The position numbers and the translations under genes were made by a program. Under the pieces are notes generated by a model. That model had not been told where the DNA came from. It saw nothing but the letters and a program-made list of their open reading frames with translations, and did not search any database. From Aureimonas jatrophae (lineage in GTDB: Bacteria; Pseudomonadota; Alphaproteobacteria; Rhizobiales; Rhizobiaceae), in NCBI RefSeq assembly GCF_900104035.1, contig NZ_FNIT01000007.1, positions 62,001-126,000 on the forward strand: DNA of 64,000 bases, read 5' to 3'. Below are positions 1 through 64,000 of the stretch, one piece after another. Position 1 is the stretch's first letter, and each line of letters opens with the position of its first letter.

Positions 1-1158
1 CACGCGCAGGATGGCGTAGGGCGGCTTCTGCAGGTCCTCGCCGCCGTTGTACTCGGGCCGCCGGTTCACCTGCGCGCCCGAGACGTAGAGCCAGCGGTCG
101 GGCGTGATCGAGATCGTGTCGGCCCACACGAGGCGCGGGTCGGAGCCCAGGACCTCGATCCGCCCGTCGGGATGGCGGCGGGCGAGCGCGTTCTGCTCCT
201 GCAGCGTCAGGTAGACGCGGTCCTGGCTGTCGGTCGACAGCCCGCCGGTCATGCCCTTCTCGCCGAGGTCCTCGACGCTCGCCGCGACATCGCCGTCGGT
301 GGCGTTCTCGTCGAGCAACAGCGCGGCGTCCACCGCGTAGAGCCGGCGCGCCATGAGCGGCGCGTAGTAGAGGCGTGCGCCGTCCGGCGAGAGCGCGATG
401 CCGTTGGCGCCGCCCTGCGGGCTCTTCGGCTCGGCGTCCGGGGTCGGGCGCTGCATCACGGGCCGCGCCTCGACGAACTTCACCACCTTCTCCTGCGACT
501 TCGTGCTCGGGTGCTCGGCCAGGCGCCGGACGCAGCGGCCCGTCTCGAGGTCCACCGCCAGGATGGCGCCCTGCCCGTCCTGCCCTTGGTCGGTGATGAA
601 GGCGCGGTTGCGTTGCGCATCCACGCGCAGGTCGTTGAGCGAGGAGGTCGGCTCGATGGCCGGATCGAGCGGCAGGACGCGCCGGACCTCGTTGGTGCCG
701 AGATCGACCTCGATCAGCTTGGCGCCGCCCTTCACGGGAACGCCCTTGCCCTCCGGCAGGCCGGCGTCCAGCAGCCACAGGCTCTCGTTCGCGCCGAATA
801 CACCGTTGGGCACATGGAACATCGAGCGCTGCGGCTCATCACGATCGACCCGGTTCAGTGCCTCGCTGGGATAGGCGACGACGCGCCCGCCCTCCAGAAC
901 TTCGCCCACCGTGATCGGCTCGCGTCCCGTGAAGCGGGGCATCATCAGGAAGACTCGGCCTTGCGCGCTGACCGCGAGCCCCGTCGGCGTCGAGGGCGCA
1001 TCGGCGAGATAGGCGAGTTCCATCTCGCCCGCGGGGCGTGCGGGGCTCGCCTGCGCGCCCTGCACGGCGCCCGGCGCGGGCGGGTTCGTCTGCGCGCGGG
1101 CGGCCAGGGGAGCGGCCGCCGCGGCGGCGGACAGGGCAAGAAAACGGCGTCGGATCAT
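1..1158 (-). CDS. Exported L-dopachrome tautomerase-related / major royal jelly (Yellow) family beta-propeller protein, C-terminus cut by window edge
   Basis: The minus-strand frame is open from an ATG at 1158 to the window edge (386 codons visible). The N-terminus MIRRRFLALSAAAAAAPLAA is a Tat-like signal (RRRFLAL then an alanine-rich core), so the protein is probably exported folded to the periplasm. The body has repeated propeller phrases such as LNDLRVDAQRNRAFITDQG and GANGIALSPDGARLYYAPL, as in the bacterial Yellow/MRJP family annotated as L-dopachrome tautomerase-related. The substrate is unknown. It lies 40 bp downstream of another exported propeller gene on the same strand, so the two are probably co-transcribed. 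Family assignment is from memory of motifs; enzymatic activity is inference. Confidence 0.75.
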   Translation of the reverse strand, partial: MIRRRFLALSAAAAAAPLAARAQTNPPAPGAVQGAQASPARPAGEMELAYLADAPSTPTGLAVSAQGRVFLMMPRFTGREPITVGEVLEGGRVVAYPSEALNRVDRDEPQRSMFHVPNGVFGANESLWLLDAGLPEGKGVPVKGGAKLIEVDLGTNEVRRVLPLDPAIEPTSSLNDLRVDAQRNRAFITDQGQDGQGAILAVDLETGRCVRRLAEHPSTKSQEKVVKFVEARPVMQRPTPDAEPKSPQGGANGIALSPDGARLYYAPLMARRLYAVDAALLLDENATDGDVAASVEDLGEKGMTGGLSTDSQDRVYLTLQEQNALARRHPDGRIEVLGSDPRLVWADTISITPDRWLYVSGAQVNRRPEYNGGEDLQKPPYAILRV

Positions 1159-1198
1159 GGGGAGAACCTCGAACAAGCGAAAAGGGAAGCGGAACGCC

Positions 1199-2149
1199 TC
1201 ACGCGGCGGCGAGATCGATCGCGTGGATATGCGGCCCCTGCGCGATGAAGAGCTGCCGCCCGTTCGCGCCGCCGAAGGCAAGGTTCGCGCTCGGCCCGGC
1301 GGTCGGAATGCGGCCGAGCCGGCGTCCGTCCGGCTGCCAGATCTGGACGCCGTCCGTGCAGGCGGCGAAGACGCGGCCCTGCGCGTCCACCCGCAGGCCG
1401 TCCGGCGTGGCGCCGTTCTCGGGTTCGGCGAAGCGCCGGCCCTTGTCCGGCCGTCCGTCGGATGCGAGCGCGAAGGCGTGGATCGCGCGGCCCGCTTCCG
1501 GGTTCAAGGCGGCGCCCGCGTCCGACACGTAGAGGATGCCCCCGTCCGGCGAGAAGGCCAGGCCGTTGGGCTGATCGATCGTGTCGATCATCGCCTCCGG
1601 CTCACCGCCGGGGGCGATCCGGTAGACGCGCCGCGCCCGCTGTTCGGGCTCGGCCATCAGGCCCTCGTCGGGCTGGCGGATACCGAAGACGGGATCGGTG
1701 AACCAGAGCGCGCCGTCGGGCGCGAGCACCACGTCGTTGGGCGAGTTGAGCGGCCGGTCCTCGAACCGCTCCGCCAGCGTCGCGAGCTGACCGTCCGGTT
1801 CCCTGCGCACCACGCGGCGGGTCCGGTGCTCGCAGGTCACGAGCCGGCCCTCGCCATCCAGGGCGTTGCCGTTCGCGTTGTTGGAAGGGTCGCGCAGGGT
1901 CTGCACCCAGCCGTCCTCCCCCAGCACGTTCAGGGTGTTGCGTCGCACGTCGCTGAACACGAGGCCGCCCAGCGCCGGTGCCCAGCACAGGCCCTCGCAC
2001 CACCGGCCGCCGGAATACAGGGTCCGAAGCCGCGCGCCGGGGGCCAGAACGGCGGACAGGTCGCCCGATGGCGCAGCCAGCGCCCGTCGGCTCAGCACGA
2101 GCCCGACCGCGAGACCGGCCAGAACATGGCGGCGCGTTGCATGGATCAT
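1199..2149 (-). CDS. Exported SMP-30/gluconolactonase/LRE family protein
   Basis: 316 aa. I chose the ATG at 2149 because a strong ribosome binding site (GGGAGG) precedes it and the protein then begins MIHATRRHVLAGLAVGL, a Tat-type signal (ATRRHVLAG); the longer frame upstream adds unrelated arginine-rich residues. The family marks are the SMP-30 phrases LNSPNDVVLAPDGALWFTDP and QPNGLAFSPDGGILYVSD. The asparagine-aspartate pair and the NG turn are typical metal-site positions of this six-bladed propeller. Members hydrolyse sugar lactones or related esters with a divalent metal. It probably acts in the periplasm. It heads a two-gene unit with the next propeller gene, and the pairing suggests a shared or consecutive substrate. 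Confidence 0.85.
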   Translation of the reverse strand: MIHATRRHVLAGLAVGLVLSRRALAAPSGDLSAVLAPGARLRTLYSGGRWCEGLCWAPALGGLVFSDVRRNTLNVLGEDGWVQTLRDPSNNANGNALDGEGRLVTCEHRTRRVVRREPDGQLATLAERFEDRPLNSPNDVVLAPDGALWFTDPVFGIRQPDEGLMAEPEQRARRVYRIAPGGEPEAMIDTIDQPNGLAFSPDGGILYVSDAGAALNPEAGRAIHAFALASDGRPDKGRRFAEPENGATPDGLRVDAQGRVFAACTDGVQIWQPDGRRLGRIPTAGPSANLAFGGANGRQLFIAQGPHIHAIDLAAA

Positions 2150-2494
2150 GATGGCTCCCTCCCGTGTCCGGTCGAGGTCAACAACTGGAGCGGCCGCTCG
2201 ATCCGTCAGCGGGAGGGTAAATTGGACGCGCCCCAACCGATCGCGAGCCAACGTTCACCGAATCGTGAGAACCAGGCCCGGACGATAGCCACGACCGCGC
2301 CGGCCCCTACGGCATCGGGCGTCGGCGGGTTCGACACTCGTGGTAGCGGCGCAACGGCGGCGTGTCCGATTCGACACAGCACGGCCGCGCTCGCCCGGGG
2401 CCGCCTTGCGGATCCCGCGTGGAACGGGACCATAAGGACCACAGTCGTTTCCGTCCGCCGGCCTGGCGGATCCCTTTTAGAGAGACCGTCCGCC
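2150..2494. other. Divergent intergenic region, no gene seen
   Basis: 345 bp between the start of the SMP-30 gene (leftward) and the start of the outer membrane protein (rightward). It must hold both promoters. I see no convincing -35/-10 pair, RNA gene or small reading frame with a ribosome binding site. A GTCCGCC/GGCGGAT partial inverted repeat lies just upstream of the outer membrane protein start. Confidence 0.5.
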
Positions 2495-3382
2495 ATGCAG
2501 CGCCTTCTTCTCGCCCTCGGCCTCAGCGCCGCCTTCGTCACCCCGGTGCTCGCTGCCGACGTGGTCTACGAGGAGCCGGCCGCTCCGATCGCGATCGAGG
2601 CCGCCCCGACCTGGACGGGCCTCTACCTCGGCATCCAGGGCGGCGGCGCCTTCCAACCCGACGAGGGCGACGGCCTCGTGATCGCGCCGAGCTTCGGCGC
2701 CAACACCGCCGTGCCGGGCCTGACGGCCGCCGCCAACAACGGGTTTGCCGCCAACACGATCGGCGCGGCCTTCGGCAACAGCTTCTCATCGGAGTTCGAC
2801 TCGAGCTTCATCGGCGGCGCCCATATCGGCTACGACTACCAGGCCGGCAACTTCGTGATCGGCGTCCTGGCCGACATCAACGCGGTCGACATCAAGCGTC
2901 GCGACAGCGCCTTCTCCAACACGCCGGCCTTCTACACGGCCGAGCGCTCGCTGGACTACCTGGCGACCGGCCGCCTGCGCGCGGGCTACCTCCTGACGCC
3001 GACCGCGCTCGCCTACGCCACGGGCGGTATCGCGTACGGCGAGGTCGACTACGGCTTCTCGACCGACAGCCCGGCGGTCGCCGGCAACGGCCGCTCCACG
3101 GCGACGGCGCGCCCCGGCGCCCTGTTCGATGCCGGCAACGAGATCGGCTACTCGGTCGGCGGCGGCGTCGAGGTCAAGATCACGCAGAACATCTCGTTCG
3201 GCGCCGAATACCTCTACACCGACCTGGGCGACCGCAACCTCGTGGCGCGTCTCGACGGCGGCCCCTTCGACGGCAACGCGTCCAACGGCGCGGGCTCGAC
3301 CGGCGGCTTCACCGACTTCGGCACGACCGACACGTTCGACTTCCACACCGTCACCGCGAAGCTGTCCTACCGCTTCAACTGA
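2495..3382 (+). CDS. Outer membrane beta-barrel protein (Omp25/Omp31-like porin family)
   Basis: 295 aa from the ATG at 2495, which gives a clear Sec signal (MQRLLLALGLSAAFVTPVLA, cleavage after VLAAD). The mature part opens with TWTGLYLGIQGGGAF, the typical first strand of Hyphomicrobiales Omp25/Omp31 or opacity-type barrels. It continues with alternating strands (IGYDYQAGNFVIGVL, LRAGYLLTPTALAYATGGIA, SFGAEYLYTDLGD) and ends in SYRFN, a C-terminal aromatic consistent with BAM recognition. The central loop (about residues 65-105) is long and asparagine/alanine-rich. Monocistronic: a strong hairpin terminator follows. Role is structural or permeability related; no specific substrate can be read. 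Confidence 0.9.
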   Translation: MQRLLLALGLSAAFVTPVLAADVVYEEPAAPIAIEAAPTWTGLYLGIQGGGAFQPDEGDGLVIAPSFGANTAVPGLTAAANNGFAANTIGAAFGNSFSSEFDSSFIGGAHIGYDYQAGNFVIGVLADINAVDIKRRDSAFSNTPAFYTAERSLDYLATGRLRAGYLLTPTALAYATGGIAYGEVDYGFSTDSPAVAGNGRSTATARPGALFDAGNEIGYSVGGGVEVKITQNISFGAEYLYTDLGDRNLVARLDGGPFDGNASNGAGSTGGFTDFGTTDTFDFHTVTAKLSYRFN

Positions 3383-3451
3383 CGCACGCCGGCGGCGCCC
3401 CGTCGGGGGCTCCGTCGTTGGTTTCGGGTCGGACGGTTGTCGTCCCCCCAT

Positions 3452-3494
3452 CCGGCCCGGCCGGCTCCGCTCACCGGCGGGGCCGGCCCTTTTT
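3452..3494 (+). terminator. Rho-independent terminator of the outer membrane protein gene
   Basis: Inverted repeat with arms 3452-3464 and 3474-3486 (twelve pairs around one G-G mismatch) and a 9-nt loop, followed by CCC and a run of five T at 3490-3494. It sits 70 bp after the stop codon. Confidence 0.85.
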
Positions 3495-3559
3495 CGTCTG
3501 CCTGCAACAAACCGTCCGGGACGCCGTTACAGCCCTTTGGTAGAACTGGGGTGCTGGAT

Positions 3560-3817
3560 ATGGACGAGGGGCGAGCGACGCTCGTCTGGGGCGCACGCGA
3601 CGCCAAGCCTGAACCGGCCGCTTGGCGCGTCGATACGAGCGATACCCGCTCAGCCGCGCTCTGGGCCAATCTCAACCAGGCGATCAACTACGCGATCGGC
3701 ATGATGCCGGACCGCGAGCCGCAGGGGCTTCACCCCTGGATCCGCACGCCCAGCGGCCACATCTATTCGCCCGCCGCGATCCAGGTCATGTCGGATGCGA
3801 TGGAGCGTCGCCGCTAG
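3560..3817 (+). CDS. Small hypothetical protein, 85 aa
   Basis: Starts at the ATG at 3560 (MDEGRATLVWGARDAKP), preceded by a GGGG stretch; the longer frame begins inside the upstream terminator and is unlikely. It is a soluble, mixed-charge protein with a probable amphipathic segment (SAALWANLNQAINYAIGMM) and a C-terminal part PWIRTPSGHIYSPAAIQVMS. No signal peptide or membrane helix. I do not recognise a family. Amino-acid composition and GC-ending codons look like real coding sequence. It stands alone on the plus strand; the next 530 bp carry no gene. Confidence 0.6.
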   Translation: MDEGRATLVWGARDAKPEPAAWRVDTSDTRSAALWANLNQAINYAIGMMPDREPQGLHPWIRTPSGHIYSPAAIQVMSDAMERRR

Positions 3818-4349
3818 ACACCGATCGGTCGTGGACGGACCGCCGAGCCCGTAGCTGGGTCGTCGGCCCACCCTAGGTCACTCACGCCCTGCACCACCGG
3901 GCAAGCTCCGCCCGCTTACTCTCGATCGGCCGAGAGTCGCTTCGCGTGCCGCGCGCAGCCTGTGCCGCAAGTCATCTTAGCGGACTCGGATCCTTCGTCC
4001 CCTCGCGGCACAGGCCTCGGTCCGGCAGCGCGCCGGTGGTGTCCACTCGCGCAGCCGGATCGATGACGACACCGGCGGCACGCCAAACCCGTCCCCGCAG
4101 GATCGAGGCATGGGCCGACGCGGGCGATCTTCGCATCCGGCTATCCGTCGAACCCCGCAAACGCTGGGATCGCGATGGCGGCGCCTCGTGCGGCCAAAGG
4201 TCTCCGGCGCGCGGCCCTCGCCGCCGGATCGGCGCGGCCCTAGGATCACGGGGTATCCGCGCTGGCGGAGACCGGGTCCTTCGGCCCGATGCGACATCCC
4301 GAGGCGTTTCCGACCTTTCCGGTCCGCCGCAGCCCAAACGGCACGACCG
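3818..4349. other. Intergenic region upstream of the polyketide operon, no gene seen
   Basis: 532 bp. Open frames here have arginine/proline-rich shadow composition and no ribosome binding site. The region must contain the promoter of the type III polyketide synthase operon, but no clear -35/-10 pair or palindromic operator stands out. Confidence 0.5.
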
Positions 4350-5420
4350 ATGACCGACGCCTATCTGAACCGGATCGCCACCGCGGTCCCCCCTTTCGAG
4401 GTGCACGACTTCTTTCTGCGCTTTGCCGCCTCCAAGCTGCGGGACGATCCGCGCCGGCAGGCGGTGTTCCGGCGCATGGCCGACCGTGCCGGCATCCGGC
4501 ACCGCTACTCCGTGATCCCCGCGACCGAGGATCCCGAAGGTCCTGTGATCGATCGCGACGGCCTGTTCCGGCGTGGCGCCTTTCCCTCGACCGCGCGGCG
4601 CATGGACCTCTTCGAGCGCACCGCCCCCGAACTTGCCGCGCGGGCCGTCGACGGCCTGGATCTCGGCGAGGGCCGGTCCACCGTCACCCATCTTGTCGTC
4701 ACCAGCTGCACCGGCTTCTCGGCGCCCGGGCTCGACCTCGAGATCGTCACGCGGGCCGGGCTCGACCCCTCCGTCGAGCGGACCCAGATCGGCTTCATGG
4801 GGTGCTACGCGGCGGTGAACGCCCTGAAGCTCGCGCGCCATATCGTGCGCTCCGAGCCCGGTTCTCGCGTGCTGGTGGTCAACCTCGAGCTCTGCACGCT
4901 GCACCTCAAGGAAACCGCCGATCTCGAACAGCTCCTGACCTTCTGCCTCTGGGGCGACGGCTGCTCGGCGGCGCTCGTCTCGGCCGAGCCGACCGGCTTC
5001 CGGCTCGACAGCTTCCGGGCGCTTCTGGCCGACAACAGCCGCGAGCTGATGAGCTGGGCGGTGCGCGACGACGGATTCGACATGGTGCTCTCGGGCGCCG
5101 TGCCCGCCGCCATCGCCGAGGTGCTGGAAACGCGCGGCGGCGAGGTGCTGGGCGAGGTCGCGCCCGAGCGCATCGACCTGTGGGCCGTGCATCCGGGCGG
5201 GCGATCCGTGCTGGATGCGGTGGAGCGCGCGCTCCACCTGCCGCCGGATGCGCTCGACGACTCGCGCGCCGTTCTTCAGGACACCGGCAACATGTCCTCG
5301 GCGACCGTGATGTTCGTCCTGGAGCGCATGTTGCGGCGGGCGCGTCCGGGCGAGCGCGGCTGCGGCATGGCCTTCGGTCCGGGCCTCACGGCCGAGACCT
5401 TCCGCTTCGAGGCGGCCTGA
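4350..5420 (+). CDS. Type III polyketide synthase (chalcone/stilbene synthase superfamily)
   Basis: 356 aa from the ATG at 4350 (MTDAYLNRIATAVPPFEVHD); the open frame extends upstream but only with arginine-rich noise. All three catalytic residues are present: Cys152 in FMGCYAAVNALK, His281 in WAVHPGGRSVLDAV and Asn314 in DTGNMSSATVMFVL. TSCTGFSAPGLD and LWGDGCSAALV are further thiolase-fold signatures. Such homodimeric enzymes extend an acyl-CoA with malonyl-CoA and cyclise it to alkylpyrones, alkylresorcinols or phloroglucinols. A methyltransferase follows 10 bp downstream and an FAD oxidoreductase overlaps that, so the product is probably C- or O-methylated and then oxidised. Starter unit and product cannot be read from sequence. 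Confidence 0.93.
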   Translation: MTDAYLNRIATAVPPFEVHDFFLRFAASKLRDDPRRQAVFRRMADRAGIRHRYSVIPATEDPEGPVIDRDGLFRRGAFPSTARRMDLFERTAPELAARAVDGLDLGEGRSTVTHLVVTSCTGFSAPGLDLEIVTRAGLDPSVERTQIGFMGCYAAVNALKLARHIVRSEPGSRVLVVNLELCTLHLKETADLEQLLTFCLWGDGCSAALVSAEPTGFRLDSFRALLADNSRELMSWAVRDDGFDMVLSGAVPAAIAEVLETRGGEVLGEVAPERIDLWAVHPGGRSVLDAVERALHLPPDALDDSRAVLQDTGNMSSATVMFVLERMLRRARPGERGCGMAFGPGLTAETFRFEAA

Positions 5421-5430
5421 GGCGCGCCGC

Positions 5431-6141
5431 ATGGCCCCGTTGCCGCGCCGGCTCGTGACCGAGCAGCTCGATATTCTCGATCCGGCCGATCCGCTGGCGG
5501 TGGGATCGCGGCGCGATCTGGTGCTGGTCAACCGTCTGATGTTCGCCGTCCCCATTGCCGCCCGCCTCCTGCAGCGGCACGTCGCACGGCCGCCACGCCG
5601 CATCCTCGAAGTCGGCGCGGGCGACGGTCGCTTCGCGCTCCAGCTGGCGCGTCGCCTGGCGAAACGCTGGCCGGGCGTCGAGATCGTGCTCCTCGACCGG
5701 CAGGATCTGGTCACCGCCGAAACGCGTCGTGCCTTCGTCGCGCTCGGCTGGCTCGCGCGCCCGCTTCCGGCCGACGTCTTCGCGCTGCCCGGCGCGCTGG
5801 GCCGGGAGGATGCCGGCTTCGATTGCGTCTGCGCGAACCTGTTTCTGCATCACTTCGAGGGCGAGACGCTGCGCCGCCTTCTCGGCCTCCTGTCGTCGCT
5901 GGCACCCGTCACGGTCGCGACCGAGCCCCATCGCGACCGCGCCTCGCTTTTCGCCTCGCACCTCCTGGGCGCGCTCGGCGCCAACGCGGTGACGCGCCAC
6001 GATGCACCGGCCAGCGTGCGGGCCGGGTTTTGCGGACGCGAACTCTCCGCGCATTGGGAGGCAGCGGGCTTCACGCTCCACGAGGGGCGGCACGGCGCCT
6101 TCACGCAAGGGTTTGCGGCGGTTCGGGAGGGCAGACGATGA
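5431..6141 (+). CDS. Class I SAM-dependent methyltransferase of the polyketide operon
   Basis: 236 aa. Motif I RILEVGAGDGRFALQLA (about residues 57-73) binds S-adenosylmethionine; the acidic end of strand 2 is VEIVLLDRQDL; motif IV region is FDCVCANLFLHHFEG, with the HHF typical of Methyltransf_12/UbiE-like small-molecule methyltransferases. It starts 10 bp after the polyketide synthase stop, and its stop overlaps the next start by 4 bp (ATGA), which indicates translational coupling. The expected role is methylation of the type III polyketide product, an inference from context. Confidence 0.87.
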   Translation: MAPLPRRLVTEQLDILDPADPLAVGSRRDLVLVNRLMFAVPIAARLLQRHVARPPRRILEVGAGDGRFALQLARRLAKRWPGVEIVLLDRQDLVTAETRRAFVALGWLARPLPADVFALPGALGREDAGFDCVCANLFLHHFEGETLRRLLGLLSSLAPVTVATEPHRDRASLFASHLLGALGANAVTRHDAPASVRAGFCGRELSAHWEAAGFTLHEGRHGAFTQGFAAVREGRR

Positions 6142-7370
6142 CGCGACACGGTTCGAACGAGACGACCGGGATCGGGGACACGTCGACCTTCGACGCGGTG
6201 GTGATCGGCGCGGGCCCCGCCGGCTCGGCGAGCGCGATCCTTCTGGCGGAGGCCGGCTGGCGCGTTGCCTTGGTGGAGCGTGCGCGCTTTCCCCGGCGCA
6301 AGGTCTGCGGCGAGTTCGTATCGGGCACGAGCCGCCCCGTCCTGCGCGCGCTCGGGCTGGAAGCCGCGTTCGACCGCGAGGCGGGCCCTCCGGTGCGCCG
6401 CGTCGTCCTGATGGCCGGCCGGCACGTCGTGGCCGCCCCCATGCCGGCGGGCGCCGGTCTCGGCCGCGCGCTGGGCCGCGACCGGCTGGACCTTCTCCTC
6501 GCCGAGCGCGCGGCCAGCCTCGGCGTCACGCTGTTCCAACCCATGCGGGCGACCGGCATCGAGACGGACGCTCGGGGAACCTCGACCCGCATCCGGCTCG
6601 AGGGCGCGGCCGGGCATGAGGCCAGCATCACGGCGCGCGTCGCGATCGCGGCCAACGGGTCATGGGAGCGCTCGAACCTGCCGACCGACCTGCCGCGCCG
6701 GCATGAGGCGCGCGACGAACTCGGCTTCAAGGCGCATTTTCGCGGCGATCGCCTGCCGGCGGGCGACATGCCGCTTCTCGCGTTCCCGGGCGGATACGGC
6801 GGCATGGTGCGCGTGGACGACGGTCGCTTGTCGGTGTCGTGCTGCATCCGCCGCGATGCGCTGGATCATATCCGCCGGGAGGGCGAAAGCGCCGGCGTCG
6901 CGGTCGAGCGCCACCTCCGGGCGACGACGCGGGGCATTGCGGAGACGCTGGCAGGGGCGGAACCCGCCGGTGCCTGGCTTGCCGCCGGACCGATCCGGCC
7001 GGGCCTGCGCCCCGTCCATGCGGACGGCGTCTTTCGCGCCGGCAACCTGGCGGGCGAGGCCCATCCGGTCGTGGCGGAAGGCATCTCCATGGCGCTTCAG
7101 TCGGGATGGCTCCTGGCGCGCGTTCTTCTCGAGGCCGACCTCGACGCGGCGTCCGGCCATGAGGCGGCAGCCGAGCGCTATGCGCGGGCCTATCGCCGGC
7201 AGTTCGCGGGGCGCATCCGCGCGGCCGGTCTCTTTGCGGCGCTGGCGCGCCGCCCGTCGGCCCACCGCGCCTTGGCGCCGCTTCTCGTGCGTGCGCCGGT
7301 GCTCCTGTCGTTCGGGGCGCGGTTGAGCGGCAAGGCCAGGGCCCTGCCCGAAACCGTCCCGTACGGATAA
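6138..7370 (+). CDS. FAD-dependent oxidoreductase of the geranylgeranyl-reductase / FixC-like family
   Basis: 410 aa, starting at the ATG at 6138 that overlaps the methyltransferase stop. The N-terminal dinucleotide-binding motif is VVIGAGPAGSASAILLAEAG, ending in VALVERARFPRRK. Next comes the family signature KVCGEFVSG, and the second FAD contact is in GNLAGEAHPVVAEGISMAL. These are the marks of geranylgeranyl-reductase-like flavoproteins, which include both reductases and aromatic hydroxylases. As third gene of the unit it would reduce or hydroxylate the methylated polyketide; Streptomyces srsABC (type III synthase, methyltransferase, flavoprotein hydroxylase giving alkylquinones) is a functional analogy, not a demonstrated orthology. 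Confidence 0.88.
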   Translation: MTRHGSNETTGIGDTSTFDAVVIGAGPAGSASAILLAEAGWRVALVERARFPRRKVCGEFVSGTSRPVLRALGLEAAFDREAGPPVRRVVLMAGRHVVAAPMPAGAGLGRALGRDRLDLLLAERAASLGVTLFQPMRATGIETDARGTSTRIRLEGAAGHEASITARVAIAANGSWERSNLPTDLPRRHEARDELGFKAHFRGDRLPAGDMPLLAFPGGYGGMVRVDDGRLSVSCCIRRDALDHIRREGESAGVAVERHLRATTRGIAETLAGAEPAGAWLAAGPIRPGLRPVHADGVFRAGNLAGEAHPVVAEGISMALQSGWLLARVLLEADLDAASGHEAAAERYARAYRRQFAGRIRAAGLFAALARRPSAHRALAPLLVRAPVLLSFGARLSGKARALPETVPYG

Positions 7371-7411
7371 GCCGGCTTATCCCCAATCCGAAGCCTTCGG
7401 TCGGCCGACCG
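7366..7411. promoter_or_regulatory. Three adjoining perfect palindromes at the end of the polyketide operon
   Basis: GATAAGCCGGCTTATC (7366-7381) overlaps the oxidoreductase stop codon. CCGAAG-C-CTTCGG (7388-7400) and CGGTCGGCCGACCG (7398-7411) follow. None has a T-run, so a standard intrinsic terminator is not shown; they could still act as a 3' end hairpin or a protein binding site. The rest of the 341-bp gap (to 7711) holds no gene. Confidence 0.45.
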
Positions 7412-7711
7412 GCGCGCCGAACGAGAAGCCCTGCCCGGCGGCGGAACCGAAGGCGGCGCCCCAACGCACCGGATCGGGACAGCGGGGCCGCAGAGCGTCA
7501 GCGGGGTGGTTGCGGGGTGTGGGAAGCGAAGAGCGCATCGGGCTTGTCCTGGAAGCGTTGGTCTGTCGCTCTTGTGCGCCCACGCCGTTTCGGGGCGATG
7601 TCGCGAAAGGTTTCGTGGCGCCCGCTCCGGTGAAATGCGCCGGAAACGGTTTCCCCGGCCGGTTTCCTTGCGTAAGAGACCGTCTTCCTCTTCCCGACGA
7701 ACGAGACACCC

Positions 7712-8335
7712 ATGACGATCCGCGTCCACAAGGGCGACCTGCCCGATCTCGCCCGCTACACGGGAGCGGTCGCGATCGACACCGAGACGCTCGGCCTCGA
7801 TACGCGCCGCGACCGGCTTTGCGTGGTGCAGCTGTCGCCGGGCGACGGCACCGCCGATGTCGTGCAGATCGCCAAGGGGCAGCGCGAGGCGCCCAACCTG
7901 TGCCGGCTCCTGGCCGACCCGGACAAGCGCAAGATCTTCCACTACGCCCGCTTCGACATCGCCGCGCTTTACCATGCCTTCGGCGTCATGACGGAACCGG
8001 TCTTCTGCACCAAGATCGCCTCGCGCCTCGTGCGCACCTATACGGATCGGCACGGGCTGAAGGATCTGGCCAAGGAACTGATCGGCGTCGATCTCTCCAA
8101 GCAGCAGCAGAGCTCGGACTGGGCGGCCGAGACGCTGACGCCGGCCCAGCTCGATTATGCCGCCTCCGACGTCCTGTATCTCCACGACCTCATGGCGGTG
8201 CTGCGCCAGCGGCTGGAGCGCGAGGACCGGCTGGAACTGGCCGAGGCCAGCTTCCGCTATCTCCCGACGCGCGCCAGGCTGGATCTTCTCGGCTGGGACG
8301 AGGAGGACATCTTCTCCCACTCCGTCGCGCGCTGA
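7712..8335 (+). CDS. rnd: Ribonuclease D-like 3'-5' exoribonuclease (single-domain form)
   Basis: 207 aa. DEDDy exonuclease motifs in order: Exo I VAIDTETLGLD (residues 17-27), Exo II IFHYARFDIAAL, Exo III LDYAASDVLYLHDL. It lacks the C-terminal HRDC domains of E. coli RNase D and is about half its length, the usual short form in Hyphomicrobiales. It should trim 3' ends of tRNA or other structured RNAs in the cytoplasm. Monocistronic. Confidence 0.92.
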   Translation: MTIRVHKGDLPDLARYTGAVAIDTETLGLDTRRDRLCVVQLSPGDGTADVVQIAKGQREAPNLCRLLADPDKRKIFHYARFDIAALYHAFGVMTEPVFCTKIASRLVRTYTDRHGLKDLAKELIGVDLSKQQQSSDWAAETLTPAQLDYAASDVLYLHDLMAVLRQRLEREDRLELAEASFRYLPTRARLDLLGWDEEDIFSHSVAR

Positions 8336-8471
8336 CGCCAACCGAGGACGATGGATCCCGCCCCGCGGGCCGACGCGCCCGCCGGCCGCCCAGACCGGTC
8401 CCTGTGGGGGCGCACGCGCGGTCCGCGTCCCACGGCTCGTTCCCGGGCCGAGATGTCGACCCGGCCGGGGA

Positions 8472-9080
8472 CTACTCGAAGATCGGCACGTGCGGCGCGG
8501 TCTCGCGCGGCAGCGCGCCGTTGAGGCGCGGATCGGGCGCGATCTCGATCTCCTGCGCGACCGGCTGGAACCCGGTGCGGCGATAGAAGTCCAGCGCGCG
8601 CGGGTGGTCGATCGTGTTGGTGTGGAGCCAGACGCGTCGGACGCCCTCGTGCGCGAAGGCACGGTCCAGCGCGACGTTCATCAGGCGGCGCGCGGCGCCG
8701 GTCCCCTGCAGATCGCGCGCGACGCCGAAATACTTGATCTCGCACGCACCGTCCTGCGTGAAGTCGAGCTCCAGAATGCCCTCGTCGCGGTCGTCCAGCC
8801 GGTAGGCATGCACCTCGGTCAGGGGCGAGGCGAGGATCGCGGCGAGCTCCTCGCGGCTCATGTAGAGGCGCGAGAACCAAAGGTGGTCGGCGCCTACGTG
8901 CCGATAAAGACGAAGATAGGCATCGACGTCGATGCCCGGACGCCGCTCGACCGAGCCTGCAAGGTCCAACGGTTCGGGTCGAGGCGCGGGTCGCGTTCGG
9001 CACTCCAGCGTCGTCGCGACCGCCGCGATCATGCCGCGCTCCACCGGTTGGAAGCGAGCCGGCGTTTGTGTGGCGTTCAT
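8472..9080 (-). CDS. GNAT family N-acetyltransferase
   Basis: 202 aa. I took the ATG at 9080 (MNATQTPARFQPVERG), which has a G-rich stretch upstream; the longer frame is arginine/cysteine noise. The acetyl-CoA loop reads VARDLQGTGAARRLMNVAL (Q/RxxGxG/A signature) and the C-terminal strand is ALDFYRRTGFQPV, both standard GNAT features. Substrate unknown. It diverges from the small plus-strand gene at 9187. Confidence 0.85.
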   Translation of the reverse strand: MNATQTPARFQPVERGMIAAVATTLECRTRPAPRPEPLDLAGSVERRPGIDVDAYLRLYRHVGADHLWFSRLYMSREELAAILASPLTEVHAYRLDDRDEGILELDFTQDGACEIKYFGVARDLQGTGAARRLMNVALDRAFAHEGVRRVWLHTNTIDHPRALDFYRRTGFQPVAQEIEIAPDPRLNGALPRETAPHVPIFE

Positions 9081-9186
9081 GCGTACCCCCCGCTGCCTGT
9101 CCCGTCCTGCCCATGGCATGGGACGGCAAACGGGGGAACCCCGAAGCCGAGCGGCATGTTGGTGACAAAAACCTGGGAGGTGTCGC

Positions 9187-9354
9187 ATGAGCCGACGACG
9201 CGAGGAGGATATCTCACCTGCCGAGGCCCAGAACACCGGGCCGTTCCACCGGTCTCCGCCGGGCCCGCCGGAGCGGCGCGATCCGTCTCCGGCCTCCGAT
9301 GCCGTGTCCCCCCTGCGCCCGGGCGGGGAAGCGGAAGCGCGAGACGACCTCTAG
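9187..9354 (+). CDS. Possible small proline/arginine-rich protein, 55 aa
   Basis: ATG at 9187 with an excellent ribosome binding site (GGGAGGTG, spacing 6) and a 55-codon frame to TAG at 9352-9354. The product begins MSRRREEDISPAEAQNTG and is proline-, arginine- and acid-rich, so probably disordered. No family recognised. It lies divergent from the acetyltransferase and convergent with the membrane protein at 9371, whose stop is only 17 bp away. The ribosome binding site is the main evidence. Confidence 0.45.
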   Translation: MSRRREEDISPAEAQNTGPFHRSPPGPPERRDPSPASDAVSPLRPGGEAEARDDL

Positions 9355-9370
9355 CCGGGCCGTCGCGATC

Positions 9371-9742
9371 TCAGCGGCGCGGACGCCGGTAGTCCGCGTC
9401 GCGGTCGAATTCCGGCGACGCGATGCCCTCGTCGCTGAGATTGTGGCACCAGGACTCGATCCGCTCCACGGACTGGATGTAGCGCGACTTGGTCGCGTAG
9501 AAGGCGATCTGCGCGGCGTAGATCAGCTGGATCAGGAACCAGGACGCCAGAACCGACAGGCCCATCTGCCACCCCGTCCCGCCGAGCGCCCAGGCCGTTG
9601 CGGCCGCCAGGGCGCCGATCACCGGCATGGCGACGAGAAGCGTCACGACATGGACGGGGCGTCCTGCGGACGAACGGTCGGCGACCGCATGGAAGCGGGC
9701 GCGACTTGGTTCGGTCACAAGGCTGGTCGAGTCCTGGCTCAT
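9371..9742 (-). CDS. Small membrane protein, two predicted transmembrane helices
   Basis: 123 aa, ATG at 9742 with AGGATC just upstream. Helix 1 is about residues 31-53 (VVTLLVAMPVIGALAAATAW) and helix 2 about residues 60-80 (GLSVLASWFLIQLIYAAQIA). The termini are polar; the tail DEGIASPEFDRDADYRRPRR is charged and probably cytoplasmic. No family recognised. A palindrome of the TCACCCG-TT-CGGGTGA type lies 78 bp upstream of its start and could regulate it. Confidence 0.7.
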   Translation of the reverse strand: MSQDSTSLVTEPSRARFHAVADRSSAGRPVHVVTLLVAMPVIGALAAATAWALGGTGWQMGLSVLASWFLIQLIYAAQIAFYATKSRYIQSVERIESWCHNLSDEGIASPEFDRDADYRRPRR

Positions 9743-9819
9743 GATCCTAGTCCGGTTTCAAGGGCAGGCGGGACATCCGCGGTCCCTTCGCACTTGCACA
9801 ACTAAGGGGTGTTTCGTCA

Positions 9820-9835
9820 TCACCCGTTCGGGTGA
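9820..9835. promoter_or_regulatory. Inverted repeat TCACCCG-TT-CGGGTGA, candidate operator
   Basis: Perfect 7-bp arms around a TT centre, between the membrane protein start (9742) and the end of the small HTH gene (9861). It has the same CCCG-TT-CGGG core as the palindrome at 10194, and both are preceded by TCATC. No T-run follows on either strand, so a regulator binding site is more likely than a terminator. Binding by the adjacent LuxR-type proteins is inference. Confidence 0.5.
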
Positions 9836-9860
9836 AGCGAGGTGGGATTTTTCGTCAAGG

Positions 9861-10115
9861 TTACTGCCGGGCGGTCGCCAGAAGGCGGATCACGAGCTCG
9901 GCTTGGCGGTTCGTCTGGGTCTTGGCGAAGAGCGCCTTGAGGTGCGTACGGGCCGTTTCGATGCTGATGCCGAGATGACGCGAAGCGTCCTGCAAACTCA
10001 TGGGCTTAAGCATCAGCACGGCGAGCCGCGACTCGGCCGGGGTCATGCCCCAGGCCGTCCGCATGTCCTCCACTGTCGGAAGTTCGACCTCCGATCTCCT
10101 CTGGCTTTCCTGCAT
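9861..10115 (-). CDS. Stand-alone LuxR-type HTH protein, 84 aa
   Basis: The ATG at 10115 (MQESQRRSEVELPTVEDM) has GGAGGG almost touching it; a TTG at 10142 in frame is an alternative without a ribosome binding site. Nearly the whole protein is one LuxR/GerE-like helix-turn-helix: LTPxES-like WGMTPAESRLAVLML, then the HTH DASRHLGISIETARTHLKAL. It closely resembles the C-terminus of the regulator encoded next to it (SQLGIRHETARSHLKSLFNK), so it is probably a duplicated, domain-truncated paralogue that may compete for the same DNA. No sensory domain is present. Confidence 0.75.
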   Translation of the reverse strand: MQESQRRSEVELPTVEDMRTAWGMTPAESRLAVLMLKPMSLQDASRHLGISIETARTHLKALFAKTQTNRQAELVIRLLATARQ

Positions 10116-10193
10116 CCCTCCGGAAGCGACCCTTCGACGCAAAAACTGGATAATGAAGTCTTACCTATACACGCATGAAGGGAGACTCGCTTC

Positions 10194-10244
10194 ATCCCCC
10201 GTTCGGGGGATATACCGAACGGTGGTTAATCACGTGAACGTGAT
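10194..10244. promoter_or_regulatory. Cluster of three palindromes upstream of the small HTH gene
   Basis: ATCCCCCG-TT-CGGGGGAT at 10194-10211, ACCG-AA-CGGT at 10214-10223 and ATCACGT-GA-ACGTGAT at 10229-10244 sit in the gap between the two HTH genes. They lie upstream of the small HTH gene start and downstream of the larger regulator stop. The first shares its core with the repeat at 9820. The region is AT-richer than its surroundings. Likely operator/promoter region for the small HTH gene. Confidence 0.5.
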
Positions 10245-10260
10245 AAAACGCGAGGTCGTG

Positions 10261-11394
10261 TCATTTTGTCCCAGACAGGAGACGCACGACGAGTTCGGTC
10301 TGGCCATGCGTCCCGGTCTTGTTGAACAGGGACTTCAGATGGGAACGCGCGGTTTCGTGGCGGATGCCGAGTTGCGAGGCGGCCTCGGCCAATGACAGCG
10401 GCTGGACCAGGAGCAGCGCGAGGCGCGTTTCGGCGGGCGTGAGATCGAAGGTCCGCGCCAGCGCCTGGGCGCCCTGCGGGCCGGCGTCCGTCCGCAGCGT
10501 CAGGACCACCGCCACCCCTCGATCCAGGTTGAAGGTCGGAAGGCCGCGTTGCACGGCGACGGCACTCAAACGCCACGGGGGACGACCGCCCACCCGTCGC
10601 AGGCGGATCGTCGGATCGTCGGATCCGGGCCGCACGCGGGCGGCAAGGGCGTCTGCGACGAACCGCTCGAAGCTCCCCTGGTCCTGCGCATGGGCGGCTT
10701 CGAGCCGCCCCCAGCGCGCAACCAGACCATCGCGCGCCGCCAGCAGGGCGTCCGCCGCCCCGTTCGTGCCGCGAACCCTCCCGTCGGGCCCGAGCGTGAT
10801 GACCGCGACGTCCAGCTGGTCGAGCGCGCTGGTCGTGGCCCGCAGCTCGGCGGTCGCCTGCCGGAGCCGGTCGCCGGCGCGAACGGCCCGGTTGACGGCG
10901 CGCGCCAGTAGGTCGAACTCCGCCTGCTCGCGAGAGGACGCCGCGCCCGCCGCGCGGTCTCGCCAGAACACGAAGGTCAACGTGCCGTCGTCGCGGTCCT
11001 GCAGGAACTGGGCAATCACGTGGTGGAAGCCCTGCGCCTCCTGCCAGTCGGCGACTAACTCGCGTTCCCCGACGGCGAGGGGGCCACGGCAGTCCGCCTC
11101 CGTAATGATGCGGCCGGGTTCCCGCAATTCGGGACGGTTCAGGTAGGGATTGCCGGCGGCATAGTGCTGGAAGTAGCTCTCGATCCAGCCGGCGCCGTAG
11201 TTCAGCATGTGACCGAACTCGGTCGGCGGCAAGCTCGGTGTCTCCGGCTGGCGGCTTTGCACGTAGATCGCGCCCGCAGCGGCGCGCGTGTGTTCAAGAA
11301 CCCGCTCGGTCACCTCGCGCCAGAGCGTGCCGTCGACGCTGGCCTCGCCGATCAGGTCCAGCGTTTCGCTCAGGTCATGGCGCATCAGACCCAT
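10261..11394 (-). CDS. LuxR-family transcriptional regulator with N-terminal sensory region
   Basis: 377 aa from the ATG at 11394 (GCGGGA upstream). The C-terminal 65 residues form a LuxR HTH (LTPAETRLALLLVQPLSLAE, then AASQLGIRHETARSHLKSLF). The N-terminal 300 residues carry no autoinducer-binding signature; residues about 190-310 (LDQLDVAVITLGPDGRVRGT and the following region) look PAS-like. The same architecture is common in alphaproteobacteria as orphan regulators. The neighbouring 84-aa HTH gene is a paralogue of its C-terminus. Target genes are unknown; palindromes on both sides of the small gene are candidates. Confidence 0.82.
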   Translation of the reverse strand: MGLMRHDLSETLDLIGEASVDGTLWREVTERVLEHTRAAAGAIYVQSRQPETPSLPPTEFGHMLNYGAGWIESYFQHYAAGNPYLNRPELREPGRIITEADCRGPLAVGERELVADWQEAQGFHHVIAQFLQDRDDGTLTFVFWRDRAAGAASSREQAEFDLLARAVNRAVRAGDRLRQATAELRATTSALDQLDVAVITLGPDGRVRGTNGAADALLAARDGLVARWGRLEAAHAQDQGSFERFVADALAARVRPGSDDPTIRLRRVGGRPPWRLSAVAVQRGLPTFNLDRGVAVVLTLRTDAGPQGAQALARTFDLTPAETRLALLLVQPLSLAEAASQLGIRHETARSHLKSLFNKTGTHGQTELVVRLLSGTK

Positions 11395-11590
11395 CTGTCC
11401 CGCCCGTTTGGTGTCGCCGCATCTCTTATCGTGCCATATGTTTCCTAACGAGGATCTTTCCCGGCTACCAGACTTCGAGACAATCCGAACGGTCGCGGGT
11501 CGGCGGGTGATGCCAATCTGTCAACCGTCGATCGCGGGAGTGCCGATGTTTGCGGTCGCCGCAGCGTCCGGTGCGCACCGGCCTTGTCAT

Positions 11591-11623
11591 GAAAAAGCCC
11601 GCGCCGGTCTCCCGGCGCGGGCT
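11591..11623 (-). terminator. Rho-independent terminator of rpsA
   Basis: On the minus strand AGCCCGCGCCGG-GAGA-CCGGCGCGGGCT is followed by TTTTC: 12-bp perfect arms with a tetraloop. It lies 44 bp after the rpsA stop codon. Confidence 0.92.
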
Positions 11624-11625
11624 CG

Positions 11626-11641
11626 TGTTTCACGTGAAACC
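11626..11641. other. parS-like centromere site 1
   Basis: TGTTTCACGTGAAACC: 15 of 16 positions of the symmetric ParB target TGTTTCACGTGAAACA, with a 14-bp perfect palindrome. Intergenic, between the rpsA terminator and the rpsA stop. ParB/Spo0J nucleates here for chromosome segregation. About 43 kb from the predicted origin. Confidence 0.85.
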
Positions 11642-11666
11642 CGGACGCCCGAGGGCGTCGCGCGGT

Positions 11667-13361
11667 TTACTCGGTGTCGCGCTTGTTCATCGCGGCGGCG
11701 AGGATGTCGCCGAGCGAGGCGCCGGAGTCGGTGGAACCGTACTGCGCGACGGCTTCCTTCTCCTCGGCGATCTGCAGCGCCTTGATCGACACGCCGACGC
11801 GACGCGCCTTCTTGTCGAACTGCGTGATGCGCGCATCGACCTTCTGACCGACCTGGAACTTCTCCGGGCGCTGGTCGTCGCGGTCGCGGCCGAGGTCGGA
11901 GCGACGGATGAAGGCCGACAGGTCGGTGTCCACGATCTGGACCTCAATGCCGCCCTCGTTCACGCTCGTGACCTCGCAGGTGACGATCGAGCCGCGGCGC
12001 ATCTCGCCGCTCTCGGCCGCGGTGGCGAAGCTGTCGCCGCCGACCTGCTTGATGCCGAGCGAAATCCGCTCCTTCTCGACGTCGACGTCGAGAACCTGGG
12101 CCCGCACCATGTCGCCCTTGTTGTACTCCTCGATGACCTGCTCGCCCGGACGGTTCCAGTCGAGGTCGGAGAGGTGCACCATGCCGTCGACGTCGTTCTC
12201 GAGACCGACGAACAGACCGAACTCGGTCTTGTTCTTGACCTCGCCCTCGACGATCGTGCCGACCGGGAACTGGTCGCGGAACGCTTCCCAGGGGTTCTGG
12301 AGCGTCTGCTTGAGGCCGAGCGAGATGCGGCGCTTGACCGGATCCACCTCGAGCACAACCACTTCGACTTCCTGCGAGGTCGACAGGATCTTGCCGGGAT
12401 GGACGTTCTTCTTGGTCCACGACATCTCGGAAACGTGGATCAGGCCCTCGATCCCCGGCTCCAGTTCCACGAAGGCGCCGTAGTCGGTGATGTTGGTGAC
12501 GCGACCCGTGACCTTGACGCCCATCGGGTACTTGACCCCGATGCCTTCCCAAGGATCGGCTTCCAGCTGCTTCATGCCCAGCGAGATGCGGTGCGTCTCC
12601 TGGTTGATGCGGATGATCTGGACGCGCACCGTCTGGCCGATCTGCAGGATCTCGGTCGGATGGTTCACGCGGCGCCACGCCATGTCGGTGACGTGGAGCA
12701 GACCGTCGATGCCGCCGAGGTCGACGAACGCACCGTAGTCGGTGATGTTCTTGACCACGCCCTCGACGACCTGACCCTCTTCGAGGTTCTGGACGATCTC
12801 GGAGCGCTGCTCGGCGCGCGACTCTTCGAGGACCGTGCGGCGCGACACGACGATGTTGCCGCGGCGCTTGTCCATCTTGAGGATCTGGAACGGCTGCGGC
12901 GTGTTCATCAGCGGGCCGACGTCGCGGATCGGGCGGATGTCGACCTGGGAGCGCGGGAGGAAGGCCACGGCGCCGTCGAGGTCGACCGTGAAGCCGCCCT
13001 TGACCTGGTTGAAGATCTGGCCTTCGACCTTCTCGCCGGCGTTGAACTTGACCTCGAGCTTGACCCAGCTCTCCTCGCGGCGCGCCTTGTCGCGCGACAG
13101 GACGGCCTCGCCCAGCGCGTTCTCGATGCGCTCGACATACACCTCGACGGTGTCGCCGACCTGAAGCTCGGTGGCGCGGCCGCCGAACTCCTTGAGGGCC
13201 ACGCGGCCCTCGACCTTCAGACCGGCGTCGATAACCGCCATGTCCTTCTCGATCGCGACCACGGTTCCCTTGACGACGGCGCCTTCGGCGACATCCTGCT
13301 CGTGGAACGAGGCTTCGAGAAGCGCGGCGAAATCGTCGCGCGAAACTGCTGCGTTGGACAT
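11667..13361 (-). CDS. rpsA: 30S ribosomal protein S1
   Basis: 564 aa from the ATG at 13361 (MSNAAVSRDDFAALLEASF), which has AGGAG at the right spacing. Six S1 OB-fold repeats can be followed, with the usual repeated phrases: VKNITDYGAFVDLGGIDGLL, VTNITDYGAFVELEPGIEGL and VKNKTEFGLFVGLENDVDGM. S1 binds mRNA leaders and delivers them to the 30S subunit; length matches alphaproteobacterial S1. Upstream on the same strand are cmk and aroA, the usual order. A strong terminator and a parS site lie at its 3' end. Confidence 0.98.
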   Translation of the reverse strand: MSNAAVSRDDFAALLEASFHEQDVAEGAVVKGTVVAIEKDMAVIDAGLKVEGRVALKEFGGRATELQVGDTVEVYVERIENALGEAVLSRDKARREESWVKLEVKFNAGEKVEGQIFNQVKGGFTVDLDGAVAFLPRSQVDIRPIRDVGPLMNTPQPFQILKMDKRRGNIVVSRRTVLEESRAEQRSEIVQNLEEGQVVEGVVKNITDYGAFVDLGGIDGLLHVTDMAWRRVNHPTEILQIGQTVRVQIIRINQETHRISLGMKQLEADPWEGIGVKYPMGVKVTGRVTNITDYGAFVELEPGIEGLIHVSEMSWTKKNVHPGKILSTSQEVEVVVLEVDPVKRRISLGLKQTLQNPWEAFRDQFPVGTIVEGEVKNKTEFGLFVGLENDVDGMVHLSDLDWNRPGEQVIEEYNKGDMVRAQVLDVDVEKERISLGIKQVGGDSFATAAESGEMRRGSIVTCEVTSVNEGGIEVQIVDTDLSAFIRRSDLGRDRDDQRPEKFQVGQKVDARITQFDKKARRVGVSIKALQIAEEKEAVAQYGSTDSGASLGDILAAAMNKRDTE

Positions 13362-13593
13362 TCGTTCTCCTAAAGGTCCCCAGGACGCGCCGGGCGCGGA
13401 TCGGGGGACGGGCGCCTTCGGTTCGTGTTGCGGATGCCGGATCGGCGGTCCCGTTCCGGCCGGAAGGGCGGGAACAAGCGGACGAGGCCTCCATCGGGAA
13501 GATCGTCCGCACTCGGCGCGAGGACCGGCCGGCGGCGGTGTCATGCGAATGCGGCCCGGCCGCCCGCTCCTGTGCGAAGCCGGCCGTCGAGCC

Positions 13594-14230
13594 TTACGGG
13601 ATCCTAGGTGGCGATGCGTCGACGATCGCGCAAGCCGCCCGGAACGCCGCTTCTATATCCAAGTCGCTGGTGTCCAGCAAGCGTGCGTCGCTGGCGGGGC
13701 GCAGCGGCGCGGTGCTGCGGCCGGAATCGCGCGCGTCGCGCTGGCGGACCTCATCGAGAATCTGCGCGTAGTCGACGCCCCGCCCCTTGGCCAGGAGCTC
13801 GTCGGTGCGCCGGCGCGCGCGCACCTCCGCGCTCGCGGTGACGAAGATCTTCACCGGTGCCTGCGGGCAGATCACGGTGCCGATGTCGCGGCCGTCCAGC
13901 ACGGCGCCGCCGGGGCGGCGGGCGAAGTCGCGCTGAAAGTCGGTGAGCGCCGTGCGCACGGACGGGTGCGCGGCCACGCGGCTCGCCCACTCGCCCGCCT
14001 CGTGGCCGCGCAAGGATCCGTCGTCGAGATGGCTCGGCACGAGCTCGCGCGCGAGCCGGCCCGCGGCCTCGGCGTCGTCTGGGTCGACGCCGCGCTCGCG
14101 CGCAAGCCGTCCCACCGCGCGGTAGAGGAGCCCCGTGTCGAGATAGCCGAGGCCGTAGTGCTCGGCGAGGCGCTTGGCGAGCGTGCCCTTGCCGGCGGCG
14201 GCCGGTCCGTCGATCGCGATCACGTAAGGA

Positions 14231-14238
<8 letters not shown>
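13594..14238 (-). CDS. cmk: Cytidylate kinase
   Basis: 214 aa. P-loop DGPAAAGKGTLAKRLA (residues 10-25), then YLDTGLLYRAV and the CMP-binding segment AVLDGRDIGTVICP and KIFVTASAEVRARRR. Phosphorylates CMP and dCMP in the cytoplasm. Its start overlaps the end of the upstream membrane-protein gene by 8 bp, giving the operon aroA-membrane protein-cmk, with rpsA 232 bp further on. Confidence 0.97.
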
Positions 14239-16146
<1,908 letters not shown>

Positions 16147-16179
16147 CTATCATGGACGCCGGGCCGGCCAAAGCGTCTT

Positions 16180-16208
16180 TTGACAAGCCCTGGCCGACGC
16201 CGTATGGG
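16180..16208 (+). promoter_or_regulatory. Predicted sigma-70-type promoter of the FYDLN protein gene
   Basis: TTGACA at 16180-16185, a 17-bp spacer and TATGGG at 16203-16208. The position, about 140 bp before the start at 16350, leaves a long leader. Confidence 0.55.
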
Positions 16209-16349
16209 ACCCGACCGATCCTGATCGAGTCCTCTGCGTGCCTGCGCGTCCCCTCCCGCGAAGGGCCCGGCACCCACCGCGATGGGCTTGGCCTCGGGTC
16301 TTGGCCGCGCGAAACTCTCCCAGGCGACCCCCACGAAGGCGACACACGA

Positions 16350-16772
16350 ATGGCAAAACCCGAACTCGGCACCAAGCGCGTCGACCCGGAAACGGGCCGC
16401 AAGTTCTACGACCTCAACAAGGACCCGATCGTCTCGCCCTTCACGGGCAAGGAGTATCCGCTCTCGTACTTCGAGACCGTGAAGGCGACGGCCTCGCGCG
16501 TGTCGCGCGCCGAGGAGCGCGAGGAGGAAGAGACCGAGGAGACCACGGAGGTCGCCGACGGCGACGAGGAGACCGTCTCGCTGTCGGAGGTCGAGGACGA
16601 CGAGGACGCGAACGCCAAGGGCTCCGACCTGCCGAACGTCGACGGCGACGAGGACGACGACGTGGCGGACGACGATAGCGACGACGACGACACGTTCCTC
16701 GAGACCGACGAGGACGAGGACGGCGACATGACCGACATCATCGGCGGCGGCCGCGAGGACGACGACGCCTGA
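16350..16772 (+). CDS. TIGR02300 (FYDLN acid) family protein
   Basis: 140 aa. The N-terminal 50 residues hold the conserved core MAKPELGTKRVDPETGRKFY then DLNKDPIVSPFTGKEYP, which defines this alphaproteobacterial family. The rest is an extremely acidic, probably disordered tail of Asp and Glu (for example the DEDDD and DDDSDDDDT runs). The family is nearly always next to aroA and the tRNA-Ala gene, as here, but its function is unknown. An acidic tail could bind basic proteins or metal ions; that is speculation. Confidence 0.92.
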   Translation: MAKPELGTKRVDPETGRKFYDLNKDPIVSPFTGKEYPLSYFETVKATASRVSRAEEREEEETEETTEVADGDEETVSLSEVEDDEDANAKGSDLPNVDGDEDDDVADDDSDDDDTFLETDEDEDGDMTDIIGGGREDDDA

Positions 16773-16807
16773 TCCGACGGGGGGACGCGCGGGCCGGATT
16801 TTTTAGC

Positions 16808-16836
16808 TTGCGCTTCCCCCCGGCATCGCATACCTA
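16808..16836 (+). promoter_or_regulatory. Possible promoter of the tRNA-Ala gene
   Basis: TTGCGC at 16808, 17-bp spacer, TACCTA at 16831-16836, followed by a 65-bp leader to the tRNA. The -35 is only moderate. Confidence 0.35.
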
Positions 16837-16901
16837 GCCGCCACACGACGACGGGGCCGCACCCAAGGGCCTTCGTCGGATGCCGCACCAGGGGCGGCAA
16901 C

Positions 16902-16977
<76 letters not shown>

Positions 16978-16986
16978 TGATTTCAG

Positions 16987-17024
16987 AAAAGACCGATATC
17001 CCAGACCGGATGTCGGTCTTTTTT
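16987..17024 (+). terminator. Rho-independent terminator of tRNA-Ala
   Basis: Arms 16987-17001 and 17008-17022 form a 15-bp stem with one G-T pair and a 6-nt loop, ending in a run of six T. Begins 10 bp after the tRNA. Confidence 0.92.
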
Positions 17025-17221
17025 GCGTCGGGGTGCCGGTTCGGGCCGCCGGTCCGACCCTTGCCGCGGGCCGGGCGTCCCGGTAGGGATGGCGGAAAGG
17101 GGCGCCGATCCGCGTTCCCCCCTGTTGCGGTTCGAGCACCGGCCCGCCGGCGGTTTTCCGGGGTCCCCTGCGCGTTCGTCCCGGAACCGGCGGTGGGCGT
17201 CGTTGCGTGAACGGAGTTCCC

Positions 17222-18271
17222 ATGCCCACCGATCTGTCGCCTTCCGATCCGGCGTCCCCCGACTTGTCGATCGTTGCGATCATCCCGCTCTACAACGGCG
17301 CCGAGTTCATCGAGCGCTCGGTGCGCACGGTGCTGGCCCAGACGCTTCTGCCCGACGAGTTCCTGGTGGTGGACGACGGCTCGAGCGACGGGGGCGCCGC
17401 GATCGTGGAGCGGCTGGCGGCCGAGTTCCCGCTGATCCGGCTCGTGCGCAAGGAGAACGGCGGACAATCCTCGGCGCGCAACCTCGGCGTCCGGGAGTCG
17501 CGCTCCGCCCTGATCGCGCTTCTCGACCAGGACGACGGCTGGCATCCCGACCACCTGGAGGAGTTGCGCAAGCCCTTCGAGGCGGACCGGCTGGAGCGGC
17601 TCGGCTGGGTCTACAGCGACCTCGACCATTGCGACCGCCACGCCCGGCTGAAGACGCGCGAGCTTCTCGCCAAGCTGCACCACGAGCACCCCAAGACGCG
17701 CCTCGCCGAGGCGCTGGCGGACGACATGTTCATCCTGCCCTCCTCCAGCCTGATCCGGCGCCGCGCCTTCGAGGCGGTGGGCGGCTTCGACGAGCGCCTG
17801 TCGGGCTACGAGGACGACGACCTGTTCCTGCGCCTGTTCCATGCGGGCTGGCGCAACGAGTTCGTGCCCAAGGCCCTGTCGTTCTGGTGCATCTATCCCG
17901 GCTCCACCTCGTTCACGCCGCGCATGGCGCGCTCGCGCCTCATCTACATGCGCAAGCTCGTGGAAACCTTCGGCGCCGACGAGAGCTGGGACACGAACCC
18001 GGTGAGCCACCTCATCGCGCCGCGCTTCCTGCGGCTGCTTCGCGGCGAGCTCGACCGCGCGGCCCGCACCAACAACGAGGCGCTGCACCGGCAGACCCTG
18101 GCCGACCTCGAGGAGGTCCTGCCGCTCCTGCCGCCCAACCACCGGCGCAAGATGCAGATGCTTCTCGCCACCAAGCGCAACATGCGCTTCAACCGCTGGA
18201 CGCGCCAGAACAACGTCGCGCGCTTCGTGCTCGGCCCCTGGCGTCTCCTGATGCGCCCGTTCCGGATCTAG
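17222..18271 (+). CDS. Glycosyltransferase family 2 protein
   Basis: 349 aa from the ATG at 17222 (GGAG upstream); a GTG 15 bp earlier lacks a better site. GT-A fold marks: VAIIPLYNGAEFIERSVRT, FLVVDDGSSDGG, the LLDQDDGWHP metal-binding acidic motif, and SGYEDDDLFLRLFHAGW as acceptor-side ED motif. No membrane helix, so it is a cytoplasmic enzyme transferring a sugar from a nucleotide-sugar to a polysaccharide, lipid or protein acceptor. It stands alone, so no pathway can be assigned. Confidence 0.92.
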   Translation: MPTDLSPSDPASPDLSIVAIIPLYNGAEFIERSVRTVLAQTLLPDEFLVVDDGSSDGGAAIVERLAAEFPLIRLVRKENGGQSSARNLGVRESRSALIALLDQDDGWHPDHLEELRKPFEADRLERLGWVYSDLDHCDRHARLKTRELLAKLHHEHPKTRLAEALADDMFILPSSSLIRRRAFEAVGGFDERLSGYEDDDLFLRLFHAGWRNEFVPKALSFWCIYPGSTSFTPRMARSRLIYMRKLVETFGADESWDTNPVSHLIAPRFLRLLRGELDRAARTNNEALHRQTLADLEEVLPLLPPNHRRKMQMLLATKRNMRFNRWTRQNNVARFVLGPWRLLMRPFRI

Positions 18272-18281
18272 GGGCCCGGCT

Positions 18282-18311
18282 GCGCCCCGCGCCGAAGCCG
18301 GGGCGCTTGTT
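18282..18311 (+). terminator. Hairpin terminator after the glycosyltransferase
   Basis: GCGCCCCG (18282-18289) pairs with CGGGGCGC (18299-18306), loop of 9 nt, then TTGTTT. It lies between convergent genes and could serve both strands, though a T-run is present only on the plus side. Confidence 0.6.
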
Positions 18312-18319
18312 TCCAACGT

Positions 18320-19345
18320 TTACTGCGCGGGAACGCCAGCGGACCAGCGGTCCCAGTTCGCCAGGATATCGGCGGTCAGCGCGTGACCCACGCGATAGGC
18401 GTTCTCGGTGGCGAGCGGGAAGCCGCCCGAGCGGGCCTTGAGCGACGTGTAGGCATCGCCGCCCTCCGGCTCGCGATCGAAGTTGGAGGCGGTGCGTAGA
18501 AGCGCCACCCGGTCGAACCGGAGCAGCCCCGCCTGCTCGCCGCGCTGGAGCGCGGTCAGCGTGGCGTTGTCCTCCATCTGCGTCGTGCAGTAGTTGCCCT
18601 GGCCGTCGGTCGCGGTCTTCACCAGCTCCGCCATCGCATCGGCCAGGCGCTGGCCGTGCCAGTAGGTGTCGCTGGACAGGGTATCGCAGATCGAGACGGC
18701 GGGCGCCGCGCTTCCCGGACCCTTGCCGTAGGTCGCGCGATAGGTCTTGGCGGCGTCGCCGTCGAGAAGCTCGACATCCTTCGACAGCGCGTAGGCGCGT
18801 TGGAGAAGCGGTTCGTTCAACTGGAACAGCTCGGTCTTGGAACCCCAGGTCGCCTTTTCACCTGGCGCCTTCGCCCCCAGCGCCAGCGCGCCCGAACTCC
18901 AGCCCGCCGGAATCTGGCGCGCATCGATGTCGTGCCGCAGACCGCCATCCACCGCATAGCGTGCCCAGTGCGCCGAGCCGAGCGTGCCATCGTCGGGATC
19001 GACGCCCGCGATGCCGGCGATCAGGAAATAGGTCTGCGACAGGTCGAACCGGCCGCTGTAGACCAGCGCCGAGACCGAGCTCGCCGCGTTCGCGAAACCC
19101 ATCGCCGTGGTCATGTGGCACAGGCCCTCGGTGCCGCAGTGGACCTCGGGATACTCGGCCGACAGACCCGGCACCTTGATGACATCCGTCAGGTTCTCGT
19201 TGGCGAGCCAGGGCTTGGCCTCGTCGCCGAACATCGTGATCACGAAGACCTTGGGCGCCATCGGCGCGCCATCCTGGGCCGCGCCCGGCGTGACGGTCAT
19301 CGCGGTCGCCGCCAGCAGGGCGGCCATCATCCAGGTCCGTTTCAT
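18320..19345 (-). CDS. Purine nucleoside permease (NUP)-family periplasmic protein
   Basis: 341 aa. The ATG at 19345 has AAGGAAGG upstream and yields a Sec signal (MKRTWMMAALLAATAMTVTP, cleavage near GAAQDG). The mature protein shows the NUP family pattern: APKVFVITMFGDEAKPWLAN, PEVHCGTEGLCHMTTAMGFA, YFLIAGIAGVDPDDGTLGSA and ICDTLSSDTYWHGQRLADAM. Despite the name, which comes from a yeast permease, this is a soluble nucleoside-phosphorylase-fold protein; in bacteria it probably binds or cleaves purine nucleosides in the periplasm. No transporter genes adjoin it. Confidence 0.88.
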   Translation of the reverse strand: MKRTWMMAALLAATAMTVTPGAAQDGAPMAPKVFVITMFGDEAKPWLANENLTDVIKVPGLSAEYPEVHCGTEGLCHMTTAMGFANAASSVSALVYSGRFDLSQTYFLIAGIAGVDPDDGTLGSAHWARYAVDGGLRHDIDARQIPAGWSSGALALGAKAPGEKATWGSKTELFQLNEPLLQRAYALSKDVELLDGDAAKTYRATYGKGPGSAAPAVSICDTLSSDTYWHGQRLADAMAELVKTATDGQGNYCTTQMEDNATLTALQRGEQAGLLRFDRVALLRTASNFDREPEGGDAYTSLKARSGGFPLATENAYRVGHALTADILANWDRWSAGVPAQ

Positions 19346-19555
19346 ACGGCTTCCTTCCTTTGTCGATACAACAGGCGGGAAAGAACCGAGCCGGCGGAGG
19401 GATACAAGCGCCAAGACCGAGCGCGAAGGCAGAATGTTCCGATCGGCCTGCGCGAGCGGCAGAACACGGCGCGATGCCTGCTCTCGCGCCAGGGTATGCC
19501 CCGTTTCGAGGCGCCGGGCTTGCGCGCTCGCCTCGGATCCGACGGGTGCCAGCGG

Positions 19556-20353
19556 TCAATCGCCGTCGTCGGGGATCGCCAGCAGATGGCCGCAGGCCTT
19601 GCAGTGGACGGCATCCGGCTCGTGGCGCTCGAGCGCGCAGCGCGGGCAGCGGAAGAAGACCTTGTAGGGGCGGAACACGGCCTGCGCGAGACGCACGAAG
19701 AGCGAGATGCCGACGATCATGGTCACGATCGAGGTCAGCTTGCCGGCCACCCCCGGCAGCGTGATGTCGCCGAAGCCCGTGGTCGTCACCGTCGCCACCG
19801 TGAAGTAGAGCGCGTCCACATAGCCTTCGACGCCCGAGCCCGGCCGCGCGAACGCCGTGTACACAAAGCCGGTGATCACGAAGAGGCAGGTGACGAGGTT
19901 GATCAGGGCGCGCGCCGCATCCTCGTAGGCGCGCCACCGGCTGCGGCGCACCGGGCGCCACAGCACCTCCTTGTGCGACAGCGTCCAGATTTTCAGGACC
20001 CGCAGGAAGCCGAGGCTGAAGAAGTAGCTCGGCGCCACCAGCGTCAGAAGCACGAGAAGATCGATCCAGACCGTCGGTCGCCGCAGCCAGCGCGACAGGC
20101 GCGGCGCGACCAGCGCCCGCGCCAGAAGGTCGAGCCCCACCACGAGCGCCGCCGCGTAGTCCAGCCACAGGAAGGTGCGCCGGTTCTCGATCAGGGGGCT
20201 CAGGATGAAGAAGGCGATGATCAGGACATCGATCGCCGCCATCGCCGCCTGGAACCGGAGGGCCTTCGGGTGGTCGGAGTTGTAGAGGGCGTCGAGCCGG
20301 CGCCGCAGGCGGCGAAAGCGGGACTCGGCGGGTTCGGCGGCGATCTTCGTCAT
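19556..20353 (-). CDS. Voltage-gated-type potassium channel with C-terminal zinc ribbon
   Basis: 265 aa. Hydrophobic segments fit an ion-transport domain: [56 protein letters not shown], then ALINLVTCLFVITGFVYTAF as the outer pore helix. The filter is in FTVATVTTTGFGDITLPG (TTGFGD in place of TVGYGD), followed by KLTSIVTMIVGISLFVRL. The S4-like segment is short and weakly charged. The cytoplasmic tail is a four-cysteine zinc ribbon (CPRC and CKAC, last 35 residues), which is unusual as a gating or sensing module. Potassium selectivity is inferred from the filter. Confidence 0.88.
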   Translation of the reverse strand: MTKIAAEPAESRFRRLRRRLDALYNSDHPKALRFQAAMAAIDVLIIAFFILSPLIENRRTFLWLDYAAALVVGLDLLARALVAPRLSRWLRRPTVWIDLLVLLTLVAPSYFFSLGFLRVLKIWTLSHKEVLWRPVRRSRWRAYEDAARALINLVTCLFVITGFVYTAFARPGSGVEGYVDALYFTVATVTTTGFGDITLPGVAGKLTSIVTMIVGISLFVRLAQAVFRPYKVFFRCPRCALERHEPDAVHCKACGHLLAIPDDGD

Positions 20354-20484
20354 GCGCGGAAAAAGCTAGGGCATCCGCCCCGAACCGCGAGCCGCCCGAA
20401 CCGTCCCTTGCGCACCCGCCCGCTTGCCGGTTTCCCGATTTGGAACCATTCTCGCCGCGCGGCGCAACGCGGCAGGGTCGGTTC

Positions 20485-21057
20485 ATGCTTCTTCTCGTTC
20501 TCGGTCTCGTGCTGTTCGTCGGCGCCCATTCGCTGCGCATCGCGGGCGAGGCGCCGCGCGCCGCGCTGCTCGCGCGGCTCGGCGAGGGTCCCTACAAGGG
20601 GCTCTATTCCGCGGTCTCGCTTGCCGGCCTCATCCTGATCGGCCAGGGCTACGGCGACGCCCTGGCCGCGTCCGGCATGGTCTGGATCCCGCCCACGGGC
20701 CTGCGCCACCTCACGCTGCTGCTCGTGCCGATCGGCTTCGTGCTCGTCGTCAGCGCCTATGCGCCGGCGGGCCGCATCAAGCGCGCCGCCCGCCACCCAA
20801 TGGTGCTCGGCATCGGCATCTGGGCGCTCGGCCACCTCCTGGCCAACGGCGAGACCGCCAACGTCGTCCTGTTCGGCGCCTTTCTCCTGTGGGCGGCGGC
20901 GGACTATGCCGCCTCGCTCCGCCGTGCGCCCCAGCCCGTCGCCGGTCCCGTCTCGACCAAGGGCGACGCCATCGCCATGGTGGTCGGCCTCGGCCTCGCC
21001 CTGGCCTTCCTCCTCGGCCTGCACCAGTGGCTGATCGGCGTCTCGCCGCTTCAGTAG
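20485..21057 (+). CDS. NnrU family membrane protein
   Basis: 190 aa from the ATG at 20485 (MLLLVLGLVLFVGAHSLRIA), which places the first helix at the N-terminus. Conserved NnrU features: FVGAHSLR in helix 1, GPYKGLYSAVSLAGLILIG, RHPMVLGIGIWALGHLLANG with the HP and H residues, and a final helix ending GLHQWLIGVSPL. About five helices. NnrU was named from nitric-oxide-reductase clusters and is related to methanethiol/isoprenylcysteine methyltransferase-like membrane proteins, but here no nor genes are near. Function unknown. Confidence 0.85.
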   Translation: MLLLVLGLVLFVGAHSLRIAGEAPRAALLARLGEGPYKGLYSAVSLAGLILIGQGYGDALAASGMVWIPPTGLRHLTLLLVPIGFVLVVSAYAPAGRIKRAARHPMVLGIGIWALGHLLANGETANVVLFGAFLLWAAADYAASLRRAPQPVAGPVSTKGDAIAMVVGLGLALAFLLGLHQWLIGVSPLQ

Positions 21058-21064
21058 TGCCGCG

Positions 21065-21625
21065 TCACACCGCGTCCATCGCCTCCAGGACGACGTTGTC
21101 GTTGGTGTAGATGCAGATCTCGGCCGCGATCCGCATGGCGCGCCGCGCGATCTCCTCGGCTTCGAGATCCGTGTCCGCGAGCGCGCGCGCCGCCGCCAGA
21201 GCGTAGTTGCCGCCCGAGCCGATCGCGATCACCCCGTTCTCGGGCTCGAGCACGTCGCCGTTGCCGGTCAGCGTCAGCGTCACGTTCCGGTCCGCCACGA
21301 TCATCATCGCCTCGAGGCGCCGCAGATAGCGGTCCGTGCGCCAATCCTTGGCCAGCTCCACGCAGGCGCGCGTCAGCTGGTCGGGATACTGCTCGAGCTT
21401 GGCCTCCAGCCGCTCCAGCAGCGTGAACGCGTCCGCCGTCGCGCCCGCGAAGCCCGCGATCACCTGGCCGTTCTTGCCGAGCCGCCGGACCTTCTTCGCG
21501 TTCCCCTTCATCACCGTGTTGCCCAGCGACACCTGCCCGTCGCCCGCCACCACGACACGCCCGCCCTTGCGCACCGTGACGATCGTCGTCCCGTACATCA
21601 TCGCCGGATCATGCCTGTCCATCAT
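21065..21625 (-). CDS. hslV: ATP-dependent protease subunit HslV
   Basis: About 186 aa. The catalytic core starts at [20 protein letters not shown]; the first Thr of TTIV is the N-terminal nucleophile exposed after processing. I place the start at the ATG pair 21622-21625 ([12 protein letters not shown]); nearby ATGs at 21634 and 21601 are possible, while the longer open frame runs into the intergenic repeat and is not credible. [20 protein letters not shown] and [17 protein letters not shown] are family signatures. Forms a double hexamer capped by HslU. The hslU gene is about 10 kb away (31746). Confidence 0.95.
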
Positions 21626-21968
21626 CACACCCATCCACGCCGGGCCCAACGCCCGCTCGCCGCCCATATGGGCGCGCGGCGCGGCGACCCCAAGGGCGGG
21701 GCGTTCGGGGTCCAAGACGGGGCTCCGCCCTCGACCCGGCAGGGACATGATGTCCCTGCACCCTCTTCTCTTGAAGAGGTGTCCCGATCCGGGAGGGGTC
21801 GCAGACCCCTCCCGGATCGGGACATGTCGCCAAACGAAAAGAAGGGTCCGGGAATTCTTTCCCGGATGGGGGTCGGGGCGATAGCCCCGCTACGACCTTG
21901 AACGCCCGCGCCCTTTTGGTCCGCGCCGCTGCGCGCTATGGGGGGGCGAAGCGTTGTGGAGACGGATG
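21626..21968. other. Divergent hslV-hisB intergenic region
   Basis: 343 bp. More than half is the hairpin-rich repeat copy A (21713-21889). The rest must contain the promoters of hslV and the his operon; no clear -35/-10 pair was found. Confidence 0.5.
21713..21889 (+). repeat. Multi-hairpin intergenic repeat, copy A
   Basis: 177 bp that folds into a row of hairpins: GGGC-TCC-GCCC (21720-21730), 21740-21758 (9-bp arms), a 21-bp perfect stem 21780-21800 with 21804-21824 (3-nt loop), 21847-21866 (8 bp), and CGGGGC-GATA-GCCCCG (21874-21889). Its first 32 bp (21713-21744) are identical to copy B at 57980-58011, and the same hairpins follow in the same order there. The long stem differs in sequence between copies but pairs in both. 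It lies 80 bp upstream of hisB. Confidence 0.85.
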
Positions 21969-22577
21969 ATGGGTGAGACGGCGGGTCGGCGGGATGCGAG
22001 CGTGGAGCGCGCGACCAAGGAGACGCAGATCCGGGTTCGGGTGGATCTCGACGGGCAGGGCCGGGCGCGCGTCGCGACGGGCGTCGGCTTCTTCGACCAT
22101 ATGCTGGATCATCTCTCGCGCCATTCGCTGATCGACATCGACGTCGAGGCGAAGGGCGACCTTCACATCGACGACCACCACACGGTGGAGGACGTCGGCA
22201 TCGCGCTGGGGCAGGCGATCCGCCGGGCGATGGGCGAGCGGCGGGGCATCCGGCGCTATGCATCGCTGGATCTGGCGATGGACGAGTGCCTGACGCGCGC
22301 GGCGATTGATGTCTCGGGGCGTCCGTTTCTCGTGTTCCGCACGCGCTTCACGGCGGAGAAGATCGGGACGTTCGACACGGAGCTGGTGCGCGAGTTCTTC
22401 CAGGCGCTCGCGATCAACGCGGGGCTGACGCTGCATATCGAGACGCTCTACGGCGAGAACTCGCACCACATCGCGGAGACCTGCTTCAAGGCGGTGGCGC
22501 GGGTGCTCGGCGAGGCGCTGTCAATCGACCCGCGCCAAGCCGATCTCGTGCCGTCCACCAAGGGCATGCTGGCGTGA
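21969..22577 (+). CDS. hisB: Imidazoleglycerol-phosphate dehydratase
   Basis: 202 aa. Start at the second of two adjacent ATGs (21966, 21969), as GGAG lies 7 bp before 21969. Metal-binding histidine motifs are present: [28 protein letters not shown] and [14 protein letters not shown]. It is the single-function dehydratase, without the histidinol-phosphatase domain of enterobacteria. Sixth step of histidine synthesis. First gene of hisB-DUF2628-hisH-hisA-(Uma2)-hisF-hisE-coaA; its stop overlaps the next start (GTGA). Confidence 0.97.
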
Positions 22578-23038
22578 CGACGCGCTGGCGCGTCTTCGAG
22601 CGGGAGGCAGCCGCGGAGCCGAGCGAGGCGGCGCGCTTCGTGCCGGAGCGGTTCGCTTGGGCAGCGCTGGTGCTGCCGCCGGTCTGGCTCGCGAGCCACC
22701 GCCTCTGGTGGTGGGCGGTGGGCGCCCTGGTGCTGGAGATCGCGTTTCCCCTGCTCGGCGCCCTGTCGGCCGCGCCCGGCATCGGCGGCCTCCTGTCGCT
22801 GCTGCTCGGCGTCCTCGTCGCGCTGGAGGGCCCGAGCCTTCGGGCGCGGCGGCTGGAGCGGCAGGGCTGGCGCGAGCGTGCGGCGTTCGAGGCGCGCGAT
22901 CTGCCGGAGGCGGAAATCCTCTACTACGGGCGCGAGCGGCGCTTTGTGGCGCCGCAGGCCGTGGTGCCCATCGTGGCGCTGCCGCCGCGCCCGGCCCGCA
23001 CCCTCTTCGATCCCCCTTCTTCGGGACTGCGTGCATGA
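22574..23038 (+). CDS. DUF2628 domain membrane protein
   Basis: 154 aa from a GTG at 22574 that overlaps the hisB stop. The N-terminus has the DUF2628 pattern (WRVFEREA, then [20 protein letters not shown]). Three or so membrane segments follow ([37 protein letters not shown]). A DUF2628 gene between hisB and hisH is a typical Hyphomicrobiales arrangement. It is unlikely to be a histidine enzyme; its role is unknown. The stop overlaps hisH (ATGA). Confidence 0.85.
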
Positions 23039-23691
23039 GCGAGACGGTCGCCATCATCGACTACGGCTCGGGCAACCTGCGCTCGGCCGCGAAAGCCTTC
23101 GAGCGGGCGGTCGCCGAGGCCGGGACCGGCGTGCGGGTTCTCGTTACCGAGGATCCGGACGCGGTGCGCCGGGCGGACCGCGTGGTGCTGCCGGGCGTCG
23201 GCGCCTATGCGGACTGCCGCGCGGGGCTGGCCGCGGTGCCGGGCATGGAAACGGCGCTGCGCGAGGCGGTGGAGGGGCGCGGCGTGCCGTTCCTCGGCAT
23301 CTGCGTCGGCATGCAGCTCATGTCGGACCGGGGCCTGGAGAAGACCGTGACGCAGGGGCTCGGCTGGATCGGCGGCGACGTCGAGCCGATCGTGCCGAGC
23401 GACCCGGCGCTGAAGGTTCCGCAGATCGGCTGGAACACGATCCGCCAGCATCGCGACCATGCGCTGCTGGACGGCATCGCGACCGGCGAGACGGGCCTCC
23501 ACGCCTACTTCGTCCATTCCTACCATCTCGTGGCGACGCGGCCCGAGGAGGTGGTGGCGAGCGTCGACTACGGCGGCGCGGTCACCGCGATCGTGGCGCG
23601 CGACAACCGCGCCGGCACCCAGTTTCACCCCGAGAAGAGCCAGACGCTGGGTTTGGCGCTGATCGCGAACTTCCTGCGCTGGAGACCGTGA
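23035..23691 (+). CDS. hisH: Imidazole glycerol phosphate synthase, glutaminase subunit
   Basis: 218 aa. Class I glutamine amidotransferase: nucleophile Cys in [15 protein letters not shown] (about residue 87), His-Glu pair in [12 protein letters not shown]; the oxyanion segment is [12 protein letters not shown]. Supplies ammonia to HisF to form imidazole glycerol phosphate and AICAR. Overlaps its neighbours on both sides, so tightly coupled in the his operon. Confidence 0.97.
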
Positions 23692-24428
23692 TGCCGATCC
23701 TCTTTCCCGCGATCGACCTCAAGAATGGCGCCTGCGTGCGCCTGAAGCTCGGCCTGATGGACGAGGCGACGGTCTACAACGAGGACCCGGCCGCGCAGGC
23801 GCGCGCGTTTGCCCGGCAGGGTTTCACGCATCTCCACGTCGTCGACCTCGACGGCGCGTTCGCAGGCCGCGCGGTGAACGGCGCGGCGGTGGAGGCGATC
23901 GTGCGTGAAGTCGGCGACGAGATGCGCGTCCAGCTCGGCGGCGGCATCCGCACGCTGGAGGACGTCGAGCGCTGGCTCTCGCTCGGCCTGTCGCGCGTCA
24001 TCCTCGGCACCGTGGCGGTGCGCGATCCCGCGCTCGTGCGCGAGGCCGCCCGGCGCTTTCCCGGCCAGATCGTGGTCGGCATCGACGCCAAGGGTGGGCG
24101 GGTCGCCGTGGAGGGCTGGGCGGAAGCCTCGGAACTCACCGCGACCGAGCTGGCGCTCCGCTTCGCCGATGCTGGGGTGGCGGCGATCGTCTACACCGAC
24201 ATCGACCGCGACGGGATTCTGGCGGGCGTCAACTGGGACGCCACGATCGCGCTCGGGTCTGCCGTGCCGATCCCGGTGATCGCGAGCGGGGGCCTCGCCT
24301 CGATCGAGGACATCCACCGCCTCGCCGCGCCTGATGCCGCGCATCTGGAAGGCGCCATCACCGGCCGCGCGCTCTACGACGGCCGCCTCGACCCGGCCGA
24401 GGCCTTGCGCGTGCTGGCGGCCGCCTGA
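23691..24428 (+). CDS. hisA: ProFAR isomerase (phosphoribosylformimino-5-aminoimidazole carboxamide ribotide isomerase)
   Basis: 245 aa; the ATG at 23691 shares one base with the hisH stop (TGATG). TIM barrel with [18 protein letters not shown] (catalytic Asp9 in AIDLK), [32 protein letters not shown] (second catalytic Asp in the TDIDRDG loop) and [13 protein letters not shown] phosphate-binding loops. A parS site and a Uma2-type gene separate it from hisF. Confidence 0.96.
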
Positions 24429-24433
24429 AGCGC

Positions 24434-24449
24434 TGTTTCACGTGAAACC
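24434..24449. other. parS-like centromere site 2
   Basis: TGTTTCACGTGAAACC, identical to site 1 (15 of 16 with the symmetric ParB target). It lies 6 bp after the hisA stop codon, in the gap before the Uma2-type gene. About 31 kb from the predicted origin. Confidence 0.88.
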
Positions 24450-24482
24450 GCCCTGCCCTTTCGGGGCAGGAATGGCGGCGCT

Positions 24483-25052
24483 ATGTTGGGTGACATGAAC
24501 GTCCAGACGCCGACCATCCGGACTGCCGACGACTTCCTGCGCTGGAACGAGGGCCGCGCGGGTAAGCTCGAGTTCGTACGGGGAAGGATCACCGGCATGA
24601 TGACAGGCGGCTCGAGGCGTCACGCCGAGCTTTTCCTGCAGCTGGCCTTTCTCCTGAAACGAGACCTGACCGATCCCTCGCTTCGCATCACCGCAGCCGA
24701 CTATGCCGTTCGTACGCCGGTCGGCATCCGCTATCCCGACGTTCTGGTTCACCGGGACGAGGGCGACGGCCGAGACCTTGCGACCGGCGAGCCCCTGTTC
24801 ATCGCCGAGATCCTGTCGCCCTCGACGCTGGCGACGGATTTTGGAGAGAAGGCTGCGGAGTACACCGCGCTTCCCACCCTCCTCCACTATCTCGTCCTGT
24901 CGCAGGACGAGCCGCGCGCCTGGCTCTGGCGGCGCGACGAGACGCAAGCCTTCGGTTCGCCCGAGATGGTGGCGGGCGCGGACGAAAGCGTCACCCTCGA
25001 CGGCTTCGCGCTGACCCTGTCCCTTGCCGAGCTCTATCGCGGCATCGCATAA
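24483..25052 (+). CDS. Uma2 family (DUF820) putative PD-(D/E)XK endonuclease
   Basis: 189 aa; an in-frame ATG at 24495 ([17 protein letters not shown]) is an equally good start. The Uma2 pattern is clear: [35 protein letters not shown], the acidic active-site strand [16 protein letters not shown] and [20 protein letters not shown] (the ExK-like segment). The family is abundant in cyanobacteria and scattered in proteobacteria; its biological function is not established. It interrupts the his operon between hisA and hisF, where related genomes have no such gene as far as I recall, so it is probably an insertion. Confidence 0.85.
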
Positions 25053-25103
25053 GCCGCGCCACAGGCGCCCCCGGCGTCGCCCCCTTCGACAGGCCGTTTT
25101 CCC

Positions 25104-25889
25104 GTGACCCTCAAAGCCCGCATCATCCCCTGCCTCGACGTGAAGGACGGGCGCGTCGTGAAGGGCGTGAACTTCGAGGGCCTGCGCGACGCCGGCGATC
25201 CCGTGGAAGCCGCCCGTCGCTACGACGCGGCCGGCGCCGACGAGCTCTGCTTCCTCGACATCACCGCGTCCTCCGACAATCGCGACACGATCTTCGACGT
25301 CGTGGCGCGAACGGCCGAGGCCTGCTTCATGCCCGTCACCGTCGGCGGGGGCGTGCGCACGGTCGCCGACATCCGCCGCCTCCTGCTCGCGGGCGCCGAC
25401 AAGGTGTCGATCAACACGGCGGCGGTGGTAAAGCCCGAATTCGTGGCGGAAGCGGCCGACAAGTTCGGCAACCAGTGCATCGTGGTGGCGATCGACGCGA
25501 AAAGCGTCGCGACCGAGGGCGAGGCACCGCGCTGGGAGATCTTCACCCATGGCGGGCGAAACCGAACCGGCATCGACGCCGTGCAGTTCGCCCGGCGCGT
25601 CGTGTCGCTCGGCGCGGGCGAAATCCTTCTCACCTCCATGGACCGCGACGGCACCAAGGCCGGCTTCGACCTGCCGCTCACCCGCGCCATCGCCGACGCC
25701 GTCACCGTGCCGGTGATCGCGAGCGGAGGCGTCGGCACGCTCGACCATCTGGTGGCGGGCGTGCGGGAAGGCGGCGCGGGCGCCGTGCTCGCCGCCTCGA
25801 TCTTCCATTTCGGCACCCACACGGTGATGGAGGCCAAGCACCACATGACGGCGGCCGGCATCCCCATGCGCCTCGACGGAGCGCACTGA
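25104..25889 (+). CDS. hisF: Imidazole glycerol phosphate synthase, cyclase subunit
   Basis: 261 aa from a GTG at 25104. [20 protein letters not shown] carries catalytic Asp11 (CLDV), [15 protein letters not shown] the second catalytic Asp; phosphate loops [16 protein letters not shown] and [13 protein letters not shown]. Works with HisH; ammonia passes down the barrel. It lies 51 bp after the Uma2-type gene. Confidence 0.97.
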
Positions 25890-25892
25890 GCC

Positions 25893-26228
25893 ATGAGCAC
25901 CCACGGCTTCACGCTGACCAGCCTCGAGCGCATCGTGGCGCAGCGCGCCGCATCCGGCGACGATGGCTCCTACACCGCCAAGCTCGTCGCGCGCGGCACG
26001 CTCTATGCCGCCCGCAAGCTCGGCGAGGAGGCGGTGGAGCTCGTCGTGGCGGCGATCGCCGAGGACGAGGCGGCGTTGACCGGCGAGGCGGCCGACCTCC
26101 TCTACCATCTCCTCGTGGTGCTGCGGCTGCGCGACGTTCCGCTCAGTGCGGTGCTCGCCGAGCTCGAGCGGCGCACGGCGCAGACCGGCCTTCAGGAGAA
26201 GGCGTCGCGGGTGCCCGACGCCGGATGA
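25893..26228 (+). CDS. hisE: Phosphoribosyl-ATP diphosphatase
   Basis: 111 aa. All-alpha MazG-like fold with the acidic metal site [17 protein letters not shown] and [14 protein letters not shown]. Second step of histidine synthesis. Stand-alone HisE, without the HisI domain. Three bp after hisF, and its stop overlaps coaA (ATGA). Confidence 0.96.
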
Positions 26229-27214
26229 GCGCCGCCGTGGACCCCTTCACCCTTCGACCCTCGCCGCTCGGCGGCGAGGCGCTGTCGCCCTACCACTTCT
26301 TTCCGGCCGAGACCTGGGCGACCTTCCGCGGCCGCGAGGCGCTGACGCTCACCGCCGACGAGGTGCGCCGCCTGCGCTCGCTCGGCGACCAGATCGACGT
26401 CGACGAGGTCGAGCGCATCTATCTCGCCGTCTCGCGCCTCCTCTACTCCCACGTGGAGTCCAGCCAGGCGCTGTTTCGCCAGCGCAAGCGCTTCCTGCGC
26501 GGCTCCGACCAGGCGCGCACGCCCTTCATCATCGGCATCGCCGGCTCGGTGGCGGCCGGCAAGTCGACCACCGCGCGCATCCTGAAGGAGCTTCTCGCCC
26601 GCTGGCCGGGCACGCCCAAGGTTGACCTCGTCACGACCGACGGGTTCCTGTTTCCGAACGCGGTGCTGGAGGCCAACGGCCTGATGCAGCGCAAGGGCTT
26701 TCCGGAAAGCTACGACGTCGCGGCGATCCTGCGCTTCCTTAGCGACATCAAGGCCGGCGCCCGCCACGTGCGCGCGCCGGTCTACTCGCACTTCTTCTAC
26801 GACGTCGTGCCGGGCGAGAGCGTCGAGGTTGACCAGCCCGACATCCTGATCTTCGAGGGGCTCAACGTCCTGCAGGTGCGCGACATGCCGCCGGGCGGCC
26901 GCTTCGTGCCCTTCGTGTCGGACTTCTTCGACCACTCGATCTATATCGATGCCGACGAGCGCGACCTGCACCGCTGGTACGTCGCACGCTTCATGCGCCT
27001 GCGCGAGACGGCGTTCCGCGACGAGGCCTCCTTCTTCCATCGCTATTCCGCGATCTCGGAGGACGAGGCGCTGACCATCGCCGAGCGCTTGTGGACGACG
27101 ATCAACGCCCGGAACCTCTACGAGAACATCCTGCCGACGCGGCCCCGCGCGGACCTCATCCTGCGCAAGGGCGGCGACCATCTCGTGGAAGAGGTCGCGT
27201 TGCGCAAGATCTGA
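26225..27214 (+). CDS. coaA: Pantothenate kinase (type I)
   Basis: 329 aa from the ATG at 26225 overlapping hisE. P-loop [17 protein letters not shown] (residues 104-120); [27 protein letters not shown] and [19 protein letters not shown] are diagnostic of type I CoaA. First committed step of coenzyme A synthesis, normally inhibited by CoA. Its place at the end of the his operon is standard in Hyphomicrobiales. Confidence 0.97.
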
Positions 27215-27358
27215 GCCGGCGGCGGGCGGTTAGCGAAAGCTTTACCGCGATTCGCGGATTGGCCCGATCAGCAGCCGCGAGCCCGTCGCCTTAAGCGATC
27301 GGAAGCCGCCTCCCCCCTACCCTTCGACCGTCATCGGTCCGTTGGGAGTTCGGCCGGC

Positions 27359-29053
27359 ATGCGCATCACCATCAAGGCACGGCTCGTCGCCTCCTTCACC
27401 CTGGTTCTCGTTCTCATGGGCGCGCTCGGCTTCGTGGGCTTGCGCGCTCTGGAAGCGTCCAAGGCCGCACTCGAGGCGACCGTTGCCGGTCCCATGAAGC
27501 AGAGCGAGCGCCTTCTGACGGTGCGCGCCTATATCTCCGACGTCGGCCGTCTCGCCAACACGTTGGATACCGTGACCGACCCGGCCGTCTTCCAGGACCT
27601 GTCGGACACCGCGATCGAGCGCAGCCGCAAGGCGCAGGCGCTTCTGGCCGACTACCGCGCCGGGGCGCCGGATGCCGAACGCGCCTCGCTGGACGGCCTC
27701 GAGGCGGATGCGAAGCAGTACGAGACGATCGCCGCCGACGTCATCGCGCTCCTGACCAAGGCCAATGGCGACCGTGCCAACGGTGCGGGCGCGGCCGCCG
27801 AGGCCGCCGCGCTTTCCAACACCGGCATGCGCCCGCTCATGTCCAAGATGGTGGACAGCCTCGCCGAGGCGCGCGACCGCGAGACCGCCCGCACCGCGGA
27901 GCTTCTGGCCGGCAACGCCGCCGCCTTCGACCGCACCCGCCTCCTGTTCCTCGGAACGCTTGGCCTTGCGGTCGTGCTGGCGGCCGGCGCCGCGGCCTGG
28001 ATCGCCACCTCGGTCGGCCGCGGCCTCGGCCGCTCGGTGGCGCTCGCCCGGCGGATCGGCGAGGGCGACCTGACGGCACGCGCCGGCGAGGGTCCGGCCC
28101 GCGACGAGATCGGCGACCTGCAGCGGGCGATGGGCGAGATGACCGCTCGGTTGCGCGAGGTCCTGGGCGCGGTCGGCGCTTCGGCCGCGCAGGTGGCGTC
28201 CGGTTCAACGCAGTCGGCGGCGACCGCCGAGCAGCTGTCCTCGGGCTCCACCGAGCAGGCCTCGGCCTCGGAAGAGGCTTCCGCGGCGGTCGAGCAGATG
28301 ACCGCCAACGTGCGCCAGAACGCCGACAACGCGTCGCAGACCGAGAAGATGGCGGCCCAGGCCTCGGCCAATGCCGAAGCCTCGGGCGAAGCGGTTCGCC
28401 AGTCGGTCGCGGCCATGCGCCAGATCGCCGACAACATCGTCGTGGTGCAGGAGATCGCGCGCCAGACCGACCTTCTGGCCTTGAACGCGGCGATCGAGGC
28501 GGCGCGCGCGGGCTCGCACGGCAAGGGGTTCGCGGTGGTGGCGAGCGAGGTGCGAAAGCTCGCCGAGCGCTCCGGCGAGGCGGCCGCGCGGATCGGCGAG
28601 TTGTCGGCCGAGACGATGCGCGCCTGCGAGGCCGCGGGCGACCGACTCGGCCAGCTCGTGCCCGACATCCATCGCACGGCGGAACTGGTGGGCGAGATCT
28701 CAGCGGCCTGCCGCGAGCAGTCAGTGGGCATCGAGCAGATCAACCAGGCCATCGTCCAGCTCGATCAGGTCACGCAGGCCAATGCCAGCGCCGCCAACCA
28801 GATGGCGGCCACCGCCGAGACGCTGTCGGCCGAGGCGCGCGATCTCGACGAGCGCACGAGCTTCTTCCGCACCGGCGAGGCCGAGGCCGCGGCGCCGGCC
28901 CGCAAGGCGGAGCCGGCGATGGCGACGAGGCCCGCCCCGTCGGCCGCGCCGATCCCGCTGCGCCGCCCGGTCACCGCACCCTCCAGGTCGGCTCCCAGGG
29001 GCATCGCGCTCGACCTCGACAACGAGGGCGGCTTCGAGCGCATGAGCGCCTGA
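27359..29053 (+). CDS. Methyl-accepting chemotaxis protein
   Basis: 564 aa; ATG at 27359 with GGGAG upstream. Helix 1 is about residues 10-30 ([20 protein letters not shown]); the periplasmic part (about 31-193) is a four-helix-bundle type ligand domain. Helix 2 is about 197-220 ([20 protein letters not shown]), HAMP follows, and the signalling domain has the highly conserved tip [20 protein letters not shown], then [18 protein letters not shown]. The C-terminal tail (about 510-564) is proline/alanine-rich and lacks an NWETF-type CheR tether. No che genes are nearby. The ligand is unknown. Confidence 0.95.
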
Positions 29054-29149
29054 CGCCGGGTCCCGCCGACCTCCGGTCCCGCGCGGCGCCGTTGACACGG
29101 GCCGCGCAACGCCCTTACTGCCGCCCGACTTTGGGGACAGGAAGGCGCC

Positions 29150-30712
29150 ATGACGATCGATCTCAACCGCCGCGAACTGATGCTCGGCCTCGGCCTTCTC
29201 GGGCTGTCGGGCGTGACCGGACAGGCCCTGGCCGCCGAGGGCGACGCCCTTCGGTTCGGCGAGCCGCAGCCCTTCTCCTTCGACGCGCTGGTGGAGCGCG
29301 CCCGCGCCATGGCGGCCGCGCCCTATGTGCCCGAGGTGCCCGCCGCGTCCGACACGCTGGAGCGCATCGACTTCGACCAGCACTGGCGCATCCGCTACCG
29401 CGCCGACCAGACGCTGGAACTGAACGACGGCCGCGCGCCGATCCGCTTCTTCCACCTCGGTCGCTACTTCAAGCTGCCCGTGGGCATCCACGTGGTGGAG
29501 AACGGGCAGGCGCGCACGCTGCGCTACGACCCCAAGCTCTTCGACATACCCGCCGACAGCCCTGCCAAGGAGCTTCCCGACGATATCGGCTTCGCCGGCT
29601 TCCGCGTGCTGGAGCCCGGTACCGAGACGGACTGGCTGGCGTTTCTGGGCGCGGCCTACTTCCGCACGTCCGGCGAGGACAACCAGTTCGGCATGTCGGC
29701 GCGCGCGCTCGCCATCGACGTCGCCATGCCGACGCCGGAAGAGTTTCCCCGCTTCACGGACTTCTTCCTCGAGCCCTCCGCCGACGGACGGCTCGCGATC
29801 TCCTGCCTCCTCAACAGCCCCCGCGTCGCGGGCGTCCTGCGCATGGACGTCCGGAAGGGCGGGCCGATCGTCATGGACATCCAGGCGCGCTACTTCGCGC
29901 GCGACGACATCCAGCGCTTCGGCATCGCGGCGCTGACTTCGATGTTCTGGTATTCCGAGACCGACCGGGGGCGGCGCGTCGACTGGCGGCCCGAGGTGCA
30001 CGACTCCGACGGCCTCGCTCTCTGGACGGGCGCGGGCGAGCGCATCTGGCGCCCGCTCAACAATCCCGTGAACGTGATGACCTCGAGCTTCACGGACGAG
30101 AACCCGCGCGGCTTCGGTCTTCTTCAGCGCGACCGTCTCTTCGACAACTACGAGGACGACGGCGTCTTCTACGAGAAGCGCGCCAGCGTCTGGGTGGAGC
30201 CCAAAGGTAATTGGGGCCGGGGCGCCGTGCAGCTCGTCGAGATCCCGACCGACGACGAGATCCACGACAACATCGCCGCCTACTGGCTCGCCGACCAGTC
30301 GGTGCGCCGGGGCGACGCGATCGCGCTCGACTACGTCCTGCATTGGGCGAACCGCGAGCCCTACCCGCCCCGCGTCGGCGAGGTCGTGGCGACGCGGCTC
30401 GGGCGCGGCGGCATCGCGGGCCAGCCCCGTCCCGCCGGCGTCACCAAGGTCGTGGTGGACTTCGACGGCGGCCTGGTGGGCGCCCTGCCCCGCGACGCCA
30501 AAGGCGTCGAGGCGGTGGTCTCGACCTCGCGCGGCACGCTCGGCAAGGCCGATGCCTACTCCGTCAAGGTCGGCACCGCCTGGCGCACGACGTTCGACAT
30601 CACGGCGGAGGGCACCGATCCCGTGGAGTTGCGCTGTTACCTGCGCCAGGGCGACACGGTGCTGACCGAGACCTGGGCCTACCAGTTCCTGCCGCTACCG
30701 CGCCCTGCCTGA
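29150..30712 (+). CDS. Periplasmic glucan biosynthesis protein, OpgD/OpgG (MdoD/MdoG) family
   Basis: 520 aa. The N-terminus NRRELMLGLGLLGLSGVTGQ is Tat-like, as in OpgD rather than Sec-exported OpgG. Family hallmarks: FDALVERARAMAAAPYVP, FFHLGRYFKLPVGIHVVENG, GFAGFRVLEPGTETDWLAFL, FLGAAYFRTSGEDNQFGMSA, and the carbohydrate-cleft part MFWYSETDRGRRVDWRPEVH. Acts in periplasmic beta-glucan (osmoregulated glucan) synthesis or trimming. No opgH-like synthase is next to it. Confidence 0.93.
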   Translation: MTIDLNRRELMLGLGLLGLSGVTGQALAAEGDALRFGEPQPFSFDALVERARAMAAAPYVPEVPAASDTLERIDFDQHWRIRYRADQTLELNDGRAPIRFFHLGRYFKLPVGIHVVENGQARTLRYDPKLFDIPADSPAKELPDDIGFAGFRVLEPGTETDWLAFLGAAYFRTSGEDNQFGMSARALAIDVAMPTPEEFPRFTDFFLEPSADGRLAISCLLNSPRVAGVLRMDVRKGGPIVMDIQARYFARDDIQRFGIAALTSMFWYSETDRGRRVDWRPEVHDSDGLALWTGAGERIWRPLNNPVNVMTSSFTDENPRGFGLLQRDRLFDNYEDDGVFYEKRASVWVEPKGNWGRGAVQLVEIPTDDEIHDNIAAYWLADQSVRRGDAIALDYVLHWANREPYPPRVGEVVATRLGRGGIAGQPRPAGVTKVVVDFDGGLVGALPRDAKGVEAVVSTSRGTLGKADAYSVKVGTAWRTTFDITAEGTDPVELRCYLRQGDTVLTETWAYQFLPLPRPA

Positions 30713-30738
30713 CCGGCGGTCGTTTCGCCTGCGAAACG

Positions 30739-30769
30739 AGAACGGGCGCCCGATGCGAGCGCCCGTTCT
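30739..30769. terminator. Hairpin between convergent glucan and LuxR genes
   Basis: AGAACGGGCGC (30739-30749) pairs with GCGCCCGTTCT (30759-30769): 11-bp perfect arms, 9-nt loop. A second perfect hairpin CGTTTCGC-CT-GCGAAACG lies at 30721-30738. Neither has a real T-run. Their position between convergent genes suggests a bidirectional transcript end. Confidence 0.5.
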
Positions 30770-30773
30770 TGCA

Positions 30774-31487
30774 TCAGGAGAGGTAGCCGAGCTGCGCGGC
30801 GAGCGCGACCGCATGGGTGCGGTTCGAGGCGTTGAGCTTGCGGGTCGAGGACGTCATGTGCTGCGAGACCGTGTGCTCGGAGACCTTGAGGATCAGGCCG
30901 ATCTCGGAGCTCGTCTTGCCGAGCATGGCGAGCCGCAGGCAGTCGCGCTCGCGCCCCGTCAGCGGGTTGTTGCGCTGGTTTTCCTGGAAGCGGCAGACGG
31001 TCAGGATGCCGAAGGTCGTGAACGTCGCGATGTGGAGATCGTCCGCGGTCTCGTCGCTCACCGGGTCGCCGGGTCCCGACAGCGACAGGACGCCGGTGAA
31101 GCCGGTCAGGCCGTGCACAGGGCAGTAGACGCCCTGCAGGCAGTCCTGGTTCGCCAGGAAGCGGGCCTGCGGGCTCATGTCGGGGTCGGCCGGATCATAG
31201 CCGTACAGCGTCTCGGCATCCCATACGAAGGGCACCGCGCCCGAGCGCAGGGCGCGCAGAACCGGCGAGAAGCGGTTCAGCCCCAGTCGCTCGAAGCCGC
31301 GCCGGAACTCCTCGCTCCAGTTCGAGGCGAGAAGCCGCATCTCCGACCCCGCCTCGTCCGTGGATGGGATCGTCATCAGGGCGTAGCGCGTGAAACCCTC
31401 CGACCGCGCGCCCTCGGCGAGCGCCTGAAACAGCGTTTCTTCCGTCCAGGGTCGGGGAAGCGCGGCCAGATGCGTCTGCAGACCCAT
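30774..31487 (-). CDS. LuxR-type regulator with autoinducer-binding-like domain (LuxR solo)
   Basis: 237 aa from the ATG at 31487; a TTG at 31526 would add 13 residues. The N-terminal 165 residues align to the autoinducer-binding fold (FTRYALMTIPS, NWSEEFRRGFERLGLNRFSP, SGAVPFVWDAE). The C-terminus is a LuxR HTH (LTGRERDCLRLAMLGKTSSE, then LKVSEHTVSQHMTSST). In TraR/LuxR terms the invariant Trp is kept, but the second Tyr position is Phe and the AHL-contacting Asp is replaced (FSPV instead of DPV). No luxI synthase is in the window. It may sense a non-AHL ligand or none. Confidence 0.85.
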   Translation of the reverse strand: MGLQTHLAALPRPWTEETLFQALAEGARSEGFTRYALMTIPSTDEAGSEMRLLASNWSEEFRRGFERLGLNRFSPVLRALRSGAVPFVWDAETLYGYDPADPDMSPQARFLANQDCLQGVYCPVHGLTGFTGVLSLSGPGDPVSDETADDLHIATFTTFGILTVCRFQENQRNNPLTGRERDCLRLAMLGKTSSEIGLILKVSEHTVSQHMTSSTRKLNASNRTHAVALAAQLGYLS

Positions 31488-31745
31488 CAGGCGCGGGAGC
31501 CGGTTGGCGGGACGGGGGCCGGGCAACTCATGATCGGTTCCCTGTCATCTGGAGGAGCGGACGGTGCGTGACCCCATCTTAACGCGAAACCGCCGCATTT
31601 CGACCCGGCTTTTCGCGCAGATCGTCAGGATTCCTTCCTATCGGGCGGTGCTATCCGGAAACCCTGGCACGGCGCGCCCGGCATTCCCATGTTCGGGGCC
31701 GACGGGCGCCGCACCTGGCGGGCCCTCCATTGGACGGCACGAGGC

Positions 31746-33056
31746 ATGACCGACTTTTCCCCCCGCGAGATCGTTTCCGAGCTGGACCGCCACATCATCG
31801 GCCAGCGCGATGCCAAGCGCGCCGTCGCGGTGGCGCTGCGCAACCGCTGGCGCCGTCAGCAGCTGGAAGGGAGCCTTCGCGAGGAGGTGTCGCCCAAGAA
31901 CATCCTGATGATCGGTCCCACCGGCGTCGGCAAGACCGAGATCTCGCGCCGCCTTGCCAAGCTCGCGGGCGCGCCCTTCCTCAAGGTCGAGGCCACCAAG
32001 TTCACCGAGGTCGGCTATGTCGGCCGCGACGTCGAGCAGATCGTGCGCGACCTCGTGGAGATCGGCATCGGCCTCGTGCGCGAAAGGAAGCGCGAGGAGG
32101 TGAAGGCGCGCGCCCATGCCGGCGCCGAGGACCGCGTGCTCGACGCGCTGGTCGGCAAGACCGCCTCGCCGGCCACGCGCGACGCGTTCCGCAAGCGCCT
32201 GCGCGCCGGTGAGCTCGACGACAAGGAGATCGAGGTTGAGGTGGCCGACACCGCCAACCCGCTCGGCGGCATGGACATTCCTGGCATGCCCGGCGCCAAC
32301 ATCGGCGTCCTCAACCTGTCCGAGATGTTCGGCAAGGCGATGGGCGGGCGCACCAAGACGCGGCGCACCACGGTCAAGGAAAGCTACGACCTCCTGATCA
32401 ACGAGGAGTCCGACAAGCTCCTCGACAACGAGGCCCTGGTGGCCGACGCGATCCATGCGGTCGAGAACAACGGCATCGTGTTCCTGGACGAGATCGACAA
32501 GGTCGCCAACAACGGCGACGGCCGGGGCGGGGCGGGCGTGTCGCGCGAGGGCGTGCAGCGCGATCTCCTGCCGCTCGTGGAGGGCACGACGGTCGCCACC
32601 AAGCACGGGCCGGTGAAGACCGATCACATCCTGTTCATCGCATCGGGCGCCTTCCACGTCGCCAAGCCCTCTGACCTTTTGCCCGAGCTTCAGGGCCGCC
32701 TGCCGATCCGCGTCGAGCTGCGCGCGCTGGAGCGCGACGACTTCCGCCGCATCCTGACCGAGACCGAGGCCTCGCTGATCAAGCAGTACGTGGCGCTGCT
32801 CGCGACGGAAAAGGTCGAGCTCGAGATCACCGAGGACGCGATCGACGCGATCGCGGACCTGGCGGTCCAGCTCAACGGCTCGGTCGAGAACATCGGCGCG
32901 CGCCGCCTCCAGACCGTGATGGAGCGCGTCCTCGACGAGATCTCGTTCGAGGCGCCCGACAAGGCCGGGCAGAGCTTCCGCGTCGACGCCGCCTATGTGC
33001 ACAAGGCGCTGGACGGCATCGCCGGCAACACCGACCTGTCGCGCTTCATCCTGTGA
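31746..33056 (+). CDS. hslU: ATP-dependent protease ATPase subunit HslU
   Basis: 436 aa from the ATG at 31746 ([20 protein letters not shown]). Walker A GPTGVGKT (57-64), pore loop GYVG (90-93), Walker [11 protein letters not shown], sensor [12 protein letters not shown] and the C-terminal LSRFIL tail that docks into HslV. Unfolds substrates for the HslV peptidase. Unlike the common hslV-hslU operon, the two genes are separated by about 10 kb here. Confidence 0.98.
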
Positions 33057-33095
33057 CCGGCGGGGTCCTGGCGCGACTGGGCCGGGACGTCGCGC

Positions 33096-35660
33096 TCAGG
33101 CCCGCTCCGCCGGGCGCGCCTGGGCGAGCCGCTCCAGGCTCGCGGCCAGCTCCTCCTTGCGGAACGGCTTGGTGAGGCGCGAGATGCTGCTGTCGATCCC
33201 GTCGATCTCGGCATAGCCCGACACGATCAGGACGGCCGCATCGGGACGGTGGCGCCGCGCGAGCGCGGCGAGCTCGACCCCGGTCATGCCCGGCATCAGG
33301 TGGTCGGTGACCAGCAGATCGAAGGGCACGCCCGCCTCGACGAGGCGGGCCGCCTCCTCCGCCGAGGCGGCCTCCACGATCTCGTAGCCGAGCTCGTCCA
33401 GCATGTCCGCCGTGCTCATGCGCACGAAGATCTCGTCGTCCACCAGCAAGACCCGCCCGCCCGGCGCGGAGGCCGCGGGACCCACGAGGCTCGGCGCCGC
33501 GATGGCCTGGGGCGAGACGGCGGCGCGCGGCAGCCAGAGCACGACCTCGGTTCCCACCCCGACCTGGCTCTCGATCGTCATGGCCCCGCCGAGCTGCGAG
33601 GCGAGCCCGTGCACCATGGACAGGCCGAGGCCCGTACCCTTGCCGATCCCCTTGGTCGAGAAGAAGGGCTCGACCGCGCGCGCCAGCGTCGCCTCGTCCA
33701 TGCCGTGACCGGTATCGGCCACGCCGAGCCGCAGATAGGTGCCCTCGGGCAGCCGCGCGGGATGATCCGCGTCGATGCGCTCCTCGCTGAGGGCGATGCG
33801 CAGCGTGCCGCCGTCCGGCATCGCGTCGCGCGCGTTGACCGCCAGGTTCAGGAGCGCCATCTCGATCTGGTTCGGGTCGCCCCGCGCCATGGCGAGGCCC
33901 GGCGGCGCCTCGACCGCGATCTCGATCCGCGGTCCGGTGGTGCTGGAAACGAGGTCCGCCATGCCGGCGACGAGGTCGCCGAGATCGAGCGCGAGCGGCT
34001 GGAGCGGCTGGCGCCGCGCGAAGGCGAGGAGACGCTGCACCAGGAGGCTCGCGCGCGCGGCCGACTGCGCGGCGCCCGTGATCAGCCGCTGCTCGCGCTC
34101 GCTGCCCACGCCCTGGCGCTGCAGAAGATCGAGCGTGGCGACGATCGGGGTCAGGAGGTTGTTGAAGTCGTGCGCGACGCCGCCCGTCAGCTGGCCCATC
34201 GCCTCCATCTTCTGCGACTGGCGCAGCGCCTCCTGCGCTTCCAGAAGCTGGGCCTGGCCGCGCAGCCGCTCCGTCACGTCGATCACGAACTGGTAGACAC
34301 CGATCTGGCGGCCCGCCTCATCGCGGAGCGGGCGAAAGTTGATCTCGTAGGAGGGACGCGCCCGCGCCGGGTCGCCGAACTCCTCGACAAAGGTGACGTT
34401 CTCGCCGGTCATGCCCCGGGCCCAGCCAGCGCGCACCTCGTCCTGGTGGTGCGGCCAGGGGGCGAGAAGCTCGAGGATGTTGTCGCCCGCCTGCGGTCGC
34501 ACCCCGAAGACGCGCTCGAACTCGTCGGCATTGGCCTGGTTGAGGGCGAGGATGGTGTAGTCGAGGTCCAACGCCATCACCATGATGTCGGTGCCTTCGA
34601 CGATCGTCGCCAGCATGTTGCGCTCGACCGTGCTCTCGGCGACCCGCTCCTCCAGCGTCGCGTTCAGCTCCCGCAGCCGGTCCTCGGCCGCCCGGCGATC
34701 GTGGATGTCGACCGAGGTCCCGAACCAGCGGGTGATCTCGCCGGTCTGCGGATCGCGATAGGGCTCGGCCCGGTCGAGGAACCAGCGGTAGGTGCCGTCG
34801 GCCGAGCGGATGCGATGCTCGCAGGCGTGCGTCGTGCCCTTGTCCCGCGCGGCCTGAAAGGTCGCCACCACATGGGGCGCATCGCCAGGATGAATGAAGG
34901 CCCCGGCGATCTCGCCCGGCGACATGGAGCTGAACGGGGCGCCGGTATAGAGCGAGAACTGCCGGTTCAGGAACTCCATCCGCCCGTCGCCATCCGTGAT
35001 CCAGATGATCTGGGGAACCGTGTCGACCATCAGGCGGAACTGCGCCTCGCTGTCGGCCAGCGCCGCCTCCGCCGCCTCGCGGGCCCGCTCGGCCGCCACG
35101 CGCCCGGTCGCCTCGGTCACGAGGCAGAAGACGCCGGCCGGCCGGCCGTCCTCGCCCGGGACGGGCGAGCAGTCGATGTCGACCCAGGCCGGCTCGTGTC
35201 CGCCGCCGCGCGGCGGCGTGATCTCTTGGCTGCGAACGAGCCGTGTGCGGCCCCCCAGCACCTCGCGCACGACGTCGGAGCCGACAGGCGCGACCGCCGG
35301 TCCGTTCTCGTCCAGCTGCGAGCCGAGAAGCGCGGGATGGCGCTCGCCCGCGAGGCGCGCATAGGCGTCGTTGTAGAAGACGATGCTCGGAAGGCCCCAT
35401 AGCAACGCGATCGGCGCCGGCGAGGCGAGCAGCAGGAGAAGCGTGGTGCGCAGGCTCGCCGGCCAGCTCTCGATGGTTCCGAGAGCGGTCGTGCTCCAAT
35501 CGCGCGAGGCGATCCGTGCGCCGCAGTCGCCCGCCGCGCGAAGGCTCTCCCGAACGTCTCGGGCTGGCGCATCGGGCACGCGTGTTTCTCCTTGGTGGTC
35601 GATGGGGACCGCTTCGCGCTCCCTTGCGCCGCTTTTAGTGGTTTTGCGGCGCCGCGTCAT
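33096..35660 (-). CDS. Hybrid sensor histidine kinase with PAS domains and a C-terminal receiver
   Basis: 854 aa from the ATG at 35660. Three PAS-like domains lie at roughly 85-190, 205-330 (FRLMVDTVPQIIWITDGDGR) and 350-465 (IVEGTDIMVMALDLDYTILA); no membrane helix is convincing, so it is probably cytoplasmic. HisKA dimerisation segment with phospho-acceptor His497 in LTGGVAHDFNNLL, HATPase motifs NLAVNARDAMPDGG, VADTGHGMDEAT and GKGTGLGLSMVHGL. The receiver starts at RVLLVDDE and has Asp786 in LLVTDHLMPGMTG. No partner response regulator is adjacent. PAS ligand (light, redox or small molecule) cannot be read; an LOV cysteine motif (NCRFL) is absent. Confidence 0.93.
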   Translation of the reverse strand: MTRRRKTTKSGAREREAVPIDHQGETRVPDAPARDVRESLRAAGDCGARIASRDWSTTALGTIESWPASLRTTLLLLLASPAPIALLWGLPSIVFYNDAYARLAGERHPALLGSQLDENGPAVAPVGSDVVREVLGGRTRLVRSQEITPPRGGGHEPAWVDIDCSPVPGEDGRPAGVFCLVTEATGRVAAERAREAAEAALADSEAQFRLMVDTVPQIIWITDGDGRMEFLNRQFSLYTGAPFSSMSPGEIAGAFIHPGDAPHVVATFQAARDKGTTHACEHRIRSADGTYRWFLDRAEPYRDPQTGEITRWFGTSVDIHDRRAAEDRLRELNATLEERVAESTVERNMLATIVEGTDIMVMALDLDYTILALNQANADEFERVFGVRPQAGDNILELLAPWPHHQDEVRAGWARGMTGENVTFVEEFGDPARARPSYEINFRPLRDEAGRQIGVYQFVIDVTERLRGQAQLLEAQEALRQSQKMEAMGQLTGGVAHDFNNLLTPIVATLDLLQRQGVGSEREQRLITGAAQSAARASLLVQRLLAFARRQPLQPLALDLGDLVAGMADLVSSTTGPRIEIAVEAPPGLAMARGDPNQIEMALLNLAVNARDAMPDGGTLRIALSEERIDADHPARLPEGTYLRLGVADTGHGMDEATLARAVEPFFSTKGIGKGTGLGLSMVHGLASQLGGAMTIESQVGVGTEVVLWLPRAAVSPQAIAAPSLVGPAASAPGGRVLLVDDEIFVRMSTADMLDELGYEIVEAASAEEAARLVEAGVPFDLLVTDHLMPGMTGVELAALARRHRPDAAVLIVSGYAEIDGIDSSISRLTKPFRKEELAASLERLAQARPAERA

Positions 35661-36214
35661 GGTGGAACTTGCGACGGTAATCGATCGTGCGGAGAATTTC
35701 GCGGACGGTAGCTGGGATCGCCAAGCGACACCTCGTTCGGTTCGATGGCGCGAGGCCAAAGCGCTTGCGTGGCCACGAACACCCGGTTCAGCTTCGGCCG
35801 GCGTCGCAGATGCCCGGCCTCGCGGTGAGGGGACCCGCCAAGCCTTCCGCTCGTGCCCATTCCCGGGAGACGCTCAGGGCGACAGGGACCCCCCCGCGGC
35901 CGGAGCGTCCGAGCGCCGCGATCGAGGCTGCAGCGACAGGCGAAGCGCACGATAGGCGACGCGGACAGGCGATGCGGGGTCGTCCCGACGCGCGCCGGTC
36001 GGCACCCCCGCGACCGGGAACCCGATACAGCGAGCCCCCGTCCGACATCGCCGCAAGGGTGCGATCGACCCCAAGGTCCGCGCAGGCCTTTCGCCTCCCG
36101 CGCTGTCCTTCCGCCTGATGGACCACCGGCTGGCCCGCTTTGACAAACGGCGCGCTTGCGCCGAGGGATCGGTCCCGGGGCCCGGCACCAGGCTCCACCG
36201 GACGGGAGCGGCTC
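35661..36214. other. Divergent intergenic region, no gene seen
   Basis: 554 bp between the histidine kinase start (leftward) and the MFS gene start (rightward). Frames crossing it are arginine/proline/serine-rich shadows without ribosome binding sites. Promoters for both genes must be here, but no clear pair was found. Confidence 0.5.
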
Positions 36215-37528
36215 ATGAGCGCAACCATATCCTTCGAGGATGCTTTGGCCCGCATCGGTACGGGGACCTTCCAGAGACGTCTGCTTCTCGTGTTCGGTTT
36301 GGTCTGGGCGGCGGATGCGATGCAGGTGCTGAGCGTCGGCTTCGCCGCGCCCTCGATCGCCGCCGAGTTCGGCCTGAACGTGCCGCAGGCGCTGCAGGTC
36401 GGCACCGCCTTCTTCGCCGGCATGCTGGTCGGGGCGAGTGCCTTCGGGCGGCTCGCCGACCGGATCGGGCGGCGGCGCGTCTTGCTTCTGACGATCGCGA
36501 TCGACGCCGTCTTCGGGCTCGCCTCGGCCTTTGCGCCGGATTTCGCGTGGCTTCTGGCGTTCCGCTTCCTCACCGGGCTCGGCGTCGGCGGCACGCTGCC
36601 GGTCGACTACGCGCTGATGGCGGAGTTCCTGCCCCCGCGCGGCCGGGGCCGCTGGCTGGTGATGCTGGAGGGGTTCTGGGCCGTGGGCACGATCGCGCTG
36701 GCGCTTGCCGCGCTGGCTGCGCCCCGGCTGTCGGACGGGCCGGCCTGGCGGACGCTGTTCCTGCTCACCGCCCTGCCCGCGCTGGTGGGCCTGGCCGCGC
36801 GCCTCTTCGTTCCGGAATCGCCGCTCTATCTTCTGCGCCAAGGTCGCGAGCGGGACGCGCGCGCCGTCCTCGAACGGCTGGCCCGCATCAACCGCTACCA
36901 GGACGAACTGCCCGCCATCGCGCCCGCCCCGCCGACCGCGGCCGGCGGCTCGATCCTCGGGCCGAACCTGCGGCGGCGCACGCTCCTGATCCTTCTCGTC
37001 TGGCTTCTGGTCTCGATGAGCTACTACGGGGTGTTCGTCTGGCTGCCGGTGCAACTGGCGGCGCAGGGCTTCGGCTTCCTGCGCGGCGAACTCTTTCTTC
37101 TCCTGGTGGCGCTGGCGCAGCTGCCGGGCTACGCGCTGGCGGCCTATGGCGTCGAGCGCTGGGGACGGCGGCCGACGCTGGCGGGCTTCCTGGTTCTCAG
37201 CGCGGCGGGCTGCGTTCTCTACGGGCTCGACCCCTCGCCCGCGCTCGTCGCCGGCTCGACGCTTCTGATGAGCTTCGCGCTGCTCGGCACCTGGGGGGCG
37301 CTCTACGCCTGGACGCCGGAGCTTTATCCCACGCAGTTGCGGGCGACCGGCATGGGCGCGGCGGGCGCCGTCGCGCGGCTCGGCGGCCTCGCCGCGCCGA
37401 GCCTTCTCGCCCCGCTCGCCGCCCAGAGCTTTGCGGGCGCGCTCGCGCTCTACGCGGCGTTTCTCGTGGCGGCGGCGGTGGCGACCGTGTCCCTCAGGGC
37501 CGAGACGCGGGGCGCGGCGCTGGGCTGA
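36215..37528 (+). CDS. Major facilitator superfamily transporter (sugar/aromatic-acid type)
   Basis: 437 aa from the ATG at 36215 (GGGAGCGG upstream). Twelve hydrophobic segments; loop 2-3 signature GRLADRIGRRRVLLLTIAID and the helix-5/6 end ARLFVPESPLYLL (PESP motif), as in the sugar porter and AAHS families. The repeat in the second half is YGVERWGRRPTLAGFLVLSA and TPELYPTQLRATGMG. A proton symporter for a small organic substrate is likely. Its last 79 bp overlap the 3' end of the convergent amidotransferase gene. Confidence 0.92.
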   Translation: MSATISFEDALARIGTGTFQRRLLLVFGLVWAADAMQVLSVGFAAPSIAAEFGLNVPQALQVGTAFFAGMLVGASAFGRLADRIGRRRVLLLTIAIDAVFGLASAFAPDFAWLLAFRFLTGLGVGGTLPVDYALMAEFLPPRGRGRWLVMLEGFWAVGTIALALAALAAPRLSDGPAWRTLFLLTALPALVGLAARLFVPESPLYLLRQGRERDARAVLERLARINRYQDELPAIAPAPPTAAGGSILGPNLRRRTLLILLVWLLVSMSYYGVFVWLPVQLAAQGFGFLRGELFLLLVALAQLPGYALAAYGVERWGRRPTLAGFLVLSAAGCVLYGLDPSPALVAGSTLLMSFALLGTWGALYAWTPELYPTQLRATGMGAAGAVARLGGLAAPSLLAPLAAQSFAGALALYAAFLVAAAVATVSLRAETRGAALG

Positions 37529-38301
37529 GCGTGCGCGCCAAGCGGGTCGAAGCGGCGCAGCCGCGCCTCGCCGTCCGCCACCTCCAGCACCGATCCCGGC
37601 GGGATCGGCTGCCAGCCCGACGGATCGCAGCCGCAGGGCTCCGAAGCGACCAAGACGGACGACCCGTCGAGCTTGGCATAGAGCGAGGGCGGCTGGCCGT
37701 CGCTCGCCCAGCGGAAGGCGAAGAGCCGCTCGCCGTCGGAATGCACGGCCGCAAAGCGCAGCGCCTCGTCGGGCCCGCCGTTGAGCGCGAGGATGTCGCG
37801 GAGGGTCGCGGCATAGGCGCCGGCCGGATCGATCTCCGAGCCGCGGCCGAGCGCGGCCAGGAAGATCGCCTCCGAATCGCAGGTGCCGCGCCGCTCGCCA
37901 TACAGCGCGTCGGGGATCATCGCCTCGACCTCGCGGCGCAGGCGCGGATAGTCGCCGATCTGCCCGTTGTGCATGAAGAGTTGCCGCCCGTGCGCGAAGG
38001 GGTGGCAGTTGCCGGTGGACACCTCGCCCGAGGTCGCCGCCCGCACGTGGGCGAGAAACAGGCCGGAGCGGATCTGCCGGCAGAGCGAGACGAGGTTGCG
38101 GTCGCTCCAGGCCGGCAGGATGCCGCGGTAGAGGCCTGGCTCGGGACGCTCGGCGTACCAGCCGAGGCCGCAGCCGTCGCCGTTGACGACGGTGCGCGCT
38201 TCGCGCGCGGCCATGGACTGGGAGACCAGCGAGCCGGCCGGATGGATCAGGAGATCCTCCAGAAAGATCGGCGAGCCGGAATAGGCAAGGAGGCGGCACA
38301 T
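37450..38301 (-). CDS. Class II glutamine amidotransferase (YafJ/EgtC-like)
   Basis: 283 aa. Begins MCRLLAYSGSPIFLEDLL; Cys2 is the N-terminal nucleophile after Met removal. GDGCGLGWYAERPEPGLYRG, FLAHVRAATSGEVSTGNCHP and FMHNGQIGDYPRLRREVEAM are the Ntn-hydrolase glutamine-site motifs. Related to YafJ and EgtC, but no ergothioneine genes are present. It is followed downstream by the tail of the convergent MFS gene and lies 42 bp downstream of the racemase gene, likely in one transcript with it. Confidence 0.92.
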   Translation of the reverse strand: MCRLLAYSGSPIFLEDLLIHPAGSLVSQSMAAREARTVVNGDGCGLGWYAERPEPGLYRGILPAWSDRNLVSLCRQIRSGLFLAHVRAATSGEVSTGNCHPFAHGRQLFMHNGQIGDYPRLRREVEAMIPDALYGERRGTCDSEAIFLAALGRGSEIDPAGAYAATLRDILALNGGPDEALRFAAVHSDGERLFAFRWASDGQPPSLYAKLDGSSVLVASEPCGCDPSGWQPIPPGSVLEVADGEARLRRFDPLGAHAQPSAAPRVSALRDTVATAAATRNAA

Positions 38302-38343
38302 GCTGGGGGCAGGCTCTGCTGGGGTTCGGTGCGTCGCCCGATC

Positions 38344-39102
38344 CTATGCTGCGATGCGTTCCCCAAGCTGGCGCGAGGCCAAGAGACCGTTGTCCAGCGC
38401 GAAACGGCTCTTGTCCAGCGCAAACCGGATCGCCGCTTCGGCGTGGATCGTGGTGGAGTCGAAGCCGGGCAGCACCTGGGCGGCGGGGTCGATCAGAAGG
38501 CAGATCTCGGTGCAGCCGAGGATGACGCTGTCGGCGCCCGCGTCGCGGCCGCGCTGCACGACCTCTTCCATCGCCCGGCGCGAGGCGTCGAGGACGCGGC
38601 CGGCGCACAGTTCCTCGAAGATGACGCGGTGCACCAAGGCGCGGTCGGCCTCGTTCGGCACCAGCGGACGGATGCCGGCGCCCGCCTCCATGCGCGCATG
38701 GTAGAAGCCGTGCTCCATCGTGTAGCGCGTGGCCAGAAGCAGCGGGCGGCGGTGGCCGGCCGCCGCGATCCGGCGCCCGGTCTCGGCGACGATGTCGATG
38801 AGCGGCACGCCGACGGCGGCCTGCACGGCATCGGCGACGAGGTGCATCGTGTTGGTGCAGATCAGGACGCAGTCGGCGCCGGCCCGCTCCAGCCCTTGCG
38901 CGCTCTCGGCCAGCATCCGCGCCGCCTCGTCCCAGCGCCCCGCCTTCTGGAGCGCGACCACGGCCGAGAAGTCGAGCGAGTGGACGAGGACGTCGGCCGA
39001 GGCGAGGCCGCCGAGGCGCGCGCGCACGGCCTCGTTGAGAAGACGGTAGTAGACCGCGGTCGACTCCCAGCTCATGCCCCCGATCAGCCCGATCCGCTTC
39101 AT
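38344..39102 (-). CDS. Aspartate/glutamate racemase family protein
   Basis: 252 aa from the ATG at 39102 (GAGGAGCGG upstream). MKRIGLIGGMSWESTAVYYR and the two catalytic cysteine loops are clear: VLICTNTMHLVADAV (first Cys, in CTNTMH) and VILGCTEICLLI (second Cys, in GCTE). PLG-type PLIDIVAETG precedes the second half. It racemises aspartate, or another amino acid of the same family. A short internal repeat FALDKSRFALDNGLL sits near the C-terminus. Divergent from an Lrp-type regulator. Confidence 0.94.
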   Translation of the reverse strand: MKRIGLIGGMSWESTAVYYRLLNEAVRARLGGLASADVLVHSLDFSAVVALQKAGRWDEAARMLAESAQGLERAGADCVLICTNTMHLVADAVQAAVGVPLIDIVAETGRRIAAAGHRRPLLLATRYTMEHGFYHARMEAGAGIRPLVPNEADRALVHRVIFEELCAGRVLDASRRAMEEVVQRGRDAGADSVILGCTEICLLIDPAAQVLPGFDSTTIHAEAAIRFALDKSRFALDNGLLASRQLGERIAA

Positions 39103-39274
39103 CGCCCGCTCCTCGTGTCCGCGTTCCTGTCGCCCATGATGATGCGGTCGGATGGCACGCCGCAGGGCGCGTTTTCCAGCGAAGGGAACGGGAACGCGTG
39201 CACGCGCTCGGCGCCATTCAGGAGTTCGACGCACGGTTCTTGCATCGAGCGGTGAAACCCTGCACGGATGCTTC

Positions 39275-39739
39275 ATGCTCGACGATCGCGACCACCATCT
39301 TCTGGCGCTCCTGCAGGAGGATGCCGCCATTCCCGTCTCGGTGCTGGCCGAGCGGGTGAACCTGTCGCCCTCGGCCTGCTCGCGCCGCATCGCGCGGCTC
39401 GAGGCCGACGGCGTGATCGCGCGCCGCACGGCCGTGCTCGACCGGCGCAGCGTCAACCTGCCCACCACGGTCTTCGTGATCGTGAAGACGTCGAGCCATG
39501 AGGCGGGCTGGCTGGAGGAGTTCCGCGCCGCCGTCCAGGCGATCCCCGAGATCGTCGAGGTGCACCGGCTCACCGGCAACTTCGACTACATCCTGAAGGT
39601 GGTGCTGCCCGACGTCGAGACCTACGACGCGATCTACAAGCGCCTCGTCTCGCGCGTGACGCTGTTCGAGATGTCGGCCTACATCTCGATGGAGACCGTG
39701 AAGCACGAGACGCGCCTGCCGACCCGCTATGCGCGCTGA
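39275..39739 (+). CDS. Lrp/AsnC family transcriptional regulator
   Basis: 154 aa from the ATG at 39275. N-terminal winged HTH ([20 protein letters not shown], then [20 protein letters not shown]) and C-terminal RAM domain ([20 protein letters not shown]). The RAM domain binds amino acids. Divergent from the racemase across a 172-bp gap, the usual arrangement for a regulator of that gene. Confidence 0.94.
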
Positions 39740-39767
39740 CGGACCGTGTCCGCAGAGCCACAGGCGC

Positions 39768-39783
39768 TGTTTCACGTGAAACC
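39768..39783. other. parS-like centromere site 3
   Basis: TGTTTCACGTGAAACC, identical to sites 1 and 2, 28 bp after the Lrp stop. Intergenic. About 15 kb from the predicted origin. Confidence 0.88.
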
Positions 39784-39876
39784 GGGACTACCGGGCCGGG
39801 TGCTCCCTGCCCTAACGTGACCGCATTCGTCGGTTTTTCGCTGGTCCGACGCTCCCGACCCACCGAAAGACGGCTC

Positions 39877-40833
39877 ATGGTCCGCCTTGCCGCGCCGCTT
39901 CTGGCGGCGCTTCTCCTGGCCGCGCCGGCCGCGGCCGCAACGCCCGTCCCGCCCGGAAACCGCCACGCCGAGCAGCCCGCCGTGCCCGGCGCGTCGGGCC
40001 GGCGCACGGCCGCCACGCGCTCCACCTTCGAGGCCAAGTACGAGCGCATCCACCAGCTTCTCGCCACGAGCCGCGACCTGCAGGAGAAGATCCGCGCGAG
40101 CGCCCGGCGCTACCGCATCGATCCCGTCCACATCGCCGGCGCGCTGGTGGGAGAGCACACCTACAACGTCGACGCGATGGACCGCCTCCAGACCTACTAC
40201 GTCAAGGCGATGAGCTACCTGAACTCCGGCCTCGACTTCAGCCATGGCGGGGTCGGCATCGCCGAGTTCGTGGCGCGGCCCGAGTTCGCCGACTGCCGGG
40301 GCGCCAGCGACGCCGCCGTGTGGAGCTGCCGCGAGCGCGTCTTCGAGCGGCGCTTCCGGGGCCGCACCGTGGACGGCGTGCGCTATCCCGACAACCGCTT
40401 CGGCGCCGTGTTCTTCCAGCCCTACTATGCCGGCCAGACCTTCGGCCTCGGCCAGCTCAACCCGCTCACGGCCCTGTCGGTCTCGGACCGGGTGGAGCGC
40501 GTCTCGGGCTTCCCGGCGCTGGACATGCGAAAGGCCGGCGAGGTCTACGCCGCGATCATGAACCCCGACCAGTCGCTGGACTACGTCGCGGCGGTGATCG
40601 CGGCCGAGATCGAGGCCTATCGCGACATCGCCGGCTTCGACATCTCCGGCAATCCCGGCCTGACGGCGACGCTCTACAATGTGGGCGACCCGATCGGCCG
40701 GGCCGGCCAGCTGGCGAGCGAGAACCGGCAGCGCGGGGCCGGAGGGCTTGGGCCGCGCTGGCCCGAGGAGAACTACTACGGCTGGCTCGTCAACGCGAAG
40801 CTCGCCGACCTGAGGGCCATCTTCCCGCGCTGA
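39877..40833 (+). CDS. DUF1402 family exported protein
   Basis: 318 aa from the ATG at 39877, which gives a signal peptide (MVRLAAPLLAALLLAAPAAA). Conserved parts: FEAKYERIHQLLATSRDLQE, RYRIDPVHIAGALVGEHTYN (a Glu in a lysozyme-like context), YYAGQTFGLGQLNPLTALSV, and ISGNPGLTATLYNVGDP. These recall transglycosylase-like proteins (Glu, then GLGQLNP like GLMQ), so it may act on peptidoglycan; that is inference. DUF1402 is typical of Hyphomicrobiales. Function is not established to my knowledge. Confidence 0.75.
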   Translation: MVRLAAPLLAALLLAAPAAAATPVPPGNRHAEQPAVPGASGRRTAATRSTFEAKYERIHQLLATSRDLQEKIRASARRYRIDPVHIAGALVGEHTYNVDAMDRLQTYYVKAMSYLNSGLDFSHGGVGIAEFVARPEFADCRGASDAAVWSCRERVFERRFRGRTVDGVRYPDNRFGAVFFQPYYAGQTFGLGQLNPLTALSVSDRVERVSGFPALDMRKAGEVYAAIMNPDQSLDYVAAVIAAEIEAYRDIAGFDISGNPGLTATLYNVGDPIGRAGQLASENRQRGAGGLGPRWPEENYYGWLVNAKLADLRAIFPR

Positions 40834-40881
40834 GGTGGTGTTTCGGGGGCCGATCCCTCGGCGCCCCGAAGCCGCCCCCGG

Positions 40882-43800
40882 CTACTCGGCGGGCGTCGCA
40901 TCCGGTGCGGGTCCCTTGGGCTCGAAGCGCCAGGGGAAGCGACCGTCGCGCTCGATCTCGTCCTTGGTGCGCTCCTCCGGACGGCGTTTGCCGCGCCGCG
41001 TCTCGCGGCCCCAGAACAGCCCCTTGCGACGCTCGCCCATGCGCTCGAACAAGGCGAACAGCGCCGGCACGATGAAGATGCCGATGAAGGTCGCCGCCAG
41101 CATGCCGCCGATCGCCGCCGTGCCGATGGCGTTGCGCGAGGCCGCGCCCGCCCCGCTCGTCGTCACCAGCGGGATCAGGCCGAGGATGAAGGCGAGCGCC
41201 GTCATCAGAACGGCGCGGAAGCGCTGGCGCGCCCCCATAACCGCGCTCTCGGTGATCTCCATCCCGTCCACCTCGCGCCGCTCCTTGGCGAACTCCACGA
41301 TCAGGATGGCGTTCTTAGCGGCGAGACCGATCAGCATCACCATGCCGATCTGCGAGTAGATGTTGGAGGAGTAGCCGAAGAGCGCGAGCGAGCCCGCCGC
41401 ACCCGCGGCCGCGATCGCGATCGACAGCATCACGGCGAGCGGCTGCAGCCAGCTTTCGTACTGACCGACCAGGAACAGGTAGGCGAAGACGAAGGCGAGC
41501 GCGAAGGCGATGTAGGTCACCGAGCCCGCCTGCTGCTCTTGGAAGCTCGTGCCGGAGAACTGGTAGGAGTAGCCCGGCGGCAGCGTCTCGGCCGCCACCT
41601 CCTGCAGCGCCTGGAGAGCCGCGCCCGACGAGTAGCCGCTTGCGGGCTGGCCCGTGATCTCGGGCGCGGTGAAGAGGTTGAAGCGCGGCACCGCATAGGG
41701 GCCGAAGGTCGTGTCCACCTTCACCAGCGATCGCAGCGGCACCATCTGGCCGCTCGCGTTCTTGGCGTAGAGGTCGCCGATGTCGGTGGTGACGGCGCGC
41801 GCGCCGGCCTCCGCCTGGAGGCGCACCTGGTAGATGATGCCGTCGTAGATGAACTGGTTGACGTAGGTCTCGCCCATGGTGGAGCCGACCGTGTCGTAGA
41901 TGTCCTGGACCGTGAGGCCCAGCGTCTCGGCGCGGTCGCGGTCGATGTTCATGTAGAGGCGCGGCACGTCGGCCGAGAAGGTCGTGCGCGCGCCCTCGAT
42001 CTCGGGCCGCTCGTTGGCGGCCGACACGAAGGCGTCGGCGACCTGGGCGATCTCGGCCGGGTCCTGGCCCTGCTGGGCGAGGAGCTGGAAGGTGAAGCCG
42101 CCGACCGAGCCGAGGCCCGGAATGGGCGGCGGCGGGAAGGCCGCGACCTGGACGCCCGGAATGGCCGCGAACTTGCCCCGCAGCTCGCCGAGGATCTGGA
42201 ACAGGTCGGGCCGCTCGCCCCAGGGCTTCAGCGTCACGATGCCGAGCCCGCCGGAGGTGCGCTGCGACGACTGGAGAAGCGAGTAGCCCGCGTTCAGCAC
42301 GTAGGCGTTCACGCCCTCGGTCTCGCTGAGGATGTCGCCGATCTCCAGCATCGCCTCCGTGGTGCGCTGGAGCGAGGCGCCGTCGGGCAGCGACACGTCG
42401 AACAGGATCGCGCCCTGGTCCTCGTCGGGCAAGAGCGTCGAGGGCAGCGACACGAGCGAGATGGCGGCTACCGCGAAGCCGACGGCCAGGACGCCGAGCG
42501 CCACGAGGACGCGCTTCACCAGGAAGGTGACGGCACCGGCATAGGCGTTGCGCGTCTTGTCGAGACCCTTGTTGAACCAGCGCAAGGGACCCCAGGCGGC
42601 GGTCGGCGGGCGCAGCATGGCGGCGGCGAGCGCGGGGGTGAGCGTCAGCGCCACCACCGAGGACAGCAGCATCGAGATCGACAGCGCCAGGCCGAACTGC
42701 CGGTAGAGCTGGCCTGACAGGCCGGGCAGGAAGGTGGTCGGCAGGAACACGGCGAGCAGCACCAGCGTCGTCGAGATGATCGGGCCGGTGATCTCGCGCA
42801 TGGCGATCCGCGTCGCCTCCACGCGGTCGACGTTCCGCTCGGTCATCACGCGCTGGACGTTCTCGACCACCAGGATCGCGTCGTCCACCACGAGGCCGAT
42901 GGCCAGGATCAGCGCGAGCAGCGTGATGACGTTGATCGTGAAGCCGATGGCGAGCAGCACCGCGAACGTGCCGATCAGCGACACGGGGATGGCGAGCGCG
43001 GGGATCAGCGTCGAGCGCCAGTCCTGCAGGAACAGGAACACCACCACCACGATGATCGCCGCGGTGATGCCGAGCGTCAGCACGATCTCGTGGATCGTCG
43101 CGTCCACGAACTGCGTGGAGTCGTAGATGATCTGGTAGTCGAGCCCCTGCGGGAACTCGGGCCGCAGGCGCTCCAGCTCGGCGCGCACCGCCGTGACCGT
43201 CTGCAGCGCGTTGGCGCCGGGCGCCTGGTTGATCTGGATGGTCTTGCCGGGGTTCGTCCCGACATAGGTGTTGACCGCGTAGCTTTCCGAGCCGAGCTCG
43301 ACGCGCGCCACGTCCTTGAGGCGCACGATCGCGCCGTTCGGCTCGGCGCGCACCACGATGTTCTGGAACTGTTCGGGCGTGTTGAGCTGCCCCTGCGCGG
43401 TGATCGTGTAGACCGTCGCCTGGCCCTCGGGCGCCGGCGAGCCGCCGATCTGGCCGGTGGAGGCGGGCAGGTTCTCGGCGGTGATCGCCGCGGTCACCTC
43501 GGCCGGCGAGATGGAGAGCGCGGCCATGCGCACGGGATCGGTCCAGATGCGCATGGCGTAGTCGGCGTTGCCGAGAACGTTGGCGTCGCCCACGCCCTCC
43601 ACGCGCTGCAGCGCGGTGACCACCGAGGACGACAGGTAGGCGCCGATGTCGATGGTCGACACCTGGCCGCCTTCCGACGAGAAGGCCACCGCCATCAGGA
43701 AGTTCGGCGAGCGCGAGCGCACCGTCACGCCCTGCCGCGTCACCGCCTCGGGAAGCTGCGCGGTGGCGAGCTGGACGCGGTTCGACACGTTGACCTGCGC

Positions 43801-44109
43801 GATGTCGGGGTCGGTGCCGATCGCGAACGTGATCGAAAGCGAGTAGGTGCCCGAGTCCGTGGAGGTCGAGGACATGTAGATCATGTCCTCGACGCCGTTG
43901 ATGGCGCGCTCCAGCGGATCGCCGACGGCCTGGGCCAGGACGGTCGAGTCGGCGCCGGGATAGGTCGCCGACACCGAGACCGTGGGCGGCGTGATCTCGG
44001 GATATTGCGAGATCGGCAGGACGAGGATGGCGAGGAGCCCCGCCAGCACCACAACGATCGAGACGACGCCGGCCAGTCGCGGCCGGCGGATGAAGATGTC
44101 GGAGATCAC
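40882..44109 (-). CDS. RND multidrug efflux permease (AcrB/HAE1 family)
   Basis: 1075 aa. Starts MISDIFIRRPRLAGVVSIVV; twelve membrane helices with two large periplasmic loops. Proton-relay residues are present: the Asp-Asp pair in IGLVVDDAILVVENVQ and the Lys in IGLAAKNAILIVEFAKE. ISQYPEITPPTVSVSATYPG is the canonical HAE1 porter-domain opening. It pumps hydrophobic or amphiphilic drugs to the outer membrane channel through the adaptor encoded upstream; start and adaptor stop overlap by 4 bp. No TolC-like gene is nearby. The C-terminal tail (about 50 residues) is highly charged. Confidence 0.97.
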   Translation of the reverse strand: MISDIFIRRPRLAGVVSIVVVLAGLLAILVLPISQYPEITPPTVSVSATYPGADSTVLAQAVGDPLERAINGVEDMIYMSSTSTDSGTYSLSITFAIGTDPDIAQVNVSNRVQLATAQLPEAVTRQGVTVRSRSPNFLMAVAFSSEGGQVSTIDIGAYLSSSVVTALQRVEGVGDANVLGNADYAMRIWTDPVRMAALSISPAEVTAAITAENLPASTGQIGGSPAPEGQATVYTITAQGQLNTPEQFQNIVVRAEPNGAIVRLKDVARVELGSESYAVNTYVGTNPGKTIQINQAPGANALQTVTAVRAELERLRPEFPQGLDYQIIYDSTQFVDATIHEIVLTLGITAAIIVVVVFLFLQDWRSTLIPALAIPVSLIGTFAVLLAIGFTINVITLLALILAIGLVVDDAILVVENVQRVMTERNVDRVEATRIAMREITGPIISTTLVLLAVFLPTTFLPGLSGQLYRQFGLALSISMLLSSVVALTLTPALAAAMLRPPTAAWGPLRWFNKGLDKTRNAYAGAVTFLVKRVLVALGVLAVGFAVAAISLVSLPSTLLPDEDQGAILFDVSLPDGASLQRTTEAMLEIGDILSETEGVNAYVLNAGYSLLQSSQRTSGGLGIVTLKPWGERPDLFQILGELRGKFAAIPGVQVAAFPPPPIPGLGSVGGFTFQLLAQQGQDPAEIAQVADAFVSAANERPEIEGARTTFSADVPRLYMNIDRDRAETLGLTVQDIYDTVGSTMGETYVNQFIYDGIIYQVRLQAEAGARAVTTDIGDLYAKNASGQMVPLRSLVKVDTTFGPYAVPRFNLFTAPEITGQPASGYSSGAALQALQEVAAETLPPGYSYQFSGTSFQEQQAGSVTYIAFALAFVFAYLFLVGQYESWLQPLAVMLSIAIAAAGAAGSLALFGYSSNIYSQIGMVMLIGLAAKNAILIVEFAKERREVDGMEITESAVMGARQRFRAVLMTALAFILGLIPLVTTSGAGAASRNAIGTAAIGGMLAATFIGIFIVPALFALFERMGERRKGLFWGRETRRGKRRPEERTKDEIERDGRFPWRFEPKGPAPDATPAE

Positions 44110-45860
44110 CGGGCGCCCCCCGAGCCGCTGCCCTGGCCGTTGTTCTGGGAGCCGCCGCCCTCGGGGGCCTGCGCGCCCTCGCCCTGCGTGGATCCTTCCT
44201 GCGCGCCGTCCCCGCCCTCCGCGTTGTTTCCGCCCTCGGGCCGCTGGGCGCGGCGCTGCTGCGCCTCGGCGTCGGCCTGTTCCTGCGTCAGCGGTCGGAC
44301 GACGGTGCCTTCCTTCACGTTGGCCGAGCCGCGCACCACGACGCGCTCGCCGCTCTGAAGGCCGGAGGTGACGGCGGCCATGTTGTTGCCCACCGCCTCG
44401 GCGGAGACCTCGATCGCGCGCCGCTCGATCTTGTCGCCCTCGCCGACCACCAGCACCGAGCGGCCCTCGCGCGAGAGCTGGATCGCGGCCTGCGGCACGA
44501 CGGGTCGCATGGGCGGGTTCTTCTGGCTCGCCACCAGCGTCACGTTCTGGTTGGCAAGAAGGAAGCCGCCGGGATTGGGAAAGCTGATGCGCGCCTCCAC
44601 CGTGCCGGTGGCTGAGTTCACCGTGTTGCCGACGAAGTCGAAGTCGCCGGCCGGCTGGTAGTCCGCCCCGTTGGGCAGGCGCAGGTTGAGATTGTAGTCC
44701 GCGCCGATCTGCCGGTCGTCGGCCGAGGCCGAAGCATCGACGGCGGCGCCCTCGGGCGGCGGCGGCGCTCCGGCCGCGCCCGTGCCGTCGGCCGAGGCGA
44801 TACGCGTGCCGGCCTCGGTGGGGGGCGTCGTCTCGGCCGGCGCCTGGTCGGGAACCGAGGCGTCGCCCTCGCCTTCCCCATCGCCGCCGCTTCCGCCGGC
44901 CCCGCCGGTGCGCCCGTTCTGCGCGGTCTCGATCGGGGCCTCCTCGCCGGCGCCCACGCCCACGCGCTGCCAGGTGACGAGCTGGTCCTCGGCGATCGGG
45001 AAGACGCCCCAGATCGGGTCCAGCTGCGTGAGCGTGGCGAGGTCGGTCGTGGTGGTGGTGGAGACGTAGTTGCCGCGCGTGATCAGCGGCTGGCTCATCT
45101 CGCCGTCGATGGCCGCCGTGATGCGCGTGTAGCTGAGGTTGAGCTGGGCTTGGGTGAGGGCCGCCTGCGCCTGGAGAAGGGCGGCCTGCGCGTTCTCGAG
45201 GTTGGCGGTGGCGGTGTCGAGCGTCGCGCGCGCCGTGACGCCCGAGGACGCCAGCTCCTCCTGCCGGTTGTAGTCGCGCTGGGCCTGGTTGACGGTGGCC
45301 TGCGCGCCCGAGAGCTGGGCTTCCGCCGCCCGCACCGAGGCCTCGTACTGGGCGGGCTCGATCTGGAACAGGAGATCGCCCTGCTTCACCTTCTGACCGC
45401 CGGTGAAGAACACCTCCTGGATGTAGCCATCGACGCGCGCCCGGATCGAGACCTGCTCGATGGGCTGGATCGTGCCGATGAAGCTGAACGAGTCGCCGAC
45501 CGACTGCGTGGCGACCGTCTGGACGATCACCGCGGCCGGCTCGCCGTTGGTTTCGCCGTTCTGGCCGCCCTGGCCCCCCTCGCCGCTTCCGCCCTCGGCG
45601 CTCGTCTCACCCTCCTCGCCGCCTCCGAAGAGGCCGGCCAGGAAACCCGGCAGCGGGACGTGGCCGATCAGCGGCAGGTCGATGCCGCTCTTGCGCTCGC
45701 CCGCTTGTTCGCGTCCCTGTTCGCCCTCGGCCTGCTGCCCGCCGCCGGACCCGCCCCCGCTGCCGCCGCTCTGGGCATGGGCGGGCGCGGCGGCGCCGAG
45801 CGCGAGAACGAGGGAAAGCGCGGCCCAGTCGCGGCGGCGCTGGAAGAGGTGTCGGGTCAT
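44106..45860 (-). CDS. RND efflux periplasmic adaptor (HlyD/AcrA family) with low-complexity insertions
   Basis: 584 aa from the ATG at 45860, giving a signal peptide (LSLVLALGAAAPAHA). Core: lipoyl/hairpin segment IRARVDGYIQEVFFTGGQKV, coiled-coil hairpin of A/Q-rich repeats (TVNQAQRDYNRQEELASSGV), beta-barrel and membrane-proximal domain VVPQAAIQLSREGRSVLVV. Unusual are three low-complexity blocks: a Gly/Glu linker after the signal (about residues 30-110), a Gly/Asp/Pro block in the middle (about 310-385), and a Gln/Gly tail (about 540-584). They make it roughly 200 residues longer than AcrA. Forms the pump with the adjacent permease. Confidence 0.95.
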   Translation of the reverse strand: MTRHLFQRRRDWAALSLVLALGAAAPAHAQSGGSGGGSGGGQQAEGEQGREQAGERKSGIDLPLIGHVPLPGFLAGLFGGGEEGETSAEGGSGEGGQGGQNGETNGEPAAVIVQTVATQSVGDSFSFIGTIQPIEQVSIRARVDGYIQEVFFTGGQKVKQGDLLFQIEPAQYEASVRAAEAQLSGAQATVNQAQRDYNRQEELASSGVTARATLDTATANLENAQAALLQAQAALTQAQLNLSYTRITAAIDGEMSQPLITRGNYVSTTTTTDLATLTQLDPIWGVFPIAEDQLVTWQRVGVGAGEEAPIETAQNGRTGGAGGSGGDGEGEGDASVPDQAPAETTPPTEAGTRIASADGTGAAGAPPPPEGAAVDASASADDRQIGADYNLNLRLPNGADYQPAGDFDFVGNTVNSATGTVEARISFPNPGGFLLANQNVTLVASQKNPPMRPVVPQAAIQLSREGRSVLVVGEGDKIERRAIEVSAEAVGNNMAAVTSGLQSGERVVVRGSANVKEGTVVRPLTQEQADAEAQQRRAQRPEGGNNAEGGDGAQEGSTQGEGAQAPEGGGSQNNGQGSGSGGAR

Positions 45861-46081
45861 GGCCGAAGTCCGGGTCGCCTCGGGCCGGGGCCGAAGGACA
45901 TCAAAGGATCGACAGCGGAAATTAGTCGGCTCCGAACCCACGGCGAGGGGCAGGAGCGATCCGCTGGCCGGTCACGCTCGCGTGAGCGGCGGCGGCATCG
46001 CTCCGGAAAGTCCTCGACCGTGCATCGAACGGAGGGCTTCGGGCTCTGCGAGCGCCGGCCGGGCGCCGCCCCCTTCCACCC

Positions 46082-46477
46082 CTATCGGCGGCGGCGCGCG
46101 GCCTGTTCGCGCTCGGCGCGGGTCGCCATCTCCTCCAGGGTTTCCAGAAGCATGCGCACGTCCGCCTCGGACAGGATCGCGATGGTCTCGGCTAATCGAT
46201 TGGCGAGCGCCGTGGCGTCGGGTCGCAGGCCCCCCGTGGCGACGCTGACCTTGGGATGCGAAAGCTCGGCGAGACGCTCCAGCTCCTCGGCATCGTCCCA
46301 GATGACGTTGAGATAGCCGATGATGCGCTGCAGGAGCTGCCAGGTCGGGCGCCCGCGCCGGCCATGCTCCAGCGCCGACAGGTAGGCGCCCGACACGCCG
46401 AGCGCCTGCGCCATCTCGCTCTGCGTCACGCCCTTCTGGCGGCGCAGCTCGCGCACCTTCTCGCCGAACGGGGTCAC
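46082..46477 (-). CDS. XRE-family helix-turn-helix regulator
   Basis: 131 aa from a GTG at 46477 that overlaps the Smr stop (GTGA). HTH at residues 5-60: FGEKVRELRRQKGVTQSEMA, QALGVSGAYLSALEHGRRGR. The rest is helical and acidic. In Hyphomicrobiales a gene of this kind commonly ends the mltA-Smr unit. Targets unknown. Confidence 0.9.
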   Translation of the reverse strand: MTPFGEKVRELRRQKGVTQSEMAQALGVSGAYLSALEHGRRGRPTWQLLQRIIGYLNVIWDDAEELERLAELSHPKVSVATGGLRPDATALANRLAETIAILSEADVRMLLETLEEMATRAEREQAARRRR

Positions 46478-47049
46478 GGCGTGCCCGGGCGCTTGCGCAC
46501 GCGCACGTAAAAGGCGCCCTCGCCGCCATGGCCGCGCTCGGCCGGCTCGAAGCCCGACACGAGCGAACGGAAGTCGGCGGTCGCGAACCAGTGCGGCAGC
46601 GCGCGCTTCAGCGAACCGGTGGAGCCGAGCGAGGCGCCGCGACCCGTGATCACGAGAACGATGCGCAGACCGTTGGCTTGCGCCCGGCGCAGAAAGAACA
46701 GAAGCGTGCCGTGCGCGCTCGCCTCGGTCTGGCCGTGGAGGTCGATCCGGTCCTCCAGCGGAATGCGCCCGCGCCCGATCTTGCGGCGCACCGGACGCTC
46801 GATCGGGTGAAGCGCGGGCGGCGAAGCGGACCCGCGCGCGGGGGCGGAAGCGGTCGTACCGGCCAGAAGCGCGCGCAGCGCGGCGGGGCTGGCGGGCGCG
46901 GGTGCCGGCGGCGGCGCGGTCATGGCGGCAGGGGCGTCCGGCTCCGGCTCGGCTTCGGGCAGCGCGCGGCCGCGCATGGGCTTGGCGGTGAGCGCGATCG
47001 CCCGCCACAGCCGCTTCTCCTCGCCCGTCAGCGCGCGCCGCTTTCTCAC
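46474..47049 (-). CDS. Smr/MutS2-C-terminal domain protein
   Basis: 191 aa from the GTG at 47049 overlapping the mltA stop; a longer ATG start at 47103 would lie inside mltA. The Smr domain occupies the C-terminal half: RIDLHGQTEASAHGTLLFFL, IVLVITGRGASLGSTGSLKR (LDLHG and TGRG signatures). The first half is proline/alanine-rich and probably disordered. Smr domains are nicking nucleases or RNA-binding modules. Operon with mltA and the Tim44-like gene. Confidence 0.92.
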   Translation of the reverse strand: MRKRRALTGEEKRLWRAIALTAKPMRGRALPEAEPEPDAPAAMTAPPPAPAPASPAALRALLAGTTASAPARGSASPPALHPIERPVRRKIGRGRIPLEDRIDLHGQTEASAHGTLLFFLRRAQANGLRIVLVITGRGASLGSTGSLKRALPHWFATADFRSLVSGFEPAERGHGGEGAFYVRVRKRPGTP

Positions 47050-48074
47050 CCGTCGTCCCCGTTCCGCTCGCTTCCCCGTGGCAGCAGCGCGGTGAACGCG
47101 CAAGGGTGGCGGATGGTGCCGGCCAGGGTTCCGGCCGCCTCGCCCGACCCGGTGAACAGGTCGCCCCGGCCGGGGCCGACGATCGCCGAGCCCGTGTCCT
47201 GCGCGACCAGGAGCTGGCCGAACGGGCGCGCCCCGATCCGCAGCGTCGGCGCGTGAACAAACAGAAGCGAGCCGTAGGCGTGGTGGCGCGGGTCCACCGC
47301 GAGCGAGCCGAACGGCGTCAGCGGCAGGCCGGCCGCGCCGACCGGCCCGTCCCGGTCGCCGATGTCGTCCACCACGCGAAAGAAGATGAACGACCGGTTC
47401 TCGCGCATCAACGCGAGGCCGTCCTCCAGCGGCCGGCTCGCCAGCCAGCGCCGGATGCCGGCCATGTCGGCCTCCGGCAGGGCCAGCTCGCCGCGCGCCA
47501 CGAGGACGCGCCCGATCGCGGTGAAGCGGTGCCCGTTCTTGGCGGCGAACCCGACCCTGAGGGCCGCGCCGTCCGGCAGCACGAGGCGCGCCGAGCCCTG
47601 GACGTGCACGAAGAAGCGGTCGACCGGCGAACGCAGCCAGGCGATCTCAAGGCCCCGGCCGTCCAGCAGTTCCGCCTCGATCGCGGCGCGGTCGGGATAG
47701 GGCTCCAGGGCGCCGTCCGGGCGGCGGCGGGCGAAGCGCGCATCCGGATCGAGGCCCGGCGCGCTCGCCTCCAGGCGCACGAGATCGGCCGGCGGGGCGT
47801 AGAGCGGCCACCGGAACGGACCCTCGCGGCGCAGCGAGGCGGGAAGCTCGGGTTCGTAGTAGCCGGTGAGAAAACCGTCCGGCACGGTGGCGGCCGGCTG
47901 AAAGAAGCACTCGAAGAAGCGGCGCGCCTCGCCCGGCGAGGGATCGGGGGCCAGCGCTTGCGCCGCCTGGCGGGCCTCCGCGTCACCGCGCAGCGCCGGG
48001 CCCACGCGGAACGCGCGCAGCGCCGGGCGCAGGTCGCCCCGGTCCCAGCCGGGCGGGAACGGGACGGCGCTCAC
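47046..48074 (-). CDS. mltA: Membrane-bound lytic murein transglycosylase A
   Basis: 342 aa from a GTG at 48074. Contains the MltA domain (FLTGYYEPELPASLRREGPF; IAWLRSPVDRFFVHVQGSAR) and the C-terminal 3D domain with the three aspartates (LLVAQDTGSAIVGPGRGDLF). Cleaves the glycan strand of peptidoglycan to 1,6-anhydro ends. No lipoprotein or signal peptide is visible from this start, which is odd for a cell-wall enzyme; the true start may differ. Seven bp downstream of the Tim44-like gene. Confidence 0.95.
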   Translation of the reverse strand: MSAVPFPPGWDRGDLRPALRAFRVGPALRGDAEARQAAQALAPDPSPGEARRFFECFFQPAATVPDGFLTGYYEPELPASLRREGPFRWPLYAPPADLVRLEASAPGLDPDARFARRRPDGALEPYPDRAAIEAELLDGRGLEIAWLRSPVDRFFVHVQGSARLVLPDGAALRVGFAAKNGHRFTAIGRVLVARGELALPEADMAGIRRWLASRPLEDGLALMRENRSFIFFRVVDDIGDRDGPVGAAGLPLTPFGSLAVDPRHHAYGSLLFVHAPTLRIGARPFGQLLVAQDTGSAIVGPGRGDLFTGSGEAAGTLAGTIRHPCAFTALLPRGSERNGDDG

Positions 48075-48081
48075 GGGACGG

Positions 48082-48777
48082 TCAGTCCTCGGACTCGGTC
48101 TCCACCAGGCGCCAGTTCGGGTCGCGCGAGCGCGTGTCGCGGCCGAAGGTCCAGACGTCCTTCACCTCGACCACGGTCTCGGGATCGCCGTCCACCACGG
48201 TTCCGTCGGCCTTCAGCGTCGCGGAGATGAGCTGCGACACGATGCGCACGGTCACCAGCGCCTCGCGCTCCTTCAGCTCGGCCGCGACGATGCGCGCGTC
48301 GTTGATGCCGATGAACGAGGACTGCATGCGCTCCGAACGGCCTTCGCGTTCCGCGATCGATTGGTCGAAGCCCTGGAAAACCTCCGGCGACAGGAGGTTC
48401 TTGAGAAGCTTGCGGTCGCCGTCCGCAAAGGCGGTGACCACCATCTCGTAGGCGATCTTGGCGCCGTCCAGGAACTGGCGGGGATCGAACGCGGGATCGG
48501 CGTCGCGGATGCGGCGCAGCTCGGTGTTGAGCGGCGTGCCAGCGGGCGACACGGCGTCGATCGCCTCGTAGGCGGCCGGCGCGGGCGCGGCCTCTTCCGG
48601 GCCATTCACGCGGCGCGAGGGCAGCGTCACGACGTTGCCGGGCGGCTGCGCCTCGGTCGGCCGCGAGTAGGGATCGAAGGGCGGACGCTCGTTGCCGGTC
48701 CGGCGGCCCAGAACCGAGCGCAGCTGGTAAAGGACGATCGCCGCCACCACGATGAAGAAGATCGTCCCAAAACCCAT
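48082..48777 (-). CDS. Tim44-like domain membrane protein
   Basis: 231 aa from the ATG at 48777 (MGFGTIFFIVVAAIVLYQLR), which makes the N-terminus a membrane anchor. The linker is proline-rich; the C-terminal 130 residues form the Tim44 fold (FLDGAKIAYEMVVTAFADGD, LLSPEVFQGFDQSI, VEVKDVWTFGRDTRSRDPNW). Bacterial Tim44-like (TimA) proteins are placed near secB and fxsA in alphaproteobacteria, as here; a link to protein export is suspected but not shown. Confidence 0.93.
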   Translation of the reverse strand: MGFGTIFFIVVAAIVLYQLRSVLGRRTGNERPPFDPYSRPTEAQPPGNVVTLPSRRVNGPEEAAPAPAAYEAIDAVSPAGTPLNTELRRIRDADPAFDPRQFLDGAKIAYEMVVTAFADGDRKLLKNLLSPEVFQGFDQSIAEREGRSERMQSSFIGINDARIVAAELKEREALVTVRIVSQLISATLKADGTVVDGDPETVVEVKDVWTFGRDTRSRDPNWRLVETESED

Positions 48778-48818
48778 GAAGCCTGCAAGCGTCCTACAAG
48801 AAGATATGATCCGTTCGA

Positions 48819-48847
48819 CATATAGAGGGCGCCGCATCAGCATTCAA
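48819..48847 (-). promoter_or_regulatory. Predicted promoter of the Tim44-mltA-Smr-XRE operon
   Basis: On the minus strand TTGAAT (48842-48847), a 17-bp spacer and TATATG (48819-48824), 42 bp upstream of the ATG at 48777. The surrounding sequence is locally AT-rich. Confidence 0.55.
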
Positions 48848-48944
48848 ATTCACGAACGCGCGTCCTATCTGCCAGTTGGCCGCGGGAATGCCGGGACGCG
48901 GCCGGAAACGGAGCCTGTCCCGGCCGACCGAGCTTCGCGACCCG

Positions 48945-49451
48945 ATGCCGCTGCGCTTCCTGCCTTTCCTTTTCCTGATCCTGCCGCTGGCCGAGATCGG
49001 CACGTTCATCTGGGTGGGCGGCCATATCGGCGTCGGCTGGACCCTGCTTCTCGTGATCGCCTCCGTCGTGGTGGGTCTCCTGCTCCTGAAGCGGCAGACG
49101 CTCTCGACGCTCCGGCGCGCCCGGGCGGAAGCGCGAGCCGGCCGCGTGCCGGAGCGCGAGATCGTGCACGGTGCCCTGATCGCGCTGGCCGGCGTTCTTC
49201 TGGTGGTTCCCGGCTTCCTGACCGACATCGCCGGCCTGCTCCTGTTTCTGCCGCCGGTGCGCGACGCGATCTGGCGCAGCCTGCGCCGCCGTGTCGTGGT
49301 GCGCGGCTCGGGCTTTCGCCCGGCCCAGCCGGCCCGCGGCCCCGAGATCATCGAACTGGCCGAGGTGGACTTCGAGCGACGCGAGCTCGGAGGCGATCCG
49401 CGCTCGCCCTGGCGCGATCCCGAAACCGGTGACGGGCCGACCCGGCACTGA
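48945..49451 (+). CDS. fxsA: FxsA family membrane protein
   Basis: 168 aa from the ATG at 48945 (MPLRFLPFLFLILPLAEIGT). FxsA pattern: two to three helices with FIWVGGHIGVGWTLLLVIAS and GALIALAGVLLVVPGFLTDI, then LLLFLPPVRDAIWRSLRRR. The polar tail is variable. FxsA is named from suppression of F exclusion of phage T7 in E. coli; the general role is unknown. Divergent from the Tim44-like gene, followed by secB. Confidence 0.93.
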   Translation: MPLRFLPFLFLILPLAEIGTFIWVGGHIGVGWTLLLVIASVVVGLLLLKRQTLSTLRRARAEARAGRVPEREIVHGALIALAGVLLVVPGFLTDIAGLLLFLPPVRDAIWRSLRRRVVVRGSGFRPAQPARGPEIIELAEVDFERRELGGDPRSPWRDPETGDGPTRH

Positions 49452-49622
49452 GGGTTTCGGACGGCGGCACGCAGGCGGCCTCGCGGCGCCGGCGAGGCTT
49501 CGTCCCGAAATGCCTCGGGCCTTCGCTTGCCCGGTCCCGCTCTTGCGTGATAGCCCGGCAGCCTCTTGAAACGGGCGCCGGGCCGCTGCGTCGCTAGCGC
49601 TTGCCAACAGCGGGAGTCCCCC

Positions 49623-50135
49623 ATGTCGCAGACCGAACCCAACGGTGCCAACGGCGCCACCGCCGCCAACGGCGCGGCCCCGAGCCTCAACATCCTCGCC
49701 CAGTACATCAAGGATCTCTCGTTCGAGAGCCCGAAGGCGCCCGCCTCGTTGCGCGGCCAGACCCGCGCGCCCGGCATCAACATCGGCGTCAACGTCGGCG
49801 CCAACGCGGTGCAGGGCGGCGACAACGAGTACGACGTGCGCCTGACGCTGAACGCGCGCGCCGGCGAGGGCGCCGACACGCTGTTTCACGTGGAACTCGA
49901 GTATGGCGGCGTGTTCCGTCTCGAGCACTTTCCCCAGGAGCACATGCTGCCGCTCCTGTTCATCGAGTGCCCGCGTCTTCTGTTCCCGTTCGCGCGCCAG
50001 ATCGTGGCGGACGTCACGCGCAACGCGGGCTTCCCGCCGCTGATGATCGACCCGATCGACTTCGCCGCCCTGTTCCAGCAGCGCGTCGCCGAGGAGCGCG
50101 CGCGCCAGCAGGTCCAGCCGGTCACCAACGCCTGA
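49623..50135 (+). CDS. secB: Protein-export chaperone SecB
   Basis: 170 aa; ATG at 49623 with GGGAG upstream. SecB core: [47 protein letters not shown] and [37 protein letters not shown]. Homotetramer that keeps precursors unfolded and delivers them to SecA. The codons for the LFHVEL part contain a parS-like site (49882-49897). Confidence 0.97.
49882..49897. other. parS-like centromere site 4, inside secB
   Basis: TGTTTCACGTGGAACT. It matches 15 of 16 positions of TGTTTCACGTGGAACA, the reverse complement of the widely conserved ParB target TGTTCCACGTGAAACA. It lies within the secB coding frame, about 5 kb from the predicted origin. Confidence 0.75.
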
Positions 50136-50194
50136 CAGGTGGCGCGCGCGCGGGGCCCGCTCGAGGTTTCGCGCGCGCCCGGATGCCGATCGCG

Positions 50195-50220
50195 GCGGCC
50201 GGTGACGGGCCGGCCGCTTT
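50195..50220 (+). terminator. Probable secB terminator
   Basis: GCGGCCGG (50195-50202), 7-nt loop, CCGGCCGC (50210-50217), then TTT. It lies 60 bp after the secB stop; the T-run is short. Confidence 0.6.
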
Positions 50221-50399
50221 CCGCCGGAGGCCGCACCGGTCCGCCCTGCGGCCTCCCCTTCGACGCTGCGTCGTCGTGGCGACGATGACCACCGGCACGA
50301 GGCACCGCGCAAAACGATCGCGGGCTGCGCGGGAAGGCGCAGCGAGCGCGGCGGGCGTGGCTCCACCCCCTTAGGGAACCGGCGTTCCCGCCCGTCTCG

Positions 50400-51107
50400 T
50401 CAGTTGTTCTGGTCGGGCAGATGGGCGCGCCAGAGCGCGGCCTCGCCCAGGCTCTCCACGAAGCGGCGATGGGCCGCGTCCTCCTCGGCGGTCAGGCGCG
50501 AGGGCAGGGCTTGCGGCCGGCGCGCGGCGCGGTGCCCGCCGAGATCGGCGGCCCGGTCGTCGTCCTCGCCTGCCGCCACGAGGCGCAGCGCCGACTGCCG
50601 CCCGCCGATCAGCTCGATATAAACCTGCGCCAGAAGCTCGGAGTCCACGAGCGCCCCGTGCTTGTCGCGCTTGGTGGTGTCGATCTGGAATCGCGAGCAG
50701 AGCGCGTCGAGGGTCGCGGGCGCCATCGGGAACTTGCGCCGCGCCATCGGCAGCGTGTCGATCACAAGGCCCGGCGGAATGGCGGGTCGGCCGAGACGGG
50801 CGAGTTCGGCGTTCAGGAAGCGGATGTCGAAGGCCGCGTTGTGCGCGATCAGGGTCGCCCCGTCGAAGGCCGCCGCGAACTCCTCGACGACCTCCGAAAA
50901 GAGCGGCTTGTCCTTCAGGAAGTCGTCGGAGATGCCGTGGATGTCGAACGCCGCCGGATCGACGCGCCGGCCCGCCGGCCGCACGAACCAGTGGTACTCC
51001 CGGCCGGTCGGGATGTGGTTCCACAACTCCACCCCGCCGATCTCGATGACGCGGTCCTCCTCGAAGTCGAGGCCCGTGGTCTCGGTGTCGAAGACGATCT
51101 CGCGCAT
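50400..51107 (-). CDS. dnaQ: DNA polymerase III epsilon subunit (3'-5' proofreading exonuclease)
   Basis: 235 aa. DEDDh exonuclease: Exo I REIVFDTETTGLDFEEDRV (Asp7, Glu9), Exo II LIAHNAAFDIRFLNAEL, Exo III with RDKHGALVDSELLAQVYIEL (His and Asp). C-terminal tail for the alpha subunit is present (HRRFVESLGEAALWR). Usual neighbour of coaE-aroE-maf in this order, though here two plus-strand genes intervene. Confidence 0.97.
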   Translation of the reverse strand: MREIVFDTETTGLDFEEDRVIEIGGVELWNHIPTGREYHWFVRPAGRRVDPAAFDIHGISDDFLKDKPLFSEVVEEFAAAFDGATLIAHNAAFDIRFLNAELARLGRPAIPPGLVIDTLPMARRKFPMAPATLDALCSRFQIDTTKRDKHGALVDSELLAQVYIELIGGRQSALRLVAAGEDDDRAADLGGHRAARRPQALPSRLTAEEDAAHRRFVESLGEAALWRAHLPDQNN

Positions 51108-51245
51108 GGGAGCACCCCTTTTCCGGTCCGTCCCGAAGCCTTCGCATTGGAACGGGTCCCCTTCTAAACCATATGAAGCTGGAGGATGTCTCGCCCGCCG
51201 GTCCGTGCGGCCGCTTCCCGTTCACTCCGCGAAAGGCTCCGTCCC

Positions 51246-52034
51246 ATGAGCGCCACGCTGGACGCTTCCGCCCCGAAGGCCGCCGCCACGACCCGACGCC
51301 ACGCCGTGATCCACCGCATGGTCATGGACAAGCACGTGTGCCCTTGGGGCCTGCGAGCGCTGCATCTCCTGCGCTCGCACGGCTTCGAGGTGGAGGACCG
51401 CCCCTTGCGCACGCGCGAGGAGGTCGACCGCTTCAAGAACGAGCAGGGCGTGAAGACGACGCCGCAGATCTTCGTCGACGGCGCGCGGATCGGCGGCCAC
51501 GACGACCTGCGCCGCTATCTCGGGCTCAAGGTGCGCGACCCCAAGGCCGTGACCTACGCCCCGGTCGCCTGGCTGTTTGCGGCCAGCCTCGCCCTGGCGC
51601 TGGCCGCGAGCGTCTCGGCCTTCGGCACGGCGCTCACGGGGCGCGCCGCCGAATGGACGGTCGGCTTCGCGATGGTGCTGCTCGCGCTCCAGAAGCTGCG
51701 CGACGTCGACAGCTTCGCCACGATGTTCCTCGGCTACGACCTCCTGGCGCAGCGCTGGGTGCCCTATGGGCGGATCTACCCCTATGCGGAAGCGCTGGCG
51801 GGCGTCCTGATGGTGGCGGGCGTGTTGAACTGGCTGTCGGTCCCGATCGCCCTGACGATCGGCACGGTGGGCGCGGTGTCGGTGTTCAAGGCGGTTTACG
51901 TCGACCGGCGCGAGCTCAAGTGCGCCTGCGTGGGCGGCGACTCGAACGTGCCGCTCGGCTTCGTGTCGCTTCTGGAAAACGTCATGATGGTCGGCATGGC
52001 GGTGTGGATGGTGTCGGCCCACGGCCTCGCCTGA
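51246..52034 (+). CDS. Fusion of glutaredoxin and MauE-type membrane domain
   Basis: 262 aa from the ATG at 51246. The N-terminal 100 residues are glutaredoxin-like: VMDKHVCPWGLRALHLLRSH (single active-site Cys, CPWG) and KTTPQIFVDGARIGGHDDLR. The C-terminal 145 residues carry four membrane helices of the MauE/DoxX type (YAPVAWLFAASLALALAASV, LAGVLMVAGVLNWLSVPIAL, LLENVMMVGMAVWMVSA) with a CAC motif in ELKCACVGGDSNVPLG, as in MauE-like proteins that handle disulfides. A membrane thiol redox function is inferred. Fusions of this type are known in marine and soil proteobacteria. Confidence 0.87.
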   Translation: MSATLDASAPKAAATTRRHAVIHRMVMDKHVCPWGLRALHLLRSHGFEVEDRPLRTREEVDRFKNEQGVKTTPQIFVDGARIGGHDDLRRYLGLKVRDPKAVTYAPVAWLFAASLALALAASVSAFGTALTGRAAEWTVGFAMVLLALQKLRDVDSFATMFLGYDLLAQRWVPYGRIYPYAEALAGVLMVAGVLNWLSVPIALTIGTVGAVSVFKAVYVDRRELKCACVGGDSNVPLGFVSLLENVMMVGMAVWMVSAHGLA

Positions 52035-52122
52035 TTGCGGCCCATTCGTAAGCCTGCCGCAGGATCGCCACACGGTCCTGTTCCTGTCCCGCCGCCAAGC
52101 TGCAACCAGCGGGAGAACCGAC

Positions 52123-52908
52123 TTGGACGTTTATGCCGGAATCGACGGGACCGGACCGCTCGACAACGCGAGCTACCGCACGCAGTTCGCCAGAAGCTTC
52201 GTCAGCCGCCTCCAGCGGGAGCGCTCCTGGGGCAAGAGCTACTACCTGCGCGGCCCCACGATGGACGGGCAGGAAACGCGGCAGCTGTCGCGGCAGATCC
52301 TACGCGAGGTGGAGGGCGACCTTCACCGCACCACGGCGCGACGCGTGGAGCGCGTGGTCGTGGCGGGCTACAGCCGGGGCGGCGCGGCGGCGATCCGCCT
52401 GTGCCGCGAGCTCGGGCGCCACGGACACGCCGTCGACGCGCTGCTCCTGTTCGACGCGGTGGACATGTCACTGACGGTGGCCGCCGACCTCGTGCCCGCC
52501 AACGTGCGCACCTGCTTCCACGCCCGTCGCGACCCGGCCTCCTTGTCGCGCTCCTTCTGGGACAATTGCGGGCGCGGCGCCGAGGACGCCTCGCGCACGC
52601 GCTACGTCGAGCACTTCTTCCGTTGCACCCACGGCGGCATGGGCGGCGTGCCGTGGACAGTGGCGGACTCGGACGGCGTCATCAACGAGGCGGCCACGGA
52701 CCGCACCCTGTCGGGGCGCATCGTGCGCGGCGCCGGCCTGCCGGGCCTGCCGTTCGCCGCCCTCAACGAGATCCACCGCTACTCCAGCCGCACCAGCGTG
52801 ACGCTCGCGCAGGACCGGATCGTGTCGGCGCAGGTGGGCGCCTGGATGTTCGGCCATCTCGACCGGGTGCTGGCCGCCAAGCGCCGCACGCCCGCCCTCA
52901 CGAGCTGA
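52123..52908 (+). CDS. Alpha/beta hydrolase-like protein (DUF2235-like)
   Basis: 261 aa from a TTG at 52123 with GGGAG at the right spacing; no ATG would keep the first strand. [20 protein letters not shown], the nucleophile elbow [20 protein letters not shown] (Ser in GYSRGG) and the catalytic Asp candidate in LLLFDAVDM suggest the same family as DUF2235/T6SS-type lipases. Late HGG in [11 protein letters not shown] holds the candidate His. No secretion signal and no type VI genes are in the window, so an effector role is not indicated. Its last 11 bp overlap coaE tail to tail. Confidence 0.7.
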
Positions 52909-53506
52909 GGGCGGCCCCGCCTTCCCCGCGCAGCTGCCGCACGATCGCGGCGACCTGCCGGCGGGCGTGGGCGAGCCCCTCGCCCGTTTCCACCACGAAG
53001 TCCGCGCGCCGCTGCTTCTCGGCGTCCGGCATCTGCTGGGCGAGGATGGCCTCGAAGCGGTCCACGGTCATGCCGGGACGCGCCAGGACGCGCTCGCGCT
53101 GGACGCTTGCGGGTGCCGACACCACCACGACGCGGTCGACGCGGCTCTCGCCCCCGGTTTCGAACAGGAGCGGAATGTCGAGAACGGCGGCGGGCGCCCC
53201 GGCGGCCTCCGCCTCGGCCAGGAAGGCGGCCTCCTCCTCGCGCACCATGGGGTGAACCAGCGCCTCGAGCCGCTTCAGCGCGGCCGGGTCGCCGAGGACG
53301 CGCGCGCCGAGCCGCGCCCGGTCCACCGCGCCGTCCCCGTCCAGAACTCCTGGAAACAGCGCCTCCACCCGTGGCGCCGCGCGGCCCCGGTAGAGCTGGT
53401 GGACGGCGGCGTCCGCATCGTGGACCGGCAGGCCCTCGTCGCGAAACATCGCGGCCGTGGTGGACTTGCCCATGCCGATCGAGCCGGTGAGACCGAGGCG
53501 GATCAT
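52898..53506 (-). CDS. coaE: Dephospho-CoA kinase
   Basis: 202 aa from the ATG at 53506, overlapping the aroE stop by 4 bp. P-loop [18 protein letters not shown] (residues 4-21), then [13 protein letters not shown] and [20 protein letters not shown]. Last step of coenzyme A synthesis. Operon maf-aroE-coaE. Confidence 0.97.
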
Positions 53507-54342
53507 GGCCGGGCGATATCGGCGAGAACGAGATCGCGCAGCGCTTCCGTCACGACGGGACGCCGCCCGAACCACCGCTCGAAGCCCGGCACCGCCTGGT
53601 GAAGAAGCATGCCGAGCCCGTCGGCGCAGCGCAGCCCGCGTGCGCGCGCCGCGCGCAGCACCGGCGTTTCCAGCGGCACATAGACGATGTCGGTGACCAG
53701 CGCGCCGTCGGGCAGGGCGGAGAGGTCGGGATTGGCCTCGTCCGGCGCGGCGGGCCGCGTGTTGACGAGAAGGTCCGCGGCGGAAAGAACGGCGCCCTCC
53801 GCCTCCTGCCCGATCCCACGCACCCGCTCGCCGAAGCTGTCCGCCAGCGCCTCGGCGCGGCGCGGCGTGCGGTTCGACACCGTGACGCGGCCGATCCCCG
53901 CGTCCAGAAGCGCGTGGACGACGCCCCGCGCCGCGCCGCCCGCGCCCAGAACCAGCGCGTGGGTCGCATCGCGCCAGCCCGCCAGGCGTTCGTCGAGATT
54001 GGCCGAAAAGCCGTAGGCATCGGTGTTGCCGCCGATGAGCCGTCCGCCCTCGAACCAGAGCGTGTTGACGGCACCGATGGCCTCGGCCGCGCCATCGCAT
54101 CGGTCGGCGGCGGCAAACGCAGCCTCCTTGTGCGGGATCGTCACGTTGCCGCCCGCCCAGCCACGAACCGCCAGCTCGCGAAAGAAGAGGTTCGCCCGCT
54201 CCGGCTCGACCGCGACGCGCTCGTAGGTGCCGCCGAGCCCCATCTCGCGCAGCCAGGTGCCGTGGATCAGCGGCGAGCGCGAATGGTGGATCGGCCAGCC
54301 GCACACAAAGGCGCGCGGGCTCTCCGCGAGCCTCTCAGACAT
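53503..54342 (-). CDS. aroE: Shikimate dehydrogenase (NADP+)
   Basis: 279 aa. Substrate part: [20 protein letters not shown] (SxS motif) and [20 protein letters not shown] (catalytic Lys in PHKE). Cofactor part: [19 protein letters not shown] and [12 protein letters not shown] (NRTxxR, NADP preference). Overlaps maf upstream by 8 bp and coaE downstream. Confidence 0.97.
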
Positions 54343-54934
54343 CGATCTCGCCCATCGCGCGCAGCTCCGCCAGAAGCGGCAGCAGCGGCAGGCCGATGAT
54401 CGTGAAGAGGTCGCCCTCGACGCGGCTCATCAGGCGGATGCCCGGCCCCTCGATCTGATAGGCGCCGACCGAGCCGAGCGCCGCCTCGCCCGCGAGCGCG
54501 AGGTAGCGTCCGATCTCGGCCGGCGTCAGCTCGCGCATCGTGAGGCGCGCGGTGGAAACGTGGCGCCACAGCGTTTGTCCGCCCCGCACCAGCGCCACCG
54601 CGCTGTGGAGCTCGTGCGTGCGGCCCTGCAGCTGGAGAAGCGCGCGGCGCGCCGCCTCCATGTCGGCGGGCTTGTGCAGCGTCTGGTCGCCGAGCGCCAG
54701 CGTCTGGTCGGCGCCGATCACGAGCGCCCGGGGAAAGCGCTCCGACACCTCGCCGGCCTTCGCCTCGGCGAGAACCTCGGCCACCGCGTCGGGCGTGGCG
54801 CCGCTGTCCTTGAGCGGCGCCTCCAGCGCACGCTCATCGAGCTGCGAGGCGTGAACCGAAAAGCGCAGACCCGCGTTTTCGAGCATGTGACGGCGATGGA
54901 CGCTGCCCGATGCCAGGACGATCTCGGATGCCAA
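54335..54934 (-). CDS. maf: Maf-like nucleoside triphosphate pyrophosphatase
   Basis: 199 aa from a TTG at 54934, preceded by GGGAGGA; this start gives the expected [20 protein letters not shown] with the SGSxxRR signature. Further marks: [20 protein letters not shown] and [20 protein letters not shown]. Hydrolyses non-canonical or modified nucleotides. First gene of the maf-aroE-coaE operon, transcribed leftward away from the predicted origin. In many relatives a ppsR (DUF299) gene sits between maf and the origin; none is present here. Confidence 0.93.
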
Positions 54935-55376
54935 GGGGTCATTCCTCCCACGGGTTCGGCTCGACCGCTCCTCTCGCACGGACTCGATTCGGGGGTCCAG
55001 CGCAAGCGCGGGCCCCTGTTGTGCCCGTGATTCCGGCCCCCCTGTGGGCGAAGGCGGACAAAGGGGGGACTTGTCCCAGGGGGTCGCGGCAGCCCTGTGC
55101 GTCCGTGACGATTCATCCCCAAATGCGTGACGCCACGGCTTGTGGGGGCACGCTTGTGGACAACGGGCACAGCGGCGGAAAACGGCGGTGGCTGCAGGGG
55201 TTGCCGCGGCGCGCCGGCGCCCTTGTTTGATCGAGCCGGTGAATTCCGGCTATCCACCGACTCTAAGAATCAGAATCCCTCTTTAAAGGGATTTCTTTTT
55301 TGAAGAGGCGCCCCGGGATAACGGCGGCGCCGGGCCGAGCGGACCTCGCGCCGTTCCCAATCTTCGAGGACCCGCG
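54935..55376. other. Predicted chromosomal replication origin (oriC)
   Basis: 442-bp gap between maf (leftward) and hemE (rightward), without a credible gene. Next to hemE is where the mapped origins of Caulobacter crescentus and Sinorhizobium meliloti lie. DnaA-box-like words: TGTGGACAA at 55155-55163 (8 of 9 to the complement of TTATCCACA), CTATCCACC at 55250-55258 (7 of 9), TCATCCCCA at 55113-55121 (7 of 9). An AT-rich stretch at 55261-55303, rare in this genome, could be the unwinding element. It contains the inverted repeat AATCCCT-CTTTAA-AGGGATT (55274-55293) and a T-run. Genes on both sides point away. Confidence 0.7.
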
Positions 55377-56408
55377 ATGACCGAACGAGCCCTTCTGCGC
55401 GTCCTGGGCGGCGAGAGCGTCTTTCCTCCGCCGGTCTGGCTGATGCGTCAGGCCGGGCGCTACCTCCCGGAATACCGGGAGACGCGGGCGCGGGCCGGAT
55501 CGTTCCTGGACCTGTGCTACGACCCGGCGCTCGCCACCGAGGTGACGCTGCAGCCGATCCGGCGCTTCGGTTTCGACGCCTCGATCCTGTTCTCCGACAT
55601 CCTCGTCATCCCCGACGCGCTGCACCGCAACGTGCGCTTCGTGCAGGGCGAGGGTCCGCAGATGGACCCCATCTCCGTCCACGAGATCCGCGACCTCGAC
55701 CCGAGCCACGCCGACGCGCATCTGGCGCCCGTGATCGCGACGGTCGCGCGCCTGCGCGCCGAGCTGCCGGCCGAGACCGCGCTGATCGGCTTCTGCGGCG
55801 CGCCCTGGACGGTTGCGACCTACATGATCGCCGGGCACGGCACGCCCACGCAGGCGCCCGCCCGCTTGTTCGGCTACGAACACCCGGACGCCATGGACGA
55901 GCTGCTCGCGCTTCTGGCCGAGATGAGCGCCGACTATCTCGTGCGCCAGCTCCAGGCGGGCGCCGACTGCGTCCAGATCTTCGACAGCTGGGCCGGCGTC
56001 CTCGACGACGCGAGCTTCCGGCGCTGGAGCATCGCCCCCACGCGGCGCATCGTGGAGCGCGTGCGCGCCAGCGTTCCCGGCGCGCGCATCATCGGCTTTC
56101 CCAAGGGCGCGGGCGCGATGCTCGAAGCCTACCGCGAGGGAACCGGCGTCGACGCGCTCGGCCTCGACTGGGGCGTCCCGTTCGCGCAGGCGCGCGAGCT
56201 GCAGCGCGGCGGCGCCGTCCAGGGCAATCTCGACCCCTTGCGCCTGATCGCGGGCGGCCAGGCGCTGGACGACGGCGTGCGGGCGATCCTCCACCATCTC
56301 GGCGCCGGGCCGCTGGTGTTCAACCTCGGCCACGGCATCACGCCCGAGGCGCCGATCGCGCATGTGGAGCGCCTCCTCCAGCTCGTGCGGCACGACAGGC
56401 TGGCGTGA
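55377..56408 (+). CDS. hemE: Uroporphyrinogen decarboxylase
   Basis: 343 aa. N-terminal signature [20 protein letters not shown], then catalytic Asp region [38 protein letters not shown], and [15 protein letters not shown]. Converts uroporphyrinogen III to coproporphyrinogen III. First gene to the right of the predicted origin; hemJ follows 390 bp later. Confidence 0.98.
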
Positions 56409-56502
56409 GGCTGGATCGCAACAGCATGGGACAACTTGTCGTCGCACGGGGGAACCAAGAGGCGTCCCGTGCGCTATCCCGGTGCGATGGAGGCGTCTAG
56501 CC

Positions 56503-56709
56503 GTGACCAGACACCCGCACGATCAGACCAGACAGAAGCAGGAACGGGCCGTGCGCGAGCTTTCCGGAACGCTGACCAACCAGAGCCTGCAGGGCAAGGT
56601 GCGACAGGCCTTGAGCCATACGCACAGCTTCCGCACCGACGACGATCTGCCGGAGTTCCTGCGCTCCAAGCTCGACGAACTCGATCGCGTCACCACCAAA
56701 CGCCAATAG
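56503..56709 (+). CDS. Small hypothetical protein between hemE and hemJ, 68 aa
   Basis: GTG at 56503 with GGAGG 9 bp upstream. Hydrophilic, charged, no signal or membrane helix; starts VTRHPHDQTRQKQERAVREL, ends SKLDELDRVTTKRQ. Likely helical. No family recognised. The ribosome binding site and normal codon use support it. Confidence 0.6.
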   Translation: MTRHPHDQTRQKQERAVRELSGTLTNQSLQGKVRQALSHTHSFRTDDDLPEFLRSKLDELDRVTTKRQ

Positions 56710-56795
56710 CGCCCCCGGTCCCTTTGTCCGTCTTGCCGCCCGCTGCGGTTCTCGACTAGGGGCAGAGCTTCCCGTCTCCTTCGGAAGCGTTCCCG

Positions 56796-57323
56796 ATGTC
56801 CGCCACCTCACCCGCCGTCGCCAAGGATCGCTCGGTCCCGGTCGTCCTGCTTGCCGGCCTCGCGCTGGCGCTGGTTCTGTTCCTGTTCGTGCCCCTCGAG
56901 GCTCAGCTCTGGATCACCGCGCTGCACGTCGTGGCGGTGATCTCCTGGATGGCGGGCATGCTCTACCTGCCGCGCCTCTTCGTCTACCACACCGAGGCTG
57001 GCGCCGACGCGCCGGAGGCCCGCACCTTCACGGTGATGGAGCGCCGCCTGATGCGCGGCATCATCAACCCCGCCATGGTGCTGACCTGGGTCGCCGGGCT
57101 GTGGCTCGCGTCCCAGGTCTACGGCTTCCAGGGCGGCTGGCTGCACGCCAAGATCGCGCTCGTGGTGCTGATGACCGGGCTGCACGGCTACCTGTCGGCC
57201 TCGCGCAAGCGCTTCGAGCGCGGCGAGATCACCCGATCGTCGCGTCACTGGCGCATCGTCAACGAGGTACCCGCCGTTCTCATGGTGCTGATCGTGATCC
57301 TGGTGATCGTGAAGCCGTTCTGA
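56796..57323 (+). CDS. hemJ: Protoporphyrinogen IX oxidase HemJ
   Basis: 175 aa. Four to five helices with the conserved family core ALHVVAVISWMAGMLYLPRL, FVYHTEAG, RRLMRGIINPAMVLTWVAGL, WLHAKIALVVLMTGLHGYLS and RHWRIVNEVPAVLMVLI. Catalyses oxidation of protoporphyrinogen IX in the membrane. The hemE-hemJ-rho neighbourhood is conserved in Hyphomicrobiales. Confidence 0.95.
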   Translation: MSATSPAVAKDRSVPVVLLAGLALALVLFLFVPLEAQLWITALHVVAVISWMAGMLYLPRLFVYHTEAGADAPEARTFTVMERRLMRGIINPAMVLTWVAGLWLASQVYGFQGGWLHAKIALVVLMTGLHGYLSASRKRFERGEITRSSRHWRIVNEVPAVLMVLIVILVIVKPF

Positions 57324-57416
57324 CGCTTGCGCTGGACTTCGGGCGGGGATGGGCGATCTTCTGGCCCATGCCGCCCGGAGGCGGCGTCCCTCCCGTTCTT
57401 CGCTCCGGAGTTCCCG

Positions 57417-57959
57417 ATGCCGTCGTCCCAGCCCAAGCGTCCCGTATGTCTCGTGGTGATGGGACCCTCCGGCGTCGGCAAGACCACGATCGCCAAGCTC
57501 CTGTCGCAGCAACTCGGATGGCACTTCGCCGAGGCCGACGACTTCCATCCCGCCGCCAACGTCGAGAAGATGCGCGCCGGCGTGCCGCTCACCGACGAGG
57601 ACCGCTGGCCCTGGCTGCGCCTCATGCGCGACTGGATCACCGAGCAGGCCGCCTCGGGCGAGAACTGCGTCGTGACCTGCTCCGCCCTGAAGCGCCGCTA
57701 CCGCGACATCCTGCGCGAGGCAGAGGCGCAGGTGCGCTTCGTGGAACTGTCCGGCACGCCCGACCTCGTGGGCCAGCGCATCGCCGGTCGCTCCCACGCC
57801 TACATGCCCGCCTCGCTTCTCACCTCGCAGTACGCGACGCTCGAGCCGCTGGCGGCCGACGAGGACGGCGTTCAGGCCTCCGTGGAGCGCGCCCCCGACG
57901 ACATCGTCGCCGACGCGCTTCGCCGCCTCGAGATCCACCCCGCCGGCGCGCGCGTCTGA
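57417..57959 (+). CDS. gntK: Gluconokinase (GntK/thermoresistant type)
   Basis: 180 aa from the ATG at 57417 (GGAG upstream). P-loop VVMGPSGVGKTTIAKLL (residues 14-30), then AEADDFHPAANVEKMRAGVP, LTDEDRWPWLRLMRDW and ACSALKRRYRDIL-like VTCSALKRRYRDILRE. Phosphorylates D-gluconate to 6-phosphogluconate. No gluconate transporter or regulator is adjacent; the exported gluconolactonase-like protein at 1199 is far away. Confidence 0.95.
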   Translation: MPSSQPKRPVCLVVMGPSGVGKTTIAKLLSQQLGWHFAEADDFHPAANVEKMRAGVPLTDEDRWPWLRLMRDWITEQAASGENCVVTCSALKRRYRDILREAEAQVRFVELSGTPDLVGQRIAGRSHAYMPASLLTSQYATLEPLAADEDGVQASVERAPDDIVADALRRLEIHPAGARV

Positions 57960-57979
57960 GGCAGCGGGACGGCGCGGAT

Positions 57980-58187
57980 CAAGACGGGGCTCCGCCCTCG
58001 ACCCGGCAGGGGAATGATTCCCCTGCACCCCCTTCTCCCGACGAGTGTTCCAGCCTGCGGAGGGCCGGCGGCCTTCCGCAGGCTGGAAAAGTGTCCAAGA
58101 GGAATGAAGGGTCTGGGAAGTCATTCCCGGACGGGTCCGTTAGGACGGGCGAGACCCGTGGCTCGCCCTGGAGGGGCGGTAGCCCCG
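57980..58187 (+). repeat. Multi-hairpin intergenic repeat, copy B
   Basis: 208 bp. The first 32 bp (57980-58011) are identical to copy A. Hairpins: 58007-58025 (9-bp arms), the long stem 58048-58066 with 58070-58088 (19 pairs, one G-T, 3-nt loop), 58111-58132 (9 bp, one G-T), GGGCGAG with CTCGCCC (58147-58168; extra in this copy), and GGGGC-GGTA-GCCCC (58173-58186). Arms of the second and long hairpins differ from copy A yet remain complementary. It lies in the rho leader region, same strand as copy A. Confidence 0.85.
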
Positions 58188-58219
58188 CCACGGCCCGCAA
58201 GGGCCCCGCGCGCCGCCGC

Positions 58220-58248
58220 TTGCGCCGCGGCGCGGCTGCGGCTATATG
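58220..58248 (+). promoter_or_regulatory. Predicted rho promoter
   Basis: TTGCGC (58220-58225), 17-bp spacer, TATATG (58243-58248). The -10 is the same as in the Tim44 promoter. Leaves a leader of about 165-170 nt to the ATG at 58423, compatible with rho autoregulation by attenuation, which is known for E. coli rho but not shown here. Confidence 0.55.
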
Positions 58249-58422
58249 TCGGGGCGTATCCCGCCTTTCGGCTGGGGTCTGGTCCGGCCTTGCGCTGCGA
58301 CCGCCCGGCCACCTTCATCGCAGCCGTCTGACGCGTTCGTACCGGCCCGATTGCTTTCCCGCTGACATGTCCCTGTTTCGCGCTGTCTCCTCCTCGCGCG
58401 GACGATGGGTTGGAGTATCCGA

Positions 58423-59688
<1,266 letters not shown>

Positions 59689-59746
59689 TCCCTCGCCCCT
59701 CGGCCTCGGCGCGCCATGTCTGGCGCAACGGGATCGGGGTTTGGGC

Positions 59747-60430
59747 ATGGACGAGACGAGACATGACGGCGAGGGGCTGACGCTTCTCGCCGTTCTGCGT
59801 TCGGGGGGGCGCTACGACGCCTCGTGGATGGAGCGGCTGGCGCGGGGCGCGCGGGCGCATATCCGCGGTCTTGGCCGCATCCGCTGCCTCACCGACCTCG
59901 ACATGGCCGTGGAGGGCGTGGAAACCGTTGTGCTGCGGCACGACTGGCCGCGCTGGTGGGCGAAGTTCGAGGCCTTCCGGCCGGGTCTCACGACCGGCAC
60001 GACGCTGCTCTGCGACCTCGACACCGTGTTCGCGGGCGACGCCTCGGCCCTCGCCGAGCCGGGTCTCGCCGCGATGGAGGACCATTTCCTGAAGGGCCGT
60101 GTGTCGAGTGCGCTCCTGCGCTGGCAGGGCGACGAGCTCGCCTTCCTGTACGAGCGCTTCGCCGCCGACCCGATGCGCTGGATGGAGCCGGGCTCCTGCG
60201 GGCCGGTGCCGAACTCGGTCCACGGCGACCAGGTGGTGATCGACCATTGGCTGCGCGAGCGCGGCCTCGTGCCGGACTTCCTGCAGACGCGCTACCCCAG
60301 GCTTCTCGACTTCTACGATCCCGCAAAAAGCGATCCCGGCCCGGTCGTGATCTTCATCGGCGACAGCAAGCCCGACAACGCGGTTGGGCCCGTCGCGCGG
60401 CTGTGGGCGGGCGAGGCGGTGGCGGCATGA
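59747..60430 (+). CDS. Hypothetical protein, glycosyltransferase-like (GT-A-type DxD)
   Basis: 227 aa from the ATG at 59747 (a TTG two codons earlier is less likely). TTLLCDLDTVFAGDASAL looks like the DxD metal site of a nucleotide-sugar transferase, and PNSVHGDQVVIDHWLRERGL like the acceptor-side region. The small proteins of this type are annotated as hypothetical or glycosyltransferase in rhizobia. No membrane helix. It overlaps the YbaK-type gene by 4 bp. Function uncertain. Confidence 0.72.
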   Translation: MDETRHDGEGLTLLAVLRSGGRYDASWMERLARGARAHIRGLGRIRCLTDLDMAVEGVETVVLRHDWPRWWAKFEAFRPGLTTGTTLLCDLDTVFAGDASALAEPGLAAMEDHFLKGRVSSALLRWQGDELAFLYERFAADPMRWMEPGSCGPVPNSVHGDQVVIDHWLRERGLVPDFLQTRYPRLLDFYDPAKSDPGPVVIFIGDSKPDNAVGPVARLWAGEAVAA

Positions 60431-60915
60431 GCGGCGAGCCCGAAGACCTGCCCGACGCCGTGCGCCGCGTCGAGATCGCCGCCCTGTCGCGCACCCTGCC
60501 GTTTCGCGTCGTTCGCACCGCCACGATCGCCCGCACGGCGGAGGAGGCGGCCGAGGCCGTCAACGTCGAGGTCGGCCAGATCGTGAAAAGCCTCGTGTTC
60601 CGCGCAAGCGAGACCGACCGCGCGGTGCTGCTGCTCGTGTCGGGCGCGAACCGGGTGGATACCAAGAAGCTCGCCGCGCTTCTTGGCGAGCCGGTGGAGC
60701 GCCCCGACGCCGACTTCGTGCGCGAGCGCACGGGCTTTGCGATCGGCGGCGTCGCGCCCTTGGGCTCCACCCATCCCCTGCCCGTCTACATGGACCGGAC
60801 GCTCATGGGCTTCGACGTCGTCTGGGCGGCGGCCGGCACGCCGTTCCACGTCTTCGAGACCGTGCCCGACGCCTTGCGCATCGCGACCGACGCCGATGTC
60901 GTCGCCTTGAGCTGA
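60427..60915 (+). CDS. YbaK/EbsC family aminoacyl-tRNA editing protein
   Basis: 162 aa from the ATG at 60427. YbaK/ProX fold: EEAAEAVNVEVGQIVKSLVF (catalytic Lys-Ser), LLLVSGANRVDTKKLAALLG, GFAIGGVAPLGSTHPLPVYM and MDRTLMGFDVVWAAAGTPFH. Such proteins deacylate mischarged Cys-tRNA(Pro) or Ala-tRNA. Translationally coupled to the gene before it. Confidence 0.93.
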   Translation: MSGEPEDLPDAVRRVEIAALSRTLPFRVVRTATIARTAEEAAEAVNVEVGQIVKSLVFRASETDRAVLLLVSGANRVDTKKLAALLGEPVERPDADFVRERTGFAIGGVAPLGSTHPLPVYMDRTLMGFDVVWAAAGTPFHVFETVPDALRIATDADVVALS

Positions 60916-61119
60916 GCCGTGCTAGGAGACTGTTTCTGAAGTCCCCGCGGAGGATCGGCGAGGGATCTCGGTCGCTCCACGAGGCGCCGAACGCAGCGGA
61001 TGCCGGCGGCATCTGTGAGGCTCGGCAACGAGGTGGACGGCGGAGAGACCCGGCGAGCCGACCCGGTGGGCTTTTGAAATGGTCTCTAACGGGGCCCGGA
61101 CCTGTTCGAAAGCGCCCCG

Positions 61120-61542
61120 ATGCTCCTTCAGCCCGACTGCCGCGTCGTGATCGACGAGACGCCCTTTCCCGCCCGCTTCACGCCCGAGCGCGCGCCGCGA
61201 ACGGTCGCCGCGATGCGCGCGGTGCTCCCCTATCGGGAGCGCGTCATCCACGTGCGCTGGTCGGGCGAGGCGGTGTGGATCCCGCTCGGCGCGCACGACT
61301 TCGGCCTCGGCTACGAGGACGCCACCTCCCACCCGGCGCCCGGCGAGATGATCCTCTACCCCGGCGGCGTGTCGGAGACCGAAATCCTGCTCGGCTACGG
61401 CGCGGTCAGCTTCGCCTCCAAGGCCGGCCCGCTCGCGGGCAACCCGTTCCTGCGCATCCTCGGCGACCTTGACACGCTCGCGGCGCTCGGGCGCGAGACC
61501 CTGCAGACGGGCGCCAAGGCGATCCGCATCGAGGCGCCGTGA
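61120..61542 (+). CDS. DUF3830 family protein (cyclophilin-like fold)
   Basis: 140 aa. The conserved core is FTPERAPRTVAAMRAVLPYR, VIHVRWSGEAVWIPLG and PGEMILYPGGVSETEILLGY, GAVSFASKAGPLAGNPFL, matching DUF3830. Fold is believed to be cyclophilin-like; function unknown. It overlaps mnmE by 4 bp (GTGA), so probably co-translated. Confidence 0.87.
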   Translation: MLLQPDCRVVIDETPFPARFTPERAPRTVAAMRAVLPYRERVIHVRWSGEAVWIPLGAHDFGLGYEDATSHPAPGEMILYPGGVSETEILLGYGAVSFASKAGPLAGNPFLRILGDLDTLAALGRETLQTGAKAIRIEAP

Positions 61543-62837
61543 CGTTGGACGACACGATCGCGGCGCTCTCGTCGGGTCCGCTTCCCGCCGGCATCGCCGT
61601 TCTGCGCCTGTCGGGCGGGCGCGTGCGCGCGGCGCTGGAGCAACTGGCGGGCGGGGTGCCCGAGGCGCGCCGGGCGACCCTGCGCACCTTTCGCGACGTT
61701 GCGGGCGAGCCGATCGATCGCGGTCTCCTTTTGTTCTTTCCCGGTCCCACGAGCGTCACGGGCGAGGACCTGGCCGAGTTCCACCTCCATGGCGGGCGTG
61801 CCGTGGTGGCTGCCATGCTGAGTGCCCTGACGGCGCTGCCGGATATCCGTCTGGCGGAAGCCGGCGAGTTCACGCGCCGCGCCTTTGCGAACGGGCGTAT
61901 CGACCTGACGGAAGCCGAGGGGCTTGCCGATCTCCTGGCCGCCGAGACCGAGACGCAGCGCCGCCGCGCCTTCCGGCAGAGTGCGGGCGAGTTCCGCGAT
62001 CTGGCGGAAGGCTGGGCCCGCCGCCTCTTGCGCGCCCGCGCCCTGATCGAGGCCGAGTTCGACTTCTCCGACGAGGGGGATGTCGGCGAAAGCGCGGCGC
62101 GGGGCGTCCGGTCCGAGGTGGAGGCGTTGCGCGTCGACATCGAAAGGCGTCTCAGGGGCGCGCGGCGCGGCGAGATCGGGCGCGAGGGGTTTCGCGTGGC
62201 GATCGCCGGCGCGCCCAACGCCGGCAAGTCGAGCCTTCTGAATGCGCTCAGCGCGCGCGAGGCGGCGATCGTCTCACCGGAAGCGGGCACGACGCGCGAT
62301 CTGGTGGAGGTGCGTCTCGATCTCGGCGGCGCCGTCGTGATCCTCACCGACACGGCCGGCCTGCGCGAGACCGACGGCCTGGTGGAGCGCATCGGCATCG
62401 AGCGGGCACGCGCGGCGATCGGCGAGGCCGATCTCGTCCTGTCGCTGGCCGAGCCCGGCCACGCCTTCGAGGCATTGGATACGCAGGCTCCGGTCTGGCC
62501 CCTGCGCACCAAGGCGGATCTGGCTCTCCCGCATGGCGAACCCGCGCTGTCGACCGCCACCGGCCTTGGGCTCGACACGCTTCTCGAACGGATCTCGAAC
62601 GCTGCGCGCGAGGCGGCGGGCGACCCCGCCGAGGTCGTGCCGACGCGCGAGCGCCACCGCCTCGTGCTCGCCGAAACCGCCGCGATCCTCGCCGCCTACG
62701 ATCCCGAGCACCAGCCGCCCGAGGTCGCCGCCGAGACGCTGCGGCTCGCCGCCGATCGGCTTGGCAGCTTGACGGGTCGCACCGGCGTCGAGGATCTCCT
62801 CGGCGTCATCTTCTCGGAATTCTGCGTCGGCAAATGA
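61539..62837 (+). CDS. mnmE: tRNA uridine-5-carboxymethylaminomethyl(34) synthesis GTPase MnmE
   Basis: 432 aa from a GTG at 61539. N-terminal tetrahydrofolate-binding part (GIAVLRLSGGRV, VTGEDLAEFHLHGGRAVV, AEAGEFTRRAFANGRIDLTE), G domain with G1 GAPNAGKS (224-231) and G3 DTAG (271-274), and the C-terminal CVGK with Cys429 that is essential in E. coli MnmE. Works with MnmG on U34 of tRNA. The G4 (NKxD) motif is LRTKADLAL, with TKAD in place of NKxD. Confidence 0.97.
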   Translation: MTLDDTIAALSSGPLPAGIAVLRLSGGRVRAALEQLAGGVPEARRATLRTFRDVAGEPIDRGLLLFFPGPTSVTGEDLAEFHLHGGRAVVAAMLSALTALPDIRLAEAGEFTRRAFANGRIDLTEAEGLADLLAAETETQRRRAFRQSAGEFRDLAEGWARRLLRARALIEAEFDFSDEGDVGESAARGVRSEVEALRVDIERRLRGARRGEIGREGFRVAIAGAPNAGKSSLLNALSAREAAIVSPEAGTTRDLVEVRLDLGGAVVILTDTAGLRETDGLVERIGIERARAAIGEADLVLSLAEPGHAFEALDTQAPVWPLRTKADLALPHGEPALSTATGLGLDTLLERISNAAREAAGDPAEVVPTRERHRLVLAETAAILAAYDPEHQPPEVAAETLRLAADRLGSLTGRTGVEDLLGVIFSEFCVGK

Positions 62838-63376
62838 GCGAACATCTACCCATCCTCGTCCGTGCCGCCGAGCCCGCCGACGTCGCGCAGCTCACCGCCC
62901 TCATGAACCTGCCGGGCTACCGCCACGGAACGCTGCGCCTGCCCTTCGAGAGCGTGGACGCCGCCGGGAAGCGGATCTTCAACGGCAGCGCCGACATCAC
63001 CTCGCTGGTCGCCGAATGGGACGGGCGCATCGTCGGCAATCTCGGCCTGTGGCGACAGCAGGGTCGGCGCTCGCATGTCGGGCGCATCGGCATGGGCGTC
63101 CACGATGACTTCACCGGGCGCGGCATCGGCCGCCAGCTGCTCATGGCCGCGATCGAGGTCGCCGACGACTGGCTCGGCCTCCTGCGCCTCGAACTCTCGG
63201 TGAACGTCGACAACGCGCCCGCCATCCGCCTCTACGAGAGCTGCGGCTTCGAGACCGAAGGCTGCGAGCGTCGCTCGATCCTGCGCGCCGGCGAACTCGT
63301 CGACGCCTACACGATGGCGCGCCTGCGCGAGCCGCCCCGCCCAGGCATTCCGCAAAGCCGCACGCCGCTCGATTGA
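62834..63376 (+). CDS. GNAT family N-acetyltransferase
   Basis: 180 aa from the ATG at 62834, overlapping the mnmE stop by 4 bp. Acetyl-CoA site IGMGVHDDFTGRGIGRQLLM; VNVDNAPAIRLYESCGFETE is the typical C-terminal part. Related to PhnO/RimI-type acetyltransferases, substrate unknown. Its insertion between mnmE and mnmG is unusual: most relatives have them adjacent. Confidence 0.9.
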   Translation: MSEHLPILVRAAEPADVAQLTALMNLPGYRHGTLRLPFESVDAAGKRIFNGSADITSLVAEWDGRIVGNLGLWRQQGRRSHVGRIGMGVHDDFTGRGIGRQLLMAAIEVADDWLGLLRLELSVNVDNAPAIRLYESCGFETEGCERRSILRAGELVDAYTMARLREPPRPGIPQSRTPLD

Positions 63377-63409
63377 CACCGACGGCCCGCTGCGGCTTAA
63401 CCCCGTTCC

Positions 63410-64000
63410 ATGACACCGGACAATTCAGCTTCTCGCGCCGACGTCGTGGTGATCGGCGGCGGCCATGCGGGCGTGGAGGCGGCCTGCGCCGCGGCCCGCA
63501 CGGGCGCACGGACGATCCTTCTCACCCACCGCTTCGCCACCGTCGGCGCCATGAGCTGCAACCCGGCGATCGGCGGCATCGGCAAGGGTCACCTCGTTCG
63601 CGAGATCGATGCGCTCGGTGGCATCATGGGCGAGGCGGCCGACCGCGGCGGCATCCAGTTCCGCCTTCTCAACCGCTCCAAGGGTCCCGCCGTCCACGGT
63701 CCCCGCACGCAGGCCGACCGCAAGCTCTACCGCGCCGCCGTCCAGGCGGCGGTGCGCGCGCAGGCCGGCCTTGCGATCGTCGAGGGCGATGCCTTCGATC
63801 TCGTGCTGGGCGCGGACCACCGCGTCGAGGGTGTTGTTCTGGCCGATGGTCGGCGCATTGTTTGTGGCGCCGTCGTGGTCACCACCGGAACATTCCTGCG
63901 CGGCCTGATCCATATCGGCTCCGAAACGATCCCGGCAGGACGGGTCGATGAGGCGCCTTCGATCGGGCTGTCGCAAACCTTCGAGCGCCTGGGACTGCGC
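63410..64000 (+). CDS. mnmG: tRNA uridine-5-carboxymethylaminomethyl(34) synthesis enzyme MnmG, N-terminal part
   Basis: 197 codons from the ATG at 63410 to the window edge. FAD-binding [20 protein letters not shown] (GGGHAG at 16-21), [20 protein letters not shown] and [20 protein letters not shown] are diagnostic. Partner of MnmE. Downstream, outside the window, alphaproteobacteria usually carry rsmG-parA-parB, in line with the parS sites seen here. Confidence 0.97.

Follow-up and report, generated by a model that had tools for sequence, protein, structure and literature searches.

Organisation of the maf-hemE locus

The stretch of Aureimonas jatrophae DNA analysed (64,000 nucleotides, referred to as the window; C4:62001-126000 of genome G000, a 4.59 Mb draft in 25 contigs that are not orderable) carries maf and hemE on either side of an intergenic gap of 442 bp (C4:116935-117376; Table 1). 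The genes maf, aroE and coaE are encoded on the reverse strand and hemE, hemJ, rho and mnmE on the forward strand, as assigned from ORFs and Pfam domains and, for hemE, by sequence match; the closest named relatives of hemE were from Aureimonas and Aurantimonas species. The intergenic position next to hemE and the strand switch, both put forward in an initial annotation that predicted a chromosomal origin at this site, were confirmed. An ORF left of coaE (52123-52908) lies back on the forward strand.

The COG1806/DUF299 gene (Pfam Kinase-PPPase) was looked for as the other neighbour of the gap and was not found there in the window, where maf directly adjoins the gap. It was present between maf and hemE in 68 of 110 hemE loci, anywhere in the locus in 72 of the 110, and in none of the 30 Aureimonas/Aurantimonas-like loci. 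A changed boundary gene is also described for the Wolbachia origin (PMC1914354; papers are cited by PMC number, from excerpts of their text), and the missing neighbour was therefore not treated as excluding a hemE-linked oriC.

The gap measures 442 bp in the window, 440 bp in its nearest relative and 533-1075 bp in the other 28 Aureimonas/Aurantimonas-like loci, the first two being the shortest of the 30. Two further observations were made during the comparison of loci. One locus titled Bacillus subtilis strain SK6B4 (L058, JAHREI010000001.1) has a Rhizobiaceae-type maf-DUF299-gap-hemE arrangement, and its label looks wrong. Two hemE matches (G007:C1:254631-255653 and G021:C154:25803-26834) contain one in-frame stop each (TAG and TGA, respectively), which could be an overrun past the gene end.

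Table 1. Features of the predicted origin region and parS-like sites, in window coordinates.
Feature	Position	Strand	Basis
maf, left boundary gene	54338..54934	-	Pfam Maf 2e-47
maf-hemE intergenic gap, predicted oriC	54935..55376		ORFs and sequence
GGACTCGATTC, conserved maf-side block with two GANTC (54981, 54986)	54980..54990	+	23-gap alignment
Weak DnaA box TCATCCCCA	55113..55121	+	2 mismatches
Best DnaA box TTGTCCACA	55155..55163	-	1 mismatch
Unwinding-side DnaA box CTATCCACC, pointing toward the AT-rich stretch	55250..55258	+	2 mismatches
GACTC, CcrM-type GANTC at fixed position	55259..55263		103 rows
Predicted duplex-unwinding element	55264..55303		Least stable 40-mer of 64 kb
AAGAATCAGAAT, tandem NAGAAN hexamer; overlaps GAATC at 55267 and 55273	55265..55276	+	103 rows
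Non-conserved, terminator-like inverted repeat with T-run	55273..55294	+	Stem and tail
hemE, right boundary gene	55377..56408	+	ORF and sequence match
parS-like site (C4:73626)	11626..11641		1 mismatch
parS-like site (C4:86434)	24434..24449		1 mismatch
parS-like site (C4:101768)	39768..39783		1 mismatch
parS-like site (C4:111882)	49882..49897	-	1 mismatch

DnaA boxes, CtrA and IHF sites

The three DnaA-box-like words of the initial annotation proved to be exactly those sites of the gap that lie within two mismatches of TTATCCACA. They form a cluster above chance (three, against a mean of 0.31 in dinucleotide shuffles; p = 0.004). Their description as few and imperfect was also right, only the box at 55155 being within one mismatch of TTATCCACA. 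The box at 55113 fits KMRTCCCSM, quoted as the Caulobacter weak DnaA-box consensus in PMC8235120, a pattern that matches once in the gap and 19 times in the window; at this position the aligned congeners (23 gaps) mostly carry a better box, often TCATCCACA, which is degraded to TCATCCCCA in the window. Outside the genus, the box at 55250 is poorly conserved as a box.

The absence of a CtrA pair (TTAA-N7-TTAA) from the gap held even when one mismatch was allowed, and no IHF site was matched in the gap by the pattern used; the combination of CtrA and IHF sites of the Cori type is accordingly not seen in the window's gap. A near-CtrA word, TTAA-N7-TTCA, was observed close to the maf start in 11 of the 23 aligned gaps (for example L089, L090, L100 and L011) and is missing from the gaps of the window and its nearest relative.

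Helical stability and inverted repeat

The AT-rich stretch noted previously is real: its 40-mer (55264-55303) has the lowest stability in the 64 kb according to a nearest-neighbour table with values of the SantaLucia type. Stability was compared over 106 loci (L001, the window, L019, L024, L075 and L052 (<3.9 kb) left out; the window's own locus, L086, included; close duplicates retained). In 92 of the 106, the window's own included, the locus-wide stability minimum (40-mers) fell at the conserved element described below, and in 104 of the 106 the 40-mer at the element was within the top 0.5% of instability. The inverted repeat with a T-run was likewise present, as a stem plus tail; among the 23 aligned gaps the stem was seen by eye in that of the window and in just one other, that of the nearest relative (L087), and it is probably incidental.

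A conserved element with a fixed GANTC site

By alignment of the congener gaps (n=23), conserved blocks were located at GGACTCGATTC on the maf side, at the DnaA box, in a TGTG-rich part and at 55236-55277. Within the last of these lies a footprint (55250-55277), missed in the initial annotation, that consists of the CTATCCACC DnaA box, GACTC and TAAGAATCAGAATC, followed by AT-rich DNA. GANTC sites, which had also been overlooked, are concentrated in the gap: it holds seven, compared with a window-wide rate of 0.36 per 442 bp, and none of 1000 shuffles reached seven.

The element was followed through 106 distinct aligned rows, the window included, of which 103 were used; L019, L024 and L075, with seven to nine mismatches and a displaced hemE, were left out, and L110, the match of which is probably out of register, was retained. 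The A residues at 55266, 55268, 55269, 55272 and 55275 were invariant (103/103), and the N of the fixed GANTC (C in 94 rows, G in eight and A in one) was the most variable base of the site, which is the pattern expected if the site matters as GANTC. At the Rhizobium, Mesorhizobium, Brucella and Bartonella loci, GACTC and the A-rich part were better kept than the DnaA box. Of 100 shuffled upstream stretches, five came within four to five mismatches of the core, so ten real rows at four to five mismatches, and one at six, are less secure; a stricter element pattern matched 89 of the 106 rows. Four congeners (G005, G011, G013 and G014) are without the exact core, and their gaps (L102-L105) are without the fixed GANTC, which is therefore not indispensable. 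The element looks like the edge of the unwinding stretch, carrying a CcrM (GANTC) site at a fixed position.

Distribution of the 17-bp core

The 17-bp core of the element was found in 28 of 61 genomes (the window's own included), with one copy each, against three matches of the reversed control; by hand comparison, all 28 were on the strand of hemE and no more than 420 bp upstream of it. Broken down by kinship, the genus accounts for 17 matches in 21 genomes (counting the window's own), the remainder of the family for 11 in 16 and other families for none in 24. In a sample of 394 family genomes, which overlaps the 61-genome sample, the core was present in 258, apparently once in each, with six control matches (both counts by eye from the table). 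From these 258, 30 loci were fetched, none of them among the 28, and hemE was located 59-79 bp downstream of the element in all 30, so that the core was upstream of hemE in 58 of 58 genomes checked; one further match (G202, outside the 58) is at the same contig place as that of G432, where hemE is not adjacent. Over the 103 aligned rows, the distance from the element to the estimated hemE start ranged from 57 to 414 bp. In the other families, hemE-upstream stretches of 20 of the 24 genomes (one stretch of only 150 bp) gave best core matches with four to eight mismatches, and the strict element is therefore family-level in the samples used.

Loci from which hemE has moved away separated the element from the gene. 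At L019, L024 and L075, hemE occurs without maf and without the element, and the genome of each contains exactly one element match (≤1 mismatch) elsewhere. In G431 and G432 this match is flanked by the DUF299 gene on one side and, on the other, by hemJ (UPF0093) and then rho (by Pfam in G432, as an ORF by eye in G431), and hemE was absent from the 3-kb element locus in both; in G433 a second hemE sits at the element. The element stayed in place when hemE moved away and thus belongs to the locus, not to hemE.

The organisms concerned were noted as follows. In Pseudaminobacter soli and Mesorhizobium ephedrae, hemE (L019 and L024) is gone from the origin locus (L227 and L226), at which maf, DUF299, the element, hemJ and rho are found together. 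A Hyphomicrobiales MAG (L075, L228) has hemE twice: one copy sits at the origin element, and the other lies elsewhere and lacks it.

Chromosome-scale polarity, parS and parAB

On contig C4 of G000, the cumulative skew was noisy and not V-shaped at the gap, falling through it to +14 kb and being lower again by +46 kb. A weak KOPS-like changepoint was obtained at C4:130-134 kb with GGGNAGGG (12-17 kb right of the gap, which is at 117 kb) and at 98.8-112.5 kb with the 9-mer (4-18 kb left of the gap); the GGGNAGGG changepoints were on the hemE side in three of four genomes. Complete congeners gave a clearer picture. In G005, the KOPS-like 10-mer GGGCAGGGCG was on the forward strand at 42 of 47 sites in one arm and on the reverse strand at 52 of 54 in the other (Fisher 2.5e-20; positions were listed for 100 of the 101 sites and the remaining one was deduced from the totals; 26 matches of the reversed-pattern control vs 101). 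The KOPS-like strand switch, read over the whole chromosome, spans 424,319-453,747 (29 kb) and includes the hemE locus at 426,338; skew was read over 200 kb. In G003, skew (20-kb samples, approximately every 100 kb) and KOPS-like counts flip sign at ∼1.02-1.06 Mb, with hemE at 1.042 Mb: samples running from 2.9 Mb across the numbering start as far as 0.82 Mb had negative skew, those up to 1.06 Mb were of mixed sign, and between 1.06 and 2.82 Mb 15 of 22 were positive. In G007, skew was read over 200 kb about the gap and had a local minimum 7 kb from hemE.

In all four genomes (G000, G003, G005 and G007) a local skew minimum was 4-16 kb to the hemE side, toward parAB, and the summed minimum was at +12 kb; skew and polarity signals therefore place the origin only to ∼20 kb, and skew alone would also permit a site near parAB. 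C4, which makes up 220 kb of the 4.59 Mb of G000, holds six of the ten parS-like sites of that genome; the reversed control gave none. All four sites of G005 are at 418-441 kb, two of the three of G003 at 1.009 and 1.030 Mb, and in G007 two of three are no more than 55 kb from the gap. The parA- and parB-like ORFs of G000 (C4:127501-129956) are 10.1-12.6 kb right of the gap.

Probable assignment of the origin and proposed mechanism

The prediction of an origin between maf and hemE is supported by the polarity switches in congeners, by parS-like sites and parAB nearby and by an apparently single-copy, locus-bound element, and the gap is very probably the DnaA-dependent oriC of the main chromosome. 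Against this count the presence of only one DnaA box within one mismatch, the skew and the weak, pattern-dependent KOPS-like changepoint of the window's own contig, and the exact core, missing from 4 of 21 genomes of the genus and from all 24 of other families. DnaA would bind at 55155, the box closest to consensus, and at the two weak boxes, 55113 and 55250. From 55250, the box strand of which points toward the AT-rich stretch, an anchored oligomer would open 55264-55303, where helicase would be loaded for both forks of a bidirectional origin. A CcrM-like methylase (C13:252316; N6_N4_Mtase and RAMA domains) and a GcrA-family protein are encoded in G000. This CcrM would methylate the three GANTC sites at the border of the unwinding stretch; after each firing these would be hemimethylated, and they may tune re-initiation or transcription from the origin. 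An action of CcrM on the window's origin is an inference. The Caulobacter and Agrobacterium reports call for caution about such a role: CcrM is reported as not required for control of initiation in Caulobacter (PMC3973325), and in Agrobacterium its depletion changed ori2 with no obvious effect on ori1 (PMC11514494).

Alternative explanations

The element might instead be a promoter that drives the rightward hemE-hemJ-rho genes, perhaps under CcrM/GcrA control, with the origin elsewhere. The short distance to hemE in the 30 fetched loci and the GcrA and CcrM genes of G000 fit this, as does the TAGAAT of congeners, which resembles a -10 hexamer; the element also still precedes hemJ-rho after hemE loss, so that it could serve whatever gene comes next. 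The two roles, promoter and origin, are compatible. A sigma-70-like site was not found in 54900-55420 by a scan of little power here, the spacing to hemE varies widely over the 103 rows, the element stayed behind while the three displaced hemE copies lack it, and it is the least stable DNA of most loci. A promoter dedicated to hemE was rejected, since the element stays when hemE leaves; a promoter in place of an origin is considered unlikely. It is very unlikely that replication starts 4-16 kb to the right, near parAB, the gap being merely origin-proximal: the skew minima, the GGGNAGGG changepoints and the presence there of a parS-like site and parAB would all agree with this, but the identified genes right of hemE all run rightward and bias the (uncorrected) coding-strand skew, alphaproteobacterial origins are described beside hemE (PMC1914354), and the conserved unstable element sits in the gap.

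Two further readings concern the form of the sequence itself. A terminator-like stem with a T-tail exists and could end a small RNA that crosses the gap, like CcnA, which is made from the Caulobacter origin (PMC8959179); the restriction of the stem to the window and its nearest relative, and the lack of any Rfam match at gathering score in the gap, make this highly improbable, and the terminator of an origin RNA was rejected because the stem is not conserved. The element could also be a canonical DnaA-trio basal unwinding system (BUS), by the rules of which (PMC8287927) a box with at most two mismatches lies 0-16 bp from the trios. Such a box is found at 55250, with a 6-bp spacer and four NAN triplets, the middle A of which is invariant (103/103 rows), and canonical box-strand NTN matches occur in 61 of 103 related gaps (10 of 103 when shuffled), so that a canonical BUS may be present in relatives at another place in the gap. 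The rules call, however, for at least three A-centred triplets opposite the box strand, and in the window the A-centred triplets are on the box strand, with no box-strand NTN match in its gap. The grammar of box, spacer and NAN triplets alone is not evidence, since it occurs at nine places in the 64 kb (55250 and eight others). The trios of H. pylori (3'-GAT-5') occupy the lower strand, which DnaA binds, and the box strand reads CTA (PMC8235120). Membership, accepted at first on form, was rejected on this polarity, an argument that rests on H. pylori, not B. subtilis; a canonical BUS is rather unlikely, and the element, though not classed as a BUS, may work like an unwinding module.

Comparison with known systems

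With the maf-hemE gap taken as the origin, its location beside hemE is ordinary for alphaproteobacteria, in which this arrangement is known (PMC1914354); the conserved element and its methylation site deserve testing. The gap resembles Cori of Caulobacter crescentus, located between hemE and COG1806/DUF299, in being intergenic and hemE-adjacent and in having an AT-rich patch, DnaA boxes (weak ones included) and GANTC sites, which are reported in that origin (PMC3973325). Unlike Cori, the window has maf instead of DUF299 as left neighbour, and its gap has no CtrA pair and, with the pattern used, no IHF match, compared with five CtrA sites and one IHF site described for Cori (PMC1914354). The hemE-side origin regions of other Rhizobiaceae (Rhizobium, Mesorhizobium, Brucella and relatives) share GASTC-WWAGAA-WYA-N-AA or close variants upstream of hemE, with the element at the least stable DNA of most loci; many of them, unlike the window, have perfect TTATCCACA boxes, often near -322, -235 or -380 from hemE, and most retain the DUF299 gene.

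In the open-licence PMC literature, no origin of Aureimonas was found (judged by title), nothing in print on DnaA-trios together with GANTC, and for oriC and DnaA-trios in Alphaproteobacteria only work on Epsilonproteobacteria; a family-wide element with a fixed GANTC was likewise not found there. The analysis provides a precise, testable origin for the genus Aureimonas and a 17-bp landmark in approximately two thirds of the sampled family genomes, locus-bound in the genomes seen with a displaced hemE. With a fixed GANTC beside the unwinding stretch, the action of CcrM on DnaA-dependent origins becomes testable in the family.

A DnaA box beside a short-period repeat and then AT-rich DNA is shared with the BUS/DnaA-trio origins of B. 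subtilis and H. pylori, the polarity of the repeat to the box being opposite to that described for H. pylori. In E. coli, GATC sites in the unwinding repeats tune re-initiation or origin transcription. The 13-mers of E. coli oriC (consensus GATCTNTTNTTTT, quoted in PMC1914354) are alike in that adenine-methylation sites lie inside unwinding repeats, whereas the methylase of the window's genome is of the CcrM type (GANTC) and the repeat is a hexamer. As a tentative proposal, on which we would lean to doubt, Rhizobiaceae origins might have in common a single opening element peculiar to the family, made up of a weak DnaA box, a fixed CcrM site and an NAGAAN tandem, the A-rich strand being the box strand; CcrM methylation of that site would gate opening of the main chromosome by DnaA. 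If true, this would be a GANTC counterpart of the GATC-bearing unwinding repeats of E. coli.
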